From positions 1 through 64,000 of the forward strand of contig JAIESI010000043.1 in the NCBI GenBank assembly GCA_019746135.1: DNA of 64,000 nucleotides, written 5' to 3'. Below the pieces are notes generated by a model. The model was not told where the DNA came from. It was given only the letters and a program-made list of their open reading frames with translations, and did no database searches. The position numbers were made by a program, and so were the translations under genes. Source of the stretch: Xanthobacteraceae bacterium. GTDB taxonomy: Bacteria > Pseudomonadota > Alphaproteobacteria > Rhizobiales > Xanthobacteraceae. Shown piece by piece: positions 1 through 64,000 of the stretch. Numbering within the stretch: the stretch's first letter is position 1; the number at the start of each line of letters is the position of its first letter.

Positions 1-192
1 GTGTCGGTGATCGGCATCGGCATGCGCAGCCACGCGGGCGTGGCGGCCGGCGCGTTCAAGGCGCTGGCGGAGCGCGGGGTGAACATCCGCGCCATCACCA
101 CGTCGGAGATCAAGTTCTCGGTGCTGATCGACGCGGCGTATACCGAGCTGGCGGTGCGCACGCTGCACAGTCTGTACGGCTTGGACAAATAG
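1..192 (+). CDS. lysC: Aspartate kinase, C-terminal end (partial)
   Basis: The reading frame is open from the first base and ends at TAG. The 63 residues match the last ACT regulatory domain of aspartokinase, which catalyses the first step of the Asp-family (Lys, Thr, Met, DAP) pathway; the ending LHSLYGLDK is characteristic of alphaproteobacterial LysC. The catalytic kinase domain lies upstream of the window, so the GTG at base 1 is an internal codon, not a start. Position just before ptsP and prfA fits the usual Hyphomicrobiales order. The identification rests on this short domain and on synteny. Confidence 0.85.
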
Positions 193-246
193 CCAGGCCC
201 AGATCGCCACCGCCTACTTTGCTTCTGCGTCAGACAATCGGATAAC

Positions 247-552
247 ATGGCTCTTATGGGCCGAATCGAAGCTATCGAAGCGTTGAAGCACCGCGCCTCT
301 GCGATCAGGGCGATGGGGGCTACATCGCTTTATGTCTTCGGTTCGACCGTGCGGAGCGAGGCCAAAGAGACAAGCGATCTCGACCTCTTCATCGACTACG
401 ATCCGAACAGCCGGTTCAATGCATTCGATCTCGTCGGGATCAAGCAGTATCTCGAAGACGAGCTCAACATCCCCGTCGATGTGACGACCAGAGACGGGCT
501 GCATCCGATGTTGAAATCAGAGATCGAGCAGACGGCGGTGCGGGTTTTTTAA
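247..552 (+). CDS. MNT-type nucleotidyltransferase antitoxin (MntA-like)
   Basis: A 101-residue minimal nucleotidyltransferase. The fold signature is visible as YVFGSTVRS followed by the SDLDLFIDY metal-binding strand (GS...DxD). Small proteins of this type act as antitoxins of HEPN toxins; in characterised MntA/HepT pairs the nucleotidyltransferase AMPylates the toxin near its active site. The stop codon overlaps the start of the HEPN reading frame by one base (TAATG), the expected operon layout. An alternative ATG lies three codons in. The pair sits between lysC and ptsP, genes that are commonly adjacent in related genomes, so it probably arrived by insertion. Because the partner is frameshifted, this antitoxin may be orphaned. 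Confidence 0.8.
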   Translation: MALMGRIEAIEALKHRASAIRAMGATSLYVFGSTVRSEAKETSDLDLFIDYDPNSRFNAFDLVGIKQYLEDELNIPVDVTTRDGLHPMLKSEIEQTAVRVF

Positions 553-897
553 TGGCCCGCAAGGTCGCCCATGCCCTTCACGACATCCTGGAAGCCATCG
601 AACGCGCAGAAGAAGTGATCCGCGGCAAGACGTTCGAAGAATTCGCGGCAAGCTGGCAATTGCGCTGGCTGGTGCAACGAGCCATTGAAAATCATTTCCG
701 AAGCAAGCCGAGCAATTCCTGACAGCTTGACGCAAGAACGGCCGGAGATTCCGTGGAGAAAGGTCCGCGGGATCGGAAACGTCTTGAGACACGACTACGA
801 GGGCTTGTCCGATCGCGTTGTATGGAACGTCGTAATCGATGAATTGCCGCGCTTGAGGACCGCTGTCCAAGCAATCGGCAAAAAGCACGACGGATAG
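552..897 (+). pseudogene. HEPN (DUF86/HepT-like) toxin, frameshifted
   Basis: The frame opened at 552 gives MARKVAHALHDILEAIE and then runs into a premature TGA at 720-722. The frame containing 685-897 continues the same family with IISEASRAIPDSL and GIGNVLRHDYEGL. Removing one A from the AAAA run at 688-691 joins both parts into one ~114-residue HEPN ribonuclease-like protein, the usual length. The break is therefore a single-base insertion in a short homopolymer: a real inactivating mutation, a sequencing error, or less likely a slippage site. The His of the HEPN motif is present (LRHDY), but the canonical RNxxxH arginine position reads G (GIGN), a variant I recall from alphaproteobacterial DUF86 proteins. 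Confidence 0.8.
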
Positions 898-1091
898 AGC
901 AGCGTTGCACTTCATGCGGGTCACGGACCAGGACCATTCCTCCTCCGGCAGGGGATCCAGCATGGGATTTCATTGCGCCGCAACCAGCAACAAGTCCGTC
1001 TTAACAGCCCCTTAGAACAGCTTTGGCTTGCCGTTTGCATAGGCCATTCGCTATAGCCCTGTGATCAATGCGGCCCTGAGGAACGTTTGCC

Positions 1092-3359
1092 ATGGCTGGC
1101 ACGCTCGGCGGTCCGCGCGTGCTGTTGCGCCGGCTCCGCGAGGTGATGGCGGAACCGGTCAGCGCGCAGGAACGCCTGGACAAGATCGTTGTGCTGATTG
1201 CCGCCAACATGGTGGCGGAGGTCTGCTCCGTCTACGTGTTGCGCGTCGACAGCACGCTCGAGCTGTACGCCACCGAGGGCCTCAAGCGCGAGGCGGTGCA
1301 CCAGACCGTGCTGCGCCAGGACGAGGGCCTGGTCGGCCTGGTGGCGAGCGAGGCCAACCCGGTCAATCTCTCCGAGGCGCAGACCCACCCGGCCTTCGCG
1401 TTCCGCCCGGAGACCGGCGAAGAAATCTACCATTCGTTCCTCGGCGTGCCGATCCTGCGGGCCGGCAACACGCTCGGCGTCCTGGTGGTGCAGAACCGGG
1501 CGCGGCGGACCTATTCCGAGGAAGAGGAAGAGGCGCTGCAGACCACCGCCATGGTGCTGGCGGAGATGATCGCCTCGGGCGAGCTGTCCTCGATCGCCAA
1601 GCCCGGCGCCGAGCCCGCCATCAAGCCGCGGCTGCATCTCACCGGCTCGGCGCTGTCGGAGGGCATCGCGCTCGGCCACGTGGTGCTGCACGAGCCGCGG
1701 GTCACCATCAAGAACGTCATCGCCGACGACGTGCAGAAGGAATTGAAGCGGCTCGACGAGGCGGTCGAGGCGCTGCGCGCCGATCTCGACCTGATGCTGG
1801 AGCGCCGCGACGTCGCCGACGGCGGCGAGCATCGCGACGTGCTGGACGCCTACCGCGGCTTCGCCAACGACGCGGGCTGGACCCGCCGGCTGCGCGAGGC
1901 GGTCAGCACCGGCCTCACCGCCGAAGCCGGCGTCGAGCGCGTGCAGTCCGACACCCGCGCCCGGATGCTGCGTGTCACCGATCCGTACCTGCGCGAGCGG
2001 CTGCACGACCTCGACGATCTCGCCAACCGGCTGATGCGGCAGCTCATGGGCCAGGACCACGCGCCGCCGCGCGAGCAGCTTCCCGACAATGCGATCGTCG
2101 TCGCCCGGGCGATGGGACCGGCGGCGCTGCTCGACTACGACCGGCGCAAGCTGCGCGGCCTGGTGCTGGAGGAAGGCGGGCCGACCTCGCATGTCGCCAT
2201 CGTCGCCCGCGCGCTCGGCATCGCCGCGGTCGGCGAGATCGACAACATCTCCGGGCTGGTCGAGACCGGCGATTCGATCATCGTCGACGGCTCGACCGGC
2301 GAGATGCATCTGCGGCCGCCGGGCGACATCGAGATCGCCTATGGCGAGCGGGTGAAGCTGCGCGCCCGCCGCCAGGCGCAGTACCGCGCGCTGCGCGACC
2401 GGCCCTCCGTCACCAAGGACGGACAGGAGGTCGCGCTGATGATCAACGCCGGCCTCCTGGTCGATCTGCCGCACATCGCCGAGACCGGCGCAGGCGGCAT
2501 CGGCCTGTTCCGCACCGAACTGCAGTTCATGATCGCCACCGAGATGCCGCGCATCAGCGAGCAGCTCTCGCTCTACCGCTCGGTGCTCGACGCCGCGGGC
2601 GACCGGCCGGTGACGTTCCGCACGCTCGACGTTGGCGGCGACAAAATCCTGCCCTATATGCGGGCCGAGCCCGAGGAGAACCCTGCGCTCGGCTGGCGCG
2701 CGATCCGACTCGGGCTCGACCGGCCGGGCCTGATGCGGAGTCAGATCCGCGCGCTGCTGCAGGCGGCCGCCGGCCGCGAGCTCCGCGTGATGTTCCCGAT
2801 GATCGCGACCTGCGCCGAATTCGACGAGGCCAAAGGCATGATCGAGCGCGAGCTGACGGCGCTGCGGCGACGGCGGCACAAGCTCCCTGATCGCGTCGAG
2901 GTCGGCGCGATGGTCGAGGTGCCGTCGCTGCTGTTCCAGCTCGATTCGCTGCTGTCGCGGGTCGATTTTCTCTCGGTCGGCTCCAACGACCTGGTGCAGT
3001 TCCTGTTCGCCGCCGACCGCGGCAACAAGCGGGTCGCCGACCGCTTCGATCCGCTCTCCGCCCCGGTGCTGCGCGCCTTGATGGCGATCATCGACAGGGG
3101 CCGGGCTGCCGGCAAGCCGGTGGCGCTGTGCGGCGAGCTGGCCTCGAAGCCGATCGGCGCGCTGGCGCTGGTGGCGCTGGGATTCCGTTCGCTGTCGCTG
3201 ACGCCGTCCGCGCTCGGGGGGGTGAAGGCCATGCTGCTCGAGCTCGACGCCAAGAAGGCCGAGGCGCTGATCCGGCCGCTGATCGAGAACCCGCCGCAGG
3301 ACGGCACGATCCGCGAGCGGCTCGAGCAATTCGCCGCCGCTGAAGGCTTGCAGTTGTGA
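1092..3359 (+). CDS. ptsP: Phosphoenolpyruvate-protein phosphotransferase PtsP (EI-Ntr)
   Basis: A 755-residue enzyme I of the nitrogen PTS, which autophosphorylates with PEP and passes phosphate to NPr and then EIIA-Ntr, controlling nitrogen, potassium and carbon-storage responses rather than sugar import. Domain order: N-terminal GAF domain (about residues 15-165, the mark of PtsP versus sugar-type EI), helical HPr-binding region, the swivelling phosphohistidine domain with [15 protein letters not shown] (active His about residue 367), then the PEP-binding TIM barrel with [10 protein letters not shown] and the catalytic Cys in ALCGELAS (about residue 680). Length and order are normal. The stop overlaps the GTG of prfA (GTGA), so the two are translationally coupled. 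Confidence 0.95.
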
Positions 3360-4435
3360 CCAATCTGCCGGAACAGAAGCTCGACGTGCTGCTCGCCCGC
3401 CACGCGGCGGTGGAGGCCGAGCTGTCGCAGCAATTGTCGGGCGACGCGTTCGTCAAGCTGTCGCGCGAGTTCGCCGAGATCGATCCGGTGGTGGGCAAGA
3501 TCAAGGCCTATCGCGAGGTCGCGGCCGAGCTTGCGGACCTCGAGGCGCTGATCGCCGATCCTTCGACCGACTCCGCCATGCGCGAGATGGCCGACGAGGA
3601 GCGCCGCGCACTGCTCGACAAGCGCGAGCGGATGGTCGAGGAATTGCGCGTGGCGTTGCTGCCGAAGGACGCGATGGATGAGCGCAACGTCATCCTGGAA
3701 ATCCGCGCCGGCACCGGCGGCGACGAGGCCTCGCTGTTTGCCGGCGACCTGTTCCGGATGTACGAGCGCTACGCGGCGCGGCAGGGCTGGACCACCGAGA
3801 TCATGTCGATCAACGAGGGCACCAAGGGCGGCTTCAAGGAGGTCGTTGCCGAGATTCGCGGGCGCGGACCGTTTGCGCGGCTGAAATTCGAATCCGGCGT
3901 GCACCGCGTGCAGCGCGTTCCCGACACCGAGGCGCAGGGCCGGGTGCACACCTCGGCGGCGACCGTCGCGGTGCTGCCGGAGGTCGAGGACGTCGACATC
4001 GAGATCAAGCCCGACGATCTCAAGATCGACACCATGCGGTCGCAGGGCGCCGGCGGCCAGCACGTCAACAAGACCGAGTCGGCGATCCGCATCACTCATG
4101 TGCCGAGCGGCATCGTGGTGATGGTCCAGGAGGAGCGCTCGCAGCACAAGAACCGCGCCAAGGCGATGGCGATGCTGCGCGCCAAGCTCTACGACGCCGA
4201 AAAGACCAAGCGCGACACCGAGCGCGCCGCCGCACGCAAGGACCAGGTCGGCTCCGGCGATCGCTCCGAGCGGATCCGCACCTACAATTTCCCGCAGGGG
4301 CGTGTCACCGACCACCGCATCAATCTTACGCTCTACAATCTGCCGAAGGTGATGGAAGGCGAAGCATTGGGCGAGATCATCGACGCGCTGATCACCCACC
4401 ATCAGGCCGAGCTGCTGGCGGCCGAGGCGTCGTGA
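3356..4435 (+). CDS. prfA: Peptide chain release factor 1
   Basis: A 359-residue class I release factor that terminates translation at UAA and UAG. The catalytic GGQ loop is present as [12 protein letters not shown] (about residues 230-241), and the stop-codon-reading PxT motif appears as [10 protein letters not shown]. The C-terminal [17 protein letters not shown] block is typical of RF1. The GTG start overlaps the ptsP stop by four bases, and the N-terminus [13 protein letters not shown] matches the family start. It is directly followed by prmC, the methyltransferase that modifies the GGQ glutamine, a widely conserved pair. Confidence 0.96.
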
Positions 4436-5349
4436 TGGAGATTCTCGCGCAAGCGCTGCGGGCTCCGCGGCTCGCATCCGGCATGACCGTCGTCGAGGCG
4501 CGACGCGCGCTGACCGATGCGTTCCGCCGCGCCGGCCTCGACAGCCCGGAGCTCGACGCGCGGCTGCTCACCGGGCACGCGCTCGGCCTCGATCACACCG
4601 GACTGGTGATCGAGGCGAACCGCAATCTGCGCGGCGACGAAGCCTCGCAACTGATTGCGCTGGCCGCGCGGCGGCTCGAACGCGAGCCGGTGGCACGCAT
4701 CCTCGGGGTCAAGGAATTCTGGGGGCTGCCGCTCCGCATCACCAAATCCACACTGGTGCCGCGGCCGGAAACCGAGACCGTGGTCGAGGCGGCGCTGGCT
4801 GCGATCGACCAGGGCGGGCCGCGCCACCGCGCGCTTCGCATCGCCGACCTCGGCACCGGCTCGGGCGCGCTGCTGATCGCGCTCCTGACCGAGCTGCCGA
4901 ACGCCACGGGCGTCGCCACCGACATCAGCATCGACGCCCTGCTGGCGGCCCGCGACAATGCGCGCCAGCTCATGCTTCAATCCCGAACACATTTTGTTGC
5001 ATGCGATTTCGGCGCGGCGTTGCCGCAAGCGTTCGACCTCGTGGTGTCGAACCCGCCCTACATCATGAGCGGCGACATTGCCGGACTCGCGCCCGAAGTC
5101 CGCCACGATCCCCGCCGGGCGCTCGACGGCGGCACCGACGGGCTCGCCTGCTACCGCACCATTGCGGCACAGGCCGGTCGCCTGCTCAAGCCACGCGGCC
5201 ACATTGTGGTCGAACTGGGCATCGGCCAGGAGGCCCCGGTTGCGGCCTTGTTCCGCGCGGCAGGGCTTGCGCCAACGCCGGCTCATACCGATTTATCGGG
5301 TGTTCCGCGGGCGCTGCAGGTGGGTGCAGGCTTGGCTGTGGCCGAATGA
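4435..5349 (+). CDS. prmC: Peptide chain release factor N5-glutamine methyltransferase
   Basis: SAM-dependent methyltransferase that methylates the Gln of the GGQ motif in RF1/RF2. The SAM-binding glycine motif is IADLGTGSGALLIALL (about residues 138-153) and the glutamine-binding NPPY is seen in VVSNPPYIMSGD (about residue 206). About 304 residues, normal size. The ATG chosen overlaps the prfA stop by one base (TGATG); a GTG one codon upstream is also in frame. It is the last gene of the ptsP-prfA-prmC operon. Confidence 0.95.
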   Translation: MEILAQALRAPRLASGMTVVEARRALTDAFRRAGLDSPELDARLLTGHALGLDHTGLVIEANRNLRGDEASQLIALAARRLEREPVARILGVKEFWGLPLRITKSTLVPRPETETVVEAALAAIDQGGPRHRALRIADLGTGSGALLIALLTELPNATGVATDISIDALLAARDNARQLMLQSRTHFVACDFGAALPQAFDLVVSNPPYIMSGDIAGLAPEVRHDPRRALDGGTDGLACYRTIAAQAGRLLKPRGHIVVELGIGQEAPVAALFRAAGLAPTPAHTDLSGVPRALQVGAGLAVAE

Positions 5350-5822
5350 CGCCATGTTCCACTAACATTGCGGATAGGCAAAAAAGCTCTTGGATTATTG
5401 GCCCGGACCGACTAGCTTTCGTGCAGGAATCGACCCGATGGCCAGATTGCTCAAGCCCGGAGCTTAATGCTCGGCGAGGCGGGCAGTGGGCCAGATTAAG
5501 AGACGGGTCAACGGCAGACAGGATCGCCGAATTCGAAGTCAGCAAGCTACCGGCCGAGCGCGCATCGGGCTTATGACGCATTAACGACAAATGACGCGCA
5601 TGGTGTGAAACAAGCGCTGCCGCGGCAGGTTCGCGGTCGAGGGAATGTTGCGGTCAACGCGCACTGAAGCACTGCGCAAGGGTATCGGAAATCCCGGCGT
5701 AGCAGGCCGACCCGATGGTCACCGGGCCGACATGCTGATGCGTTGAAACTTGCGGTCTGGAGTTGGATGAACGAACCGGCGGGGGAACAACCGCTGCTAA
5801 CAGGAGTCGGCGACAAGCAGTC
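5350..5822 (+). other. Intergenic region prmC to DUF4167
   Basis: 473 bp without a supportable gene. ORFs listed here (e.g. 5001-5576, 5186-5590) overlap prmC or lack family features and normal codon usage. The base composition is slightly lower in GC than the flanking genes. It presumably holds the promoter of the DUF4167 gene. I see no RNA gene, repeat or convincing terminator. Confidence 0.5.
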
Positions 5823-6665
5823 ATGAGAAACGGACAGAACAAGCGCATGCGGGGGCGCAACCGCAACCACAAGGGTCATCATGGCGGCGGCGGCGGTGGT
5901 GGCCATCATCACAACCCGCTGACCCGGGTTTACGAGTCCAACGGGCCGGAGGTGAAAATCCGCGGCACCGCACATCACATTGCCGAGAAATATCTGCAGC
6001 TTGCCCGTGACGCCCAGAGCGCCGGCGACCCGGTCACCGCCGAGAACCACTTCCAGCACGCCGAGCATTATTTCCGCCTGATCGCCGCGGCGCAGGAGCA
6101 GTTCCGGCAGCAGAATCCGTACTATCAGGCGCCGCCCGCGCCGGGCCAGAGCACCTCCGACGAAGCCCTCGACGGCGAGGAGGACGATGGCGGCCCGCCG
6201 GCGCAAGGCCAGCCCTATCAGCAGGGCCAGCCCGGACAGCCGCAGCCGAACTTCGGCGGGCAGCCGAACTACGGCAATCAGCAGCCGAACTTCCAGCCGC
6301 GCGAGCAGCCGCAGCCCTATGGCGGCCAGCAGCCGAACTACCAGCCGCGGCCGCAGCATCAGCAGTCCTACAGCAGCAATCAGCCGCAGCAGCCGCAGCA
6401 GCCGCAGTATCAGCCGCCGCAAGCCGAGGCGAGCGATGGCGAGCGTCTGCCATCGTTCATCACCGGCGCGCAGCAGCCGCAAGCCGGCGGTCAGGGCTTC
6501 ACGCCGAACGGCCACGACGCCAACAATGGCGGCAACAACCCGGATGGCCAGCGCTTCCCGCGTCACCGCCGCAGGCGGCACCGCGGCGGCGGGCCGCGGC
6601 CGGAGATGGCCGGCGCCGCGGCGCAGGACTTCGGCGGCGACGGCCCCGAGCCCGGCAACAGCTAA
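5823..6665 (+). CDS. DUF4167 domain protein with Gln/Pro-rich tail
   Basis: The N-terminus MRNGQNKRMRGRNRNHKG is the hallmark of the alphaproteobacterial DUF4167 family: a basic, RNA-binding-looking head, a poly-Gly/His stretch, then the conserved helical domain around VKIRGTAHHIAEKYLQLARD (about residues 40-100). After that comes a low-complexity tail of ~150 residues rich in Q, P, G, Y and N, probably disordered. The molecular function is not established. The ORF track starts 20 codons upstream at 5763; I prefer the ATG at 5823 because the family starts exactly at MRNGQN. A strong hairpin follows the stop. Confidence 0.85.
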   Translation: MRNGQNKRMRGRNRNHKGHHGGGGGGGHHHNPLTRVYESNGPEVKIRGTAHHIAEKYLQLARDAQSAGDPVTAENHFQHAEHYFRLIAAAQEQFRQQNPYYQAPPAPGQSTSDEALDGEEDDGGPPAQGQPYQQGQPGQPQPNFGGQPNYGNQQPNFQPREQPQPYGGQQPNYQPRPQHQQSYSSNQPQQPQQPQYQPPQAEASDGERLPSFITGAQQPQAGGQGFTPNGHDANNGGNNPDGQRFPRHRRRRHRGGGPRPEMAGAAAQDFGGDGPEPGNS

Positions 6666-6688
6666 GCGCGGATGACGATTCGAGCGAG

Positions 6689-6714
6689 CAAGGCCGGACC
6701 CAAATCCGGCCTTG
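6689..6714. terminator. Bidirectional hairpin terminator
   Basis: A perfect 10-bp stem CAAGGCCGGA / TCCGGCCTTG with a six-base loop lies between the convergent DUF4167 gene and the methyltransferase gene. Its position at the junction of two converging genes supports a shared terminator; the T-tract is poor. Confidence 0.65.
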
Positions 6715-6718
6715 TCGC

Positions 6719-7468
6719 TTATGGTGCTTGCCGCGCCGTCGGGCTTGGCGCTGGCGCGAGCGCAGGCTTCAGCGCCGGCACCAGCACGCGCTTCCGGCGC
6801 CGTGCCGGTATCGCGCGATAGACCTGCTTGGTCGCATCGACGATGTGCACGCCGGCGAACGGCGCGGAGAGCGTCGCGCCGACGCGCTCCCACGCCACCG
6901 CCGAGCGCAGAAACCAGCTGCGCTGGACCGGCGGGACGTAGAGCGCTTCGCTCCATGACACCGGCGTGAACCAGGCGTCGCGCATCAGGCTCATGATCTG
7001 CGAGCGCGAGTAAGGCCGGCCGTGGCCGAACGGCGTCGTGTCCATCCGAGCCCAAAGCCCGCGGCGGTTCGGCACCACGGCGAGCAACTGCCCGCCCGAG
7101 GCGAGCACCCGCCAGACCTCGCGCAGCAGGGCCGTCGGGTTCTGCGACATCTCCAGCGCATGCACCAGCAGCACGCGGTCGACCGACGCGTCCGGCAGCG
7201 GCAGCTCAAGCTCGTCCACCAGCGCCGACAGAGTCGGCCGCACCGTCGGCCATTTCACCACGCCCTGCGCCGCCGGCATGAAGGCGAGACACCGCTCGGC
7301 CTCCTCGCGAAACAGGCCGAGATAGGGGCCCGCATAGCCGAGGCCGACCATCCGCAGCCCCTGGGCGTCGCTCCAGAGGTTGCGGATGCCCCGCCCGACG
7401 AAATACCGGGCCACGGTGCCAAGCCGCTCGGAGTAGAAGGCGCGCAGGTCGACCACGTCGATGGACAT
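6719..7468 (-). CDS. Class I SAM-dependent methyltransferase
   Basis: A 249-residue protein of the methyltransferase type 11 class. A Rossmann-like SAM site is suggested by GLRMVGLGYAGPYLGLF near residue 40. The later stretch VDRVLLVHALEMSQNP followed by LLREVWRVLASGGQLLAVVPN is the usual motif IV to post-VI segment of UbiE/BioC-like enzymes. Substrate unknown. The C-terminus is basic and Pro/Ala-rich. It starts 96 bp from the gloB start in the opposite direction; adjacency to the glyoxalase II gene is common in this group. Confidence 0.75.
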   Translation of the reverse strand: MSIDVVDLRAFYSERLGTVARYFVGRGIRNLWSDAQGLRMVGLGYAGPYLGLFREEAERCLAFMPAAQGVVKWPTVRPTLSALVDELELPLPDASVDRVLLVHALEMSQNPTALLREVWRVLASGGQLLAVVPNRRGLWARMDTTPFGHGRPYSRSQIMSLMRDAWFTPVSWSEALYVPPVQRSWFLRSAVAWERVGATLSAPFAGVHIVDATKQVYRAIPARRRKRVLVPALKPALAPAPSPTARQAP

Positions 7469-7564
7469 GGAGGAATGATATCATGAACCGCTGCCGGTTT
7501 CGGACGTTCAGAACCCGTGTCCGTTCGTGATACGGTCCGCCAAAGCCCAAAACGAGGAGCCGAC

Positions 7565-8332
7565 ATGCCCGCCGAGACCAAGCTGTTCCGTTGCCTGAAC
7601 GACAATTACGGCGTGCTGATCCATGATCCGGCGACCGGCGCGACCGCGGCGATCGACGCCCCGGAGGCCGCGCCGATCGAGGCCGCGCTGAAAGCGACCG
7701 GCTGGAAGCTCACCGACATCCTGGTGACGCACCATCATAGCGATCACACCGGCGGCATTGCCGAGCTCAAGCAGAAGCACAAATGCCGCGTGGTGGCACC
7801 CAAGGCCGAGGCGGCGAAGATCCCGCTGGTCGACGCGACCGTGCGCGAGGGCGACAAGGTCAGCGTCGGCAAGCTCGACGCCAACGTGATCGAGACGCCC
7901 GGTCACACCGCGGGCCACATCACCTACTGGTTCCACGGCGACAAGCTCGCGTTTGCCGGCGACACGCTGTTCTCGATCGGCTGCGGCCGCGTGATCGAGG
8001 GCACGATGGAGATGATGTGGAATTCGCTGAAGAAGCTGCGCGACCTGCCGGGCGACACCCAGGTCTATTGCGGCCACGAATACACGCTCGCGAACATCAA
8101 GTTCGCGCAGACCATCGAGCCGGACAACGCGGCGCTGAAGGCGCGCGCGGCGCAGGCCGCAAAACAGATCGCCGACGGGCAATGGACGATCCCGACGACG
8201 CTCGACGAGGAGAAGGCGGCGAACCCGTTTCTGCGCGCCGACGTGCCGGCGGTCGCGACGTCGCTCGGGCTGACGGGCAAGCCGGCGGCGCAGGTGTTTG
8301 CGGAAATCAGGGAGCGGAAGAACAAATTCTAG
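7565..8332 (+). CDS. gloB: Hydroxyacylglutathione hydrolase (glyoxalase II)
   Basis: Metallo-beta-lactamase-fold hydrolase that converts S-D-lactoylglutathione to D-lactate and glutathione in methylglyoxal detoxification. The binuclear metal motif THHHSDHTGG is at about residues 55-64. Further ligands are in TPGHTAGHI and FAGDTLFSIGCGR, with the family-specific YCGHEYTLANIKFA. The 255-residue length is normal. The ATG at 7565 has a GAGGAG Shine-Dalgarno seven bases upstream, so I chose it over the GTG at 7517 in the ORF track. Confidence 0.95.
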   Translation: MPAETKLFRCLNDNYGVLIHDPATGATAAIDAPEAAPIEAALKATGWKLTDILVTHHHSDHTGGIAELKQKHKCRVVAPKAEAAKIPLVDATVREGDKVSVGKLDANVIETPGHTAGHITYWFHGDKLAFAGDTLFSIGCGRVIEGTMEMMWNSLKKLRDLPGDTQVYCGHEYTLANIKFAQTIEPDNAALKARAAQAAKQIADGQWTIPTTLDEEKAANPFLRADVPAVATSLGLTGKPAAQVFAEIRERKNKF

Positions 8333-8333
8333 C

Positions 8334-8773
8334 GGTCTTGTGTCCCGGGCAAGACGCAGCACGCAGTGCTGCGTCGCAGACCCGGGACCCCGGCTGGCAT
8401 CCGCGCGGGCAATGTCGGAGTTCTACGTCTACATCCTTGCCAGCCGCTACCGCGGCACGATGTATGTCGGCATAACAAACGATCTCAGCCGTCGAATGGG
8501 CGAGCACAAGTCGGGTGCGGTGCCCGGGTTTACCAAGCGCTACCAAGTCAATCGGCTTGTGTATTGCGAGCCCTACGCCTCCATAGATGAAGCACGAACG
8601 CGCGAGCATACGCTCAAACGCTGGCATCGCGATTGGAAGTTCAAGCTGATTGAAGCGAACAATCCCGACTGGCGAGACCTGACGCCGGATATTGTCTAGT
8701 GCGAAAAAAGAAACCGGGGTCCCGGGTCTGCAGCGCACCACTTCGTGCCGCGCTGCGCCCGGGACACGAGACC
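8334..8773. mobile_element. Inverted-repeat cassette carrying a GIY-YIG nuclease
   Basis: Two ~61-bp palindromic elements bracket the GIY-YIG gene in inverted orientation. Left, 8334-8395, runs GTGTCCCGGGC ... GCAGACCCGGGACCCCGG. Right, 8713-8773, is its reverse complement over both outer blocks, with a different inner stem. The interior of each arm is a variable hairpin (GACGCAGCACGCAGTGCTGCGTC on the left). A gene-less pair of the same family is at 57332-57484. No target duplication or transposase is visible. Mobility is my inference from the architecture. Confidence 0.6.
8412..8699 (+). CDS. Solitary GIY-YIG domain nuclease
   Basis: A 95-residue single-domain GIY-YIG endonuclease of the UPF0213/YhbQ-like type. 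The motif reads YVYILASRYRGTMYVGITND, with the catalytic Arg in LSRRMGEHKSG and a Glu in SIDEARTREHTLKRW. The ATG at 8412 gives a family-typical N-terminus (MSEFYVYIL); upstream codons in the ORF track come from the repeat. It lies between gloB and efp and inside inverted repeats, so it is probably a mobile passenger rather than part of either pathway. Substrate unknown. Confidence 0.85.
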   Translation: MSEFYVYILASRYRGTMYVGITNDLSRRMGEHKSGAVPGFTKRYQVNRLVYCEPYASIDEARTREHTLKRWHRDWKFKLIEANNPDWRDLTPDIV

Positions 8774-8791
8774 GATGGCGCTTCGGAAAAA

Positions 8792-9358
8792 CTAATCCTT
8801 CGCGCGCTCGACGTAGGAGCCGTCTTCCGTCATCACCACGATGCGCGTTCCGGCACCGATGAACGGCGGCACGTTGGTGCGCACGCCGTTCGACAGCTTC
8901 GCCGGCTTGTAGGACGACGATGCGGTCTGGCCCTTGGTCACGGGCTCGGTCTCGGTCACCTCGAGCACGACCTTCTGCGGCAACTGGATCGCCACCGCGT
9001 TGCCCTCGTGCATGCTCAGCATCACCTTCATCTCCGGCTGGAGATAGGCAGCGCCATCGCCGACCAGCTCGTCTTGCAGCGTGATCTGATCGTAGTTTTC
9101 CGAATTCATGAAATGGAAGCCTTCACCGTCCTGGTAGAGAAACGTGTGCTCGCGGTCTTCCACGATCGCGCGTTCGACCTGCTCGACGGTCTTGTAGCGT
9201 TGCGAGATCTTCACGCCGTCGCTGATGCGGCGCATGTCGATCTGCGTGGTCGGCGTGCCCTTGCCGGGGTGGAAGCTTTCGGCGGTCAGAACGACACAGA
9301 GCCTGCCGTCGATATCGAGAACGTTGCCCTTGCGGACGGAACTGGCGATAACCTTCAC
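8792..9358 (-). CDS. efp: Elongation factor P
   Basis: Translation factor that rescues ribosomes stalled at polyproline. It is 188 residues with three beta-barrel domains; the modification-site lysine is in the tip loop [10 protein letters not shown] (Lys33). The EpmA-type lysine aminoacylase is encoded divergently 124 bp away and an EpmB-like aminomutase lies 2.3 kb further, implying (R)-beta-lysylation of this lysine. The C-terminal domain reads [19 protein letters not shown]. The start [11 protein letters not shown] agrees with the family. Confidence 0.96.
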
Positions 9359-9482
9359 AGGCGATAATCCTCTATTGGCTTAAAGGACCCGGTCGCCGCG
9401 ACCGGGCCCTGCGATTTCGGGCCGCACCATACTAATCCTGGCCCGCTCCGCCAGCCTTTTTCGCAACTTCGACGAGGGCAAA

Positions 9483-10529
9483 GTGAACGACCCCTCCCCC
9501 TGGTGGGACCGCGACGTCTATGCCGACCGGCGGCCGTTTTTGCTGGCGCGGGGGCGCATTTTATCGGCGCTGCGGGAGTGGTTTCGGCGGCGCGGCTTCC
9601 TGGAGGTCGAGACCCCGGCCCTGCAGGTCTCGCCCGGCAACGAGGTGCATCTGCATGCCTTTGCGACCGAGCTGATAACGCCCGCGGCGGGCCGAAAGCC
9701 GCTCTACCTGCACACCTCGCCGGAATTCACCTGCAAAAAGCTCTTGGCCGCGGGCGAGGCCCGGGTGTTCAGCCTCGGCCATGTTTTCCGCAATCGCGAG
9801 CGCGGGCCGCTGCACCACCCCGAGTTCACCATGCTGGAGTGGTACCGGGCCAACGAGCCTTACGAGGCGCTGATGGAGGATTGCGCGGCGATCCTCGACG
9901 AGGCGGCGAAGGCGGCCGGCGCGCTGCAATTCCAGTGGAAGGGACGCGCCGCCGACCCCTACGCCCCGCCGGAGCGGCTCAGCGTCCGTGATGCTTTTCA
10001 GAAGTTTGCCGGCATCGATGTCCTTGCGACGCTGACGGCCGGCGAGCCAAACCGCGACAAGCTCGCGGCAGCGGCCCGCGCCGCCGGAATTGCGACCGCC
10101 GATGACGACACCTGGTCGGACATCTTCAGCCGCGTGCTGGTCGAACGCATCGAGCCCCAGCTCGGCCATGGCCATGCCGTGCTGCTCGATCGCTATCCGC
10201 TGCCGGAGGCGGCCTGGGCCCGGCCCGACAGCGACCCGCGGCTGGCCAAGCGCTTCGAGCTCTATGTCTGCGGTGTCGAGCTCGCCAACGGCTTTGCCGA
10301 GCTGACCGACGCGAAGGAGCAGCAGCGGCGTTTCGAGGAGGCCATGGCCGAACGGCAGCGGCGCTACGGCGAGCAGTATCCGATCGACAACGACTTCCTC
10401 GAGGCGCTGGGGCAAATGCCGCCGGCGAGCGGCATCGCGCTCGGCTTCGACCGGCTGGTGATGCTGGCCACCGGCGCAGCGCGGATCGAGCAGGTGCTCT
10501 GGGCGCCGGTTGCGGGCGACGACCGTTAA
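9483..10529 (+). CDS. epmA: EF-P lysine aminoacylase (GenX/PoxA type)
   Basis: A class II LysRS-like enzyme without the anticodon-binding domain, ~348 residues, that activates (R)-beta-lysine and attaches it to EF-P. Class II motif 2 is FRNRERGPLHHPEFTMLEWY (about residues 102-121), and motif 3 is GIALGFDRLVMLATGA near the C-terminus. The start is GTG; the residues MNDPSPWWDRDVYADRRPFL fit the family. It is divergent from efp, the expected substrate, and the pair likely shares the 124-bp regulatory region. Confidence 0.93.
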   Translation: MNDPSPWWDRDVYADRRPFLLARGRILSALREWFRRRGFLEVETPALQVSPGNEVHLHAFATELITPAAGRKPLYLHTSPEFTCKKLLAAGEARVFSLGHVFRNRERGPLHHPEFTMLEWYRANEPYEALMEDCAAILDEAAKAAGALQFQWKGRAADPYAPPERLSVRDAFQKFAGIDVLATLTAGEPNRDKLAAAARAAGIATADDDTWSDIFSRVLVERIEPQLGHGHAVLLDRYPLPEAAWARPDSDPRLAKRFELYVCGVELANGFAELTDAKEQQRRFEEAMAERQRRYGEQYPIDNDFLEALGQMPPASGIALGFDRLVMLATGAARIEQVLWAPVAGDDR

Positions 10530-10596
10530 CGCGCCACATTGACGCTCGCGACAGCGGCCCTCTAGGGTGCGCTCAAAACCAGGGATGGAGGCGGGA

Positions 10597-11577
10597 ATGT
10601 CGGTTTTGCTGAACGCAATTCGGGCGCTGGCAGCGAGCGCATTCATCGCCGCGGGCCTTGCGGCACCGGCCGGAGCGCAGAGCTACCCGTCGCAGAACGT
10701 CAACGTCATGGTCGCGTTTCCTGCGGGCGGGCTTGCCGACATCATCGGCCGCCTCGTCGCCTCCAAGCTCGAGGCGCGGCTGAAGCACAGCTTCGTGGTC
10801 GAGAACCGCGGCGGTGCCGGCGGCAACATCGCCGCCAAGGCGGTCGCGGGCGCGGCGCCGGACGGCTACACGCTGCTGGTGACGACCTCGGGCCTCGCCG
10901 CCAACCTCACCGCCTCCAAGAACCGCGGCTTCGAGCAGGGCGACCTGCGGCCGGTGGCCTTCGTCGCCATCAGCCCGGACGTGCTTGCGGTCAACCCGGC
11001 GAACCCGGCGAAGGACCTGAAGGAGTTCGTCGCCAACGCCAGGACCAAGAGTTTCAGCTATGGCAGCGCCGGCGTCGGCACCGGCCCGCAGATCGGCGCG
11101 GAGTATTTCTTCAAGGAGGCCGCGAAGCTTCCTGCCGCGAACGTGGTGCATGTGCCGTTCCAGGGCGGCGCGCCGGCGATCACCGCGGTGCTCGGCAATC
11201 ACGTCGATGCGCTGGTGCTGACCTTGCCGCCCACGGTGCCGCAGATCCGTCAGGGCAAGATGCGCGGGCTCGGCGTCGCGAGCGAGACGCGAAACTCGGC
11301 GATCCCCGACGTGCCGACCTACGGCGAGATGGGCTTCCCCGGCGTCTACTCCGGCTCGTGGGTCGCGGTGTTCGCGCCGGGCAAGACGGCGGACGCGGTG
11401 GTGACCAGGCTCAATGCCGAGATCAACACCGTGATGAAGGAACCGGACGCGCTGGAAAAGCTGAAGCAAAGCGGCTTCGATCCGCTGGTGAAGAACCCGG
11501 CCGAAACCGACGCTTACTACAAGAGCGAGGTCGCGAGCTGGGCCAAGATGGTCACTGCGGTCGGCTTCTCCAACTGA
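10597..11577 (+). CDS. Bug/TctC-type substrate-binding protein (tripartite tricarboxylate transporter)
   Basis: A 326-residue periplasmic binding protein with a signal peptide cleaved after APAGA-Q. Family markers are YPSQNVNVMVAFPAGGLADIIGR, the VVENRGGAGGNIAAKAVAGAAPDGYTLL region (quoted in part) and VVHVPFQGGAPAITAVLG. Such proteins capture carboxylates for TctAB-type transporters, but no tctA or tctB gene is near. I chose the ATG at 10597 because GGAGG lies just upstream and the signal peptide is normal from there. It separates epmA from the epmB-like gene, so it is probably an insertion in that set. Confidence 0.88.
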   Translation: MSVLLNAIRALAASAFIAAGLAAPAGAQSYPSQNVNVMVAFPAGGLADIIGRLVASKLEARLKHSFVVENRGGAGGNIAAKAVAGAAPDGYTLLVTTSGLAANLTASKNRGFEQGDLRPVAFVAISPDVLAVNPANPAKDLKEFVANARTKSFSYGSAGVGTGPQIGAEYFFKEAAKLPAANVVHVPFQGGAPAITAVLGNHVDALVLTLPPTVPQIRQGKMRGLGVASETRNSAIPDVPTYGEMGFPGVYSGSWVAVFAPGKTADAVVTRLNAEINTVMKEPDALEKLKQSGFDPLVKNPAETDAYYKSEVASWAKMVTAVGFSN

Positions 11578-11618
11578 CAGTGCGCCCGTTCAGGCCGACG
11601 ATCATTGCGTTACGCTGG

Positions 11619-11770
11619 CCGTCATCGCCCGCCAACGGGTCCGCGCGAAGCGCGGCCCGATGACAGGCTCCGGCGGGCGATCCAGTGGCTATTTATTGTT
11701 GCTGTTAGCGCAAGGCAGCTTTATCGCTTCACCCGACCCCTGGCTGCCCCGCCTTCGCGGGGCATGACGG
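11619..11770. repeat. Paired palindromic repeat (GTCATCGCCCGCC family)
   Basis: The left part, GTCATCGCCCGCC followed by the hairpin CCGCGCGAAGCGCGG and CGGGCGATCCAG, is joined by ~50 bp of lower GC to the right part CTGCCCCGCCTTCGCGGGGCATGACGG. The right part is inverted relative to the left. It is an intergenic REP-like pair between a Bug gene and the aminomutase gene. Confidence 0.6.
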
Positions 11771-11790
11771 CCTGCGAGAAGGCTTGTTCC

Positions 11791-12843
11791 ATGAACGCCG
11801 CACCGAAAACGCTACGCCAACTGTCCGACCTCGACGCTGCGGGGCTTGCCCCCGCGGAGCGGCGCGCCGCGCTGGAGAAGGTCGCCGCGCAATATGCCGT
11901 CGCCATCACGCCGGCGATGACCGGGCTGATCGACCGCGCCGATCCGAACGATCCGATCGCGCGGCAGTTCGTGCCCGATGTCGCGGAGTTGACGACGAAG
12001 GCCGAGGAGCGCGCCGACCCGATCGGCGACGACGCGCACAGCCCCTGTGCGGGCATCGTGCATCGCTATCCCGACCGCGTGCTGCTGAAGCTCACGCATG
12101 TGTGCGCGGTCTACTGCCGCTTCTGCTTCCGCCGCGAGATGGTCGGTCCGGGCACCGAGCCGTTGACTGCGAAACAACTCGACGCCGCGATCGATTACAT
12201 CGCCTCGCGCCCCGACATCTGGGAGGTCATCCTCACCGGCGGCGATCCGCTGGTGCTGTCGCCGCGCCGGATCAGGAACGTGATGGCGCGGCTGGCCGCC
12301 ATCGATCATGTCAAGATCGTCCGCATCCACACCCGCGTGCCGGTCGCGGAGCCTGCGCGGATCACCGCCGAGATGGCGCGCGCGCTCAAGGTCAAGGGCA
12401 AAGCCACCTACGTGGTGCTGCACGCCAACCACGCGCGCGAATTGACCGACGCGGCGCGCGAGGCCTGCGCGCGAATGATCGACGCGGGCATCCCGATGCT
12501 CAGCCAGTCGGTGCTGCTCAAGGGCGTCAACGACGATCCGCAGGCACTCGGCGCGCTCATGCGCGCGCTGGTCGAGAACCGCATCAAGCCGTACTACCTG
12601 CACCACGGCGATCTCGCGCCCGGCACGTCGCATCTGCGCACGTCCATCGAGCGTGGACAGGAGCTGATGCGGGCGCTGCGCGGACGGCTCTCCGGCCTGT
12701 GCCACGCCGAATACGTGCTCGATATTCCCGGCGGCTTCGGCAAGTCGCCGATCGGACCGAGCTATCTCACGCGCGACGCCGCGGGCCGCGTGCAGGTCGA
12801 GGACTTCAACGGAGGCGCGCATTGCTATCCGCCGACGACGTGA
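11791..12843 (+). CDS. epmB: Lysine 2,3-aminomutase-family radical SAM protein, likely EpmB
   Basis: Radical SAM enzyme with the cluster motif CAVYCRFCFRR (Cys105, Cys109, Cys112, the CxxxCxxC spacing), the GGDPLVLSPRR block and the PLP-lysine loop DIPGGFGKSP. At 350 residues it lacks the long C-terminal region of clostridial lysine 2,3-aminomutase and matches the short EpmB (YjeK) form, which makes (R)-beta-lysine for EF-P. Linkage to efp and epmA supports this role, though a catabolic aminomutase cannot be excluded by sequence alone. The ATG at 11791 is preferred over the ORF-track start at 11605, whose first 62 codons are repeat sequence. Confidence 0.8.
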   Translation: MNAAPKTLRQLSDLDAAGLAPAERRAALEKVAAQYAVAITPAMTGLIDRADPNDPIARQFVPDVAELTTKAEERADPIGDDAHSPCAGIVHRYPDRVLLKLTHVCAVYCRFCFRREMVGPGTEPLTAKQLDAAIDYIASRPDIWEVILTGGDPLVLSPRRIRNVMARLAAIDHVKIVRIHTRVPVAEPARITAEMARALKVKGKATYVVLHANHARELTDAAREACARMIDAGIPMLSQSVLLKGVNDDPQALGALMRALVENRIKPYYLHHGDLAPGTSHLRTSIERGQELMRALRGRLSGLCHAEYVLDIPGGFGKSPIGPSYLTRDAAGRVQVEDFNGGAHCYPPTT

Positions 12844-13241
12844 TCCGGGCGCTCGAGCTCAAACCCCATCCGGAAGGCGGACATTACCGCGAGACGTTTC
12901 GCGATCCCCGGACCGTCGCAGGCCGCGCCGCTTCGACCGCGATCTATTTCCTGCTCAGGCGCGGCGAGCGCTCGCACTGGCACCGCGTCGACGCGGCCGA
13001 GGCCTGGCATTGGCACGCCGGCAGTCCTTTGCATCTCAAAGTCAATTCCGGTGGCACAACTGACACCCTGCGGCTCGGCCCCGATCTCGCGGCCGGCGAA
13101 CGGCCGCAGGCGGTGGTATCCGCGTACGCTTGGCAGGCGGCCGAAACCACCGGCGACTGGACGCTGGTGGGCTGCACGGTCGCGCCGGGCTTCCAATTCG
13201 AGGGCTTTGAGCTTGCTCCAAGTGATTGGAGCCCCGTCTGA
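12822..13241 (+). CDS. Cupin_5 (DUF985) family protein
   Basis: A 139-residue single-domain cupin. The metal-site residues appear in RSHWHRVDAAEAWHWHAG, and the start of the fold in LKPHPEGGHYRETFRD. Members have no firmly known reaction. I call the TTG at 12822 because a GGAGG lies six bases upstream and the reading frame then begins LSADDVIRALELKPHPEGG, as in the family; a GTG at 12840 is the alternative. The gene overlaps the aminomutase by 22 bp, so it is co-transcribed. The ORF track shows it only inside a longer frame beginning at 11784. Confidence 0.82.
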   Translation: MLSADDVIRALELKPHPEGGHYRETFRDPRTVAGRAASTAIYFLLRRGERSHWHRVDAAEAWHWHAGSPLHLKVNSGGTTDTLRLGPDLAAGERPQAVVSAYAWQAAETTGDWTLVGCTVAPGFQFEGFELAPSDWSPV

Positions 13242-13348
13242 ATCCTGTCCACTGTGGCCTTTCCGCCATTTGTTGTGGAACCCGCCCCATGCATGATGCC
13301 GCCGCAATCTAAGGGTGGTGCCGCGCGGGCTGCGGCAGTTGTGTTTGT

Positions 13349-16216
13349 ATGCAGTTTCAGTGTCGATTTCGGGTATTACGCGCTGCCGCCGTGGTCGCCG
13401 TGGTGGCGGGCGCATGGTTGGCCCCGAACAGTCGCGCCCTGGCTGACTGCCAACCGGACATCACCACCAACCTGATCGTGAACTGCACCACGGCCGGTGG
13501 CGCGCAAACGACGACGGTCGGTACCGGAGAAGACGATCGCACCGTTACCGTTCAACCTGGCGCCACGATCGACTTGTCCGGGACAGCGGGAGCCAACGCG
13601 ATCCTTTTGGGCAACCGCAACACCGTTACCAACTTAGGAACGATCATTGCTGGTACAGCGGGCGGCAACGCGATCGATGTGTTCGACAACAATACCGTCA
13701 CCAACTCAGGCACGATCATTGTCGACGACGGTGTCGGCATTTCGGCGAACGACAACAACATCATAACGAACGCCGGCACGATCATCACCGGCGATTCCGG
13801 AACCGGCATCAGCGCCCTTAACGGCAACACCGTGCTGAACAGCGGCACAATACGGATCGGTAATAGCGCAACAGGCATCGACGTCTGTTGCGACAACAAT
13901 GTCATCAACAGCGGCAGCATCGTCGGCCTGAACGGCGCTTTTGGAATTCTCGCCGGGGACCGCAGCAACGTCACCAACACCGGAAGTATTACGGTCGGTT
14001 TTACAGGCACCGGCATCTTCGCGCTTGTCGACGGATTGATCGCGCCGGGCGTCAAAGCCACCATTTCCAACAGCGGCACGATCACTGTCGGCGATTTCGG
14101 CCGCGGCATCGCGGCGATCGAGAATTACAACGTGATCAACTCCGGCGTGATCATCGCATCCACCGGTGGCGTCGGCATACTGGTCGACGACGGAAACACC
14201 GTCGTCAACACCGGAACGATCCGCGTCGGGGACTCGGCCGGCGCCCTCTTCTTGGCTGCCGGCATCGTGGCTGCAGGCGACAATTCGACTGTCAACAACT
14301 CCGGGACAATTTCAGGCGGCGCAGGCGCCATCGGCATCAATGTGGCGGCTCCCATTCTGGGACCCGCCACCACCGGCCCGATCATCACCAATTCCGGCAC
14401 GGTCATCGTCGGCGCAGGAGGCACCGGCGTCAATTTCGAGGATAGCGGCACGCTGATCAACACAGGCCTGATCCGCGCGACGGGCGACGGCTTCAGCCTC
14501 TTCTCGTGCGCGTGCACGACGACGAACATAACGAACTTCGGAACCCTCGACGGCAAGATATTCACTGAGGGTCAAACTACGTTTGAGAACCGCGGCCTGA
14601 TCACCATCACGGACACACACGCTTCCACGCCGATCGGACCCTTCAATTTCAACTTCCAAAACATCAACGCTATCGGATTCCCCCCGAGTACATCGGTTTT
14701 CCAACAATTCGCCGAAGGCACGCTGTCGCTTCGCGTCATGCCGGACCCACTGGGCGGGGCCGCTCCGATCGACAGCCTTTTGGCCGACAATGTCATTCTG
14801 GCCGGTACATTGCGCGCTTCGATCCAGCCCGGGCTGTATGCCAACACGACAATCACAGCCACTGCGCTGTCGCTGACGGGCAACGGCGTGACCACCAACA
14901 TTACGAGCACATTCGATCGTTTTACTTCGTCTTCGCCATTCTTCACCGTCACGCCGATCTACAATGGCAGCGGATTGGCTCCCAACGACTACGAATTCCT
15001 GACCCTCCAGCTCGACCGCATCCCCTTCGGCTCCGTCCCCGGCATGACGCCGAACCAGCGCGCGGTCGGCAATGCACTCGAAGGCAGCTATTCGACCGCC
15101 CTCACCGGCAATGCGGCGACGTTCTTCAGCAACCTGCTCGCCGTGACATCCGTGACGGTTCTCGACCAGCTCAGCGGCGAAGGCACCAGCGCCGTGCAGA
15201 CGGCGTCCTTCAACGCCGGCTCGCTGTTCAACAACGCGATGCAGAACCAGGCGCTGTTTGGCCCGAACCTGAACGGGCTCGGCGCCATTGCGCCCATCCC
15301 CTATACGGCCGAACGTGTGGCACCGGGCCACGAGGCCTTCGCAGCTCTCAAGCCGTCGCCGGCAGCCGAGCCCAGCCGCTTCCGCGTCTGGACCGCGGGC
15401 TTCGGCGCGACCCAATCGCTGCAGGGCCAGCAGACCGACCCCGGCAGCTCCAGCCAGTCGGTGCGCAGCGCCGGCGGCGTACTCGGCGTCGACTGGCAGG
15501 TTGCACCCGACCTGCGGGTTGGCGCGGCCGTGGGCGGCAGCGAGTCGAGCTTCTCGGTGGCAAACCTCGGCACCAGCGGACGCATCGCGGCCGGTCACAT
15601 CGGCGGCTACGCGATGAAGTCGTGGGGCGCGTATTACGCCGCCGCATCGCTGAGCTATGCGCGGTTCGACAATTCGACGACCCGCACCATCATCGGCGTC
15701 GGTCCGACCGAGACGGTCTCGGGCCGTTTCGACAGCGACCAGATCAGCGCCCGGCTCGAGCTCGGCTGGAGGCAGGCTTACGGCCGCATCAACGTCACGC
15801 CGTTTGTCGCAGTCGAACCCTCGGTTCTGTGGCAGCGCGGCTACACCGAAACCGGAACAGGCATACTCGGGCTCACCGTCGCCTCGCACATCGCGACCTC
15901 GTTGCCGACCTTCGTCGGCGTTCAGTTCGACGGACGCTATGTCATGCCCGACGGCGCGGTGCTGGCGCCCTACGCGCGCGTGTCATGGGTGCACGAATTC
16001 GAACCGGACCGCCGCGTCAGCGCGGCCTTCATCACCGTGCCCGGCGCGAGCTTCACGGTGAACGGCGCACGCGCCGCAAGCGACGCCGCCCGCCTCGACA
16101 CCGGCGCCAAGCTGATGTTCGGCGGCGGGCTCGCGCTGTTCGCCAACTTCACCGGCGAGTGGTCAGACCTCACGCACAGTTACGCGGGCAGCGGCGGCTT
16201 CCGATACGTCTGGTAA
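13349..16216 (+). CDS. Autotransporter with beta-helical passenger
   Basis: A 955-residue type Va secreted/outer-membrane protein. An N-terminal signal peptide (RAAAVVAVVAGAWL...RALA) precedes a passenger of ~430 residues built from repeats of the form N-x-x-T-N-S-G-T-I-x-V, e.g. NNTVTNSGTIIVDDGVGI, predicting a right-handed beta-helix. The last ~280 residues are the 12-stranded translocator (start near RFRVWTAGFGATQSL), ending in the aromatic terminus GGFRYVW required for outer-membrane insertion. The passenger DNA is visibly lower in GC than its neighbours and the barrel region. No protease motif was seen. Likely adhesin or surface protein; ligand unknown. Confidence 0.88.
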   Translation: MQFQCRFRVLRAAAVVAVVAGAWLAPNSRALADCQPDITTNLIVNCTTAGGAQTTTVGTGEDDRTVTVQPGATIDLSGTAGANAILLGNRNTVTNLGTIIAGTAGGNAIDVFDNNTVTNSGTIIVDDGVGISANDNNIITNAGTIITGDSGTGISALNGNTVLNSGTIRIGNSATGIDVCCDNNVINSGSIVGLNGAFGILAGDRSNVTNTGSITVGFTGTGIFALVDGLIAPGVKATISNSGTITVGDFGRGIAAIENYNVINSGVIIASTGGVGILVDDGNTVVNTGTIRVGDSAGALFLAAGIVAAGDNSTVNNSGTISGGAGAIGINVAAPILGPATTGPIITNSGTVIVGAGGTGVNFEDSGTLINTGLIRATGDGFSLFSCACTTTNITNFGTLDGKIFTEGQTTFENRGLITITDTHASTPIGPFNFNFQNINAIGFPPSTSVFQQFAEGTLSLRVMPDPLGGAAPIDSLLADNVILAGTLRASIQPGLYANTTITATALSLTGNGVTTNITSTFDRFTSSSPFFTVTPIYNGSGLAPNDYEFLTLQLDRIPFGSVPGMTPNQRAVGNALEGSYSTALTGNAATFFSNLLAVTSVTVLDQLSGEGTSAVQTASFNAGSLFNNAMQNQALFGPNLNGLGAIAPIPYTAERVAPGHEAFAALKPSPAAEPSRFRVWTAGFGATQSLQGQQTDPGSSSQSVRSAGGVLGVDWQVAPDLRVGAAVGGSESSFSVANLGTSGRIAAGHIGGYAMKSWGAYYAAASLSYARFDNSTTRTIIGVGPTETVSGRFDSDQISARLELGWRQAYGRINVTPFVAVEPSVLWQRGYTETGTGILGLTVASHIATSLPTFVGVQFDGRYVMPDGAVLAPYARVSWVHEFEPDRRVSAAFITVPGASFTVNGARAASDAARLDTGAKLMFGGGLALFANFTGEWSDLTHSYAGSGGFRYVW

Positions 16217-16371
16217 GGCGTCGCGCCCACGCGTGGGCACGTCCGGTGGGCCAGGCTTCCTCACGCCCGGACAAGCATCCAAAGCGTAGCAGCGGCATTT
16301 CAACGCCGCCGCGGGGTTGGTATTGTCGGCAACCATCTGAAGGTTGTTCGGCGCACGCCCCGGAGGCCGCC

Positions 16372-17142
16372 ATGCAGGTCGTCAAATCGCTCGACATTCC
16401 TTCACGGCGACAGAAGTGCAGTCCCGAGGAATGGCAGGCGCGGCTCGATCTCGCCGCCGCCTACCGGCTCGCCGCGCATTGCGGCTGGACCCACCTGATC
16501 AACAACCACATCTCGTTGCGCGTGCCGGGCACCGAGGACCAGTTCCTGATCAACCCCTACGGCTTCCTCTACGAGCAGATCACCGCGTCGAGCCTGATCA
16601 AGATCGATCTCGACGGCAACGACCTCGACGGCTCGCCGTTCCCGGTCAACCGCGCGGGCTTCGTGATCCACTCGGCGATCCATCAGGCGCGCAAGAACCT
16701 GCATGCCATCATTCATACGCACACCGTGGCGGGACAGGCGGTGTCGGCGCTCGACTGCGGGCTCCTGCCGCTGAACCAGAGCGCAATGCGCTACTACAAG
16801 CGCATCGGCTATCACGCGTTCGAAGGCGTCGCCAACGATCTCGACGAGCGCGAGCGCATCGTCGCCGATCTCGGCGACCACAAGTGCCTGATCATGAAGC
16901 ATCACGGCCTGCTCACCGCCGGCGTCAACGTCGGCGAGGCGTTCAACCTGATGTACTATCTGGAGAAGAGCTGCGAGACGCAGATGATGGTGCTCGCCTC
17001 CAACCAGAAGTACAGCCTGCCCTCCGAGGAGAGCTGCGAAAAGTCGGCGCAGGTGTTCTGGGGCAACGGCCGGGTGCACGACCGCGACTGGCCGGCGCTG
17101 GTCAAGCTCGCCGACTCGATCGATCCCTCATACCGCAATTGA
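16372..17142 (+). CDS. Class II aldolase/adducin family protein
   Basis: A 256-residue L-fuculose-phosphate-aldolase-like protein. Zn ligands are suggested by IIHTHTVAGQ (HxH) and MKHHGLLTAG. It lacks a diagnostic substrate motif. The ATG at 16372 has GGAGG six bases upstream. It is followed after 7 bp by a dehydrogenase and then by a Bug binding protein overlapping it, so the three form an operon. The combination suggests uptake and oxidation/cleavage of a small hydroxy- or sugar acid; no kinase is present, so the known L-threonate/erythronate (Ltn/Otn) route is not complete here. Confidence 0.85.
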   Translation: MQVVKSLDIPSRRQKCSPEEWQARLDLAAAYRLAAHCGWTHLINNHISLRVPGTEDQFLINPYGFLYEQITASSLIKIDLDGNDLDGSPFPVNRAGFVIHSAIHQARKNLHAIIHTHTVAGQAVSALDCGLLPLNQSAMRYYKRIGYHAFEGVANDLDERERIVADLGDHKCLIMKHHGLLTAGVNVGEAFNLMYYLEKSCETQMMVLASNQKYSLPSEESCEKSAQVFWGNGRVHDRDWPALVKLADSIDPSYRN

Positions 17143-17149
17143 GGTTTCC

Positions 17150-18004
17150 ATGAATCCCGTCGTCGCAGTCATCGCGCCCGGCATGATGGGTGCGGCCGTC
17201 GGCCAGCGCCTGGTCAAGAACGGCGTCAAGGTGCTGACCGCGCTTGCCGGCCGCAGCGCCGAGACCGCCGCGCGCGCCAAGGCCGCGGGCATGGTGGGAG
17301 CGAGCGACGGAGAGATCGTCGCAACCGATTTTGTCCTGTCGATCCTGCCGCCCGGCGACGCGCTCGCCCTGGCGCAACGCTATGCACCGGCGCTCCAGGC
17401 GAGCAACAGCAAGCCTGTGTTCGTCGACTGCAACGCGGTCGCGCCGCCGACCGTCGACAAGATCGCCGCGGTGATCGCGCCGACCGGCGCGCCGTTCGTC
17501 GATGCCGGCATCGTCGGCGGACCGCCCAAGGCCGACGACGCGGGCCCGCGGTTCTACGCCTCCGGACCGCACGCGCAGCGTTTTGCGACGCTCAGGCAAT
17601 ACGGCCTCGACGTCCGCGTGCTCGAAGGCGCAATCAGCGCGGCCTCGGCGCTGAAGATGTCCTACGCCGGTATCATGAAGGGTACGCAGGCGATCCAGAC
17701 CGCGATGCTGCTCGCCGCCGCCCGCAGCGGCAACGCCGACACGCTCTACAAGGAGCTGCAGCACAGCCAGAAGGAAATGCTCTGGTGGCTCAACCGGCAG
17801 CTCGCGATCATGCCGCCGAAGGCGGCGCGCTGGGTGGCCGAGATGCGCGAGATCGGCGAGTTCGTCAGCCCGGACTCGGGCGGCCGCGAGCTGTTCGAGG
17901 GCGCGGCGCTGCTTTACGAACAGATCGGCGAGGATTTTGCCGGCGACAAGAAAGACCTCGCGACGCTGAAGGCGTTTCTCGACAAGGCGAAGGCCGCGGG
18001 GTGA
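17150..18004 (+). CDS. NAD(P)-dependent oxidoreductase, 6PGDH-like (DUF1932)
   Basis: A 284-residue beta-hydroxyacid dehydrogenase-like protein. The N-terminal Rossmann motif is VAVIAPGMMGAAVGQRL, with Ala replacing the usual first Gly (GxGxMG reads APGMMG). The substrate-site region is FVDAGIVGGPPKAD, and a lysine lies in ALKMSYAGIMKGTQAI. The C-terminal DUF1932 domain is helical. Probable role is oxidation of a hydroxy acid produced or used with the neighbouring aldolase. The stop overlaps the next gene by four bases (GTGA). Confidence 0.82.
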   Translation: MNPVVAVIAPGMMGAAVGQRLVKNGVKVLTALAGRSAETAARAKAAGMVGASDGEIVATDFVLSILPPGDALALAQRYAPALQASNSKPVFVDCNAVAPPTVDKIAAVIAPTGAPFVDAGIVGGPPKADDAGPRFYASGPHAQRFATLRQYGLDVRVLEGAISAASALKMSYAGIMKGTQAIQTAMLLAAARSGNADTLYKELQHSQKEMLWWLNRQLAIMPPKAARWVAEMREIGEFVSPDSGGRELFEGAALLYEQIGEDFAGDKKDLATLKAFLDKAKAAG

Positions 18005-18969
18005 ACGGCCGGCTGAAACGAAGCCTGCTCGCGGCGCTGGCCGTTGCCGCGACCGTCGCGCCGGTGCGCGCCGACGACTATCCCTCGCGGCCGATCGAGC
18101 TGATCGTGCCGTTTGCGCCGGGCGGCGGCTCGGGCCTCGTGGCGCGGATGCTGAGCGACGGCCTCGCCAAGCGCTACGGGCAGGCCGTCGTCGTCATCAA
18201 CCGGCCCGGCGGCAACACCAATATCGGCACGGTGTCGGTCGTGCGCGCGAAGCCGGACGGCTACACGCTCGGCATCGCCAGCGTCGGCATGACCGCGAAC
18301 CCGTCGCTCTACAAGAACCTGAACTACGATCCGCAGACCGAGATCGAGCCGATTTCGCTCTTGGCCAACTCGCCGACCGTGCTGGTGGTGCCGCCGTCGC
18401 TGCCGGTCACCACGCTCGCCGAGTTCATCGCCTATGCGAAGGCGCGCCCCGGCGCGCTCAACTATGCCTCCTATGGCGCCGGCAGCGGCCCGCACATGGC
18501 GACCGAGCTGTTCCAGTCGCTCACCGGCGTGAAGATGGTGCACGTGCCCTATGGCGGCGGCGGGCCGGCCTCGCTCGGTGCCATGACCGGACAGGTGCAG
18601 GCGCTGTTCGCAAGCGTGCTGCCGGTGGTCAGCATGATCAAGGCCGGCACGCTGAAGGCCGTCGCCATCGCCGCCGAACGGCGGCTGGAATTGCTGCCGG
18701 ACGTGCCGACGTTCAAGGAGAGCGGGATCGACTACCGGACCGGCACCTGGTTCGGCCTGTTCGCGCCGGCCAGGACGCCGGCAGCGATCATCGGCTCGCT
18801 GCACAAGGCGACGGTCGACATTTTCCACGAGCCCGGCGCGCGCTCAAAGATCGTCGAATTCGGCGGCGAGGTGGTGGCAAACTCACCCGCGGAGTTCCGG
18901 GCCTTCATCAAGGACGAAACCGAGCATCTCGCCAAGGTCGTGCAAGGCGCGGGCATCCGGCTGGATTGA
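18001..18969 (+). CDS. Bug/TctC-type substrate-binding protein
   Basis: A 322-residue periplasmic solute receptor with a signal peptide ending VAPVRA-DDYP. Motifs YPSRPIELIVPFAPGGGSG and VVVINRPGGNTNIGT, then MVHVPYGGGGPASLGAM, are those of the TTT/Bug family. The GTG at 18001 overlaps the dehydrogenase stop and gives a complete signal peptide; the ORF-track start at 17785 would bury it. As the third gene of the aldolase operon, it probably delivers the substrate of the two enzymes. No membrane subunits are encoded nearby. Confidence 0.87.
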   Translation: MNGRLKRSLLAALAVAATVAPVRADDYPSRPIELIVPFAPGGGSGLVARMLSDGLAKRYGQAVVVINRPGGNTNIGTVSVVRAKPDGYTLGIASVGMTANPSLYKNLNYDPQTEIEPISLLANSPTVLVVPPSLPVTTLAEFIAYAKARPGALNYASYGAGSGPHMATELFQSLTGVKMVHVPYGGGGPASLGAMTGQVQALFASVLPVVSMIKAGTLKAVAIAAERRLELLPDVPTFKESGIDYRTGTWFGLFAPARTPAAIIGSLHKATVDIFHEPGARSKIVEFGGEVVANSPAEFRAFIKDETEHLAKVVQGAGIRLD

Positions 18970-19003
18970 GCCGAATGCCCGCTCGTCCAGGTCGGCAGGC
19001 GGA

Positions 19004-19303
19004 TCAAGACGCCCGCTGACGCGGCTTGAGCTGCTCGAGCGCGGGCAGCGTGATCAGGCCGGCCATTGCACCCATCAGCAGTTTTGCCGTCACACCGACG
19101 ATTGCGATCGTGGTGGCCGACAGGTCAGGCTTGATCATGGCGATACTGCCAAGAAGAAACGCCAGCGCCGCCCCGGCGCTCCAGGCGCACGCTGTCATCA
19201 TCGCCCAGAAGGCCGCAGCTTCGGCGGCCCGGCGTATCACAAACGCCTCGATCGTGCCGACGATCATTCCCATGATCAGGCCCGCCAAGGCCGTCATACG
19301 CAT
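19004..19303 (-). CDS. Small hydrophobic membrane protein (possibly truncated)
   Basis: A 99-residue protein with three clear hydrophobic segments (GLIMGMIVGTIEAFVI, FWAMMTACAWSAGAALAFLL and TTIAIVGVTAKLLMGAMAGL) and a charged tail ending QLKPRQRAS. No family recognised. Its first codon lies exactly where the ubiD fragment loses homology, so it may be the 3' part of a larger gene fused by a deletion; the good hydrophobic pattern argues against a chance ORF. Confidence 0.5.
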   Translation of the reverse strand: MRMTALAGLIMGMIVGTIEAFVIRRAAEAAAFWAMMTACAWSAGAALAFLLGSIAMIKPDLSATTIAIVGVTAKLLMGAMAGLITLPALEQLKPRQRAS

Positions 19304-19457
19304 TGGTGAACAGAAGCGGCTCGTTGCCGGCCTTCTGCACGGCGCGCATGACTGCGATCAGCTCGTAACGCGGATCGACCGCGCGCGAAATCGACCGCAG
19401 GACGCCGCTGCGCTCGAGCGCATCGATCAATTCGCGAAACGAAGTCAGGCCCGGCAC
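19299..19457 (-). pseudogene. UbiD-family decarboxylase, N-terminal remnant
   Basis: The residues SFRELIDALERSGVLRSISR followed by a VDPRYELIAVMRAVQ stretch and PLLFTNAYD match the first ~53 residues of UbiD/4-hydroxybenzoate-type decarboxylases, which are normally ~450-500 residues long. Homology then stops and the frame continues as non-family sequence antisense to nothing and overlapping the small membrane-protein ORF. Prenyl-FMN and catalytic residues are all missing. This is a deletion scar. Confidence 0.65.
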
Positions 19458-19501
19458 GGCGATCCCATAAGGCTCACGCCGTCATCCCGCCTCCTGCGCA
19501 A

Positions 19502-20227
19502 TCAGGTGAAATACTGCCCGCCGTTCGCCGTCAGCGTCGAGCCGGTGATCAGGCCCGCGTCGTCGGAGGCGAGGAACACCACGCAGCGCGCGATCTCCTC
19601 CGGCTCGCCGAGGCGGCCGATCGGGATCAGCGGCAGGATGCTCTTCTCCAGCACGTCCTTCGGCACCGCCTGCACCATCTCGGTGTTGATGTAGCCCGGC
19701 GCGATGGCATTGACGGTGATGCCGGCCCGCGCGCTCTCCTGCGCCAGCGCCTTGGTGAAGCCGATCTCGCCGGCCTTCGCCGCCGAGTAATTGCACTGGC
19801 CGATCTGGCCCTTCTGGCCGTTGATCGAGGAGATGTTGACGATGCGGCCGAACTTGCGCTCGCGCATGCCCTCGATGACGTTGCGGCACATGTTGAACAG
19901 CGAGCCGAGATTGGTGTTGATCACCTGCGTCCACTGCTCGGGCTTCATCCGGTGCAGCGTCGCGTCGCGGGTGATGCCGGCGTTGTTGATCAGCACCTCG
20001 ATCGGACCGAGGTCGGCCTCGACCTGCTTGAGGCCCGCCGCGCAGGCGTCGAACGACGACACGTCCCACTTGTAGACATTGATGCCGGTCTCGGCCTTGA
20101 ACTTCTGCGCCGCCTCGTCGTTGCCCGCGTAGTTCGCCGCGACCTTGTAGCCTGCGGCCTTGAGCGCCTTGGAGATTGCCGCACCGATACCGCGCGTACC
20201 GCCGGTCACCACTGCCACGCGAGCCAT
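19502..20227 (-). CDS. phaB: Acetoacetyl-CoA reductase
   Basis: NADPH-dependent SDR that reduces acetoacetyl-CoA to (R)-3-hydroxybutyryl-CoA for polyhydroxybutyrate synthesis; 241 residues. Cofactor motif TGGTRGIGAAISKAL, NNAG motif, and catalytic Ser-Tyr-Lys in NISSINGQKGQIGQCNYSAA with the Lys following. The PhaB-specific segment ITRDATLHRMKPEQW is present. The start MARVAVVTGG at 20227 has a GAGGAA-type ribosome site; the ORF track begins nine codons further out. It is transcribed after phaA with a hairpin and a duplicated phaA tail in between. Confidence 0.95.
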   Translation of the reverse strand: MARVAVVTGGTRGIGAAISKALKAAGYKVAANYAGNDEAAQKFKAETGINVYKWDVSSFDACAAGLKQVEADLGPIEVLINNAGITRDATLHRMKPEQWTQVINTNLGSLFNMCRNVIEGMRERKFGRIVNISSINGQKGQIGQCNYSAAKAGEIGFTKALAQESARAGITVNAIAPGYINTEMVQAVPKDVLEKSILPLIPIGRLGEPEEIARCVVFLASDDAGLITGSTLTANGGQYFT

Positions 20228-20305
20228 ACGTTCCTCCTCTGAATTTCTTGGCAATCCCCCAACGCCTCAGCTTAGAGCATGATGCCGGGAAACAAGTTCG
20301 ACAAT

Positions 20306-20343
20306 CGACAAAAAGTTGATGGCCGGGACTCGTCCCGGCCATC
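20306..20343 (-). terminator. Hairpin with T-tract between phaA and phaB
   Basis: On the minus strand a perfect 11-bp stem GATGGCCGGGA / TCCCGGCCATC with a four-base loop is followed by AACTTTTTG. This has the form of a Rho-independent terminator inside the phaA-phaB transcript and may lower phaB expression. The stem also resembles the group's GGCCGGGAC palindromic repeats. Confidence 0.55.
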
Positions 20344-20401
20344 ACGTATTGATGCAGTGCGAAAAGAGCGTTCAGCGCTCCATGCGACCCCTTTGCCCGG
20401 C

Positions 20402-21868
<1,467 letters not shown>

Positions 21869-21926
21869 TTAGCCTTGTTCCAGACTAAGTCCCGCCGGGG
21901 GGCGGGACAGGGGAGCGTGAGACATC

Positions 21927-22526
21927 ATGGCGAAGTCGGAAGAGCCGGTGATCATCAAGAAGTACGCCAACCGGCGGCTCTACAACACGGGCACCAGCAC
22001 CTACGTGACGCTGGAGGATCTCGCGGGCATGGTGAAGGCCGGCGAGGACTTCGTGGTCTATGACGCCAAGACCAACGAAGACATCACCCGCTCGGTGCTC
22101 ACGCAGATCATCTTCGAGCAGGAAAACAAGGAGGGCGGGCAGAACCTCCTGCCGATCAATTTCCTGCGCCAGCTGATCCGCTTCTACGGCGACAGCATGC
22201 AGATGCTGGTGCCGCGCTACCTCGAAGTGTCGCTCGACTCGCTGACCAAGGAGCAGTCGAAATTCCGCGAGCAGATTTCGCAGGCGTTCGGCATGGGCGG
22301 CTTCGGCGCGATGGAAGATCAGGTGCGGCGGAACATGGAGATGTTCGAGCGCACCTTTGCGATGTTCGCGCCGTTCGCGCGGCAGGGCGGCCAGAGCGGT
22401 CAGGCCGGCGGCGAGACCCCTTCAGAGACGAAACCCGGCTCCGGCGGCGGCGACGACATCAACGAGCTGAAGCGGCAGATGGAAGAGATGCAGAAGCGTC
22501 TCGACCGGCTCGGCGACAAGGAATAG
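21927..22526 (+). CDS. phaR: Polyhydroxyalkanoate synthesis repressor
   Basis: A 199-residue DNA- and PHB-binding regulator. The N-terminal PHB/PHA accumulation regulator domain begins IIKKYANRRLYNTGTSTYVT, and the PHB accumulation domain includes FLRQLIRFYGDSMQMLVPRY. The C-terminus is Gly-rich and ends in a short coiled-coil (INELKRQMEEMQKRLDRLG). It represses phasin and its own gene when no polymer is available. It is divergent from phaA across a 289-bp region that should hold its operators, though I see no unambiguous site. Confidence 0.95.
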   Translation: MAKSEEPVIIKKYANRRLYNTGTSTYVTLEDLAGMVKAGEDFVVYDAKTNEDITRSVLTQIIFEQENKEGGQNLLPINFLRQLIRFYGDSMQMLVPRYLEVSLDSLTKEQSKFREQISQAFGMGGFGAMEDQVRRNMEMFERTFAMFAPFARQGGQSGQAGGETPSETKPGSGGGDDINELKRQMEEMQKRLDRLGDKE

Positions 22527-22539
22527 CAACAAGCACGCT

Positions 22540-22677
22540 GTCATTCCGGGGCGCTCGCCCACCAGCGCGTTCACGCGCGTCTTCGACGCACTATGGAGCG
22601 AATCCGGAATCCATAACCGCTGCTGCGGAGTATGGATTCCGGGTTCGCGCCTTCGGCGCGCCCCGGAATGACGGCGG
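22540..22677. repeat. Paired palindromic repeat with 32-bp hairpin module
   Basis: Inverted pair with outer blocks GTCATTCCGGGGCG and GCCCCGGAATGACGG. The left arm holds the recurring module (GCGCGTTCACGCGCGTCTTC then GACGCACTATGG, 22565-22596); the right arm holds a short alternative hairpin GCGCCTTCGGCGC. The halves are joined through GAATCCATAACC...GGATTCC. Antisense translation gives SASKTRVNAL, a peptide common in spurious ORFs of this bacterial group. Confidence 0.75.
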
Positions 22678-22795
22678 TTGATTTCAACAGAGAACAATAA
22701 AGCGGGGACGGGCTTGCGCCCGTCCCCTTGAGTTTGTGCCGTCCGAGGAGACCGACGATACGGACAGCACGCCCTCGTCGGCCTGTCGCATCCGG

Positions 22796-24322
22796 TCAGG
22801 CCTTGCGGAGCGGCATCGCGACGAACCGCATCGTGTCGCCGGACTTCACCCGCATCAGCACGTTGCTGTGGCCCTGCTTGCGCGCATCGGCCAGCGCCTT
22901 GCGCATCTCGCCGACGCTTGTCACCGGCTTGCCCGCGACGTCGAGGATGACGTCGCCGGTTTTCATGCCGTTCTCGGCGGCCGGGCTGTCGTCCTGGACG
23001 CCGGTGACGACGAGGCCCTTGCCTTCCGCGCCGGCGACACGATCGGCCGGAGCCAGCGTCAGGCCGAGACGCGGCCCATCGGCGTCGTTCTCCTGCGCGC
23101 CGGTGTCGGCCTTGGCCTGCCGGTCGTTCGGCATCGACTCGAGCGCGACCGTCACGTTCTGCCGCTCGCCCTTGCGCAGGATGCCGAGTGTCAGCTTGGA
23201 GCCCGGCGCAGCCGCGCCGATCTTCTTGGCGAGGTCGCGCGAGTCACGCACCGCGTCGCTGTTGACCGCGGTGATGACGTCGCCCGACTGGATCCCGGCC
23301 TTGGCCGCGGGTCCGTTGGCCTGCGCCTCGGCAACGAGCGCGCCTTCGGCATTGCGCATCCCGAGACTGTCGGCGATGGCTGCCGTGACCGGTTGCACCT
23401 GCACGCCGATCCAGCCGCGGTCGACGTAGCCCTTGTCCTTGAGCTTGGCGACCACGCTCTTCACCGTGTCGGCCGGAATGCCGAAGCCGATGCCGACCGA
23501 GCCGCCGGAGGGCGAGTAGATCGCCGTGTTCACCGCGATCACCTTGCCGTCGCTGTTGAACGCCGGTCCGCCGGAGTTGCCCTTGTTGATCGGCGCGTCG
23601 ATCTGGATGAAGTCGTCATACGGGCCCGCGCCAATGTCGCGGCCGCGCGCCGAGACGATGCCCGCGGTCGCCGAGCCGGACAACCCGAACGGATTGCCGA
23701 CCGCGATCACCCAGTCGCCGACCCGCGGCTGCTTGTCGGAGAATTCGACGAACGCGAACTTCTTGTCGCCGTCGACCTTGATCAACGCCAGATCGGTCTT
23801 CTGGTCGGCACCGACCACCTTGGCGGTGTAGGTCTTGCCGTCGTCGGTCTGGATCTGCACGGTCTTGGCGTGGTCGACCACGTGGAAGTTGGTCACCGCA
23901 TAGCCGTCGGCCGAGATGAAGAAGCCCGAGCCCTGCCCGGTCACCATCTGGCGGCCGCGCGGGGCCATGCGGAAGTTGGGCGTGTCGGGCATGCCGAACT
24001 GGCGGAAGAAGCGCTGCAGGCCTTCGCTGTCGCCGAACTGCTCCATGCGGGAATTGCCGCTGCCGTCGGTCCGGTCGGCGGCCTGGTCGATCTTGACCCG
24101 CACCGAAATCACCGCGGGTTTCACCTTCTCGATGAGGTCGGCAAAGCCGGCCTGCTGCTGCACGGCTTCGACGGCGAGCGCCGGCGTGCCTTTGAGCGCG
24201 ATCGGCGGGTAGGCCGGGCCGGCGAGCATCACGCCCGCGCCGACGGCCGCAACGGAGGCCAGCAGCACGAAGCGCCGCTTCGACCAGAAGCGGCTCGCTT
24301 TCGGAAAAATCTCGTTCTTCAT
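22796..24322 (-). CDS. Do-family periplasmic serine protease (DegP/HtrA)
   Basis: A ~508-residue envelope quality-control protease. A signal/anchor segment (RFVLLASVAAVGAGVMLAG) is followed by a trypsin-like domain with the triad His in TNFHVVDHAK, Asp in KTDLALIKVDG and Ser in NKGNSGGPAF, then two PDZ domains (WIGVQVQPVT... and LGLTLAPADR...). Two PDZ domains place it in the DegP/DegQ/MucD class. The ATG at 24322 (MKNEIF) was chosen over the GTG six codons upstream. The 213 bp upstream is non-coding and should carry the promoter. Confidence 0.93.
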   Translation of the reverse strand: MKNEIFPKASRFWSKRRFVLLASVAAVGAGVMLAGPAYPPIALKGTPALAVEAVQQQAGFADLIEKVKPAVISVRVKIDQAADRTDGSGNSRMEQFGDSEGLQRFFRQFGMPDTPNFRMAPRGRQMVTGQGSGFFISADGYAVTNFHVVDHAKTVQIQTDDGKTYTAKVVGADQKTDLALIKVDGDKKFAFVEFSDKQPRVGDWVIAVGNPFGLSGSATAGIVSARGRDIGAGPYDDFIQIDAPINKGNSGGPAFNSDGKVIAVNTAIYSPSGGSVGIGFGIPADTVKSVVAKLKDKGYVDRGWIGVQVQPVTAAIADSLGMRNAEGALVAEAQANGPAAKAGIQSGDVITAVNSDAVRDSRDLAKKIGAAAPGSKLTLGILRKGERQNVTVALESMPNDRQAKADTGAQENDADGPRLGLTLAPADRVAGAEGKGLVVTGVQDDSPAAENGMKTGDVILDVAGKPVTSVGEMRKALADARKQGHSNVLMRVKSGDTMRFVAMPLRKA

Positions 24323-24535
24323 TGGGACAGTCTCCATCACTCGGTTGTCTGCGCTTTTGCAGCGCGTCTGACGGCCAAGATGGAGCGCGCACCCTTACGG
24401 CGCGCTGGCGAGCGGATTAATCCTTGTTCATGCTGCCGGTCGCCGCGCGGACCAAATGTCGCAGCGCCGGCGCGGCCCAAAGCGGGATGATTTTTCTTCG
24501 ATTCGCCACCCCGCTTCAGCTTCGGGGATCATGCT

Positions 24536-26368
24536 CTAGGTGCGCGTGCTCTTGCGGCGATCGACCTGCACCGTGTCGCCCCACGGACGCTCGACCTTGG
24601 CAAGGCCGACCAGCGCACCCTGCAGGTAGTCGCAGCCCCATTCGCTGAGAAGACTTGCACTGTCTTCGTCCTGCACCCACTCGGCGACGGTCTTGAGCCC
24701 GAGCCGCCGCGCCAGATCGATCAGCGAGCGCACGAACGAACGATCGTCGTCGGAGCGGGTCAGGTTATGCACGAACGCACCGTCGATCTTCAGCACATCG
24801 ACGCCGAGCTTGCGGAGGTTGCGGAACGAAGTGAAGCCCGAGCCGAAATCGTCGATCGCGATCCGACAGCCGAGGTCCTTCACCCGCGTCACGAACCCGC
24901 GCGTGTCGTCGACGTCGTGAATCGCCATCGACTCGGTGATCTCGACGATCAGTCGTTCGGCCACGCCGGCATTGGCGCGAAGCAGCGCGCCCAGCGTCGA
25001 CCACCAGTCGGGATCGGTGATCGAGGCCGGCGAGACGTTGACGCTGGCATGGAGCGCGGGCACCGCGGCCATTTCGCTGACCAGGAGCTCCAGCACGCGA
25101 TGATCGAGCAGCCGCACGAGGCCCAATCGCTCGGCCACCGGAATAACCGTGGTCGCCGCCGCGAGCGAGCCGTCGGCGCGGCGAATCCGCATCAAGCATT
25201 CATAGTAGGCCTTGCGGCGGGTGACGGCCTCGACCACCGGCTCGAACGCCAGCAGGATGCGGCGCTCGTTCAGCGCATTGACGATCTCGTCGGCGGCACG
25301 CACGTTCTCGCGGCGCAGCGCCTCGCGCTCGACGTTCGGACGATAGACCTGGAACGAACCCAGCCGCTTGGTCTTGGCGCGGTCGAGCGTCTCCTGGGCG
25401 CGGGCGAGAACCTCCGCCACGTTTGCCGCATGACGCGGCGCGGTAACGCCGCCGATGGTCACGGTCGCGGCCACCGGGCCCGCGCCGGTGCGGATCACAT
25501 CGTCGCGGACGCCGGCGATCAGCCGCTCGGCGGCCTTCTCCATGTCGGCCGGCGTGCAGTTGTTGAGGATCACGCCGAACTTGTTGCCGGAAAAGCGGCC
25601 GAGCTGGTCGCCGCCGCGCATCTTGGCGCGCAGGCGCTTCGCCACCGCGCCGATCGCTTCGTCCGCCACCTCAAAGCCGTAAGACTCGTTCATGCGCGCG
25701 ACGTTGTCGACCGCCACCAGCATGAAGCCGCACGAGCCGCGCTGCGCCACGGCCTGCGCGAGCGTGGACTCCAGCACCTCGGTCAGATGGAAGCGATTCA
25801 TCTCGCCGGTCAACCCGTCGAAGCGCGACAGATAGGTGAGCCGCTCCTCCTGGTCGTGCCGGTCATTAATGACGCGGACGACGCCGTGCGCGCGCTCAGG
25901 CTTGCCGTCGGAGCCGGCGAACCAGCGGCCCACATCCTCGATCCACAGCGGCTTGTCGGAGCCGGACGGCTGCAGCGCATACTGGACCTGATACGGCACG
26001 CCGTTGCCCGCGTCACGCTGCGGCGACTTCATCACCGCGTCGAACCGGCTGATCGCCGCATCGGCCGCGAGGAGCTTCGCGTAGTTGCGCCCGCTCGATA
26101 TCGCGGCGAGGCCGCCGACCGACAACACCTCGGTCGCATTCGCGCCCCAGGCCAGCACATCGGTCGCGATCGTCCACTCGTAGGGCGCCTCGCCGATCGA
26201 CGCCATGATGCGCGCCGGATCGAACGCCGGCTCGCGCGCGATCTCGGCCGCCGGCATGGCGAGCGCCGCAGGCTTCGCGAACACGTCGCCGGACGCGAAC
26301 ACATCGGCGCTCTGCGCCGGCTCGGCCGCACGGAATACCGATGGGCGTGTCTCACGATCCTGTGTCAC
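24536..26368 (-). CDS. GGDEF-EAL protein with degenerate GGDEF
   Basis: Order: an N-terminal PAS-like sensor region (~residues 60-180), a GGDEF domain whose signature reads SGNKF in LGRFSGNKFGVIL, so it is unlikely to make cyclic di-GMP, and a C-terminal EAL domain. In the latter the signature is ECL (YYECLMRIRR), but metal and catalytic residues appear kept: Asn in SVNVSPAS, Glu in VEITESMAI, the Asp pair in IDDFGSGF, Lys in VLKIDG and Glu in AEWVQDE. It probably acts as a c-di-GMP phosphodiesterase with a regulatory GGDEF. I prefer the GTG at 26368; the 28 extra codons to 26452 show poor GC3 and no ribosome site. Confidence 0.85.
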   Translation of the reverse strand: MTQDRETRPSVFRAAEPAQSADVFASGDVFAKPAALAMPAAEIAREPAFDPARIMASIGEAPYEWTIATDVLAWGANATEVLSVGGLAAISSGRNYAKLLAADAAISRFDAVMKSPQRDAGNGVPYQVQYALQPSGSDKPLWIEDVGRWFAGSDGKPERAHGVVRVINDRHDQEERLTYLSRFDGLTGEMNRFHLTEVLESTLAQAVAQRGSCGFMLVAVDNVARMNESYGFEVADEAIGAVAKRLRAKMRGGDQLGRFSGNKFGVILNNCTPADMEKAAERLIAGVRDDVIRTGAGPVAATVTIGGVTAPRHAANVAEVLARAQETLDRAKTKRLGSFQVYRPNVEREALRRENVRAADEIVNALNERRILLAFEPVVEAVTRRKAYYECLMRIRRADGSLAAATTVIPVAERLGLVRLLDHRVLELLVSEMAAVPALHASVNVSPASITDPDWWSTLGALLRANAGVAERLIVEITESMAIHDVDDTRGFVTRVKDLGCRIAIDDFGSGFTSFRNLRKLGVDVLKIDGAFVHNLTRSDDDRSFVRSLIDLARRLGLKTVAEWVQDEDSASLLSEWGCDYLQGALVGLAKVERPWGDTVQVDRRKSTRT

Positions 26369-26562
26369 GGGCGAACCTTTTTGGGATTGCCGCGTTGCCC
26401 CGTTGTGCGACACCGCAGCGTTAATTGGCTGGTGAAAATAGCAATGACCCATGAATAAACGGCAAACCGGCGCGTATACTGACAGCTAACGATGCTGGCA
26501 CAGCGGTTGCGATGTCCCCGGTGCGGGACCGCTTTTGTCCCGTCGCGAGACAGGAGAGCGCA

Positions 26563-26805
26563 ATGCCGGAAGCAACCGATTTACCATCTTCGAGCAGGGC
26601 TCTCGTTCCGCTGATCAGGCTTGCGCCCCACAACGAAGAGGCGCATCGCCGTCCGGCGCGCCGCGCCGCGACTTTTTTGACGCAATTGATTGCCGCGCAG
26701 CAGAAGGTTCCGCAGGCCCGCGAGAAGCGCCGCGCCGATCCTGCCGAGGTCATCGCCGCCTATCAGGCGACGATCGAGCGCATCCGGCAGTTGAACAATC
26801 AATAG
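26563..26805 (+). CDS. Small conserved hypothetical protein
   Basis: An 80-residue basic protein (MPEATDLPSSSRALVPLIRL...) with an amphipathic, Arg/Ala-rich middle and a helix ending IAAYQATIERIRQLNNQ. The ATG at 26563 has AGGAGA at good spacing, and codon use is normal for the genome, supporting a real gene. No family recognised. Its end overlaps the convergent gamma-glutamyltransferase gene by 7 bp. Confidence 0.6.
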   Translation: MPEATDLPSSSRALVPLIRLAPHNEEAHRRPARRAATFLTQLIAAQQKVPQAREKRRADPAEVIAAYQATIERIRQLNNQ

Positions 26806-28382
26806 CCCAGAGCGCAACCGTCCTTGCGCGGCTCGGAGCCGCCGATCAGCACGCCGCGATCCCAATCGATGCGGATCGCCTGCGCGCCGCCCCACGGCGT
26901 CGGCGCGACGACGATCTTGTGACCGCGCGCCTTGAGGCCTTCGATTGTCGCGGCCGGCATGCCGCGCTCGATCACCGTGTCTTCGCCGACGAAGAACGCG
27001 CGCGGCGCGTCGATGGCGCTCTGCACATCCATGCCGTAGTCGAACAGGTTGAGCACCATCTGCACGTGCCCCATCGGCTGGTAGTGCGCGCCCATCACGC
27101 CGAACGTCGTATCGCAGCGGCCGCCGCGCATCGCCAGCGCCGGGATGATGGTGTGCATCGGCCGCTTGCCGGGCCCGAGCGCGTTCGGATGGCCGGGATT
27201 GAGCACAAAGCCCGAGGCGCGGTTGTTGAACAGCACGCCGGACTTCTCGGTGCCGATGGCCGAGCCGAACGCGGAGAACAGCGAGTTGATCAGCGACACC
27301 GCGCGCCGGTCGCGGTCGACCACCGTGAGGTAGACCGTGTCGCTGCCGGGTGCAGGCGCGGACGGCAGCGGCACGCGCTTGGCGCGGTCGAGCTTCGTCG
27401 CGAGCTTCTTGGCGAACGCCTTGTCGTTGAGCGCCTCGACGGCCACGCGCATGTGCGAGGGCTCGGCGATGTGGGCGTCGCGCACGGCAAAGCCCAGCCG
27501 CGCGGCCTCGAGCATCAGATGAAAGCGGTCGGGACCGAGCGCTTCGAGTGACGCCAGATCGAAATTTTCCAGGATGTTGAGCGTCACCAGCGCGGTGAGG
27601 CCTTGGGTGTTCGGCGGGATCTCCACCAGATCGATGCCGCGATAGCCGGTCGAGATCGGCGTCACCGCCTCGCCGCGATGGCTGGCAAAGTCCTCGGCGG
27701 TCAGCACCGAGCCCGCCGCGGCCAGCGTCGCCGCCATGTCGTCGGCGATCGGGCCCTCGTAGAACGCGCGAGGGCCGCTCCTGGCAATGGCCTTCAATGT
27801 CTCCGCCAGCGCCGGCAACCTGATGACGTCGCCCTCGGCCGGCGCGCGCCCGCCGGGCAGATAGTGCCTGGTGGCGCCGGCGCTGTTACCGAGCTTGCCG
27901 ACGAGGCCCTTCCAGTCATTGGCGACGCGCGAGGCGACCGGAAAGCCATGCTCGGCATATCTGATCGCCGGCGCGAGCACGCGGTCGAGCGGCCAGGTGC
28001 CGCGCGCCTTCAGGATCGCATCCCAGGCTTCGATCGTTCCCGGCACGTTGACGGCGTGCGGCGAGGTCGCCTCGATGGTCTTGACGCCCTTGGCGAGCAG
28101 CGCCTCGGTCGAGGCCTTCGCGCCGGAGCGGCCGCAGCCGTTGTAGCCCCAGACCGGCTTGCCCGGCTCGGCGATCAGCGCAAAGCAATCGCCGCCGATC
28201 CCGGTCATGTGCGGCTCGATCACGCACAGCACCGCGACCGCGGTGATCGCCGCATCCGTGGCATTGCCGCCCGCGCGCAGCACGTCGATCGCGGCGAGCG
28301 TCGCCAGCGGATGCGACGTGGCAGCCATCCCCTCGCCGGAGACGACGGGCGAACGGCCGGGCAAATGGAAATCGCGGCTCAT
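26799..28382 (-). CDS. Gamma-glutamyltransferase family protein
   Basis: An Ntn-hydrolase proenzyme of 527 residues. The large-subunit start reads SGEGMAATSHPLATLAAIDV with GGNATDAAITA. The self-processing Thr is predicted at SDTVYLTVVD, and the small-subunit glycine loop in MHTIIPALAMRGGRCD. No signal peptide is visible, so it belongs to the cytoplasmic or putative GGT class whose substrate may differ from glutathione. It is third in a minus-strand run with rpmF and a membrane protein. Confidence 0.87.
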   Translation of the reverse strand: MSRDFHLPGRSPVVSGEGMAATSHPLATLAAIDVLRAGGNATDAAITAVAVLCVIEPHMTGIGGDCFALIAEPGKPVWGYNGCGRSGAKASTEALLAKGVKTIEATSPHAVNVPGTIEAWDAILKARGTWPLDRVLAPAIRYAEHGFPVASRVANDWKGLVGKLGNSAGATRHYLPGGRAPAEGDVIRLPALAETLKAIARSGPRAFYEGPIADDMAATLAAAGSVLTAEDFASHRGEAVTPISTGYRGIDLVEIPPNTQGLTALVTLNILENFDLASLEALGPDRFHLMLEAARLGFAVRDAHIAEPSHMRVAVEALNDKAFAKKLATKLDRAKRVPLPSAPAPGSDTVYLTVVDRDRRAVSLINSLFSAFGSAIGTEKSGVLFNNRASGFVLNPGHPNALGPGKRPMHTIIPALAMRGGRCDTTFGVMGAHYQPMGHVQMVLNLFDYGMDVQSAIDAPRAFFVGEDTVIERGMPAATIEGLKARGHKIVVAPTPWGGAQAIRIDWDRGVLIGGSEPRKDGCALGY

Positions 28383-28401
28383 GACAAGATTGACGCCACC
28401 G

Positions 28402-28818
28402 TCACGAGATCGCTTGATCGGTCTTGTCGATCTGGATGTCGCGCTGCGCGGTGCGCGCGGTGATGATGAAGCCCGCCAGCACGTCGACGAACGAGATCGT
28501 CATCAGCAGGAAGAAGGTCGAGGTGCCCGCGCGCGCCACCAGCAGGAACTCGACCAGCATCACCACGAACAGGATCATCGACAGGATGTGGTCCATGATC
28601 CCGCGCAGCCCCATGCGCGCGGCCTTGATGACCTCGATGCCGAGCAGCAGGATCGAGAACGCCAGGATGATCTCCTCCGGCGTCACGGTCCAGGTCTGGC
28701 CCGAGATCAGATGGATGCTCGCGACCGTGCCGGTCCAGCTCATCCCGGGCGTCAGGAACGCGATCATGTTGTAGATCGCGAACGGAATGATGAGCAGCGG
28801 GAAACCGATCAGGTACAT
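28402..28818 (-). CDS. Conserved four-helix membrane protein
   Basis: A 138-residue integral membrane protein with about four hydrophobic segments: LIGFPLLIIPFAIYNMIAF, IILAFSILLLGIEVI, ILSMILFVVMLVEFLLVA and FFLLMTISFVDVLAGFII. A conserved hypothetical of alphaproteobacteria by my recognition; function unknown. It lies between rpmF (44 bp upstream) and the GGT gene (19 bp downstream), so is probably co-transcribed with both. Confidence 0.75.
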   Translation of the reverse strand: MYLIGFPLLIIPFAIYNMIAFLTPGMSWTGTVASIHLISGQTWTVTPEEIILAFSILLLGIEVIKAARMGLRGIMDHILSMILFVVMLVEFLLVARAGTSTFFLLMTISFVDVLAGFIITARTAQRDIQIDKTDQAIS

Positions 28819-28861
28819 GGCCGAGCCCCCTCCGGCATGCGGACGACCTGCAACTTTTTTA

Positions 28862-29047
28862 TCAGACTTCGGTCTTCGGCTTCAGCACCTGGCGGCCCTT
28901 ATACATGCCGGTCTTGAGGTCGATGTGGTGCGGGCGGCGCAGCTCGCCCGAGTCCTTGTCTTCCACGTAAGTCGGCTGCTTCAGCGCATCCGCCGAACGG
29001 CGCATGCCACGCCGCGAGGGCGAGGTTTTTTTCTTTGGCACGGCCAT
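28862..29047 (-). CDS. rpmF: 50S ribosomal protein L32
   Basis: A 61-residue ribosomal protein with the conserved start [20 protein letters not shown] and the [16 protein letters not shown] end typical of alphaproteobacterial L32. The zinc-binding Cys pairs of other L32 forms are absent, as usual in this group. A GGAG ribosome site precedes the ATG. Confidence 0.97.
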
Positions 29048-29157
29048 GGAGGCAACTCCTTCAAAATCATCGGCGCCAGGGGCGCCGGACCGTCTAAACC
29101 TTCGGGAAGCCGGGCTTATAGAGGAACGCTTCCGCCAAGGCTAGAGCCCATGAGATT

Positions 29158-29233
29158 GTCGTTCCGGGGCGGCCCATAGGCGCGTTGACGCGCGTCTTCG
29201 ACGCGCTATGGGGCCGAACCCGGAATGACGGCG
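29158..29233. repeat. Single palindromic repeat with 32-bp hairpin module
   Basis: A single unit bounded by GTTCCGGGGCGG and AACCCGGAATGACGG, with the module at 29180-29211 (GCGCGTTGACGCGCGTCTTC then GACGCGCTATGG) as its variable arm. It lies between rpmF and mtgA. Confidence 0.7.
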
Positions 29234-29261
29234 GAGCGCTTGGCCGCGGCCGGTTGGTCCA

Positions 29262-29963
29262 CTACCCCTTCAAGCACGCATCGATCGAGCGGGCCCGGGC
29301 CGCCCGGCCCTGGACGATCCCGGCGATCCGGCGCACCCCCGGCCGCGGCTGCATGGCGCTGCGCCGCCTGGGGTTCGGCAGGACCGCCGCGAGCAGCCCG
29401 GCCTCGGCCGCCGTCAGCTCCTTGGCCGGCTTGTTGAAGGCCTTTCGCGCCCCCGCCTCCACGCCGAATTCGCCGTTCGGCCCCCATTCGGCGATGTTGA
29501 GATAGATTTCCATGATCCGCCGCTTGGGGATGACCAGATCGATCCACAGCGCCAGCGGGAACTCCAGCCCCTTGCGGACAATGCTCCGGCCCGGCCACAG
29601 GAACAGGTTCTTGGCCAGCTGCTGGCTGATGGTCGAGCCGCCGCGGGCGTCGGTGATGTCCTCGGCGTCGTCCAGCGCCGCCCGCAACTCGATGAAATCG
29701 ACCCCCCGATGGGTGCAGAACCGCGCGTCCTCGGAGGCGATCACGGTGCGCGGCAGGACCGGCGCAACCTGACCAAGCGGGACCACGGTCCGCTCCACCC
29801 GTTTACCGAAAATCCATCGCCCCAGCATGAGTGTCGACACCGGGTCCACCACGCGGTAGAGCGGCGCGATCAAATACGGCAGAAGAATCAAGGCGACCAC
29901 TGCCACAATCAGCCAGCGGATCAACCGAAACGCGGTTTTTCGGGGAGAAGCGGCGCTTGTCAT
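29262..29963 (-). CDS. mtgA: Monofunctional biosynthetic peptidoglycan transglycosylase
   Basis: A 233-residue GT51 enzyme that polymerises lipid II glycan strands. One N-terminal membrane anchor (FRLIRWLIVAVVALILLPYL) precedes the catalytic domain with EDARFCTHRGVD (first catalytic Glu), GGSTISQQLAKNLFL and RRIMEIYLNIAEWG (second Glu). No transpeptidase domain. The ATG at 29963 is chosen (MTSAASPRK); the ORF track starts six codons earlier. Divergent from the polyprenyl synthase with only 28 bp between starts. Confidence 0.94.
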   Translation of the reverse strand: MTSAASPRKTAFRLIRWLIVAVVALILLPYLIAPLYRVVDPVSTLMLGRWIFGKRVERTVVPLGQVAPVLPRTVIASEDARFCTHRGVDFIELRAALDDAEDITDARGGSTISQQLAKNLFLWPGRSIVRKGLEFPLALWIDLVIPKRRIMEIYLNIAEWGPNGEFGVEAGARKAFNKPAKELTAAEAGLLAAVLPNPRRRSAMQPRPGVRRIAGIVQGRAARARSIDACLKG

Positions 29964-29991
29964 TGTTCCGGAGTTAAGCACAATTCATCCC

Positions 29992-30948
29992 ATGCCGCGC
30001 ACCGCCGCCAAATCCGATACCGCTCCCAAAGCCTCGTTTGCCGCGCGCCTGAACGCCGCGGCCAGCGAAACCGAGCACCTGCTCGACCGGCTGCTGGGCA
30101 AAACCCTGGCCGAGGGCGAGATCGCCCGGCCGCCGCGCATCGCCGAGGCCATGCGCTATTCGAGCCTCGGCGGCGGCAAGCGACTGCGCCCGTTCCTGAC
30201 GGTCGAGACCGCGGCGCTGTTCGGCGTCCGTCGCGAGCACGCGCTGATGGCCGGCGCTGCCATCGAGCTGGTGCATTGCTACTCGCTGGTTCACGACGAC
30301 CTGCCGGCGATGGACAACGACGATCTGCGCCGCGGCCGGCCGACCGCGCACAAGAAATTCGACGAGGCGACCGCGATCCTGGCGGGCGACGGCCTGCTCA
30401 CCTTTACCTTCGACGTGCTTGGCCGGCCCGAGACACATCCCGACGCGGAGGTCCGCATTGCCCTCGTCACCGGGCTCGCCCGCGCCGCGGGCCTCGGCGG
30501 CATGGTCGGCGGCCAGATGCTCGACCTCGCGGCCGAAGGACGCTTCGGCAAGAACGACACGCCGCAGGGCGAGCAAGACGTGCTGACGCTTCAGGCGATG
30601 AAGACCGGCGCGATCCTGAAGTTCTGTTGCGTCGCCGGCGCGATCCTCGGCAGCGCGCCGAAGGCCAAGCACGAGGCGGTGAGCCGCTACGGCCAGGTGA
30701 TCGGCCAGGCGTTCCAGATCGCCGACGACCTGCTCGACGTCGAGGGCGATGCCGCGACCCTCGGCAAAGCCGCCGGCAAGGACGCAGCGCTCGGCAAGGC
30801 GACGCTGGTCGACCTGCTCGGCGTTGCCGGTGCGCGGGCCAGGCTCGATCAATTGGTGAAGGATGCCGAAAGCGCGCTCGCGCCGTTCGGTGCCGACGCT
30901 ACGACCCTGAAGGAAGCGGCCCGCTTCATCGCGGAGCGGCGCGCCTAG
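29992..30948 (+). CDS. ispA: Polyprenyl synthetase (farnesyl diphosphate synthase type)
   Basis: A 318-residue trans-prenyltransferase that condenses IPP with allylic diphosphates. The first Asp-rich motif is HDDLPAMDNDDLRRGRPTAH and the second is QIADDLLDVEGD; the inter-helical insert DDLPAMDND is the bacterial FPP synthase (type II) form. It likely supplies FPP for ubiquinone, hopanoids and undecaprenyl carrier, fitting its position beside mtgA. It is followed by a membrane protein gene 18 bp downstream. Confidence 0.92.
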   Translation: MPRTAAKSDTAPKASFAARLNAAASETEHLLDRLLGKTLAEGEIARPPRIAEAMRYSSLGGGKRLRPFLTVETAALFGVRREHALMAGAAIELVHCYSLVHDDLPAMDNDDLRRGRPTAHKKFDEATAILAGDGLLTFTFDVLGRPETHPDAEVRIALVTGLARAAGLGGMVGGQMLDLAAEGRFGKNDTPQGEQDVLTLQAMKTGAILKFCCVAGAILGSAPKAKHEAVSRYGQVIGQAFQIADDLLDVEGDAATLGKAAGKDAALGKATLVDLLGVAGARARLDQLVKDAESALAPFGADATTLKEAARFIAERRA

Positions 30949-30966
30949 GGCGCCCGCGCCGGCTCC

Positions 30967-31644
30967 ATGAACACCACGGCCAAGCGCCCGACCTGGATCG
31001 TCCGGGTCGGCATGGCGCACAAGCGCCTGGTGATCTCGGCCGTCGTCGGCATCGCCGCAGCCTTCGCGCTGCGGCTGACCGATCTCGCGCCGGTCATGCG
31101 CGTGCTGATCGGCTGGGACACCGGCGTCCTGATCTATCTCGTTTGGGCCACGACCGTCATGGCCCGCTGCTCGACTGTCGCAGCCATCAAGCGCAACGCG
31201 GCGATCCAGGATGAAGGGGCATTGGCGATCCTGCTTTTGGCGGTCGGCGCGGCGATCGCAAGCCTTGGCGCCATACTCGCCGAGCTCGCCGCGCTCGAGC
31301 GCGCCAATCCCCACTACGGGTTCCATGTCGCGCTGGCCGCCGCCACCGTGATCTTGTCGTGGACCTTCACCCACACCATCTTCGCTCTTCATTACGCCCA
31401 CGATTTCTACGGCGAGGCCTCACGCCGCAACGGCCTCAATTTTCCGGGCAACGCCAAACCCGACTATTGGGACTTCGTCTATTTCTCGTTCGTGATCGGC
31501 ATGACGTTTCAGGTTTCCGATGTGGCGGTCACCAATAAGGCGATCCGGCGCATGGTCGTGGCGCACGGCGCGCTGTCGTTCTTCTTCAGCACGGCGATCG
31601 TGGCGCTGACCGTCAACATCGCCGCGGGCCTGTTCCAGAAATGA
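30967..31644 (+). CDS. DUF1345 membrane protein
   Basis: A 225-residue protein with about five transmembrane segments and the DUF1345 signature TFTHTIFALHYAHDFY followed by PDYWDFVYFSFVIGMTFQ(V)SD. Function unknown; the family may be a channel-like protein, but this is not shown. Its stop overlaps the ATG of the antiporter gene by four bases, suggesting a functional link to ion transport. Confidence 0.85.
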   Translation: MNTTAKRPTWIVRVGMAHKRLVISAVVGIAAAFALRLTDLAPVMRVLIGWDTGVLIYLVWATTVMARCSTVAAIKRNAAIQDEGALAILLLAVGAAIASLGAILAELAALERANPHYGFHVALAAATVILSWTFTHTIFALHYAHDFYGEASRRNGLNFPGNAKPDYWDFVYFSFVIGMTFQVSDVAVTNKAIRRMVVAHGALSFFFSTAIVALTVNIAAGLFQK

Positions 31645-33242
31645 CCGGCGTCATCCTCACCATTTCGTCGCTGCTGGCCGTGATGGTGGTGATCGCCGTC
31701 ATCGCCCAGCGCATCAGCGTGCCGCCGTCGATCCTGCTGGTCATCGCCGGCGTCGGGCTGGCGCTCATCCCCGGCCTGCCGCCGGTCGAGCTTGCGCCCG
31801 AACTGGTGCTGCTGGTGATGCTGCCGCCGCTGATCTATTCGGCCGGCGTGTCGATGAGCTGGCGCGAGTTCTGCTTCAACCTGCGGCCGATCACCTTGCT
31901 CGCCTTCGGCGCGGTGGTGTTCACCACCGTCGCGGTGGCGGCGGCGATGCACTATCTGCTCGGCTGGCCGTGGAGCGTCGCCCTGGTGCTCGGCGCGATC
32001 GTGTCGCCGCCCGACGTGGTCGCACCGCTCGCCATCGCGCGACGGCTCGGGCTGCCGCGCCGCCTGCTGGTGGTGCTCGAAGGCGAAGGTCTCGCCAACG
32101 ATGCGACCGCGCTGATCCTCTATCGCTTCGCCGTCGTCGTGGTGTCGACCGGCATGTTCTCGGCACCGCAGGCGGCGGGAACCTTCGCCCTGATCGTCGT
32201 CGGCGAAATCGTCTACGGCATCGGCGTCGGCTGGCTCAGCCTGCGGCTGCGGCACTGGGCGCAGAACCCGCGGGTCGAGATCACGCTGTCGGTGATGACG
32301 CCGTTTCTCGCCTTCCTGGTGCCGCACCAGATCGGCGGCTCGGGCGTTCTCGCGACCGTCGCCGCGGGCCTTTATGTGAGCTGGAACGGCCCGCGGCTGA
32401 TCTCGGCGGCCACGCGGCTTCAGGGCATCTTCTTCTGGGACCTGATCGTCTACCTGATCGAGGGCTTCGTGTTCCTGATCACGGGATTGCAGGCCCGCAC
32501 CCTGATCGAAAAGGCGCAGAATTTTCCGGTTGCCGAGATTCTCGCCGCCACCGCGATCACCGTGGCGATCGTGATCCTGGCCCGGATCGTCTGGGTGTTT
32601 CCCGCGATCTATCTGCCGCGCTGGCTGATCCCGCCGCTGGCGCGCCGCGATCCCTCGCCGCCGTGGCAATGGCCGGCCCTGCTGTCGTTCATCGGCGTTC
32701 GCGGCGTGGTGTCGCTGGCGGCCGCGCTTGCCATTCCGCTGACGATCGAAGGCGGCGCTCCGTTCCCCTACCGCGACCTCATTCTGTTTGCGACCTTCGG
32801 CGTCATCATCGTCACGCTGGTCGGGCAGGGATTGATGCTGCCGGCGGTGATCCGCTGGCTCGGCATCGGCATCCAGAGCCATGCCGAGCATCGGGCCGAG
32901 CGGCAGGCCGAGCTCGAGGCCCGCAGCGAGGCGATCCGCGCCGCGCGCGAGCATCTCGACCGGATCGCCGCCGAGCGCGGCTTGAGCGAGGACGTCGTCG
33001 CCTTCCTCAACGCCCGCCACGAGCACCGCGAGCGGCTGATGCCCGCCGACCTCAGCGGGATGGCGGCCGCGCGCGTCAGGAATGATCTGCGGCTCGAGCT
33101 GATCGCAGCGGAGCGCGAGTTCCTTTACGGGCTTCTCCGCAGCGGCAAGATCACCGACGAATCGCGGCGCCGGCTGGAGCGCGACCTCGACCTGGAAGAG
33201 GCCGCAATCCTCGCACGGCGCGATGGCGAGACGCCGCTATGA
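31641..33242 (+). CDS. CPA1-family Na+/H+ antiporter
   Basis: A 533-residue cation:proton antiporter with about 12 membrane segments. The exchanger core shows GAIVSPPDVVAPLAIARRLG and EGEGLANDATALILYRFAVV (ND motif), then FIGVRGVVSLAAALAIPL. A C-terminal cytoplasmic helical tail of ~120 residues rich in E/R (RAEHRAERQAELEARSEAI) follows, typical of bacterial NhaP-like antiporters. It is translationally coupled to DUF1345 (ATGA) and to DUF3095 downstream (ATGA). Confidence 0.92.
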   Translation: MTGVILTISSLLAVMVVIAVIAQRISVPPSILLVIAGVGLALIPGLPPVELAPELVLLVMLPPLIYSAGVSMSWREFCFNLRPITLLAFGAVVFTTVAVAAAMHYLLGWPWSVALVLGAIVSPPDVVAPLAIARRLGLPRRLLVVLEGEGLANDATALILYRFAVVVVSTGMFSAPQAAGTFALIVVGEIVYGIGVGWLSLRLRHWAQNPRVEITLSVMTPFLAFLVPHQIGGSGVLATVAAGLYVSWNGPRLISAATRLQGIFFWDLIVYLIEGFVFLITGLQARTLIEKAQNFPVAEILAATAITVAIVILARIVWVFPAIYLPRWLIPPLARRDPSPPWQWPALLSFIGVRGVVSLAAALAIPLTIEGGAPFPYRDLILFATFGVIIVTLVGQGLMLPAVIRWLGIGIQSHAEHRAERQAELEARSEAIRAAREHLDRIAAERGLSEDVVAFLNARHEHRERLMPADLSGMAAARVRNDLRLELIAAEREFLYGLLRSGKITDESRRRLERDLDLEEAAILARRDGETPL

Positions 33243-34393
33243 CGCCTGCGCCCGACGGCTTCTACGCAAGCCTGCCGGTGTTCCGCGACTTCACCAAGGT
33301 CATGGCCCCGGCGCTGTTTCGCCCGCTGCCGGACGACTGGGTGGTCGGCACCGCCGACGTCGTGCAATCCACCAAAGCCATCGCCGAGAACCGCTACAAG
33401 GCCGTCAACATGGCCGGCGCGGCCGTGATCGTCGCGGTCACCAACGCGCTCGGCGATCGCGAATTCCCCTTCGTGTTCGGCGGCGACGGCGCGAGCTTTG
33501 CGGTGTCCGCGGCCGACGCCGACCAGGCGCGCGCAGCGCTGACCGCGACCGCCGCCTGGGTTCGCGATGACCTCGACCTGTCGCTGCGGGTCGGCATGGT
33601 CTCGGTTGGGGAGATCCGTGCCCAGGGCCTCGACGTGCGCGTGGCGCGCTATGCGCCGTCGCAAAACATCGCGATTGCGATGTTTGCCGGCGGCGGCATC
33701 GCCTTCGCGGACGCGGCGATGAAGCGCGGCGACATCGCACTCCGCGCGGGCCCGCCCGGCGCGCGGCCGGACCTGAGCGGGCTGTCCTGCCGCTACGAGG
33801 AAATCCCCTCCTCGCGCGGCGTCGTGCTGTCGCTGGTCGTCGCGCCGGCGCCCGGTGCCGACATGGATGCCTTCCGCACGGCGGTCGAGGACATTGCCCG
33901 GATCGTCGAGAAGACGCCCGACGCCTCGCGGCCGGTGCCGGGGCAGAAGCTGCGCCTGTCCTGGCCGCCGCAGGGCTTCGAGCTCGAGGCGCGCGCCTCG
34001 CGCAAGCCCGGCGAAGCGCTGTGGGTGCGGCGGATCAAGGTGCTGGCCTGGACGTTCTTCGCCGTCGCGGTGATGCGCCTGGGCATCAAGGTCGGCGGCT
34101 TCATTCCGGCGAAATACACCCGCGAGCTGATCGACAATTCGGACTTCCGCAAGTTCGACGACTCGCTTCGCATGGTGCTCGACTGCACGCTGTCGCTCGC
34201 CGAGGAGATCGAGGAGCATCTCAAGGACCGCGCGGCGAAAGGCATCCTGCGCTACGGCACGCATCGCCAGCACGCGGCGATGATGACCTGCTTCACGCCG
34301 TCGCCGACGCAGTCGAACCACGTGCACTTCATCGACGGCGCGCTCGGCGGCTACGCAATCGCGGCGAGCGCGCTGAAGAGCTCGCTGTCGTAG
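33239..34393 (+). CDS. DUF3095 protein (adenylate-cyclase-like)
   Basis: A 384-residue member of DUF3095. The N-terminal half resembles a class III nucleotide cyclase fold (GTADVVQSTKAIAENRYKAV, then FVFGGDGASFAV with the GGDG turn). The C-terminal half holds the family blocks AVMRLGIKVGGFIPAKYT and GTHRQHAAMMTCFTPS. Enzymatic activity is unproven. The ATG overlaps the antiporter stop, so it is the last gene of the DUF1345-antiporter-DUF3095 operon. Confidence 0.85.
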   Translation: MTPAPDGFYASLPVFRDFTKVMAPALFRPLPDDWVVGTADVVQSTKAIAENRYKAVNMAGAAVIVAVTNALGDREFPFVFGGDGASFAVSAADADQARAALTATAAWVRDDLDLSLRVGMVSVGEIRAQGLDVRVARYAPSQNIAIAMFAGGGIAFADAAMKRGDIALRAGPPGARPDLSGLSCRYEEIPSSRGVVLSLVVAPAPGADMDAFRTAVEDIARIVEKTPDASRPVPGQKLRLSWPPQGFELEARASRKPGEALWVRRIKVLAWTFFAVAVMRLGIKVGGFIPAKYTRELIDNSDFRKFDDSLRMVLDCTLSLAEEIEEHLKDRAAKGILRYGTHRQHAAMMTCFTPSPTQSNHVHFIDGALGGYAIAASALKSSLS

Positions 34394-34899
34394 GCGCGCT
34401 CTGCCATCGAAACGATGGGGGCCAATCGCGCCCGATCATTCTGCTTCACGTTGTCAAACAGCGCAGCGGACGTGCTTCATGCCCCGGGGAATTGAATTCG
34501 GGCGCCCGGGCCGGCCCGTTTCCCTTTTTCCGTCCCTCTCGGAAGAGGCGATGGAGCGCCGGGAGGCGCCACCGGCGGATCGCCGCCGGTTGGCGAACCC
34601 AAATCCGGGGTCCGCCGCGCGCCACGGCAGGTCCCCTGTTACCAGGGGTTGCCGCTTCGGGCGCGCTGGCCCAGTGACGTAGGGCCCGGCGCCTCCCGGC
34701 GCTCCAACGCGATGCCAGTTGTCGGGCACCGCACCTTGCTCCGTCTCACAAGCCGCGATCGATCGACGGCGATCTCGACTGAACAGGCATCATGCACATA
34801 TCGTGAACAAGAAGGGAGTCAACCCATCAGCAGGCGCAAACTAGCGACGGCGTTGTAGAGTGCGTTTCACCGGAAAAAGCCCAGAAGGATCAGGCGCGT
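34394..34899 (+). other. Intergenic region with a large inverted-repeat element
   Basis: 506 bp without a supportable gene. It contains the element at 34551-34706 described separately; short ORFs here (34454-34729 minus, 34479-34682 plus, the latter reading MERREAPPADRRR) are translations of that element. The 34710-34899 part is lower in GC and presumably holds the DUF1989 promoter. Confidence 0.55.
34551..34706. repeat. Structured element with perfect 19-bp inverted ends
   Basis: TGGAGCGCCGGGAGGCGCC at 34551-34569 is exactly reverse-complementary to 34688-34706. The 118-bp interior contains further hairpins, ACCGGCGG-ATCG-CCGCCGGT and CCCCTG-TTA-CCAGGGG. This could fold as one multi-branched structure. 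I recognise the ERREAP-coding end from other Bradyrhizobium-group genomes, so it is likely a dispersed repeat. Confidence 0.65.
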
Positions 34900-35529
34900 A
34901 TGAGCAAAGCCACAGCCACCCTCAAGCCCGGCGAGCCGGTGACCCTGCCGCCGGCCGGCAACATCAGCTTCGAGATCGAAGCCGGCCAACGCTTCAAGAT
35001 GACCCAGCCGGAGGGCGAGCAGGTCGCCGACCTGATCTCGTTCAACCGCGACGATCCGCGCGAGCTTCTGTCGATGCACGGCAGCCGCGCCGTCAACCTC
35101 TCCTGGAAGTTCACCAAGCCGATGACGCTCTACAGCAACCGCACGCAGCCGATGTGGACCATCGAGGAGGACCTGACCGGCGAGAACTACTGCGGCGGCG
35201 GCTACTGCTCCGAGCACCTCAACACGATGCGCTATGGCGACAAGGGCAAAGGCCAGCCGAACTGCCAGGAGAACCTGGAGAAGGCGATCCGCGGCTACGG
35301 CATGGATCGCTGGAACTTCAACATCGACGCCTGCTTCAACGTGTTCATGACGGTCGCCTACGACGCCGACGGCAAATGGGAAATCCGGCTGCCGAAGGGC
35401 AAGCCCGGCGATTACATGATCATGAAGGCGCTGATGCCGCAGATCGTGGCGATCTCGAACTGTCCGATCCTGTTCAACGCCTGCAACAACTTCAGGCTCA
35501 AGCCGCTGACGCTGGAAATTCTGAAATAG
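34900..35529 (+). CDS. DUF1989 (urea carboxylase-associated family) protein
   Basis: A 209-residue protein. Family blocks include QPEGEQVADLISFNRDDPRE, LSMHGSRAVNLSWKF, the Cys-containing NYCGGGYCSEHLN and NIDACFNVFMTVAYD. Members occur beside urea carboxylase/allophanate hydrolase genes in some bacteria, where they handle guanidine-derived compounds, but no such genes are present here, so the role is open. An AAGGA lies upstream of the ATG. Transcribed alone. Confidence 0.83.
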   Translation: MSKATATLKPGEPVTLPPAGNISFEIEAGQRFKMTQPEGEQVADLISFNRDDPRELLSMHGSRAVNLSWKFTKPMTLYSNRTQPMWTIEEDLTGENYCGGGYCSEHLNTMRYGDKGKGQPNCQENLEKAIRGYGMDRWNFNIDACFNVFMTVAYDADGKWEIRLPKGKPGDYMIMKALMPQIVAISNCPILFNACNNFRLKPLTLEILK

Positions 35530-35672
35530 CGCGCACGCGCCGGTTCCGCGCGTCCGCAGCCAATCCGCTTCCATGCGACCGCAGTCAACAACGTGTGAAG
35601 CCCGTGCGGTTCCGCACGCGCGCGCTTAGCTGCAACACAGGGACGACATTCTTCAACACATGGAGGGATGTC

Positions 35673-36179
35673 ATGCGCAAGGGACTTGCCCTCGCAGTGG
35701 TTCTTGCAACGGCTCTCGCACTGCCGGTTTCCGGCGCGCTCGCGCGCGGCGGCGGCGGTGGTGGTGGCGGAGGACATGGTGGAGGTGGCGGCGGTCACAT
35801 GGGTGGCGGAGGTGGCGGCCACATGGGTGGTGGAATGGGTGGCGGCCACATGGGCGGCGGAATGGGTGGCGGCCACATGGGCGGCGGAATGGGTGGCGGC
35901 CACATGGGCGGCTGGGGCGGCGGCAACTGGGGCGGAATGGGTGCCGGTCCGGTCGGAACATTTTCCGGCAACCGCGCGGCAACATTCAGCCCGCAAGCGC
36001 GGGCCGCGTTTGGCACGGCGCGCGTGGCCGATCCCCGCGGCTTTCACAACGGCCGATTCAATCACCGTCGCCGCGTCGTCGTGATCGGCGGTGGACTCGG
36101 ATACGGCTGGTACGGCAATTCCTGTTGGAATTGGGTCTCGACCCCGTACGGCTGGCAGTGCTGGCCGTACGATTACTGA
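35673..36179 (+). CDS. Gly/His/Met-rich secreted protein
   Basis: A 168-residue exported protein. The signal peptide MRKGLALAVVLATALALPVS..ALA precedes a Gly-rich region with HMGGG(M/G)GGG repeats (~55 residues), then a compact tail FNHRRRVVVIGGGLGYGWYG with paired Cys (SCWNW..GWQCWPY). Histidine and methionine in the repeats could bind metal, but this is only a suggestion. The ATG has GGAGGG upstream; the ORF track frame from 34860 is much too long. The repeat number may vary between strains. Confidence 0.75.
   Translation: MRKGLALAVVLATALALPVSGALARGGGGGGGGGHGGGGGGHMGGGGGGHMGGGMGGGHMGGGMGGGHMGGGMGGGHMGGWGGGNWGGMGAGPVGTFSGNRAATFSPQARAAFGTARVADPRGFHNGRFNHRRRVVVIGGGLGYGWYGNSCWNWVSTPYGWQCWPYDY
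35832..35912. repeat. 27-bp tandem repeat (3 copies) inside the Gly-rich gene
   Basis: Three identical units GGAATGGGTGGCGGCCACAT+GGGCGGC encode GMGGGHMGG. Partly degenerate copies extend upstream. The unit is a multiple of three, so length change keeps the frame. Confidence 0.8.
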
Positions 36180-36198
36180 CGCCGGCGCGGAACGGTCG

Positions 36199-36382
36199 GA
36201 ACGGCCGCTCGCCCTTGATCGTCACCCGCGTGCTGCCAGCAACAGTAGCCCGCATGAAGCGAAGCGGAATGCGGCGTGTGACTGCTTCTGTCCCGGATTG
36301 CGCTTCGCTTCATCCGGGCCACGCCTACGTTGTAACCCTTGACCTTAGAACGGCCGCTCGCCCTTGATGGTCACCCGCGTGC
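36199..36382. repeat. REP-like pair flanked by a duplicated tauD 3' end
   Basis: A palindromic pair (GTAGCCCGCATGAAGCGAAG ... CTTCGCTTCATCCGGGCCAC, about 36244-36331) sits between two copies of a 35-bp segment, at 36199-36233 and 36348-36382 (GAACGGCCGCTCGCCCTTGA..). They differ at one base. The second copy is the end of the dioxygenase gene. The layout looks like an insertion with a long target duplication. Confidence 0.65.
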
Positions 36383-37226
36383 CCGCGCGGGTGTGCGGCC
36401 AGTAGTCCCACATCGCGCGGTGCTGGGCGCAGCGATTGTCCCAGAACGCGATCGCGTTCCCGGTCCAGCGGAAGCGACACTGGAACAGCGGGTTCTCCGC
36501 GTGCTGGTAGAGATAGGCCAGGATCGCATCGCTCTCGTCGCGCGGGATGCCGATGATGTGGCGCGTGAAGCCGCGGTTGACGTAGAGCGCCTTCTTGCCG
36601 GTCACCGGATGGGTGCGGATCACCGGATGCTCGGCGCTCGGATAGCTCGGCTTGTCGGCGACGCCCGCATTCGCATAGAGCCCGCGATAGACCTGTTCAC
36701 CGTCGTGCAGCGCGGTGAGCCCCGCGAGATACGTTTTCATCCGCTCCGACAGCGCCTCGTAGGCCGCGTACATGCTGGCAAACAGCGTGTCGCCGCCGTG
36801 CGGCGGACATTGCCGGATGTAGAGGATCGAGCCCATCGGCGGCTCCAAGTCGCAGGACACGTCGGTGTGCCAGCCCTCGCCGTTGGCGCGCGGTGAATCC
36901 TTGTCGGCGTAGATCTTCATCAGCGCCGGCTCGCCCGGCTCGTGCGGCGCCGCGGGATGGATGTGCAACTCGCCGAACCGGCGGCCGAAGGCGAGCTGCT
37001 GCTGCGGCGTGATGCTCTGGTCGCGGAAGAAGATCACCAGGTTTTCGGCCAGCGCCCGGTGGATCTCGTCGAGCTGGCGGTTGGAGAGCGCCTGCGCGAG
37101 GTCGATGCCGCTGATCTCGGCGCCGATGATCGGCGTGAGCTTGTCGACGCCGATGGTTTCGTAGGGCGTGGCGTCGGTCGCGGTGTGCCGATAGCGCGGT
37201 CCCTGCTTGCCGCTGAGCGAACTCAT
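36345..37226 (-). CDS. TauD/TfdA-family 2-oxoglutarate-dependent dioxygenase
   Basis: A 293-residue Fe(II)/2OG oxygenase. The HxD pair is in GEGWHTDVSC, the distal His is in the NRCAQHRAMWDY region and the 2OG-binding Arg in RAGTRVTIKG. The N-terminus YETIGVDKLTPIIGAEISGI is family-typical. Substrates of this family include taurine, other sulfonates and aryloxyacids. The start MSSLSGKQG at 37226 was chosen over the ORF-track frame, which extends antisense through the next gene. It is divergent from a MetE-like gene 106 bp away, hinting at a shared sulfur- or C1-related pathway. Confidence 0.9.
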   Translation of the reverse strand: MSSLSGKQGPRYRHTATDATPYETIGVDKLTPIIGAEISGIDLAQALSNRQLDEIHRALAENLVIFFRDQSITPQQQLAFGRRFGELHIHPAAPHEPGEPALMKIYADKDSPRANGEGWHTDVSCDLEPPMGSILYIRQCPPHGGDTLFASMYAAYEALSERMKTYLAGLTALHDGEQVYRGLYANAGVADKPSYPSAEHPVIRTHPVTGKKALYVNRGFTRHIIGIPRDESDAILAYLYQHAENPLFQCRFRWTGNAIAFWDNRCAQHRAMWDYWPHTRAGTRVTIKGERPF

Positions 37227-37331
37227 GTTGTTTCCTCCCGGCTGACAGTCCAATCTTATCCGCCGAAACGGCAAATTGCAGCCGCCACGGTCCACCGAAC
37301 CGCATAGAAAGCGAAACAAAGGAACCTCCCC

Positions 37332-38453
37332 GTGCCCGCATCCCCGCTTGCTCCGTTCAAGGCCGAAGTCGTCGGCAGCCTGTTGCGGCCCACGGCGATC
37401 CACGAGGCGCGGAGCGGCCGCGCGCAAGGGCGCGTCAGCGCCGACGAGCTGTGGGCGGTCGAGACGCGCGCGATCGACGACGCGGTGGCGCTGCAGCGCG
37501 ACACAGGCCTCAGGGTGTGCACCGACGGCGAGTTCCGCCGCCGGCACTGGTTCATGGATTTCATCGAGCGCATCGACGGCGTCGGCTTCGAAGGCTCGTT
37601 GCCGACGCGGTTTCACAACGAGGCCGGCGACATCGAGTTTGCGCCGCCGCGCGTGGTGGTCAAAGGCAAGCTGAAGCGGGTCCAGCCGCTCGCCGTGCAC
37701 CATTTCGCGGCGCTCAAGGGCGTCGCCGATCGCGCGGGGCTGGTCGCCAAACAGCCGATCCCGTCGCCGACGATCCTGCACTTCCGCGGCGGCCGCGCCG
37801 CGATCGACGAGACCGCCTACCCGGACATGGCGGAGTTCTTCGCCGACCTTGCCCGCGTCTATCGCGAGGAGATCGCGGCGCTCTATCAGGCCGGCTGCCG
37901 CTACGTGCAGATCGACGAGACCAACCTGCCGTTCCTGTGCGATCCGCAAATGCGCGACGGCGTGGTGAGGCGCGGCGACGACCCGGACGCCCTGCCTGCG
38001 ACCTACGTGGCGCTCTTGAACGAGTGCCTGCGCGAGGTGCCGGACGACATGGTCGTCGGCATGCACATGTGCCGCGGCAACCACGAAAGCAGCTGGGCCG
38101 CGGAGGGCGGCTACGATCCGGTGGCGGAGCTCGCCTTCAGCGCCATCGACGTCGATGCGCTGTTTCTCGAATACGACAGCCCGCGCGCCGGCACCTTCGC
38201 GCCGCTGAAGCATCTCGCCAAGAACAAGACCGCCGTGCTGGGTCTGGTCACGACCAAGAAGGGCAAACTCGAAACCAGGGACGAGATCAAGCGCCGGATC
38301 GAGGAGGCGGCCCGGATTGCGCCGATCGAGCAGCTTGCGCTGAGCCCGCAGTGCGGGTTTGCCAGCACGATCAGGGGCAATGCGCTGACGCCCGACGAGC
38401 AGCGGCGCAAGCTCGAGCTGGTGGTGGAGGTTGCGGGAGCGGTCTGGGGTTGA
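37332..38453 (+). CDS. Single-domain MetE-like methyltransferase, copy 5
   Basis: A 373-residue protein of the cobalamin-independent methionine synthase C-terminal (Meth_synt_2) family, half the length of real MetE. Zn ligands are visible: His and Cys in GMHMCRGNHE, Glu in FLEYDSPRAG and Cys in LSPQCGFAS. The Asp-Glu of the substrate pocket is QIDETN. The most divergent of the five copies in this window. Possible roles are core methionine synthase, thiol alkyltransferase, or an epoxyalkane:coenzyme M transferase-like enzyme (same fold and Zn site, ~377 residues, known from Xanthobacter). It is divergent from a TauD-type dioxygenase. Confidence 0.85.
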   Translation: MPASPLAPFKAEVVGSLLRPTAIHEARSGRAQGRVSADELWAVETRAIDDAVALQRDTGLRVCTDGEFRRRHWFMDFIERIDGVGFEGSLPTRFHNEAGDIEFAPPRVVVKGKLKRVQPLAVHHFAALKGVADRAGLVAKQPIPSPTILHFRGGRAAIDETAYPDMAEFFADLARVYREEIAALYQAGCRYVQIDETNLPFLCDPQMRDGVVRRGDDPDALPATYVALLNECLREVPDDMVVGMHMCRGNHESSWAAEGGYDPVAELAFSAIDVDALFLEYDSPRAGTFAPLKHLAKNKTAVLGLVTTKKGKLETRDEIKRRIEEAARIAPIEQLALSPQCGFASTIRGNALTPDEQRRKLELVVEVAGAVWG

Positions 38454-38470
38454 GAACAACCGCGCGGCAC

Positions 38471-38508
38471 GGTATTATATGAATTATCCGAATAATATGG
38501 ATTATTCG
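38471..38508 (+). promoter_or_regulatory. AT-rich promoter/operator of the phd-pemK locus
   Basis: A perfect palindrome CGAATAAT-ATGG-ATTATTCG (38489-38508) ends one base before the antitoxin ATG, preceded by a TATTATAT -10-like box. No Shine-Dalgarno fits, so the mRNA may be nearly leaderless. Placement fits autorepression by the Phd antitoxin. Confidence 0.65.
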
Positions 38509-38509
38509 C

Positions 38510-38773
38510 ATGAAGGTCTCGACGGCAGAATTCATCAAGAATTACGGGTCTTTGGCAGACAAGGCCCTGTCCGAGCCAGTGATCGTCACCAAGAACGGGC
38601 GCGACCGGTTGGTGATCATCTCGGCCGAGGAATATGCGAGGCTGAAGCGCCGCGACCGCCGTGTGGTGCGTCTTGAAGACTTCACCGACGAGGAGATGGC
38701 GCTGATCGCCAATGCCACGCCCTCGGCTGACGATGCAGATCTCGACGCCGAACTGAAAGACTGGAAGCCGTGA
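38510..38773 (+). CDS. Phd/YefM-family antitoxin
   Basis: An 87-residue antitoxin. The DNA-binding N-terminus is VSTAEFIKNYGSLADKALSE and the strand VIVTKNGRDRLVIISAEEYARL is diagnostic for Phd/YefM. The acidic C-terminus (SADDADLDAELKDWKP) should wrap the toxin. The operator lies directly upstream. The stop overlaps the GTG of the PemK-like toxin (GTGA). Confidence 0.9.
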   Translation: MKVSTAEFIKNYGSLADKALSEPVIVTKNGRDRLVIISAEEYARLKRRDRRVVRLEDFTDEEMALIANATPSADDADLDAELKDWKP

Positions 38774-39207
38774 ACTGGCCGGCCCCGCGGCCGGGCCTCG
38801 TCATCCGCTATTCGTATTTGTGGGAGCGCGAAGCGCGCCAAGGCCGCGAGGAGGGTGTGAAGGATCGCCCATGCGCGATAGTGCTGGTGCTGCTGCGCGA
38901 AGGCCAGCATCCCGTCGTCCGTGTGCTGCCCGTGACGCACGCGCCGCCGAAAGAGCCCGACGACGCTTTGGAGATTCCACAAGCGACGACGCAAAGGCTG
39001 GGGCTCGATGCCGGGCGTTCATGGGTGGTGCTGACCGAAGCCAACGATTTCATCTGGCCCGGTCCCGATCTGCGACCTGCAGTGAACGGTGATCTGTCGT
39101 CCGTCGTTTATGGGATGCTGCCGCCGGGTTTCATGCGCGTGCTGCGCGAACGACTGTTGCAGCAATGGCGGGACAAGCGGATGTCGGTCACCCAACGAAC
39201 CGAGTGA
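38770..39207 (+). CDS. PemK/MazF-like toxin
   Basis: A 145-residue protein with PGLVIRYSYLWEREA, KDRPCAIVLVLL and VRVLPVTHAPPKEPDD. These match the plasmid-maintenance PemK-like subfamily that pairs with AbrB- or Phd-type antitoxins; MazF-type proteins are sequence-specific mRNA endonucleases. This subfamily is longer than classical MazF (~110). It begins with GTG overlapping the antitoxin stop, and ends close to the convergent MFS gene. Confidence 0.82.
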   Translation: MNWPAPRPGLVIRYSYLWEREARQGREEGVKDRPCAIVLVLLREGQHPVVRVLPVTHAPPKEPDDALEIPQATTQRLGLDAGRSWVVLTEANDFIWPGPDLRPAVNGDLSSVVYGMLPPGFMRVLRERLLQQWRDKRMSVTQRTE

Positions 39208-39249
39208 CGACCATAGGTGGGGTTGGCAAGGCGTGACCTCCCGCCAACT

Positions 39250-40479
39250 CTAGCGACCCCTCATCAACCCCGACGGCGTCACGAAAATCATCAGATTGGC
39301 GACGACGATCGTGGCGGCGAGGAAATAGAACGCGGCCATGATGCCGTAGCGGTCGGCGAGGAGCCCGGCGCAGATCGGGCCGATCGCCGCGCCTGCGGCC
39401 TGCGCCCCGAACAGGATGCCGATGGCGCTGCCGGCGAGATCGGGCGGCGTCGCATCGAGCAGCCAGGCCTGCAGCACCGCGCGCACCGCGAACAGGAAGA
39501 AGCCCAGCACCGCGACCAGCACGACGAACCAGATCGTCCCGCCGGCGAAGATCATGGCGAGAAGGATCAGAGCCGTCATCGTCATGCTGGAGGTGACGAT
39601 CTGCCGGCGGCCGATGGTATCGGACAAATGGCCGGCGATCGGCGCCGCGGCAAATCCCGCGGCCTGGAGCGCGAACATGCACATGCCGATCCAAAGCGGC
39701 GAATAGCCCATATCGCGCGCGAGATAGACCGGCAGGAACGTCAGCAGCGCGCTTTGCGTCATGGTGCGGAAGGTCGAGCCGACCGACAACGTGACCACCG
39801 CGCGGTCGGTCAGCAGCGATGCGAATGCGCCAAGACGCTGGGCACTGCCGCCGGCGGGCTTCTTCGCCGCGGCTGGCGCAGCGCCCTTCTCGTTCGATCG
39901 ACGCCCGATGTAGACGAGGATCAGCACCGACATCACGACGCCGGGCACCACGTTGATGAGAACCACATCGCGCCAGCTCAAGATTGTCAGCAGGGCACCG
40001 ACGGCGAGCGGCGCGAGCGCATCGCCCACGTTGGCGCCCATGCTGTGAAACGACATCACCAGGCCCTTGCGCTCGGGAAAGCGTCCGGCGAGCCACGGGA
40101 TCGCGGTCGGGTGCCACAGGTTGTTGCCGACGCCGACCATCGCGGCGCAGGCCAGCATCATCCAGTAGACGTGCGAAAATCCCATCACCAGGTAGGGAAA
40201 CCCGACCCAGAACAGCGACACGGCCATCAGCAGGCCTTTGCGGCCCACCGTGTCGACGAATATCCCGCCGGGGATGTTGGCGATCGCGCCGGCCGCGAAC
40301 TGGAAGGTCAGGATCGAGCCGATCTCGGTGTAGCTCAGCCCAAGCTCGGAGCCGATGAGCGGCAGCAGCAGGTAGAACGTGGCCGGGTACCAGTGCGTCA
40401 GGGCGTGGCCGATGCTGACGACCCAAACCTCCTGAAACGAGCGCTTTGGCGCGCCCGCCCCGACCTCCATCGCCGTCAT
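39250..40479 (-). CDS. MFS transporter
   Basis: A ~409-residue permease with 12 hydrophobic segments. The MFS motif A-like loop after TM2 reads GGIFVDTVGRKGLLM and the second-half counterpart is GHLSDTIGRRQIV. N-terminal half: IGHALTHWYPATFYLLLPLIG. Substrate cannot be read from sequence; similarity to the fosmidomycin-resistance/oxalate-type group is only an impression. The start was set at 40479 (MTAMEVGAGAPKRSF); the 59 upstream codons in the ORF track read as unrelated sequence. It lies between two toxin-antitoxin loci. Confidence 0.85.
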   Translation of the reverse strand: MTAMEVGAGAPKRSFQEVWVVSIGHALTHWYPATFYLLLPLIGSELGLSYTEIGSILTFQFAAGAIANIPGGIFVDTVGRKGLLMAVSLFWVGFPYLVMGFSHVYWMMLACAAMVGVGNNLWHPTAIPWLAGRFPERKGLVMSFHSMGANVGDALAPLAVGALLTILSWRDVVLINVVPGVVMSVLILVYIGRRSNEKGAAPAAAKKPAGGSAQRLGAFASLLTDRAVVTLSVGSTFRTMTQSALLTFLPVYLARDMGYSPLWIGMCMFALQAAGFAAAPIAGHLSDTIGRRQIVTSSMTMTALILLAMIFAGGTIWFVVLVAVLGFFLFAVRAVLQAWLLDATPPDLAGSAIGILFGAQAAGAAIGPICAGLLADRYGIMAAFYFLAATIVVANLMIFVTPSGLMRGR

Positions 40480-40709
40480 CGAAGTGCCCTTAGCCCAGCG
40501 TTTCCCACCTGTTGTTTTGCTGCCGGTGGTTGCCGGTCCCGGTGGTGGGCTTTGTCTACGGCTGCCAGCCGGACGAAGCAATCTTTGCGATGCAAGGTCG
40601 CCATGTTGAAACGGGAAGTGCGTGGGTTGAGCGCACAGCGAAACCCCACGCTGCATTGACCGAACGTGTGCGTCGCGCCGGTCGGCACCTTGACTTCGAG
40701 CCTGTCTGA

Positions 40710-40722
40710 GCTACATTGTAGC
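40710..40722 (+). promoter_or_regulatory. Small palindrome upstream of dinJ
   Basis: GCTAC-ATT-GTAGC lies about 18 bases before the DinJ ATG, just ahead of the AGAAAAGG ribosome site. Position fits an operator for the RelB/DinJ-type antitoxin. Confidence 0.4.
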
Positions 40723-40740
40723 CCAGAAAAGGTCATTGAA

Positions 40741-41004
40741 ATGGCAGAGAATTCCGTTGTCCGCGCCAGAATCGACGAGCGTATCAAGGATGAAGCCGCC
40801 GCCGTGCTGGCGGCCATGGGACTCACCGTGTCCGATGCGTTCCGCCTGCTGATGGTTCGCATCGCCAAGGACAAGGCGCTTCCGTTCGAGCCACTGGTCC
40901 CGAACGCAGAAACGATCGAAGCGATGAAGGCCGCGCGGCGCGGCGAGGTCGTCAAGGCCGGCCCGCCCGACAAGCTGCTGTCGCGCCTGAATGCGGACGA
41001 TTAG
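40741..41004 (+). CDS. RelB/DinJ-family antitoxin
   Basis: An 87-residue ribbon-helix-helix antitoxin. The N-terminus SVVRARIDERIKDEAAAVLA and GLTVSDAFRLLMVRIAKD are the RelB/DinJ signature, followed by KALPFEPLVPNAETI. The ATG at 40741 follows AAAAGG. The gene overlaps the YafQ-type toxin by 14 bp. It should repress its own promoter together with the toxin. Confidence 0.9.
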   Translation: MAENSVVRARIDERIKDEAAAVLAAMGLTVSDAFRLLMVRIAKDKALPFEPLVPNAETIEAMKAARRGEVVKAGPPDKLLSRLNADD

Positions 41005-41272
41005 CTACACCAACCGCTTCAAACGCGACTACAAGCGCGAGAAGGCCGGTCGCCACGGCCAGATGCTCGACGCCGACCTGATGCAGGTCGTCAACATGCT
41101 TGCCGCCGACACGCTGCTGCCGAGAAGGAATTTCGACCATCCGCTCTCCGGCGAATGGAGCGATCACCGCGACTGCCACATCAAGCCGGACCTGGTGCTG
41201 ATCTATCGCAAGCCGGACAAGGTCAACCTGGTGCTTGTACGGCTTGGCTCGCACAGCGAATTGGGGTTGTGA
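40991..41272 (+). CDS. YafQ-family mRNA interferase toxin
   Basis: A 93-residue RelE-superfamily ribonuclease. YafQ markers are SYTNRFKRDYKREKAG, LPRRNFDHPLSGEWSDHRDC and CHIKPDLVLIYRKPDK. The His and Asp of the active site (HPLSGEW, HIKPDL) are present, so the toxin looks functional. YafQ cleaves mRNA on the ribosome at in-frame codons. It pairs with the DinJ-type gene immediately upstream. Confidence 0.9.
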   Translation: MRTISYTNRFKRDYKREKAGRHGQMLDADLMQVVNMLAADTLLPRRNFDHPLSGEWSDHRDCHIKPDLVLIYRKPDKVNLVLVRLGSHSELGL

Positions 41273-41363
41273 ACGGTGAAGTTTTGTGGGGTTAGCCGAG
41301 GTGTAATCCGCCTGCTAGTGTAGTTGTCATCATGGCGTTCCAAAAAAGCCGCCGCGAACGAGC

Positions 41364-41851
<488 letters not shown>

Positions 41852-41997
41852 GAAACTCCGGGCAAGCGCATCCGCCATCAACAATGGCTACGGCGCAAAC
41901 TTCCGTTTGGTAGACTGTTCGTGGGCACGGCACTGCGCGCCTTCGCCTACCTGACGCTTGCTTCCAGGCGTCGATGCAGGGCGGCTTGGCGCCGCAG

Positions 41998-42477
41998 TCA
42001 CTCCACGAACGCGGCCAGGCTTGCGAGCGAAGACCGGATGCCCGCGTCGTGGTCGGCAGGCTCGATCCCCCGCGGCGCGTTCTCGACCAGAATCGTGACC
42101 CTGGTGCCGTCCGGCACCGGCTCGAACGATGTCGTCATCCGCATGGTCCCGGCGAACTGGGGATCGTCCGACACAAAGTCGACCTCCTCGACGATCTTCT
42201 GATCGGCGACGAGCGTCACGAAGCGGCCGGTGAAGGCATCGGACCGTTCCGACGTCTTGCCGTGCACGCCAGGACCGGCATCGACATAGTCGAGCGCCAT
42301 CCGGTAGCCGCCGCCCTCGCGCGGATCGAATGTGAAGATGCGGGCGGTCATGCCTTCCGGCCGGCGCCACGCCGCGATGGCCGCTGGATCGAGGAACGCC
42401 CGATAGACGGACGGCGGCGGCGCCTTGATCACCCGCGAGACGCGAAGCGGCTCGTCGCTGGCGGCGGCGGTGGCCAC
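41998..42477 (-). CDS. SRPBCC (AHSA1/START-like) protein
   Basis: A 159-residue ligand-binding helix-grip protein. Family features are VSRVIKAPPPSVYRAFLDPA near the start, FTFDPREGGGYRMAL in the middle and a C-terminal helix RSSLASLAAFVE. Members occur with ArsR-type regulators or alone; ligand unknown. It is immediately downstream of ispG on the same strand (6 bp gap), so likely co-transcribed. Confidence 0.82.
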   Translation of the reverse strand: MATAAASDEPLRVSRVIKAPPPSVYRAFLDPAAIAAWRRPEGMTARIFTFDPREGGGYRMALDYVDAGPGVHGKTSERSDAFTGRFVTLVADQKIVEEVDFVSDDPQFAGTMRMTTSFEPVPDGTRVTILVENAPRGIEPADHDAGIRSSLASLAAFVE

Positions 42478-42483
42478 GCGATG

Positions 42484-43737
42484 CTACTCCGCCGCGGTCC
42501 GCCCCGCCCCGCCGACGCCATACCGGCGATCAATGTAATCGATCACCAGCTTCTGGAAATCCTGCGCCACGGTCGGGCCGCGCAGCGTCACCGCCTTCTT
42601 GCCGTCGATGAACACGGGCGCCGCCGGCGCCTCGCCGGTGCCGGGCAGCGAGATGCCGATGTCGGCGTGCTTGCTCTCGCCCGGGCCGTTGACGATGCAG
42701 CCCATCACCGCGACGTTGAGCCCCTCGACGCCGGGATACTTCTTCTTCCACTCCGGCATCGACTCGCGGATGAACGCCTGGATCGAGCCGGCGAGCTCCT
42801 GGAACGTGGTCGAGGTGGTGCGGCCGCAGCCCGGGCAGGCCGCGACCAGCGGCACGAAGGTGCGGAAACCCATGGTCTGCAGGATCTCCTGCGCGACCTT
42901 CACCTCGAGCGTGCGGTCGCCGCCGGGCTCGGGCGTGAGCGAGACGCGGATGGTGTCGCCGATGCCCTGCTGCAGCAGGATGCCGAGCGCCGACGCGGAC
43001 GCGACGATGCCCTTCGATCCCATGCCGGCTTCGGTGAGGCCGAGATGGATGGCGTAGTCGGAGCGCTTGCCGAGGTCGGCATAGACCAGCACCAGGTCCT
43101 GCACCGACGACACTTTCGCCGAGAGAATGATGCGGTCGCGCGGCAGGCCGATTTCCTCGGCGCGCGCGGCCGACAGCAGCGCCGACTGGATCATGGCCTC
43201 GCGGGTGATCTCGCGTGCTTCCTTGGGCTGGTTGGACTTCGAGTTCTCGTCCATCAGGTGCGTCAGCAGCTCCTGGTCGAGCGAGCCCCAGTTGGCGCCG
43301 ATCCGCACTGGCTTCCCATGCTTGATCGCCATCTCGACGATGGCGGAGAACTGGCGGTCCTTCTTGTCCTTGAAGCCGACATTGCCGGGATTGATGCGGT
43401 ACTTGTCGAGCGCCTCGGCGCAGCCCGGATGGTCGGCAAGGAGCTTGTGGCCGATGTAGTGGAAATCGCCGACGATCGGCACGTCGCAGCCGATCTTGAG
43501 CAGCCGCTCCTTGATCTTCGGCACGGCGGCCGCGGCCTCGTCGCGGTCGACGGTGATGCGGACGATCTCGGAACCGGCGTTGGCCAGCGCCGCCACCTGC
43601 CGCACGGTCGAATCGACGTCGGCGGTGTCGGTGTTGGTCATCGACTGCACCACGATGGGGGCGCCGCCGCCGACCGTCACATTCCCGACCCTGACCGCCA
43701 CCGACTGGCGCCGCGGCTGTATTCCGGCATCAAGCAT
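42484..43737 (-). CDS. ispG: 4-hydroxy-3-methylbut-2-enyl-diphosphate synthase
   Basis: Penultimate MEP-pathway enzyme, converting MEcPP to HMBPP with a [4Fe-4S] cluster; 417 residues. The N-terminal barrel shows [20 protein letters not shown] and RINPGNVGF. Cluster cysteines are in [11 protein letters not shown] and in [17 protein letters not shown]. The start [15 protein letters not shown] at 43737 follows GGAGAGGG; the ORF track extends to 43914 without need. It feeds isoprenoid units to the polyprenyl synthase seen at 30 kb. Confidence 0.95.
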
Positions 43738-43855
43738 TGGAACCCTCTCCTGACAGGCCTGATATAGCCCGATCGCGGCACAAATTTCACCTCCCCCGAT
43801 CGAATTCAGGCCCCCACCTCGACCCTTGTTTTCAGGGTCAAGGCTCAGGTCCGCT

Positions 43856-44758
43856 TCATTTCGGCCGGTTGACGAGGATGAGACCCCCGGCCACCAGCGC
43901 CACCGCCAGGGCAAAAGCCGGCGTGAGCGGCTCCCCCAGCAGGAAATGCCCGGCCGCCACCCCGAACAGCGGCGTCAGAAAGGTGAAGGCCGAAAGCCGG
44001 CTCGCCGAGAACTTCACGATCAGGGCGAACCACAGGCTGAACGTGGTTCCGATCACGACCGTCTGGTAGGCGAGCGAGCCGAGCGCGACCGCGGACGGCA
44101 TGGCCGTGATGCGCTCTCCGAACACCAAGGCACCGGCGCCCACGATCGGCACGCAGAGCACGATCTGGTAGAGCAGCGTCTTCTCCGGCGAGATGCGCGC
44201 AAGCGAGCTCGCCTTGATCACCAGCGTGGTCGCGGCCCAGGCCGCGGCCGCGCCCGCCATCATCAGGTCGCCGACGAGCTGGTGCGGCGAGGACGCGGGC
44301 GCCGGCACGCCGAAAGCGACCACCATGCCGGCGAAGGCCAGCAGCAGTCCGGCCCACTGCATGACGCCGAAGCGGTCGCCCGGGAACAGCCACCGCGCGC
44401 CCAGCACGACGAAGAACGGTGCGAGATAGATGAACAGCACCGCACGCGACGCGGTGGTGTAGACGAGCCCGCGATAGATCAGCAGGAACTCGACGCCGAA
44501 CAGCACACCGGCAACGACGCCCGCGGTCAGCGTTCCGTCGCGCGCCAGCACCGGCAGGCCGCGCCAACGCATGATGCCGAGCACGATGAGCATGCCGAGG
44601 CCCGAGCGGATCGCGCACTGAATGAGCGGCGGCACACCCTCGAGGATCGCGAGCTTGACCATCGGCTGGTTGAAGCCCCAGGCGAGGCACAGCAGCACCG
44701 TGAGCGCCATATGGGCGGCGTCGAGCGGCCGGGTGTGGCTGGCGGGGACGGAGGTCAT
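43856..44758 (-). CDS. EamA-family (DMT) exporter
   Basis: A 300-residue integral membrane protein with ten predicted segments in two EamA repeats: [20 protein letters not shown] starts the first and [20 protein letters not shown] the second. The conserved [19 protein letters not shown] motif near the C-terminus is typical of RhaT/YdcZ-like metabolite exporters. Substrate unknown. Confidence 0.88.
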
Positions 44759-44944
44759 GGGTGCGAACGGGATGATTGCAGTTGGCGCAGTGTTCGAATT
44801 TTCGCGAGGGGAGCGCCACGTCCCCTTCCCCGCTTGCGGGCGGGGTTATCGCGTATGGCGCAACACGGGTGGTGCGCCGCCCGAGGAGGAAGCGCACCGC
44901 TCGTGCGGTTGGAGCTGCGTGCGACCACGAGCATCGTCACGAAG

Positions 44945-45439
44945 TCACGTCACGTGTTCGTGCTTCTGGCAGTGTGCGCAGACGCCGGAGATCTCGATCA
45001 CCGGCGCCTTCGGCGCAAAGCCCGCGGCGCGCGCGGCGGATTTGAGCTGATCGGCGACGGCGGCCGACGGCGCCTCGCCGACCGCGCCGCAATGCTCGCA
45101 GATCAGGAACACGATCATCTCGCCGCTCTCGTGCCGGCTGACACAGGCGACGAAGGCGTTGCGGCTCTCGATCCGATGCACGAGGCCGTTGTCGCGGAGA
45201 AAATCCAGCGCCCGGTAGATCGTGATCGGCGCCGGCCGCGTTCCATCGGCCGCGGCACGGTCCATGATCTCGTAGGCGCCGAGCGGCTTGTGGCTCCCGA
45301 GCAGCACCTCCAGCACCTGGCGGCGGATCGGCGTCAGCCGCTGCGAGCGCTGGGCGCACAGCGCCTCGGCATGCGCCAGCGCGTCGGCGGTGCAGCGCTC
45401 GTGATCGTGGTCGGGGGCGTGGAAAACCGGCTGCGGCAT
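44945..45439 (-). CDS. zur: Fur-family regulator, Zur-like
   Basis: A ~164-residue zinc-dependent repressor. The winged helix shows RLTPIRRQVLEVLLGSHKPL and ITIYRALDFLRDNGLVHRIE. The metal sites are ICEHCGAVGE and GVCAHCQKHEH, the structural CxxC pairs of Zur/Fur. The His-rich start (HAPDHDHERC) and the early Cys are more Zur- than Fur-like, so zinc homeostasis is the likely role. The start is uncertain: MPQPVF at 45439 is preferred, while the ORF track begins at 45490. A candidate operator lies upstream. Confidence 0.8.
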   Translation of the reverse strand: MPQPVFHAPDHDHERCTADALAHAEALCAQRSQRLTPIRRQVLEVLLGSHKPLGAYEIMDRAAADGTRPAPITIYRALDFLRDNGLVHRIESRNAFVACVSRHESGEMIVFLICEHCGAVGEAPSAAVADQLKSAARAAGFAPKAPVIEISGVCAHCQKHEHVT

Positions 45440-45551
45440 GCGGATGACATAAGCTCGAACGTGCGGCTTGCGAACATAGCAGTGAGCCAACCCAATTGCG
45501 TCCGAAGATGGCCGCTCGCATGGCGCTCACGCCGGTGGCGCAGCGCTCATT

Positions 45552-45579
45552 TTGCTGTTGCAATGCAACATTACAATCG
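45552..45579. promoter_or_regulatory. Candidate Zur operator
   Basis: TGTTGCAATGCAACATTACA contains the perfect dyad GTTGC-AAT-GCAAC and, on the minus strand, reads TGTAATGTTGCATTGCAACA, resembling the AT-rich bacterial Zur boxes. It lies in the divergent region between zur and the hydroxybutyrate dehydrogenase gene. Confidence 0.35.
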
Positions 45580-45653
45580 CCACCTTCCGAGATGAGCTCC
45601 ATAGGAGCCGTCGCCGTGAGGGCGGACCCACACCATTTCATAAGGCATCTCAA

Positions 45654-46436
45654 ATGCTTAAAGGGAAAAACGCAGTCGTCACCGGCTCCACCTCGGGCAT
45701 CGGTCTCGGCATCGCCCGTGCCTTCGCCAAGGATGGCGCCAATGTGCTGATCAATGGTTTTGGCGCTGCCGCCGACATCGAGAAGGAGCGCGCCGGCATC
45801 GAAAAGGAATTCGGCGTGAAGGCGATCTATTCGGGCGCCGACATGACCAAGCCCGCCGAGATCGCGGCGATGATCAAGACCGCGGAAACGCAACTCGGCT
45901 CCTGCGACATCCTCGTGAACAATGCCGGCATCCAATATGTCGCGCCGATCGAGGAATTCCCGGTCGAGAAATGGGACCAGATCATCGCGATCAATCTCTC
46001 GTCCGCGTTCCATTCGATCCGCGCCGCGGTGCCCGGCATGAAGGCGCGCAAATGGGGCCGCATCATCATGACGGCATCGGCGCACTCGCTGGTCGCCTCG
46101 CCGTTCAAGGTCGCCTACGTGTCGGCGAAGCACGGCATCGCCGGCATGACCAAGACGGTCGCGCTCGAGCTCGCGACCTTCGGCGTCACGTGCAACTGCA
46201 TCTCGCCGGGCTATGTCTGGACACCGCTGGTCGAAAAGCAGATCCCCGACACGATGAAAGCGCGCAACATGACCGCCGAACAGGTCAAGCGCGACGTGCT
46301 GCTGGCCGCCCAGCCCACCAAGGAATTCGTCACCGTCGATCAGGTGGCGTCGCTCGCGCTCTATCTCACCTCGGACGCGGCCGCCTCGATCACGGGGGCC
46401 AACATCTCCATCGACGGAGGCTGGACCGCCGAGTGA
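45654..46436 (+). CDS. bdhA: 3-hydroxybutyrate dehydrogenase
   Basis: A 260-residue NAD-dependent SDR oxidising (R)-3-hydroxybutyrate to acetoacetate, a late step of PHB use. Cofactor loop TGSTSGIGLGIARAF, NNAGIQYVAPIEEFP (the BdhA-specific substrate segment), and catalytic Ser and Tyr-x-x-x-Lys in MTASAHSLVAS and AYVSAKHG. The ATG at 45654 with AAGG upstream was chosen; the ORF track starts 34 codons earlier. It pairs functionally with phaA, phaB and phaR at 20 kb. The stop overlaps the patatin gene by one base. Confidence 0.92.
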   Translation: MLKGKNAVVTGSTSGIGLGIARAFAKDGANVLINGFGAAADIEKERAGIEKEFGVKAIYSGADMTKPAEIAAMIKTAETQLGSCDILVNNAGIQYVAPIEEFPVEKWDQIIAINLSSAFHSIRAAVPGMKARKWGRIIMTASAHSLVASPFKVAYVSAKHGIAGMTKTVALELATFGVTCNCISPGYVWTPLVEKQIPDTMKARNMTAEQVKRDVLLAAQPTKEFVTVDQVASLALYLTSDAAASITGANISIDGGWTAE

Positions 46437-47575
46437 TGAGTCTCATCCCGCGAGGCTTGCGCAAGAACAAATCCAACGGCGGCCGGCCCGAGGTCAACGG
46501 CGGCAACGGCAGAAAGCGCATCAATCTCGCGCTTCAGGGCGGCGGCGCGCACGGCGCGTTCACCTGGGGCGTGCTCGACGAGCTGCTGAACGACAGCCGG
46601 ATCGAGATCGAAGGGATGTCCGGCACCTCGGCCGGTGCGGTCAACGCCGTGATGGTGGCCGACGGGCTCGCACGCGGTGGACCGGAGGAGGCGCGCAAGC
46701 GCCTTGCCGACTTCTGGCGCGCCGCGAGCCGCGACGGCGACCTGTCGAAGCTCAACCGCGCGATCTCCGACCGCCTGTTCTCGCTGGTGCCGATCGTGAC
46801 CGCTCCATTCCAGCCGTTCATCGATGCGTGGTCGCGAACGCTGTCGCCCTACGACACCAACCCGCTCAACATCAACCCGCTGCGTGACCTGATCGTCCGG
46901 TTCGTCGATTTCGACGCAGTGAAGAAAAGCGGCATGCCGCTGTTCATCGCCGCAACCAATGTGCACACCGGCCGCCTGCGGGTGTTTCCATGCGACAAGA
47001 TCGACGCCGACGCAGTGCTGGCTTCGGCGGCGCTGCCCCATGTGTTCCGCGCGGTCGAGATCGACGGTGAGCCCTACTGGGACGGCGGCTACACCGCCAA
47101 CCCGCCGATCTATCCGTTCTTCCGCACCACGCAGACCGAGGACGTGCTGGTGGTGCAGATCAATCCGGTGGTGCGGACGCAGACGCCGCATTCGGCGCAG
47201 GAGATCATGAACCGGATCAACGAGATCACGTTCAACTCGTCGCTGGTCGCCGAGTACCGCGCGATCGAGTTCGTGCGCCGGCTGATCGACGACGGCGCGC
47301 TGAAGCGCGGCACCGGGCCCGGCGAGTACCGGCGGATCAACGTGCATCGCATCGATCTCGGCTTCATCGGGAGAAAGCTCACGGCGTCGAGCCGGCTCAA
47401 CACCGATTTCGATTTCTTCGAGATGCTGCATCGCGCCGGCCGCCGCGCCGGGCGGCGGTTCCTCGACCAGCACTTCGACGACATCGGCGTCCGCAGCACC
47501 ATCGATCTGCGCGAGGAGATGCGCGCGGAGAGAGAAGAGCAGATGCCCGCGGGCGTGGACAGGCTGACGAAGTAA
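46436..47575 (+). CDS. Patatin-like phospholipase family protein
   Basis: A 379-residue patatin-fold acyl hydrolase. The oxyanion loop is ALQGGGAHGAFTWGVLDEL, the nucleophile elbow GMSGTSAGAVNAV, and the catalytic Asp is in YWDGGYTANPP. No signal peptide. The C-terminal ~80 residues are charged. Its ATG overlaps the stop of the 3-hydroxybutyrate dehydrogenase gene (TGATG). I recall this pairing from other alphaproteobacteria, so a role in polymer or lipid turnover is plausible. The ORF track frame from 45971 is too long. Confidence 0.88.
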   Translation: MSLIPRGLRKNKSNGGRPEVNGGNGRKRINLALQGGGAHGAFTWGVLDELLNDSRIEIEGMSGTSAGAVNAVMVADGLARGGPEEARKRLADFWRAASRDGDLSKLNRAISDRLFSLVPIVTAPFQPFIDAWSRTLSPYDTNPLNINPLRDLIVRFVDFDAVKKSGMPLFIAATNVHTGRLRVFPCDKIDADAVLASAALPHVFRAVEIDGEPYWDGGYTANPPIYPFFRTTQTEDVLVVQINPVVRTQTPHSAQEIMNRINEITFNSSLVAEYRAIEFVRRLIDDGALKRGTGPGEYRRINVHRIDLGFIGRKLTASSRLNTDFDFFEMLHRAGRRAGRRFLDQHFDDIGVRSTIDLREEMRAEREEQMPAGVDRLTK

Positions 47576-47583
47576 GCCACCGC

Positions 47584-47726
47584 CGTCATTCCGGGGCGCG
47601 GGCGAAGCCCGCGAGCCCGGAATCCAGAACCGCACGGACTTTCTCCTTAACTGGATTCCGGGCTCGCTCGCGATAGCGCGTCGAAGACGCGCGTGAACGC
47701 GCTTATGGCGAGCGCCCCGGAATGAC
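47584..47726. repeat. Paired palindromic repeat with inverted 32-bp module
   Basis: Inverted pair with outer blocks GTCATTCCGGGGCG and GCGCCCCGGAATGAC. The left arm has the hairpin GCGGGCGAAGCCCGC. The right arm holds the recurring module in reverse orientation at 47671-47702 (CGATAGCGCGTCGAAGACGC..). Located between the patatin and Bug genes. Confidence 0.75.
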
Positions 47727-47737
47727 CGAGTGGCAAG

Positions 47738-48715
47738 CTACTGCGGCTCGAGACCCGCAGTCTTCGCCACATCGCGCCAGCGGACCACTTCGTCGGCAAT
47801 CAGCTTGCCGAACTCTTCCGGCGACGACAGCGCCGCCTCCGCGCCGATGTTTTCCAGCTGCTTCTTCACGGCGTCGCGCGACAACACATCGGTCAACGCC
47901 CTGTGCGATTTCGTGATCACCTCGCCCGGCACGCCGGCGGGATAGACGAAGCCGTACCAGCCGTTCACCTCGAAGCCCGGCATGCCGGACTCAATCATGG
48001 TCGGCACATTGGCGAGCGAGGGAAAGCGCCGCCCGGTCGCGACCGCGATCAGCCGGAGCTCGCCCGCCGCGACCTGGCCGCGCACCGCGTGTGCCAGATC
48101 GACCGCATAGGCCACGTCCTTGCGCAGCAGCGCGGTGACCACCTCGCCGGTGGTGCGGAACGACACCGCCTGCGCCTTGAGGTCGGCGCGCTGGCGGAAC
48201 AATTCGGCGGTGAGATGCTGGGTCGAGCCGGTGCCGACCGTTGCATAGTTGTACTTGCCGGGGTCCTTCCTGATGACCTCGATCAGGCCCTTCAGGTCGC
48301 TCGCCGGAAAGTCCTTCTGCACGACGATGGCGATCGCTGAATTGGCGATGATGCCGACCGGCGCGAAGTCCTTCACCGCGTCATAGGCCTGCGCCTTGAT
48401 CATCGCCGCCGCCACCGTGTGGCCGGTCGAAATCATCAGCGCGTTGTAACCGTCCTTGGTGCCTTTCGCGACGATATCGCCGGCGATGGTGCCACCGGCC
48501 CCGGGCTTGTTCTCGACGATGACGCGCTGGCCGAGCACCTCGCCCAAGGGCTCTGCGACGATGCGGGTCGCGACGTCGGTGCCGCCGCCCGCGCCGAAGC
48601 CGACCATGATGCGGACCGGCCGCGACGGCCAGGCGTCCTGCGCCACCGCCTGATATCCGCCCACGACCGCAAGCGTGGGCAAGAGCACGAGCGCTGCTTT
48701 AAGAGCCCAATTCAT
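47738..48715 (-). CDS. Bug/TctC-type substrate-binding protein
   Basis: A 325-residue periplasmic receptor with a signal peptide ending GYQAVAQ-DAWP. Motifs PSRPVRIMVGFGAGGGTDVA, VIVENKPGAGGTIAGDIVA and NYATVGTGSTQHLTAELF identify the family. The start at 48715 has GGAGGG upstream. It is the third Bug gene of the window and again has no tctA/tctB beside it, so it must use permease subunits encoded elsewhere or serve as a sensor receptor. Confidence 0.87.
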   Translation of the reverse strand: MNWALKAALVLLPTLAVVGGYQAVAQDAWPSRPVRIMVGFGAGGGTDVATRIVAEPLGEVLGQRVIVENKPGAGGTIAGDIVAKGTKDGYNALMISTGHTVAAAMIKAQAYDAVKDFAPVGIIANSAIAIVVQKDFPASDLKGLIEVIRKDPGKYNYATVGTGSTQHLTAELFRQRADLKAQAVSFRTTGEVVTALLRKDVAYAVDLAHAVRGQVAAGELRLIAVATGRRFPSLANVPTMIESGMPGFEVNGWYGFVYPAGVPGEVITKSHRALTDVLSRDAVKKQLENIGAEAALSSPEEFGKLIADEVVRWRDVAKTAGLEPQ

Positions 48716-48832
48716 CGCATCCCTCCCAAGGATCGCACCGGTCTTGCGCCGGGTTCTGTCGGCGACAGCAAACGCGGGCTCCTGTGCCGGGTCAAGCGCG
48801 GTTTGCCGCCCTCCTGGTGCTAGAATGGCCGG

Positions 48833-49387
48833 ATGCAGTCCCCGCTTCTCACCGCCGAGGCCGGATCGACGCGGCTCGAGATCGTCGTCGCCGACATCAC
48901 CACGCTTTCGGTCGACGCCATCGTCAACGCCGCGAACACGTCGCTGCTCGGCGGCGGCGGGGTCGACGGCGCGATCCATCGCGCCGCGGGACCGCAACTG
49001 CTCGAAGAATGCAAGACGCTGGGCGGCTGCGAAACCGGCTCGGCCAAGATCACGCGCGGCTATCGCCTGCCGGCGCGGAACGTGATCCACGCGGTCGGGC
49101 CGGTGTGGCAGGACGGCGGCAGCGGCGAGGACGTGCTGCTCGCCGGGTGCTACAGCGCGGCGGTTTCACTTGCGGCGGTGCGGCGGCTGCGCTCGGTGGC
49201 GTTTTCGGCGATCTCCACCGGGGTGTACGGATTCCCCGCCGACCGCGCCGCGCGGATTGCGGTCGGCACCGTGGTGTCGGCGCTCGGCGCGCAGGATCAC
49301 CGGATCGAGCGCGTGGTGTTCTGCTGCTTCTCGGACGAAGCGGCCGATCACCACGCCCAGGCGTTCTACGAGTGCGGGTTGGTGTAG
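48833..49387 (+). CDS. Macrodomain protein (O-acetyl-ADP-ribose deacetylase type)
   Basis: A 184-residue macrodomain. The ADP-ribose site shows VDAIVNAANTSLLGGGGVDG followed by AIHRAAGPQLL, the MacroD/YmdB signature with catalytic Asn and Asp. The second loop is AFSAISTGVYGFP. Such enzymes hydrolyse O-acetyl-ADP-ribose or remove mono-ADP-ribose from proteins. Transcribed alone, between a Bug gene and a repeat. Confidence 0.92.
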   Translation: MQSPLLTAEAGSTRLEIVVADITTLSVDAIVNAANTSLLGGGGVDGAIHRAAGPQLLEECKTLGGCETGSAKITRGYRLPARNVIHAVGPVWQDGGSGEDVLLAGCYSAAVSLAAVRRLRSVAFSAISTGVYGFPADRAARIAVGTVVSALGAQDHRIERVVFCCFSDEAADHHAQAFYECGLV

Positions 49388-49426
49388 TGCTCGATCGCTG
49401 TTGATTGGATCGGCATCGGCGCTGCC

Positions 49427-49587
49427 GTCCCTCCCCGCGAGGGGAGGGTCCGCGCCACCAGCGCGTTTACGCGCGTCTTCGACGCGCTATGGCGCGGGGG
49501 TGGGGAGAAGCCTGCGACTCTCGCCGGCCTCTCCCCACCCGGCCGCTCGCTATCGCTCGCGTCCACCCTCCCCTCGCGGGGAGGGAT
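49427..49587. repeat. Paired palindromic repeat (CCCTCCCCGCGAGGGGAGGG family) with module
   Basis: Two inverted units share the outer stem CCCTCCCCGCGAGGGGAGGG and an inner GGTGGGGAG. The left variable arm contains the recurring module at 49461-49492 (GCGCGTTTACGCGCGTCTTC..). The right arm instead has GCTCGCTATCGCTCGC. Confidence 0.75.
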
Positions 49588-49603
49588 GGCACTGCCGATG
49601 CCG

Positions 49604-50401
49604 CTATACCTTCGGGTCGACGTCGAGGCGCACGACGAGCCCCGACAGCGCCGAGGACGCCGCCGGATAGAGCTTCATCACCGCGGGATCGTGTCCCGGC
49701 ACGATGTGATGCCGCGACGACGCGAGCCGCTTCAGCGTCTCGTAGCCCTCGAGCACTTCCGCGAGATTGTAGGTGGTCGGGAAGATCCGCGCCTCGTCGA
49801 GATGCGGATAGAGGTGCACCGCGTCGGCCGCGAGCATCACGAAGCCGCGCCTGGTTTTGACCCGGAGGCTTTGCAGGCCCATGGCGTGGCCGCCGATGTG
49901 GTGCAGGGTGATGCCCGGCGCAAGCTCGCTCACGCCGTCATGGAAGGTCACGCGGCCGGCGAACAGCTTGCGCACCATCGCGACGACATAGTCCTCCTCG
50001 TAGGAGAAGCGGAGCTGCCGGTGGCACATGCAGCGGCCGGTGCACATCTGCATCTCCTTGTCCTGCACGTGATAGCGGGCGCGCGGGAACAGGTCGACGT
50101 TGCCGCAGTGGTCGTAGTGCATGTGGCTGATGATGACGTCCTCGACCTGGTCGGGATCGACGCCGAAACGCTTCAGCGCCTCGCCGACCGGCGTGATGAC
50201 GGTGCGCCCGCGCCTGGTGCCGACCGGCTGGTCGAAACCGGTGTCGACCACGAAGGTGCGCTTGTCGTTGCGGATCACCCAGACGAAATAATCGAGCGGC
50301 TGCAGCACGTCGTGCGGGTCGCCGCCGATGTAGTTGTCCGCAGCCTTGCGCTGATGCTCGGCATAGCGGACCGCGAAGACCTCCCAGATATCGTCGCTCA
50401 T
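49604..50401 (-). CDS. Metallo-beta-lactamase-fold hydrolase, N-acyl homoserine lactonase-like
   Basis: A 265-residue metallohydrolase. The metal motif is ISHMHYDHCGNVDLF, with further ligands in HHIGGHAMG, the LAADAVHLY Asp and IVPGHDPAVM. The arrangement resembles AiiA/AttM quorum-quenching lactonases. Its place at the end of a catabolic gene array, directly after a beta-hydroxyacid dehydrogenase, suggests it opens a lactone or thioester intermediate instead. The start at 50401 (MSDDIWEVF) lies 8 bp after the dehydrogenase stop. Confidence 0.82.
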   Translation of the reverse strand: MSDDIWEVFAVRYAEHQRKAADNYIGGDPHDVLQPLDYFVWVIRNDKRTFVVDTGFDQPVGTRRGRTVITPVGEALKRFGVDPDQVEDVIISHMHYDHCGNVDLFPRARYHVQDKEMQMCTGRCMCHRQLRFSYEEDYVVAMVRKLFAGRVTFHDGVSELAPGITLHHIGGHAMGLQSLRVKTRRGFVMLAADAVHLYPHLDEARIFPTTYNLAEVLEGYETLKRLASSRHHIVPGHDPAVMKLYPAASSALSGLVVRLDVDPKV

Positions 50402-50409
50402 GGCAGCCC

Positions 50410-51306
50410 TCAGGATTTCTTCGCCGCACGCATCTCCACGCCGGCGCGCTTCTCGACGGTCTTGGCCAGCTCGGTGAAGTCCGACTGCTCGCCGTTCTCC
50501 TTCATCGCCGCCTCCCACAGGCTGCCGACCGCCTTCGCGACCTCGAGCGGGATGCCGAAGTCTTCGGCTTCGGCGAGGAACAGCCGCACGTCCTTCACCA
50601 TCAGCGCCATGCCGAAGCCGTAGTCGAAGGTGCCGGGCAGCACCGAGCGGGGAAACTTCTGCGTCGTCGCCGTGTTCATGCCGCTGCCGGCATTGATCAC
50701 GTCGCACATCAGGCTCGGATCGAGGCCGGCCTTGACCCCCATCGCGATCGCTTCGGAGCTTGCCGCCATGCCGGTGGCCGAGAGGAAATTGTTGGCGAGC
50801 TTCATGCTTTGCGCCATGCCGGGCTTATCGCCGCAGTAGAACACCTTGCCGAACACCTCGAGCGCCGGACGGACCAACTCGACCTCGTCCTTCGGGCCGG
50901 ACACCATGACGGCGAGCGTGCCCTTCTCCGCGCCGGCGACGCCGCCGCTCACCGGGCAATCGATCTGCACGATGTTGCGGGCTTGCAAAATTTCCGCGGT
51001 CTTGACCGCCGCGCGCGAGCCGGTGGTGGAGAGGTCGATATAGCGACGGACGCGGTTGCCGCGGGTGAGGCCGTTCTCGCCGTTGACCACCTTCATGCCG
51101 ATGTCGAGCGAGGGCAGGCTCGTCATCACCGTCTCGACCCGGCTGGCGACGTCGGCCGGCGAGCTTGCCGCCTGCGCGCCGAGCTTAACGAGCTTGTCCA
51201 TCGCCTCCTTGCGGGTGTCGAACACCGTGAGCTTGTGCCCGGCCTCGACCAAGCGGCGGCTCATCGGGCCGCCCATGTTGCCCAGGCCGATGAATCCGAT
51301 TTCCAT
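50410..51306 (-). CDS. Beta-hydroxyacid dehydrogenase (3-hydroxyisobutyrate dehydrogenase family)
   Basis: A 298-residue NAD(P)-dependent enzyme. Cofactor motif EIGFIGLGNMGGPMSRRLVE, substrate-binding IDCPVSGGVAGAEKGTLAVM and catalytic Lys in MKLANNFLSATGM. Substrate within the family (3-hydroxyisobutyrate, tartronate semialdehyde, 4-hydroxybutyrate) is not settled by these motifs. It lies between the CoA transferase and the lactonase-like genes, all on one strand with small gaps. Confidence 0.87.
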   Translation of the reverse strand: MEIGFIGLGNMGGPMSRRLVEAGHKLTVFDTRKEAMDKLVKLGAQAASSPADVASRVETVMTSLPSLDIGMKVVNGENGLTRGNRVRRYIDLSTTGSRAAVKTAEILQARNIVQIDCPVSGGVAGAEKGTLAVMVSGPKDEVELVRPALEVFGKVFYCGDKPGMAQSMKLANNFLSATGMAASSEAIAMGVKAGLDPSLMCDVINAGSGMNTATTQKFPRSVLPGTFDYGFGMALMVKDVRLFLAEAEDFGIPLEVAKAVGSLWEAAMKENGEQSDFTELAKTVEKRAGVEMRAAKKS

Positions 51307-51333
51307 TCCAGCTCCTCCCGAGAATTCTGCCGT

Positions 51334-52476
51334 TCAAACCTTAGCAGCTTTGGGCGCGAACTCGGCGCGCACTTTGGCGCTGTGCTCGCCCACCGCGGGC
51401 ACCGGCCCATAGCGCCGCGGCTCGCCGTCGCGCTGGGCGGCGGGCGCCGGATAGGACAGCGGGCCGTTGGGCGAGCCGAGCGTGATGCGGCGCAGATGCG
51501 GGTGCCGCGCGAGCTCGGCCGGGCCGTTGACGCGGCCGAAGGCGATGTCGGCCTCGGCGAGCTTCTGTTCCAGCGCGTTGACGTCGAGCCGGCCGAAGGC
51601 GGCGGCGACCCTGCCGTCGGTTTCGGCGCGGCGCTTCACCCGCTCGATGTTGGTGGCGAAGTTCGGATCGGCGGCGAGCGCTTTGTCGTCGAGCACCTTC
51701 TCGGCGAGGATGCGCCATTCGCGGTCGCTCTGGATCGAGATCAGGATATCCGCGCCGTCCTTCGACTTGAACACGCCGTAGGGCGAGATCGAGGTGTGCG
51801 CGAGCCCGATGCGCTTGGGCGGCGAGCCGCCCTCGTGCTGCAGCAGCGGCACCGTCATCCAGTCGGCCATGGCGTCGAACATCGACACCGAGATCGCCGC
51901 GCCCTCGCCGGTGCGGCCGCGCGCGATCAGCGCCTCGAGGATCGCCTCATAGGCGTTCATGCCCGAGGCGATGTCGCAGACCGACACGCCGACGCGCGAG
52001 GGCGCCTCCGGCCCGCCGGTCACCGAGGCGACGCCGGCCTCGGCCTGGATCAGCATGTCGTAGGCCTTGCGCTGCGCATAGGGGCCGGTTTCGCCATAGC
52101 CCGACACCGAGCAGACGATCAGCCGCGGATAGTCGCGCCGCAGCCGGTCGAGGCCGAAGCCGAGCTTGGCGACCGAGCCGGGCTTGAGGTTCTGGATGAA
52201 CACGTCGGCTTTGGCGAGCATGGCTTCGAGCAGCGCCTTGTCCTCGTCCTTGGCGAGATCCATCACCACGGATTCCTTGCCGCGGTTGAGCCAGACGAAA
52301 TAGCTCGACTGCCCGTTTGCGAGCGCGTCGTAACCGCGCGCGAAGTCGCCCTCGGGACGCTCGATCTTGATGACGCGCGCGCCGGCGTCGGCGAGCCGGC
52401 ACGAGCACATGGGTGCTGCGACCGCCTGCTCCAGCGAGACGACGAGGATGCCGGAGAGGGGGAGCGTCGGTGCCAC
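51334..52476 (-). CDS. CaiB/BaiF-type CoA transferase
   Basis: A 380-residue class III CoA transferase. The N-terminus LPLSGILVVSLEQAVAAPMC and the ARVIKIERPEGDFARGYD segment are family-typical. The catalytic Asp is predicted in SVSMFDAMADW. It would activate an organic acid using another acyl-CoA as donor. The GTG start is preceded by GGAGAGG, which is the outer end of the DUF559 cassette's palindromic repeat, so the repeat supplies the ribosome-binding site. It probably activates the substrate for the acyl-CoA dehydrogenase, hydratase and SDR encoded just upstream. Confidence 0.9.
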   Translation of the reverse strand: MAPTLPLSGILVVSLEQAVAAPMCSCRLADAGARVIKIERPEGDFARGYDALANGQSSYFVWLNRGKESVVMDLAKDEDKALLEAMLAKADVFIQNLKPGSVAKLGFGLDRLRRDYPRLIVCSVSGYGETGPYAQRKAYDMLIQAEAGVASVTGGPEAPSRVGVSVCDIASGMNAYEAILEALIARGRTGEGAAISVSMFDAMADWMTVPLLQHEGGSPPKRIGLAHTSISPYGVFKSKDGADILISIQSDREWRILAEKVLDDKALAADPNFATNIERVKRRAETDGRVAAAFGRLDVNALEQKLAEADIAFGRVNGPAELARHPHLRRITLGSPNGPLSYPAPAAQRDGEPRRYGPVPAVGEHSAKVRAEFAPKAAKV

Positions 52477-52479
52477 GGC

Positions 52480-52884
52480 TTACCTCTCCCCGCTTGCGGG
52501 GAGAGGTCGGACCGCGAAGCGGTCCGGGTGAGGGGGGCTCTCCGCGCGGACGGCGGCTGCGATGACTTCGAGAACGCCGTCCATATTTTTCATAACGTCA
52601 TGATTCCAGAATCGCAGGACACGGTAGTTGTGGTCGGTCAGCCATCGGTCGCGAATACGATCCGTTTCGCTGTCAGCGTGCTGTCCGCCATCAAGCTCGA
52701 CAATCACTCGCGCTTCGCGGCATACGAAGTCAACCACGTATGGCCCGATCGACTCCTGGCGAACAAACTTACGACCTTCAATTGATCGCGAGCGCAGCCG
52801 GTACCATATGCGTAATTCGGCATCGGTTGAATTCTGACGAAGCCGCCGCGCTCTGTTCGTTTTGATGACGTTGGCAGGACGCAT
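52480..52884 (-). CDS. DUF559 endonuclease-like protein
   Basis: A 134-residue protein of the DUF559 / very-short-patch-repair-like nuclease fold. Signature blocks are AELRIWYRLRSRSIEGRKFV, RQESIGPYVVDFVCREARV with ELDGGQHA, and GxRVLRFWN-type sequence YRVLRFWNHDVM. The catalytic Asp/Glu are in VVDF and VELDG. The ATG at 52884 is the natural start; the longer ORF reads through the repeat. The last ~15 residues (PHPDRFAVRPLPASGER) are encoded by the left inverted repeat. It interrupts the catabolic array between the acyl-CoA dehydrogenase and CoA transferase genes. Confidence 0.85.
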   Translation of the reverse strand: MRPANVIKTNRARRLRQNSTDAELRIWYRLRSRSIEGRKFVRQESIGPYVVDFVCREARVIVELDGGQHADSETDRIRDRWLTDHNYRVLRFWNHDVMKNMDGVLEVIAAAVRAESPPHPDRFAVRPLPASGER

Positions 52885-52949
52885 GTGGCAACTCCCCCTC
52901 ACCCGCCGCGCTACGCGCGTCGACCTCTCCCCGCAAGCGGGGAGAGGTA
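52481..52949. mobile_element. Inverted-repeat cassette carrying the DUF559 nuclease
   Basis: The left element (52482-52536) reads ACCTCTCCCCGCTTGCGGGG AGAGGT, then hairpin GGACCGCGAAGCGGTCC, then GGGTGAGGGG. The right element (52894-52949) is its reverse complement except that the hairpin is replaced by CGACGCGCGTAGCGCGGCG-type sequence. Size and layout match the GIY-YIG cassette at 8.3 kb although both the repeat family and the nuclease differ. No transposase is present. Confidence 0.6.
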
Positions 52950-52974
52950 CTCGCGGCGCCACCACCCGAACATT

Positions 52975-54144
52975 CTAGTACGACCGCGGCAATCCAAGCA
53001 CGTGCTCGGCGATGTACGACAGCACCAGATTGGTCGAGATCGGCGCCACCGTGTAGAGCCGCGTCTCGCGGAACTTGCGCTCGATGTCGAACTCCTCGGC
53101 GAAGCCGAAGCCGCCATGGGTCTGCAGGCACATGTCGGCCGCGGCCCATGACGCTTCCGCGGCGAGCTGCTTCGCCATGTTGGCCTGCTCGCCGCAATCC
53201 TCGCCCGCCTCGTAGCGCCGCGCGGCCTCGTGCACCATCAATTCCGCGGCGCGCATCTGCATGTAGCAGCGGGCGATCGGGAACTGGACGCCCTGGTTCT
53301 GGCCGATCGGCCGGTTGAACAGCGTGCGCTCCTTGGCGTAGGCCGACGCCTTCTCGACGAACCACTTGGCGTCGCCGATGCACTCCGAGCCGATCAGGAT
53401 GCGCTCGGCATTCATGCCGGAGAGAATGTAGCGGAAGCCCTTGCCCTCCTCGCCGACCAGGCTGTCGGCCGGGATCCGCATGTTGTCGAAGAACACTTCC
53501 GTCGTCGCGTGGTTCATCATGGTGCGGATCGGCCGGATCGTCAGCCCCTGGCCCTGCACCGCGCGCATGTCGACCAGAAACACCGACAGCCCGTCGGTGC
53601 GCGACTTCGCCTGCTCGCGCGGCGTGGTGCGGGCGAGCAGCAGCATCAGGTCGGAATGCTCGGCGCGCGAGGTCCAGATCTTCTGGCCGTTGACCACATA
53701 GCCGCTGTTGCCGTCCTTGACCGCGGTGGTGCGCAGCGACAGCGTGTCGGTGCCGGAGGTCGGCTCGGTGACGCCGAACGCCTGCAAGCGCAACTCGCCC
53801 CTGGCGATGCCCGGCAGATACTTCTGCTTCTGCTCGGCGCTGCCGTGCCGCAGCACCGTGCCCATGGTGTACATCTGCGCGTGGCAGGCGGCGCCGTTGC
53901 AGCCCGCGGCATGGATTTCCTCCATGATCGCCGCGGCCGCCGACATCTTGAGGCCGCTGCCGCCGTATTCTTCGGGGATCAGCGCTGCGAGAAAGCCCGC
54001 CTTGGTCAGCGCCTGCACGAACCCGGTGGGGTAGGCGCGCTCGCGGTCGACCCTGCGCCAGTATTCGCCGGGAAATTCCGCGCACAACGCCCGCACCGCC
54101 TCACGGATCGGCGCAAGCTCGGCGTCGTGCGCGGCGCCCGTCAT
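52975..54144 (-). CDS. Acyl-CoA dehydrogenase family protein
   Basis: A 389-residue FAD enzyme introducing a double bond between C2 and C3 of an acyl-CoA. FAD/substrate motifs are FGVTEPTSGTDTLSLRT and YVVNGQKIWTSRAEHSD; the C-terminal AIDEHGGFGFAEE-like block is MCLQTHGGFGFAEEFDIER. The start at 54144 (MTGAAHDAELAPIRE) overlaps the MaoC gene stop by four bases (ATGA), so they are translationally coupled. The ORF-track start at 54234 lies inside MaoC. Confidence 0.92.
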   Translation of the reverse strand: MTGAAHDAELAPIREAVRALCAEFPGEYWRRVDRERAYPTGFVQALTKAGFLAALIPEEYGGSGLKMSAAAAIMEEIHAAGCNGAACHAQMYTMGTVLRHGSAEQKQKYLPGIARGELRLQAFGVTEPTSGTDTLSLRTTAVKDGNSGYVVNGQKIWTSRAEHSDLMLLLARTTPREQAKSRTDGLSVFLVDMRAVQGQGLTIRPIRTMMNHATTEVFFDNMRIPADSLVGEEGKGFRYILSGMNAERILIGSECIGDAKWFVEKASAYAKERTLFNRPIGQNQGVQFPIARCYMQMRAAELMVHEAARRYEAGEDCGEQANMAKQLAAEASWAAADMCLQTHGGFGFAEEFDIERKFRETRLYTVAPISTNLVLSYIAEHVLGLPRSY

Positions 54145-55001
54145 CCCTTCACCTCGGCGCGGCCGTTGTTCATCACCACGACGTTGCGCGCGGGCACCGA
54201 GGCGCGGAAGCTCACGACATTGCCGTCGCGCCACATCTCGGTGCGGATGGTCTCGCCGGGAAACACCGGCGCCGAGAACCGCCCGCCGAACGCGGCGACG
54301 CGCGCAGGATCATAGTCGCAGACGCTTTTCAGCAGCGCGTGGCCGACGACGCCGAAGGTGCCGAGCCCGTGCAGGATCGGCTTGGGAAAGCCCGCGGTCG
54401 TGGCCATCTCCGGGTCGATGTGCAGCGGATTGCGGTCGCCGGAGAGGCGATAGATGGTCGCCTGCTCCGGCCGCGTGGCGAGATCGCAGACGAGGTCCGG
54501 CGCGCGCCCGGGGATCGGGTGCACCGGCGGGCTCTCGCGCGGCGGGCCGCCGAAGCCGCCGTCGGCGCGGCAGAACGTGGTCTGCGTCGTGGTCGCGATC
54601 AGCGCGCCGCTCGCCTTGTCAAAGACCTTGCGCTCGGCATAGACCAGCGCACCCTTGCCCGGCCCCTTGTCGATCACCTCGAGGACGCGGGTCTTGCCGA
54701 CCACCGTGCCGGCCGGCTTCAGCGGCTGGTGCAGGAAGACCGCCTGCTCGCCGTTGACGATCCGCACCCAGTCGATGCCGGTGTCGAGATCGCGCACCCA
54801 GAAGCCCGGATAGCCGAGCATGGCGGCGAAGGTCGGCAGGGCCTTGAGGCTCCGCTCGTAGACGAAATCGAGCTGTTTCAGGTCGAGCGGGTCGTGGCCG
54901 AGGCCGACGCCCAGCGCGTAAAGAATCGTGTCCTTGTCGGTGTAGGTGTGCTCGGCGTCGGGGATTTTCAGCGCGAGCAGCTTGTCGTAGTTGATGGCCA
55001 T
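54141..55001 (-). CDS. MaoC-family hydratase (2-enoyl-CoA hydratase 2 type)
   Basis: A 286-residue double hot-dog protein like eukaryotic peroxisomal hydratase 2. The N-terminal MaoC_N half includes YALGVGLGHDPLD and FAAMLGYPGFW. The C-terminal half has the active-site motif YRLSGDRNPLHIDPEMA and PILHGLGTFGVVG, with catalytic Asp and His. It hydrates a 2-enoyl-CoA to an (R)-3-hydroxyacyl-CoA, matching the acyl-CoA dehydrogenase downstream and the SDR upstream. Confidence 0.9.
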   Translation of the reverse strand: MAINYDKLLALKIPDAEHTYTDKDTILYALGVGLGHDPLDLKQLDFVYERSLKALPTFAAMLGYPGFWVRDLDTGIDWVRIVNGEQAVFLHQPLKPAGTVVGKTRVLEVIDKGPGKGALVYAERKVFDKASGALIATTTQTTFCRADGGFGGPPRESPPVHPIPGRAPDLVCDLATRPEQATIYRLSGDRNPLHIDPEMATTAGFPKPILHGLGTFGVVGHALLKSVCDYDPARVAAFGGRFSAPVFPGETIRTEMWRDGNVVSFRASVPARNVVVMNNGRAEVKG

Positions 55002-55035
55002 GCCCTACTCCGTCAGCGCGCCAACCGGCGCAACA

Positions 55036-55078
55036 CACTCCGCCGTCATCACCGGGCTTGTCCCGGTAATCTCGACGT
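55036..55078. repeat. Short single palindromic repeat
   Basis: CGTCATCACCGGGCTTGTCC followed by CGGTAATCTCG, a half-element of the GTCATCACCGGG type common in alphaproteobacteria, lies in the gap between the MaoC and SDR genes. Confidence 0.5.
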
Positions 55079-55090
55079 AGCTCCTCCCAT

Positions 55091-56005
55091 TCAGATCGGA
55101 TCCCAGGCGAACACCTCGCCGGAGCGGTCGAGCGGCGTGAACGAGGGGCCGAACGCGCCCTTGAGCTGCGCGTCGATCTTCTCCGGCGTCCAGCCGTCGG
55201 AGCGGTGGATGGCGCGGATCGGCCGGGTCTGGTTGAACAGGAAAATCTCGTTGTTGCGCACCGAGAAGATCTGCCCGGAAATTCCCGCGGCCTTGTCGGA
55301 GCCGAGATAGACCACGAGCGGCGCGATCTTCTCCGGCGTCATCTGCTGCAGCCGCGCGACGCGCTCCTTCTCGGCGTCGGTCTCGGTCGGGATCGAGCCG
55401 ATCATGCGGCCCCAGGCGAACGGCGCGATGGCGTTCGAGCGCACGTTGAAGCGCTGCATGTCGAGCGCGATGCCGCGCGACAGGCCGACGATGCCCATCT
55501 TCGCCGCCATGTAGTTGGCCTGGCCGAAGTTGCCGATCAGCCCCGAGGTCGACGTCATGTGGATCATCGAGCCGGAGTTCTGCTCGCGGAAGTGCGCGGC
55601 GCAGGCGCGGCTCATCGAGAACGAGCCGTGCAGATGCACCGCGATCACGTCCGACCAGTCGGACCAGCTCATGCGGTGGAAGATCTTGTCGCGCAGGATG
55701 CCGGCGTTGTTGACCAGGATATCGACGCGGCCGAAGGTCTCCAGCGTCGAGGCGACGATCTTGTCGGCGTTGGCGGGATCGCCGATCGAGACGGTCGAGG
55801 CGATGGCGTGGCCGCCCTTCTTCCTGATCTCGTTGACCACCTCCTGGGCCGGGCCGACGTCGCCGCCGGAGCCGTCCAGCGCCGCGCCGATGTCGTTGAC
55901 CACGACCTTGGCGCCCTCCTCGGCGAGCATGAGCGCGATGGCGCGGCCGATGCCGCGGCCCGCGCCGGTGACGATTGCGACTTTTCCTTCGACGATTCCT
56001 GGCAC
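55091..56005 (-). CDS. SDR-family 3-hydroxyacyl-CoA dehydrogenase-like protein
   Basis: A 304-residue SDR of the peroxisomal multifunctional-enzyme (HSD17B4-like) type. Cofactor loop TGAGRGIGRAIALMLAEEGA, VVVNDIGAALDGSGGD, NNAGILRD, and catalytic Ser/Tyr/Lys in HMTSTSGLIGNFGQANYMAA with the following Lys. With the MaoC hydratase it reproduces the two activities of the (R)-specific MFE. The GTG at 56005 has GGAGGG four bases upstream; the ORF track runs further up into a palindromic repeat. Confidence 0.88.
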   Translation of the reverse strand: MPGIVEGKVAIVTGAGRGIGRAIALMLAEEGAKVVVNDIGAALDGSGGDVGPAQEVVNEIRKKGGHAIASTVSIGDPANADKIVASTLETFGRVDILVNNAGILRDKIFHRMSWSDWSDVIAVHLHGSFSMSRACAAHFREQNSGSMIHMTSTSGLIGNFGQANYMAAKMGIVGLSRGIALDMQRFNVRSNAIAPFAWGRMIGSIPTETDAEKERVARLQQMTPEKIAPLVVYLGSDKAAGISGQIFSVRNNEIFLFNQTRPIRAIHRSDGWTPEKIDAQLKGAFGPSFTPLDRSGEVFAWDPI

Positions 56006-56016
56006 AATTCCCTCCA

Positions 56017-56135
56017 CGTCATGCCCGGCTTCATGCCGGGCATCCACGCCTTGGCCGCACATTAAAGGCGTGGATGGCCGGGACAACGGGTCCCCGCCAA
56101 CTTTGTTGGCGGGGTCCCGACCCGGCCATGACGGC
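56017..56135. repeat. Paired palindromic repeat (GTCATGCCCGGC family)
   Basis: Outer blocks CGTCATGCCCGGC and GACCCGGCCATGACGG flank the inverted inner segment ATCCACGCCTT / AAGGCGTGGAT. The right variable arm is the hairpin CCCCGCCAA-CTTTG-TTGGCGGGG. It lies between the SDR and MetE-like genes. Confidence 0.65.
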
Positions 56136-56167
56136 GGCGTACGCGGCAACTCCTGCGTGAAATTGGG

Positions 56168-57274
56168 CTAACGGCCCCAGACCTCGTCGGCCACTTCCAC
56201 GATCAGGCGCAGCTTCGCCCATTGCTCGTCCTCCGTGAGCAGGTTGCCCTCCTCGGTCGAGGCAAAGCCGCACTGGCCGGACAGGCAGAGCTGGTCGAGG
56301 CTTGCGAACTTCGCCGCCTGGTCGATCCGGCGCTTGAGCTCGTCCTTGCTCTCGAGCTGGCCGGTCTTGGTGGTCACCAGCCCGAGCACCACGGTCTTGC
56401 CCTTCGGCAGCAGCCGCAGCGGCTCGAAGCCGCCGGCGCGCTCGGTGTCGTACTCCATGAAATAGCCGTGCACGTTGGTCTGGTTGAACAGCACGTCGGC
56501 CTCGGCGTCATAGCCGCCGGCGCCCATGAAGGTGGATTTGTAGTTGCCGCGGCACAGGTGCATGGTGATGGTCATATCGGAGGGAATGTCCGACATCGCC
56601 GCGTTGATCAGCTTGGCATAGAGCGGCCCGAGCTTCTCCGGATCGTCGCCGCGCTTCACCATCTGGTCGCGGTAGTTCGGATCGCACAGCATGGCGATGA
56701 ACACCTCGTCGAGCTGAAGGTAGCGGCAGCCGGCGTCGGCAAAACCGCGCACCGCCCGCTTGTAGGCGTTGCCGAGGTCGTCCCAGAAACGGTCCATCGA
56801 CGGATACACGGTCTTGTCGATCGGCGTCGCGATCGGCCGACCGTAGATCGCCGACGGCGCCGGAATGGTGATCTTCGGCGTGCGCCTGGTGTGCGCCGCG
56901 ACGAACCTGAAGTGCTCGACCATCGGATGCGGCCCGGCCATGCCGAGCTTGCCGGTGACCTTCACGCCTTCGTTGCGGGTGTTGACCGCGGCGAAATGCA
57001 CGCCCTCGGCCATGAGGTGCTTCTCGGCGCCGTCGAGGCCCCACAGGAAGTCGAGATGCCACCACGAGCGGCGGAACTCGCCGTCGGTGACGGCTTCAAG
57101 GCCGACATCCTCCTGCTTCCTGATGACGCGCTCGATCTCGCGGTCTTCGATTTCTTTCAATGCCTGCGGCGTGATCTCGCCTTTGGCGTGCTTCGCGCGC
57201 GCGTCATGGACCGCCTGCGGACGGAGCAGGCTGCCGACATGGTCGGCGCGGAACGGCGGCTTGGTGCGTTTCAT
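56168..57274 (-). CDS. Single-domain MetE-like methyltransferase, copy 1
   Basis: A 368-residue Meth_synt_2 barrel. Zn ligands: His/Cys in TMHLCRGNYK, Glu in YFMEYDTER, Cys in LSGQCGFAS (the other four copies have SPQC). Pocket residues QLDEVF. The start MKRTKPPFRADHVGSLLRPQ is shared with its paralogues and was set at 57274, as upstream codons are repeat sequence. Probably moves a methyl or alkyl group to or from a thiol; methionine synthesis is possible but five copies argue for other substrates. It lies between the ABC binding protein and the SDR gene. Confidence 0.87.
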   Translation of the reverse strand: MKRTKPPFRADHVGSLLRPQAVHDARAKHAKGEITPQALKEIEDREIERVIRKQEDVGLEAVTDGEFRRSWWHLDFLWGLDGAEKHLMAEGVHFAAVNTRNEGVKVTGKLGMAGPHPMVEHFRFVAAHTRRTPKITIPAPSAIYGRPIATPIDKTVYPSMDRFWDDLGNAYKRAVRGFADAGCRYLQLDEVFIAMLCDPNYRDQMVKRGDDPEKLGPLYAKLINAAMSDIPSDMTITMHLCRGNYKSTFMGAGGYDAEADVLFNQTNVHGYFMEYDTERAGGFEPLRLLPKGKTVVLGLVTTKTGQLESKDELKRRIDQAAKFASLDQLCLSGQCGFASTEEGNLLTEDEQWAKLRLIVEVADEVWGR

Positions 57275-57331
57275 GTGGCTTCTCCCTGTTTTTGGTTTTC
57301 TTAGCACTGGCGGTCGTGCGGCTGGCTCGCT

Positions 57332-57484
57332 CTCGTGTCCCGGGCGCGACGCAGCACGCAGCGCAGCGGAGTGATGCGGCGCAGACCCGGGACCGTTCCA
57401 CATTCGGTATTCGTAACGGTCCCGGGTCTGCAGTGCATCACTTCGCGCTGTCGCGCTACGTGCTGCACTGCGCCCGGGACACGG
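57332..57484. repeat. Gene-less inverted pair of the GTGTCCCGGGC repeat family
   Basis: Left unit GTGTCCCGGGCGCGACGCAG..GCAGACCCGGGACCGTT and right unit AACGGTCCCGGGTCTGCAG..CTGCGCCCGGGACAC face each other across ~17 bp. The same family encloses the GIY-YIG gene at 8.3 kb, so this is the empty form. Confidence 0.75.
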
Positions 57485-57493
57485 AAGAACGGG

Positions 57494-58765
57494 CTACGGC
57501 CTCGCCTTCTCGAACGGATAGATGATGTCCCCCGACTTGTACTGCGGCGGATAGAGCAGCACCTCGGCCTTCAGGTCGCGGAACTGGTCGATCGAACCGT
57601 CCTTGATGTTCTGGAACTGGATCAGCAGCATCCGGTCCTTGGCCCATTCGCCCTTGTCGCCGAACTTCACGTCACCCGCGGTGGTCTTGAACGTGGTCTT
57701 GCGCAGGTGGTCGGCGATCCGGTCGTCGTTCAGGCTGTTGGTCGCCTTGATCGAGTCGCCCAGCACCTGAAGATACGCGTAGGCCCAGACCGGCATGTAG
57801 TAGCCGAGCGGATCGACGCCTTCGGCCGCGGCGCGCGCCTGATACTTCTTCAGGAGCTCCATCGAGCCCGGGAACTGCAGCTTCTCGAACGGCAACCAGG
57901 TCTCGTAGTTGACGATGCCGTTCAGCAGCGGACCAAGCTGCATCTTGAACGCCGTCGCTTGCAGGCCGACCATCGCGCCGCCGATCATCTTCGGCTTGTA
58001 GCCGATCTCGTTGATCGCCTTCAGCAAGCCGACCGAGTCGAGCGGGTACGAGCAGATCATCACAATGTCGGGATTGCTGGCCTGGATCGCGCGCACGATC
58101 GGGCCGAAATCCGTGGTCGGCGGCGGATAGGTCCGGTCATAGGTGATGCGGAGCTTCAGGTTCTTGGCGTTCTCGCGCGCGCCGTCGCAGGCGTTGCGGC
58201 CGAACTCGGCATCGGCGGCGACGATCGCGACCGACGTGGGCTTCGGGTTCTGCGCCATCGCCACCGTGAAGAAGCCCTCGCTGTAGGTGGGCTTCGGCGT
58301 CGGTCCGGTCGGCAGCATCGAGAAGTATTTGTCGTATTTGAACTCGTCGTTGATGCCGGTGCCGAACAGGCTGATGAACAGCCGCTTCTTCTGGATCATC
58401 ACCGGCATGGCCGCCGCGATCTGGGTCGAGGCATAGGCGCTGACCGCGAAGTCGACCTTGTCGACGTCGAGAAGCTTGGAGTAGATGCCGGGCACCTGCG
58501 CCGGGCTCGACTGGTCGTCGTAATAGATCAGCTTCACCGGGCGGCCGAGCAGCCCGCCCGACTTGTTGATGTCATCCTCCCAGATCTTCATCGCCACCAG
58601 CGACATCTTGCCGTTGGCCGAGAGCGGCCCGGTCAGCGACATGCTGAAGCCGATCTTGATCGGCTCGCCGCTCTGCGCGAGTGCCGCGCCGGCCGACAAG
58701 GCCAGCGCCGCGGCGCCGCACGCGACATTGCGCGCGAGACGCCGCCAGTTGAGCAGTCCACTCAT
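57494..58765 (-). CDS. ABC transporter substrate-binding protein (Leu/Ile/Val-type)
   Basis: A 423-residue periplasmic binding protein of the branched-chain amino acid (Peripla_BP_6) class. The signal peptide ends LSAGAALAQ, followed by IKIGFSMSLTGPLSANGKMS. The first lobe contains KLIYYDDQSSPAQVPGIYSK and the second DADFG-like VAADAEFGRN. In this family the receptor often serves aromatic acids, amides or urea rather than amino acids. It is embedded among MetE-like genes, so it probably imports their substrate; no permease or ATPase genes are in the window. The start is at 58765 (MSGLLNWRR), not the much longer ORF-track frame. Confidence 0.88.
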   Translation of the reverse strand: MSGLLNWRRLARNVACGAAALALSAGAALAQSGEPIKIGFSMSLTGPLSANGKMSLVAMKIWEDDINKSGGLLGRPVKLIYYDDQSSPAQVPGIYSKLLDVDKVDFAVSAYASTQIAAAMPVMIQKKRLFISLFGTGINDEFKYDKYFSMLPTGPTPKPTYSEGFFTVAMAQNPKPTSVAIVAADAEFGRNACDGARENAKNLKLRITYDRTYPPPTTDFGPIVRAIQASNPDIVMICSYPLDSVGLLKAINEIGYKPKMIGGAMVGLQATAFKMQLGPLLNGIVNYETWLPFEKLQFPGSMELLKKYQARAAAEGVDPLGYYMPVWAYAYLQVLGDSIKATNSLNDDRIADHLRKTTFKTTAGDVKFGDKGEWAKDRMLLIQFQNIKDGSIDQFRDLKAEVLLYPPQYKSGDIIYPFEKARP

Positions 58766-58803
58766 GCTTTCCTCCGTTGCAAAACCAGAATTCCGCCGAT
58801 CGC

Positions 58804-59913
58804 TCAGCGGCCCCAGATTTCCTCCGCAAGCTCGACGACCATGCGAAGCTTCGCCCATTGCTCGTCTTCGGCTATGATATTGCCTTCTTCGCTGGACGCG
58901 AAGCCACATTGCGGTGACAGGCAGATCTGGTCGAGCGGCATGAATTTCGCGGCCTGCTCGATGCGGCGTTTGATCGCATCCTTGGATTCCAGCACGCCGG
59001 TCTTCGACGTGACCAGCCCGAGCACGACCTGCTTGCCCTTGGGCACGAAGCGCAGCGGCTCGAACCCGCCGGCGCGCTCGCTGTCGTACTCCATGAAATA
59101 GCCGTGCACGTTGATGGTGTTGAACAGAAGCTCGGCCACCGGCTCGTAGCCGCCCGAGGCGATGAAGGTCGAGCGGAAGTTGCCGCGGCACAGATGCATG
59201 GTGATGGTCATGTCGGCGGGAATGTCCGACATCGCCGCGTTGATCATGCGGGCATAGGCCGCCGGCAGCGCGGCCGGGTCCTCGCCCCGGTCCCTGACCT
59301 GCTGGATCAGCTTCGGATCGCAAAGGTAGGTGAGGTTCACCTCGTCGAGTTGCAGGTAGCGGCAGCCGGCGTCGGCGAAGGCCCGCACCGTCTTGCGATA
59401 AGTCTCGCCGAGGTCACGGTAGAAGTCCTCGATATCGGGATAGACCGACGCCGGCACCGCGTCGCGGCCGTCGCGGAAGTGCACCGCCGACGGCGACGGG
59501 ATCGTCATCTTCGGCGTCTGCCGGGTATGGGCCGCCAGAAACCTGAAGTGGTCGATCATCGGATGGCCGGCGAAGCCGCCGAGCTTTCGCGCGACCCGCG
59601 GCAGCACCTGCTGCGGCTGCACGCCGCCCTGGAAATTGACCTTGCGCTGGTGCGAAACCGTCTCGATGCCGGGCAGCGCCGAGACGAAATCGGTCTGCCA
59701 GGATTTGCGGCGGTTTTCGCCGTCGGTGATCGACTTGAGACCGATCGACTCCTGCTTGCGGATCAGCGCTTCGATCTCGCGATCCTCCGCCGCCTTCAAC
59801 TGCCCGGCGTCGATCTCGCCCGCGGCGCGTTTGGCGCGGGCATCCTTCAGCGCGGCGGAGCGGAGCAGGCTGCCAACCTGATCGGCACGGAAGGGCGGCT
59901 TGGTACGCTGCAT
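58804..59913 (-). CDS. Single-domain MetE-like methyltransferase, copy 2
   Basis: A 369-residue paralogue. Zn ligands: TMHLCRGNFR, YFMEYDSER and LSPQCGFAS; pocket QLDEVN. It shares the MQRTKPPFRADQVGSLLRSA start with copy 3 and is closest to it by eye. Tandem position (17 bp after copy 3) points to local duplication. Start at 59913 chosen by family; an in-frame GTG three codons upstream is possible. Confidence 0.87.
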   Translation of the reverse strand: MQRTKPPFRADQVGSLLRSAALKDARAKRAAGEIDAGQLKAAEDREIEALIRKQESIGLKSITDGENRRKSWQTDFVSALPGIETVSHQRKVNFQGGVQPQQVLPRVARKLGGFAGHPMIDHFRFLAAHTRQTPKMTIPSPSAVHFRDGRDAVPASVYPDIEDFYRDLGETYRKTVRAFADAGCRYLQLDEVNLTYLCDPKLIQQVRDRGEDPAALPAAYARMINAAMSDIPADMTITMHLCRGNFRSTFIASGGYEPVAELLFNTINVHGYFMEYDSERAGGFEPLRFVPKGKQVVLGLVTSKTGVLESKDAIKRRIEQAAKFMPLDQICLSPQCGFASSEEGNIIAEDEQWAKLRMVVELAEEIWGR

Positions 59914-59930
59914 GCTGCTCACTTGATCTC

Positions 59931-61037
59931 TCACTTGCCCCACACCTCTTCCGACAATTCCACGATCATCCGCAGCTTCGCCCACTGCTCGTCCTCGGCG
60001 AGGATGTTGCCCTCCTCGGTGGAGGCAAAGCCGCACTGCGGCGACAGGCAAAGCTGGTCGAGCGACACGTATTTCGCCGCCTCGTCGATCCGGCGCTTGA
60101 GCGCGTCCTTCGACTCCAGTGTGCCCGACTTCGACGTCACCAGGCCGAGCACCACGGTCTTGCCCTTCGGCACGAACCGCAGCGGCTCGAAGCCGCCGGC
60201 GCGGTCGGTGTCGTATTCCATGAAATAGGCCTGGATCTTGACCTCGTTGAACAGGATTTCCGCGACCGGCTCGTAGCCGCCCGAGGCGACGAAGGTGGAC
60301 TGGAAATTGCCGCGGCAAAGGTGCATCGCCGTCGTCATGTCGGCCGGCACGTCGGAGATCGCCGCATTGATCATCCGGGCGTAGTCGTGCGGCATCTTGT
60401 CGGGATCGTCGCCGCGCTCGGTCACCTGGGCCCGCAGCTTCGGATCGCAGAGATAGGTGAAGTTCACCTCGTCGAGCTGGATGTAGCGGCAGCCGGCGTC
60501 GGCAAAGGCGCGCACCGCCTTGCGGTAGCTCTGGCCGAGATCGTTGTAGAACTCCTCCATGTCCGGATAGATCGCCTCCGGCACCGCCGAGCGCCCGTAG
60601 CGGAAGTGCAGCGACGAGGGCGACGGGATCGTCATCTTCGCCGTCTCTCCGGTCTGCGACTGCACATATTTGAAGTGCTCGATCATCGGATGGCCGGCGA
60701 ACGCGCCGAGCTTGCCGGTTACGCGCAGCATCATCGGCTTGGGCTGCTTGCCCTGGAACGCGATCTTGCGCTCGCCAAGGTAGGCCTCGACGCCGGGAAG
60801 CTTGCCGAGGAAGTCGTAGTTCCAGAACGCGCGGCGGTATTCGCCGTCGGTGATGGACTTGAGCCCGACCGCCTCCTGCTTCTTGATGAGCGCGGCGATC
60901 TCGCGGTCTTCAGTGGCCTTCAGTTGTTCGGCCGTGATCTCGTTCTTCTCGCGTTTTGCGCGGGCTTCCTTGAGCGCCGCGGAGCGAAGAAGACTGCCGA
61001 CATGATCGGCGCGGAAGGGAGGTGTCGCGCGTTGCAT
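59931..61037 (-). CDS. Single-domain MetE-like methyltransferase, copy 3
   Basis: A 368-residue paralogue. Zn ligands: AMHLCRGNFQ, YFMEYDTDR and LSPQCGFAS; pocket QLDEVN. The surface before the barrel core differs from copy 2 (FLGKLPGVEAYLGERKIAF). It is separated from copy 4 by a 223-bp gap holding a palindromic repeat, so copies 3 and 2 may form their own transcript with the binding protein. Confidence 0.87.
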   Translation of the reverse strand: MQRATPPFRADHVGSLLRSAALKEARAKREKNEITAEQLKATEDREIAALIKKQEAVGLKSITDGEYRRAFWNYDFLGKLPGVEAYLGERKIAFQGKQPKPMMLRVTGKLGAFAGHPMIEHFKYVQSQTGETAKMTIPSPSSLHFRYGRSAVPEAIYPDMEEFYNDLGQSYRKAVRAFADAGCRYIQLDEVNFTYLCDPKLRAQVTERGDDPDKMPHDYARMINAAISDVPADMTTAMHLCRGNFQSTFVASGGYEPVAEILFNEVKIQAYFMEYDTDRAGGFEPLRFVPKGKTVVLGLVTSKSGTLESKDALKRRIDEAAKYVSLDQLCLSPQCGFASTEEGNILAEDEQWAKLRMIVELSEEVWGK

Positions 61038-61077
61038 TCCAGATTTCCTTCCAGTGACAGCGGAACTTGCCTCCGGC

Positions 61078-61230
61078 CGTCACCCCCCGGGCTTGACCCG
61101 GGGGATCCATACGGTGGCGCGGCGCCGAACACACCTACGATTTGACTTCGATGCGCTCGCTCATGGATCGCCGGGACATCGGCGAGCGAAGCGACGCCGT
61201 CCTTCGGACGGCTATGCCCGGCGATGACAC
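61078..61230. repeat. Paired palindromic repeat (GTCACCCCCCGGG family)
   Basis: Left unit CGTCACCCCCCGGGCTTGAC followed by CCGGGGGATCCAT, right unit CATGGATCGCCGGGACATCG..GCCCGGCGATGACA in inverted orientation. The right variable arm contains two hairpins, TCGGCGAGCGAAGCGACG and CCGTCCTTCGGACGG. It lies between MetE-like copies 3 and 4. Confidence 0.65.
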
Positions 61231-61260
61231 CGCGTGTGTGGCAGCTAGGGGGCGGCTGCC

Positions 61261-62367
61261 TCACTTCCCCCAGATCTCCTCGGCGACCTCCACCACCTCG
61301 CGCATCTTCGCCCACTGCTGCTCCTCGGTGAGCACATTGCCCTCCTCGGTCGAGGCGAAGCCGCATTGCGGGCTGAGCGCGAGCTGGTCGAGCGGCGCGA
61401 ACTTCGCCGCCTCGTCGATCCGGCGCTTGACCAGGTCCTTCGGCTCCAGCGTGCCGCTCTTCGAGGTGATGACGCCGACCACGACGATCTTGTTGCCCTT
61501 CGGCAGGAAGCGCAGCGGCTCGAAGCCGCCGGCACGCTCGCTGTCGTATTCGAGGAAGTAGCCGTCGAAGTTGCACCGGGCGAGCAGCCGCTCCGCCACC
61601 GGCTCGTAGCCGCCCGAGGCAATCCAGGTCGAGCGGAAGTTGCCGCGGCAGACATGGGTGGTGATCGTCATGTCGGCCGGCTTGTCCCTGACCGAGTCGT
61701 TGATCAGCCTGGTGTAGTCGTCGGCGAGCGTCGCGACGTTCATGCCGCGGTCCTTCGCCTTCTTCATCTCGGCGTCGGAGCACAGATAGGCCCAGGCGGT
61801 GTCGTCGAACTGCAGATAGCGGCAGCCGGCGTCGTAGAACGCCTTCACCGCCTTGCGATAGGCCGCGGCGAGATCGGCAAAGATCGCGTCGTTGTTCGGA
61901 TAGGCCTGTTTCGAGACCGCGCCCGGCTCGAGGCGGAAGTGCAGCACCGTCGGCGCCGGGATGCACATCTTCGGCATCACCTTGGTGTGGCTCTTCACGA
62001 ACTTGAAGTGCTCCAGCATCGGGTGATTGCTGAAGTCGATCTTGCCGGTGACGCGGATGCCCTTCGGCTTGGTCTGCACGCCCTGGAACTGGATGCCGTG
62101 ATCCATCTCGTAGACCTCGACATTGTCGAGGCCGTCATAGAAGTCGTAGTGCCAGAACATGCGGCGGTATTCGCCGTCGGTCACGCATTGCAGGCCGACG
62201 TCCTCCTGCTTCTTGATCACTTTCGGGATCTCCGCGTCCTCGACCTGCTTCAGGTCGGCCGCGCTGATCTGGCCCTTGTCCCGCTTCGCCCGCGCCTCAG
62301 TGATCGCCGCCGAGCGCAGGTAGCTGCCGACATGGTCGGCGCGGAACGGGGGCTTGGTTCTTTTCAT
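61261..62367 (-). CDS. Single-domain MetE-like methyltransferase, copy 4
   Basis: A 368-residue paralogue, the first gene of the array. Zn ligands: TTHVCRGNFR, YFLEYDSER and LSPQCGFAS are present, but the pocket segment reads YLQFDDTAW where the others have LDE, so the conserved Glu is Asp. This indicates a different substrate from the other copies. The start MKRTKPPFRADHVGSYLRSA is family-typical. The promoter should lie in the 328-bp divergent region shared with the ABC binding protein gene at 62696. Confidence 0.87.
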   Translation of the reverse strand: MKRTKPPFRADHVGSYLRSAAITEARAKRDKGQISAADLKQVEDAEIPKVIKKQEDVGLQCVTDGEYRRMFWHYDFYDGLDNVEVYEMDHGIQFQGVQTKPKGIRVTGKIDFSNHPMLEHFKFVKSHTKVMPKMCIPAPTVLHFRLEPGAVSKQAYPNNDAIFADLAAAYRKAVKAFYDAGCRYLQFDDTAWAYLCSDAEMKKAKDRGMNVATLADDYTRLINDSVRDKPADMTITTHVCRGNFRSTWIASGGYEPVAERLLARCNFDGYFLEYDSERAGGFEPLRFLPKGNKIVVVGVITSKSGTLEPKDLVKRRIDEAAKFAPLDQLALSPQCGFASTEEGNVLTEEQQWAKMREVVEVAEEIWGK

Positions 62368-62695
62368 CGGGTGGTCTCCTCACTCGAACCATTCGTTTGC
62401 AGCGTTGCGCGAGCATCGCACGGGTGCCTGTCAGTGGTCGAGAACCGCACCGCTCGTCAACCCTTCCAAGCTGGCAGACGCCTTGCGCCGGACGTGTGGG
62501 ACCATTCCCATTGCAAGCGAAACCGGCCGGGACGGAAGCGGGATTTGTCAGCCATTTTCGGTGTCGGAATGCGCCGAAACGCCGCGCTTTCCGCGGCCCA
62601 CTCGCTTGCGAGGTTTCGCGCTTTCGCCCTAGTATTCGCCCGACACCGGTCGCGCTCGGGGGGCGCCGGTCAGGCATCACCTTGGGAGGATTTTT
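62368..62695. other. Divergent intergenic region between MetE-like copy 4 and a binding protein
   Basis: 328 bp with no supportable gene; ORFs 62354-62632 and 62397-62699 have atypical codon use. It should contain the promoters of both the minus-strand array and the plus-strand receptor. I see no clear operator, riboswitch or repeat. A GGGAGGA ribosome site precedes the 62696 start. Confidence 0.5.
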
Positions 62696-63901
62696 ATGAT
62701 GAAACGCGTTCTCGCGGCGTCCGCCGCGCTTGCGATGTCGGCCGCGCTGGCCAACGCGCAGGAGGTGAAGATCGGCCTGGTTGCGCCGTTCACGGGCATC
62801 GGCGCCGAGCTCGGCCAGCAGATCGACCGTGGCGTCCAGCAGTACCTCAAGCTTCGGGCCAGCGAGTTCGCGCCCTACAAGATCAACATCATCAAGCGCG
62901 ACGACAAGAACCCGTCCGGCGCCGACTCCAAGATCGCGGTGCAGGAGCTCTTGACGCAGGAGAACGTCGACGCGCTGGCCGGCTGGATCTATTCGCCGAA
63001 CGCGATCGCGTCCGCGCCGGTCGTCACCGCCGGCAAGAAGATCGGTGTCATCATGAACGCCGGCACGGCGCACATCACCACCATGTCGCCGCTGTTCGTG
63101 CGCACCTCGTTCAGCATGTGGCACGCCGGCTACGCGCTCGGCGAGGCCGCCGCGAAGCAGCTCAAGGCCAAGACCGCGGTGATCGGCTACAGCGACTTCC
63201 CGCCCGGCAAGGACAGCCTCGCAGCGTTCAAGCGCGCGTTCGAGGCCAACGGCGGCAAGGTGATCGACGAAATCCCGATGGGGGGACCGGCGCAGGTGCC
63301 GGACTTCACGCCGTTCTTCCAGCGCGCCAAGGACAAGAAGCCCGACGTGTTCTTCGTGTTCGTGCCGGCCGGCGACCACGCGCTCGCCGTCACCAAGACC
63401 TACGGCGCGCTCGGCATGAAGCAGGCCGGCATCAAGCTGATCGGCCCGGGCGACATCACCCAGGACATCAAGCTGCAGGCGATGGGCGACGCGGCGATCG
63501 GCCTGATCACCATGCACCACTACAACGCCGACCTCGACAACGCCGCAAACAAGGCCCTCGTTGCGTCCTGGAAGAAGGACTACGGCGCGGATGCGACACC
63601 CGACTTCGTGGCGGTCGGCGCCTATGACGGCATGGCCGTGCTCGCCCACATGATCAAGGCGACCAAGGGCAAGCTCGGCGACACGGACGCGGCGCTCGCC
63701 TCGCTCAAGGACTGGAAATACAACAGCCCGCGCGGCCCGATCTCGATCGATCCGGCGACCCGCGACATCGTCATGAACGAGTACCTGGTCGAGGTCGTGA
63801 AGGGCAGCGACGGCAAGCTGCACCAGAAGCAGCTCGGCAAGATCGACAGCGTCAAGGACCCCTGCAAGGAGCAGAAGATCGGTCCCTGCGCGCCGAAGTG
63901 A
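62696..63901 (+). CDS. ABC transporter substrate-binding protein (Leu/Ile/Val-type)
   Basis: A 401-residue periplasmic receptor of the Peripla_BP_6 class. The signal peptide ends MSAALANAQ, then VKIGLVAPFTGIGAELGQQI. Lobe features are RDDKNPSGADSKIAVQELL and GYSDFPPGKDSLAAFKRAF. The C-terminus carries two Cys (KDPCKEQKIGPC), possibly a disulfide. It is only modestly similar to the receptor at 57.5 kb, so ligands may differ. Transcribed away from the MetE-like array and closed by a terminator; permease genes may follow outside the window. Confidence 0.88.
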   Translation: MMKRVLAASAALAMSAALANAQEVKIGLVAPFTGIGAELGQQIDRGVQQYLKLRASEFAPYKINIIKRDDKNPSGADSKIAVQELLTQENVDALAGWIYSPNAIASAPVVTAGKKIGVIMNAGTAHITTMSPLFVRTSFSMWHAGYALGEAAAKQLKAKTAVIGYSDFPPGKDSLAAFKRAFEANGGKVIDEIPMGGPAQVPDFTPFFQRAKDKKPDVFFVFVPAGDHALAVTKTYGALGMKQAGIKLIGPGDITQDIKLQAMGDAAIGLITMHHYNADLDNAANKALVASWKKDYGADATPDFVAVGAYDGMAVLAHMIKATKGKLGDTDAALASLKDWKYNSPRGPISIDPATRDIVMNEYLVEVVKGSDGKLHQKQLGKIDSVKDPCKEQKIGPCAPK

Positions 63902-63929
63902 CGGCCGCAAGCGTTCGGAAAACGGCAGA

Positions 63930-63960
63930 CCGCCGCCCCTCGGGGCGGCGGTTTTGCTTT
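63930..63960 (+). terminator. Rho-independent terminator after the binding-protein gene
   Basis: Stem CCGCCGCCC / GGGCGGCGG with loop CTCG is followed by TTTTGCTTT, 28 bp after the stop codon. This is a strong canonical terminator. Confidence 0.85.
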
Positions 63961-64000
63961 GCCGCAGGGCCCTGTGCCGAACGCCGGTTCCGCTGGCGCA

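Follow-up and report, generated by a model that had tools for sequence, protein, structure and literature searches.

Introduction

GOLLD, ROOL, and OLE are long multihelix RNAs that contain a pseudoknot, lack coding capacity, and have a restricted distribution, and their function is not known (PMC12286853). GOLLD and ROOL occur in phages and prophages, where tRNA islands are often close by (PMC12286853). Other repeats with inverted symmetry are smaller. REPs, which are associated with RAYT genes, are given as palindromes of 20 to 40 nt in one account (PMC3733652), and the Br-REP1 and Br-REP2 sequences of Bradyrhizobium are likewise short, dispersed intergenic palindromes (PMC5082802). MITEs and other palindromic small mobile sequences are short and multicopy, with no open reading frame (ORF) and with perfect inverted repeats at the element ends. 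The LexA (SOS) regulon units of alphaproteobacteria carry a direct-repeat box, GTTC-N7-GTTC, which is the alphaproteobacterial LexA motif (PMC3323433); a study of Dinoroseobacter sorted LexA sites into GTTC and GAAC versions (PMC6473078).

Here, we describe an intergenic element in a 64,000-nt stretch of a Xanthobacteraceae genome (the window) that has something in common with each of these systems. Its inverted repeat very probably forms the outer helix of a structured noncoding RNA gene that is multicopy, restricted to one bacterial family, and, to judge from its promoters, SOS linked in this genome. It resembles GOLLD, ROOL, and OLE in its multiple helices, pseudoknot, absence of coding capacity, restricted distribution, and unknown function but differs from them in having no match among the Rfam covariance models. 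With the Br-REPs it shares dispersed intergenic palindromes and the bacterial family, but the published Br-REP consensus sequences differ, and the unit described here is a much larger object of approximately 350 to 600 nt with a promoter, a five-way junction, and a pseudoknot.

An exact inverted repeat encloses four hairpins

The perfect 19-bp inverted repeat on which the original prediction was built is present, with exact arms (TGGAGCGCCGGGAGGCGCC) at positions 34552-34570 and 34688-34706. The start (34551) and the separation (118 bp) given for it were each off by one, the spacing being 117 bp, and the match extends to 23 nt at 96% identity. The enclosed sequence folds into a five-way junction consisting of a 20-bp outer stem and four hairpins, where only two interior stems had been noticed before. 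Predicted folding energies are −126.8 kcal/mol on the plus strand and −135.0 kcal/mol on the minus strand (z = −9.2 and −9.8, respectively), and none of 200 dinucleotide shuffles was equally stable. Across the genome, the arm occurs 36 + 37 times, compared with 2 + 0 times for the reversed pattern, which is well above chance. Every arm in all copies is also a hairpin in itself (GCGCC-GGGA-GGCGC or GCGCC-TCCC-GGCGC). As the loops of these arm hairpins are mutually complementary, the long stem could be exchanged for two kissing hairpins.

Organization of the unit on the minus strand

The conserved unit reaches approximately 120 nt past the promoter-side arm and 100 nt past the other arm. It spans 34443-34825 on the minus strand, and in the approximately 40 copies of the genome it is conserved from GGGTTGAC to a TGTTTGA..TGAA tail. 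At its upstream end lies a −35 region (GGGTTGACTC, 34816-34825) with TTGACT at 34817-34822, separated by 16 bp from a possible −10 element, TATGTG (34795-34800). The LexA-box position (GTTCACGATATGTGC, 34794-34808) has one mismatch to GTTC-N7-GTTC. A 5′ stem-loop (TGTTC...GAGCA, 34737-34785), recognized by sequence comparison and closed by TGCTC/GAGCA in most copies, is followed by the hairpin GCGGTGCC-CGACAACT-GGCATCGC (34709-34732), in which six of eight pairs covary.

The outer stem is made of a 5′ strand (34688-34706) and a 3′ strand (34552-34570), which are the exact arms and covary across subfamilies. Between them lie the junction hairpins H1 (34668-34687), H2 (34617-34666; long and with an internal stem), H3 (34592-34616), and H4 (34571-34590), all supported by the fold and by covariation in the alignment. 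Downstream of the outer stem, the alignment places a further hairpin, H5 (34531-34550), and then the A-rich linker GGAAAAAGGGAAA and a 3′ hairpin (34499-34518) with a loop that supplies the 5′ strand of a pseudoknot; the downstream strand of the pseudoknot is CCCCGGGGC (34481-34489). The 3′ module is matched by a covariance model, R1, at 34465-34574 on the minus strand with 61 bits. The unit ends with a tail, CTGCGCTGTTTGACAACGTGAAGC (34443-34466), that recurs in many copies; by eye, its TGTTTGA-A--TGAATC pattern is similar to the boxA of rrn antitermination. No intrinsic terminator was identified for the unit.

The other copies follow a common order on this strand. GGGTTGAC and a spacer that varies are followed by a TGCTC/GAGCA-closed hairpin, a second hairpin whose loop is CGACAAY, the outer stem enclosing its four hairpins, and a further hairpin formed by CCCCTC/GAGGGG; next come GGAAAAAGGGAAA, a GC-rich hairpin, and GCGGAGCGTTGGCT, after which TGTTTGA..TGAATC appears in some copies only. 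Both of these last motifs are degenerate in the window copy. In other copies, a tail of the sequence GGAGCGTTGG could pair with the 3′ arm by way of two G·U pairs.

Compensatory changes and strand asymmetry point to an RNA

Despite greatly differing interiors, 92 of 101 distinct cores fold into an outer stem with exactly four hairpins. In an alignment of 27 sequences, 88% of the cells pair and 32 pairs have changed on both sides, values that none of 500 shuffles reached, although relatedness inflates such shuffle tests and the A3 helices were derived from RNAalifold. Sliding the partners by one to three columns lowers pairing to 38 to 49%. The outer stem itself covaries among 14 variants of the arm, most of them found in other subfamilies, in an alignment that left out one inserted base in the arm of locus L219 (five pairs; 0/500 shuffles); at position 3 the pair changes among A-U, U-A, and C-G, and at position 10 among G-C, C-G, and A-U. 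The arms seem invariant in the subfamily of the window copy, partly because exact arms were used to collect the loci. In the pseudoknot, complementarity between the 3′-hairpin loop and the strand upstream of GCGGAGCGTTGGCT is greater within sequences than between them, exceeding all 2,000 between-sequence permutations of 41 elements. Compensatory changes, whose absence among copies was to have spoken against an RNA, are thus found in the outer stem, the inner hairpins, and the pseudoknot alike.

The two strands are not equivalent. Of 62 oriented copies, 54 folded better on the promoter-first strand (P = 1.4 × 10−7), and on this strand G·U exceeded A·C in the alignment-defined pairs (128 versus 67 and 150 versus 28). 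Structure prediction in itself favors G·U, which makes comparing the folds of the two strands the cleaner test. Taken with the promoter, this asymmetry suggests that the RNA would be read from the minus strand of the window. A coding function was rejected: single-base indels separate copies in a conserved stretch immediately preceding the outer stem (acaacggca/acaactggca), so that no reading frame is conserved. The structured RNA of the original prediction is strongly supported by compensatory changes, strand asymmetry, a covarying pseudoknot, the promoter, and the syntenic footprint described below.

The element is multicopy and found only in Xanthobacteraceae

The genome of the window (7.74 Mb in 395 contigs) contains the 168-nt core at least 10 times, with five copies identical, and the arm occurrences given above correspond to about 40 elements. 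The flanks of the core are also conserved among copies, but less than the core. The exact arm was found in 54 of 200 genomes of the family (reversed control, 1). In the genome collection, 72 contigs had the two-arm pattern. The titles of these contigs name Rhodoplanes, Pseudolabrys, Pseudorhodoplanes, Afipia, Tardiphaga, Rhodopseudomonas, Bradyrhizobium sp. NFR13, and other Hyphomicrobiales or Xanthobacteraceae, as well as one metagenome-assembled genome (MAG) labeled Marinimicrobia that is probably misbinned. Only 2 of 298 order-level genomes had the two-arm pattern, both of them within the family. Model R1 detected the 3′ module in 76 of 200 family genomes, which represent 28 of 47 genera, and several genomes had at least 19 copies; outside the family, it gave two marginal matches (near E = 5 × 10−4) and none that was convincing. 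As far as sampled, the element occurs in a single GTDB family, the Xanthobacteraceae. The earlier assignment to the Bradyrhizobium group holds at the family level, and the genus is nearest to Rhodoplanes MAGs.

The full element was absent from the phage, plasmid, and viral collections that were searched. A viral, phage, or plasmid origin was accordingly rejected, the viral contigs matching single arms only and the phage and plasmid collections giving no match. In four phage-like contigs (L060, L062, L064, and L068), an isolated arm hairpin, GGGCGCCTCCCGGCGCTCC, immediately precedes an ORF; such single hairpins are probably convergent. The window had no match in Rfam 15, and relaxed thresholds on the repeat interval yielded chance-level matches only. 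In the open-access papers searched, the element is undescribed.

Copies occur among unrelated genes and probably evolve in concert

None of the copies falls within a predicted gene. The neighbors are unrelated housekeeping genes, among which no transposase, reverse transcriptase, or other mobile-element gene recurs, nor does a RAYT family among the neighbors scanned. A riboswitch for the DUF1989 gene adjacent to the window copy was ruled out because the unit points away from that gene and the copies are scattered beside unrelated genes. A tRNA or tmRNA gene was near only 3 of 69 loci (1 of 30 long-form and 2 of 39 mini loci; these forms are described below), which rules out an association with tRNA islands like that of ROOL and GOLLD; from these RNAs the element further differs in its many chromosomal copies per genome.

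Two congeners (G004 and G007) have no element in the interval between DUF3095 and DUF1989 (DUF3095 is 84% and 77% identical, respectively), with flanks too diverged to place the ends of the unit. This unoccupied site indicates that copies are gained or lost. Two weak arm matches in one congener lie outside this interval. One syntenic locus shared by three Tardiphaga/Bradyrhizobium strains shows a conserved footprint that begins at the −35 box, identity being 18% far upstream, 78% in the promoter and 5′ hairpin, 98% in the core, and 100% in the 3′ module.

Within the genome of the window, cores are 99 to 100% identical while the upstream parts are 55 to 72% identical. The types of 5′ flank, core, and 3′ flank are also reshuffled, with L014, L015, and L021 having the same 5′ type but different cores or tails. 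Alike cores, diverged upstream parts, and reshuffled types suggest concerted evolution, through either cassette exchange between arms or gene conversion. The divergence of flanks around cores that evolve in concert makes the element a system for studying cassette homogenization.

Most lineages have a longer form

R1 matches with other arms exposed units in which the CGACAAC loop (34709-34732 hairpin in the window copy) is swapped for a domain of approximately 160 nt. A model of this domain, R2, matched 82 of 150 family genomes and 32 of 47 genera with up to at least 18 matches, seven matches being in the genome of the window; among 299 phylum genomes, it matched none outside the family. In most loci tested, R2 is followed by R1 without a change of strand. 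The 38 distinct R2 sequences have changes on both sides in 31 of 45 pairs (score, 0.476 versus 0.162 for shuffles), in an alignment that was fitted to the model. Ten long-form loci had no Rfam match at the gathering score; weak matches to mir-789, Leu_leader, and SorX fell below it and were taken as chance. A kissing loop between GGGGCTCC and AGGAGCT in the long form was rejected, as its score was reached in 4 of 2,000 permutations and it clashes with the nested fold.

Most lineages carry the longer form. The window locus (L002) has no R2 match, and on sequence comparison, it is a "mini" form of the longer RNA class, with the CGACAAC loop where the long form has the structured domain.

LexA boxes accompany the promoters in one lineage

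In the genome of the window, all 32 complete copies have TTGAC at the matching place, approximately 106 to 132 nt before the core, and 30 of them have a perfect LexA box near the promoter (GTTCN7GTTC in 17 and GAACN7GAAC in 13), at several positions relative to the −35 element. The recA gene of the same genome has the same type of box. Two of four long forms examined in this genome also have one. From this pattern, we infer SOS control of most copies in this genome. Dozens of boxes in both orientations and at varied positions suggest selection for control by DNA damage, which would be unusual for an RNA. In LexA regulon units, the box fronts a repair gene, whereas here it fronts a multicopy noncoding RNA.

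Copies from other genomes mostly lack the box (present in 2 of 82), so SOS control would be lineage specific and not general. Their promoters are instead enriched in TCCTA, CTTATCCCCG (21 copies), and TATATTCC (8 copies). Some (e.g., L072 and L109) contain palindromes such as TATAGTCCTAGGACTATA, which suggest that a different repressor may act in other lineages; another group has AACTTATCCCCGC-N-CTTATNTTC.

Discussion

The nonautonomous element that the original prediction offered beside a structured RNA finds no support in its usual sense. MITEs carry their inverted repeats at the ends, whereas here the repeat is internal, its variants covary, and no duplication or cognate transposase was found in the neighborhoods scanned; copies are nevertheless gained or lost. 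A MITE-like or retro-like element mobilized in trans by a transposase or other enzyme, with the structure serving mobility, might leave some 40 dispersed copies with near-identical cores, copy numbers that differ between genomes, and a window site unoccupied in two congeners, which along with the high copy number also fits a selfish element. We nonetheless consider this unlikely, as the conserved unit runs well past both arms, the arms covary between subfamilies, the neighbors share no transposase or reverse transcriptase, and vertical conservation at one locus starts at the −35 box. The combination of identical cores with promoter regions of 55 to 72% identity also fits cassette homogenization better than recent transposition of whole units.

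The extreme conservation of the arms in the mini subfamily, their nearly palindromic sequence, and the mosaic exchange of cassettes at the arms would also suit a hairpin or cruciform that acts as DNA, as a signal in recombination, replication, or nucleoid organization with no role for RNA. Such a site would hardly be expected to fold better, with G·U over A·C, on one strand, to have its promoter, LexA boxes, and pseudoknot all on that strand, or to have a footprint that includes the −35 box, and we regard it as very improbable. The intergenic location and the prevalence of convergent downstream genes (60 of 95 copies) recall a transcription terminator or a REP-like 3′ repeat that stabilizes mRNA, but the unit, at approximately 350 nt and with a promoter and LexA box of its own, is far more elaborate than either of these and exceeds the 20 to 40 nt of a REP, and no RAYT family recurs among the neighbors scanned. 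Moreover, 25 copies lie between two genes codirectional with the unit and 10 lie between divergent genes, leaving this explanation barely credible.

For a structured RNA gene, we envisage that the unit's own promoter would drive minus-strand transcription of a noncoding RNA and that, in the genome of the window, LexA would repress most copies, which DNA damage would then induce. The RNA would work as a folded structure, either as a scaffold or by binding protein or assembling with itself, and be neither an mRNA nor a transposon end, while exchange of the central cassette between arms would keep copies alike. A scaffold is the most likely guess for its role, if a tentative one. More speculatively, the units may make up a class of large ornate RNAs, found in one bacterial family in tens of chromosomal copies and SOS controlled in this lineage, whose mini form has lost the domain of approximately 160 nt and which may either self-assemble, using the complementarity of the arm hairpins, or act as a scaffold for a DNA-damage complex. 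With tens of copies per genome and hosts in the culturable genera Afipia, Tardiphaga, and Pseudolabrys, this RNA class, absent from Rfam, would be directly testable.

A few loci have peculiarities of their own. In L039 (G002:C82, approximately 1550 onward), the outer arm is broken by what appears to be an insertion sequence. At L046 (G009:C282), past the promoter-side end of the unit, and noticed at this locus only, the start of an ORF resembles a REP-associated tyrosine transposase and lies near a GTAG-type REP. In L027 (G000:C147, approximately 819 to 1128 in the locus), the H1 loop contains an insertion of approximately 180 nt with GCTGT...ACAGC ends, flanked by the repeated 9-mer TGCGTCACT; the insertion is probably a small mobile element whose target was the hairpin.
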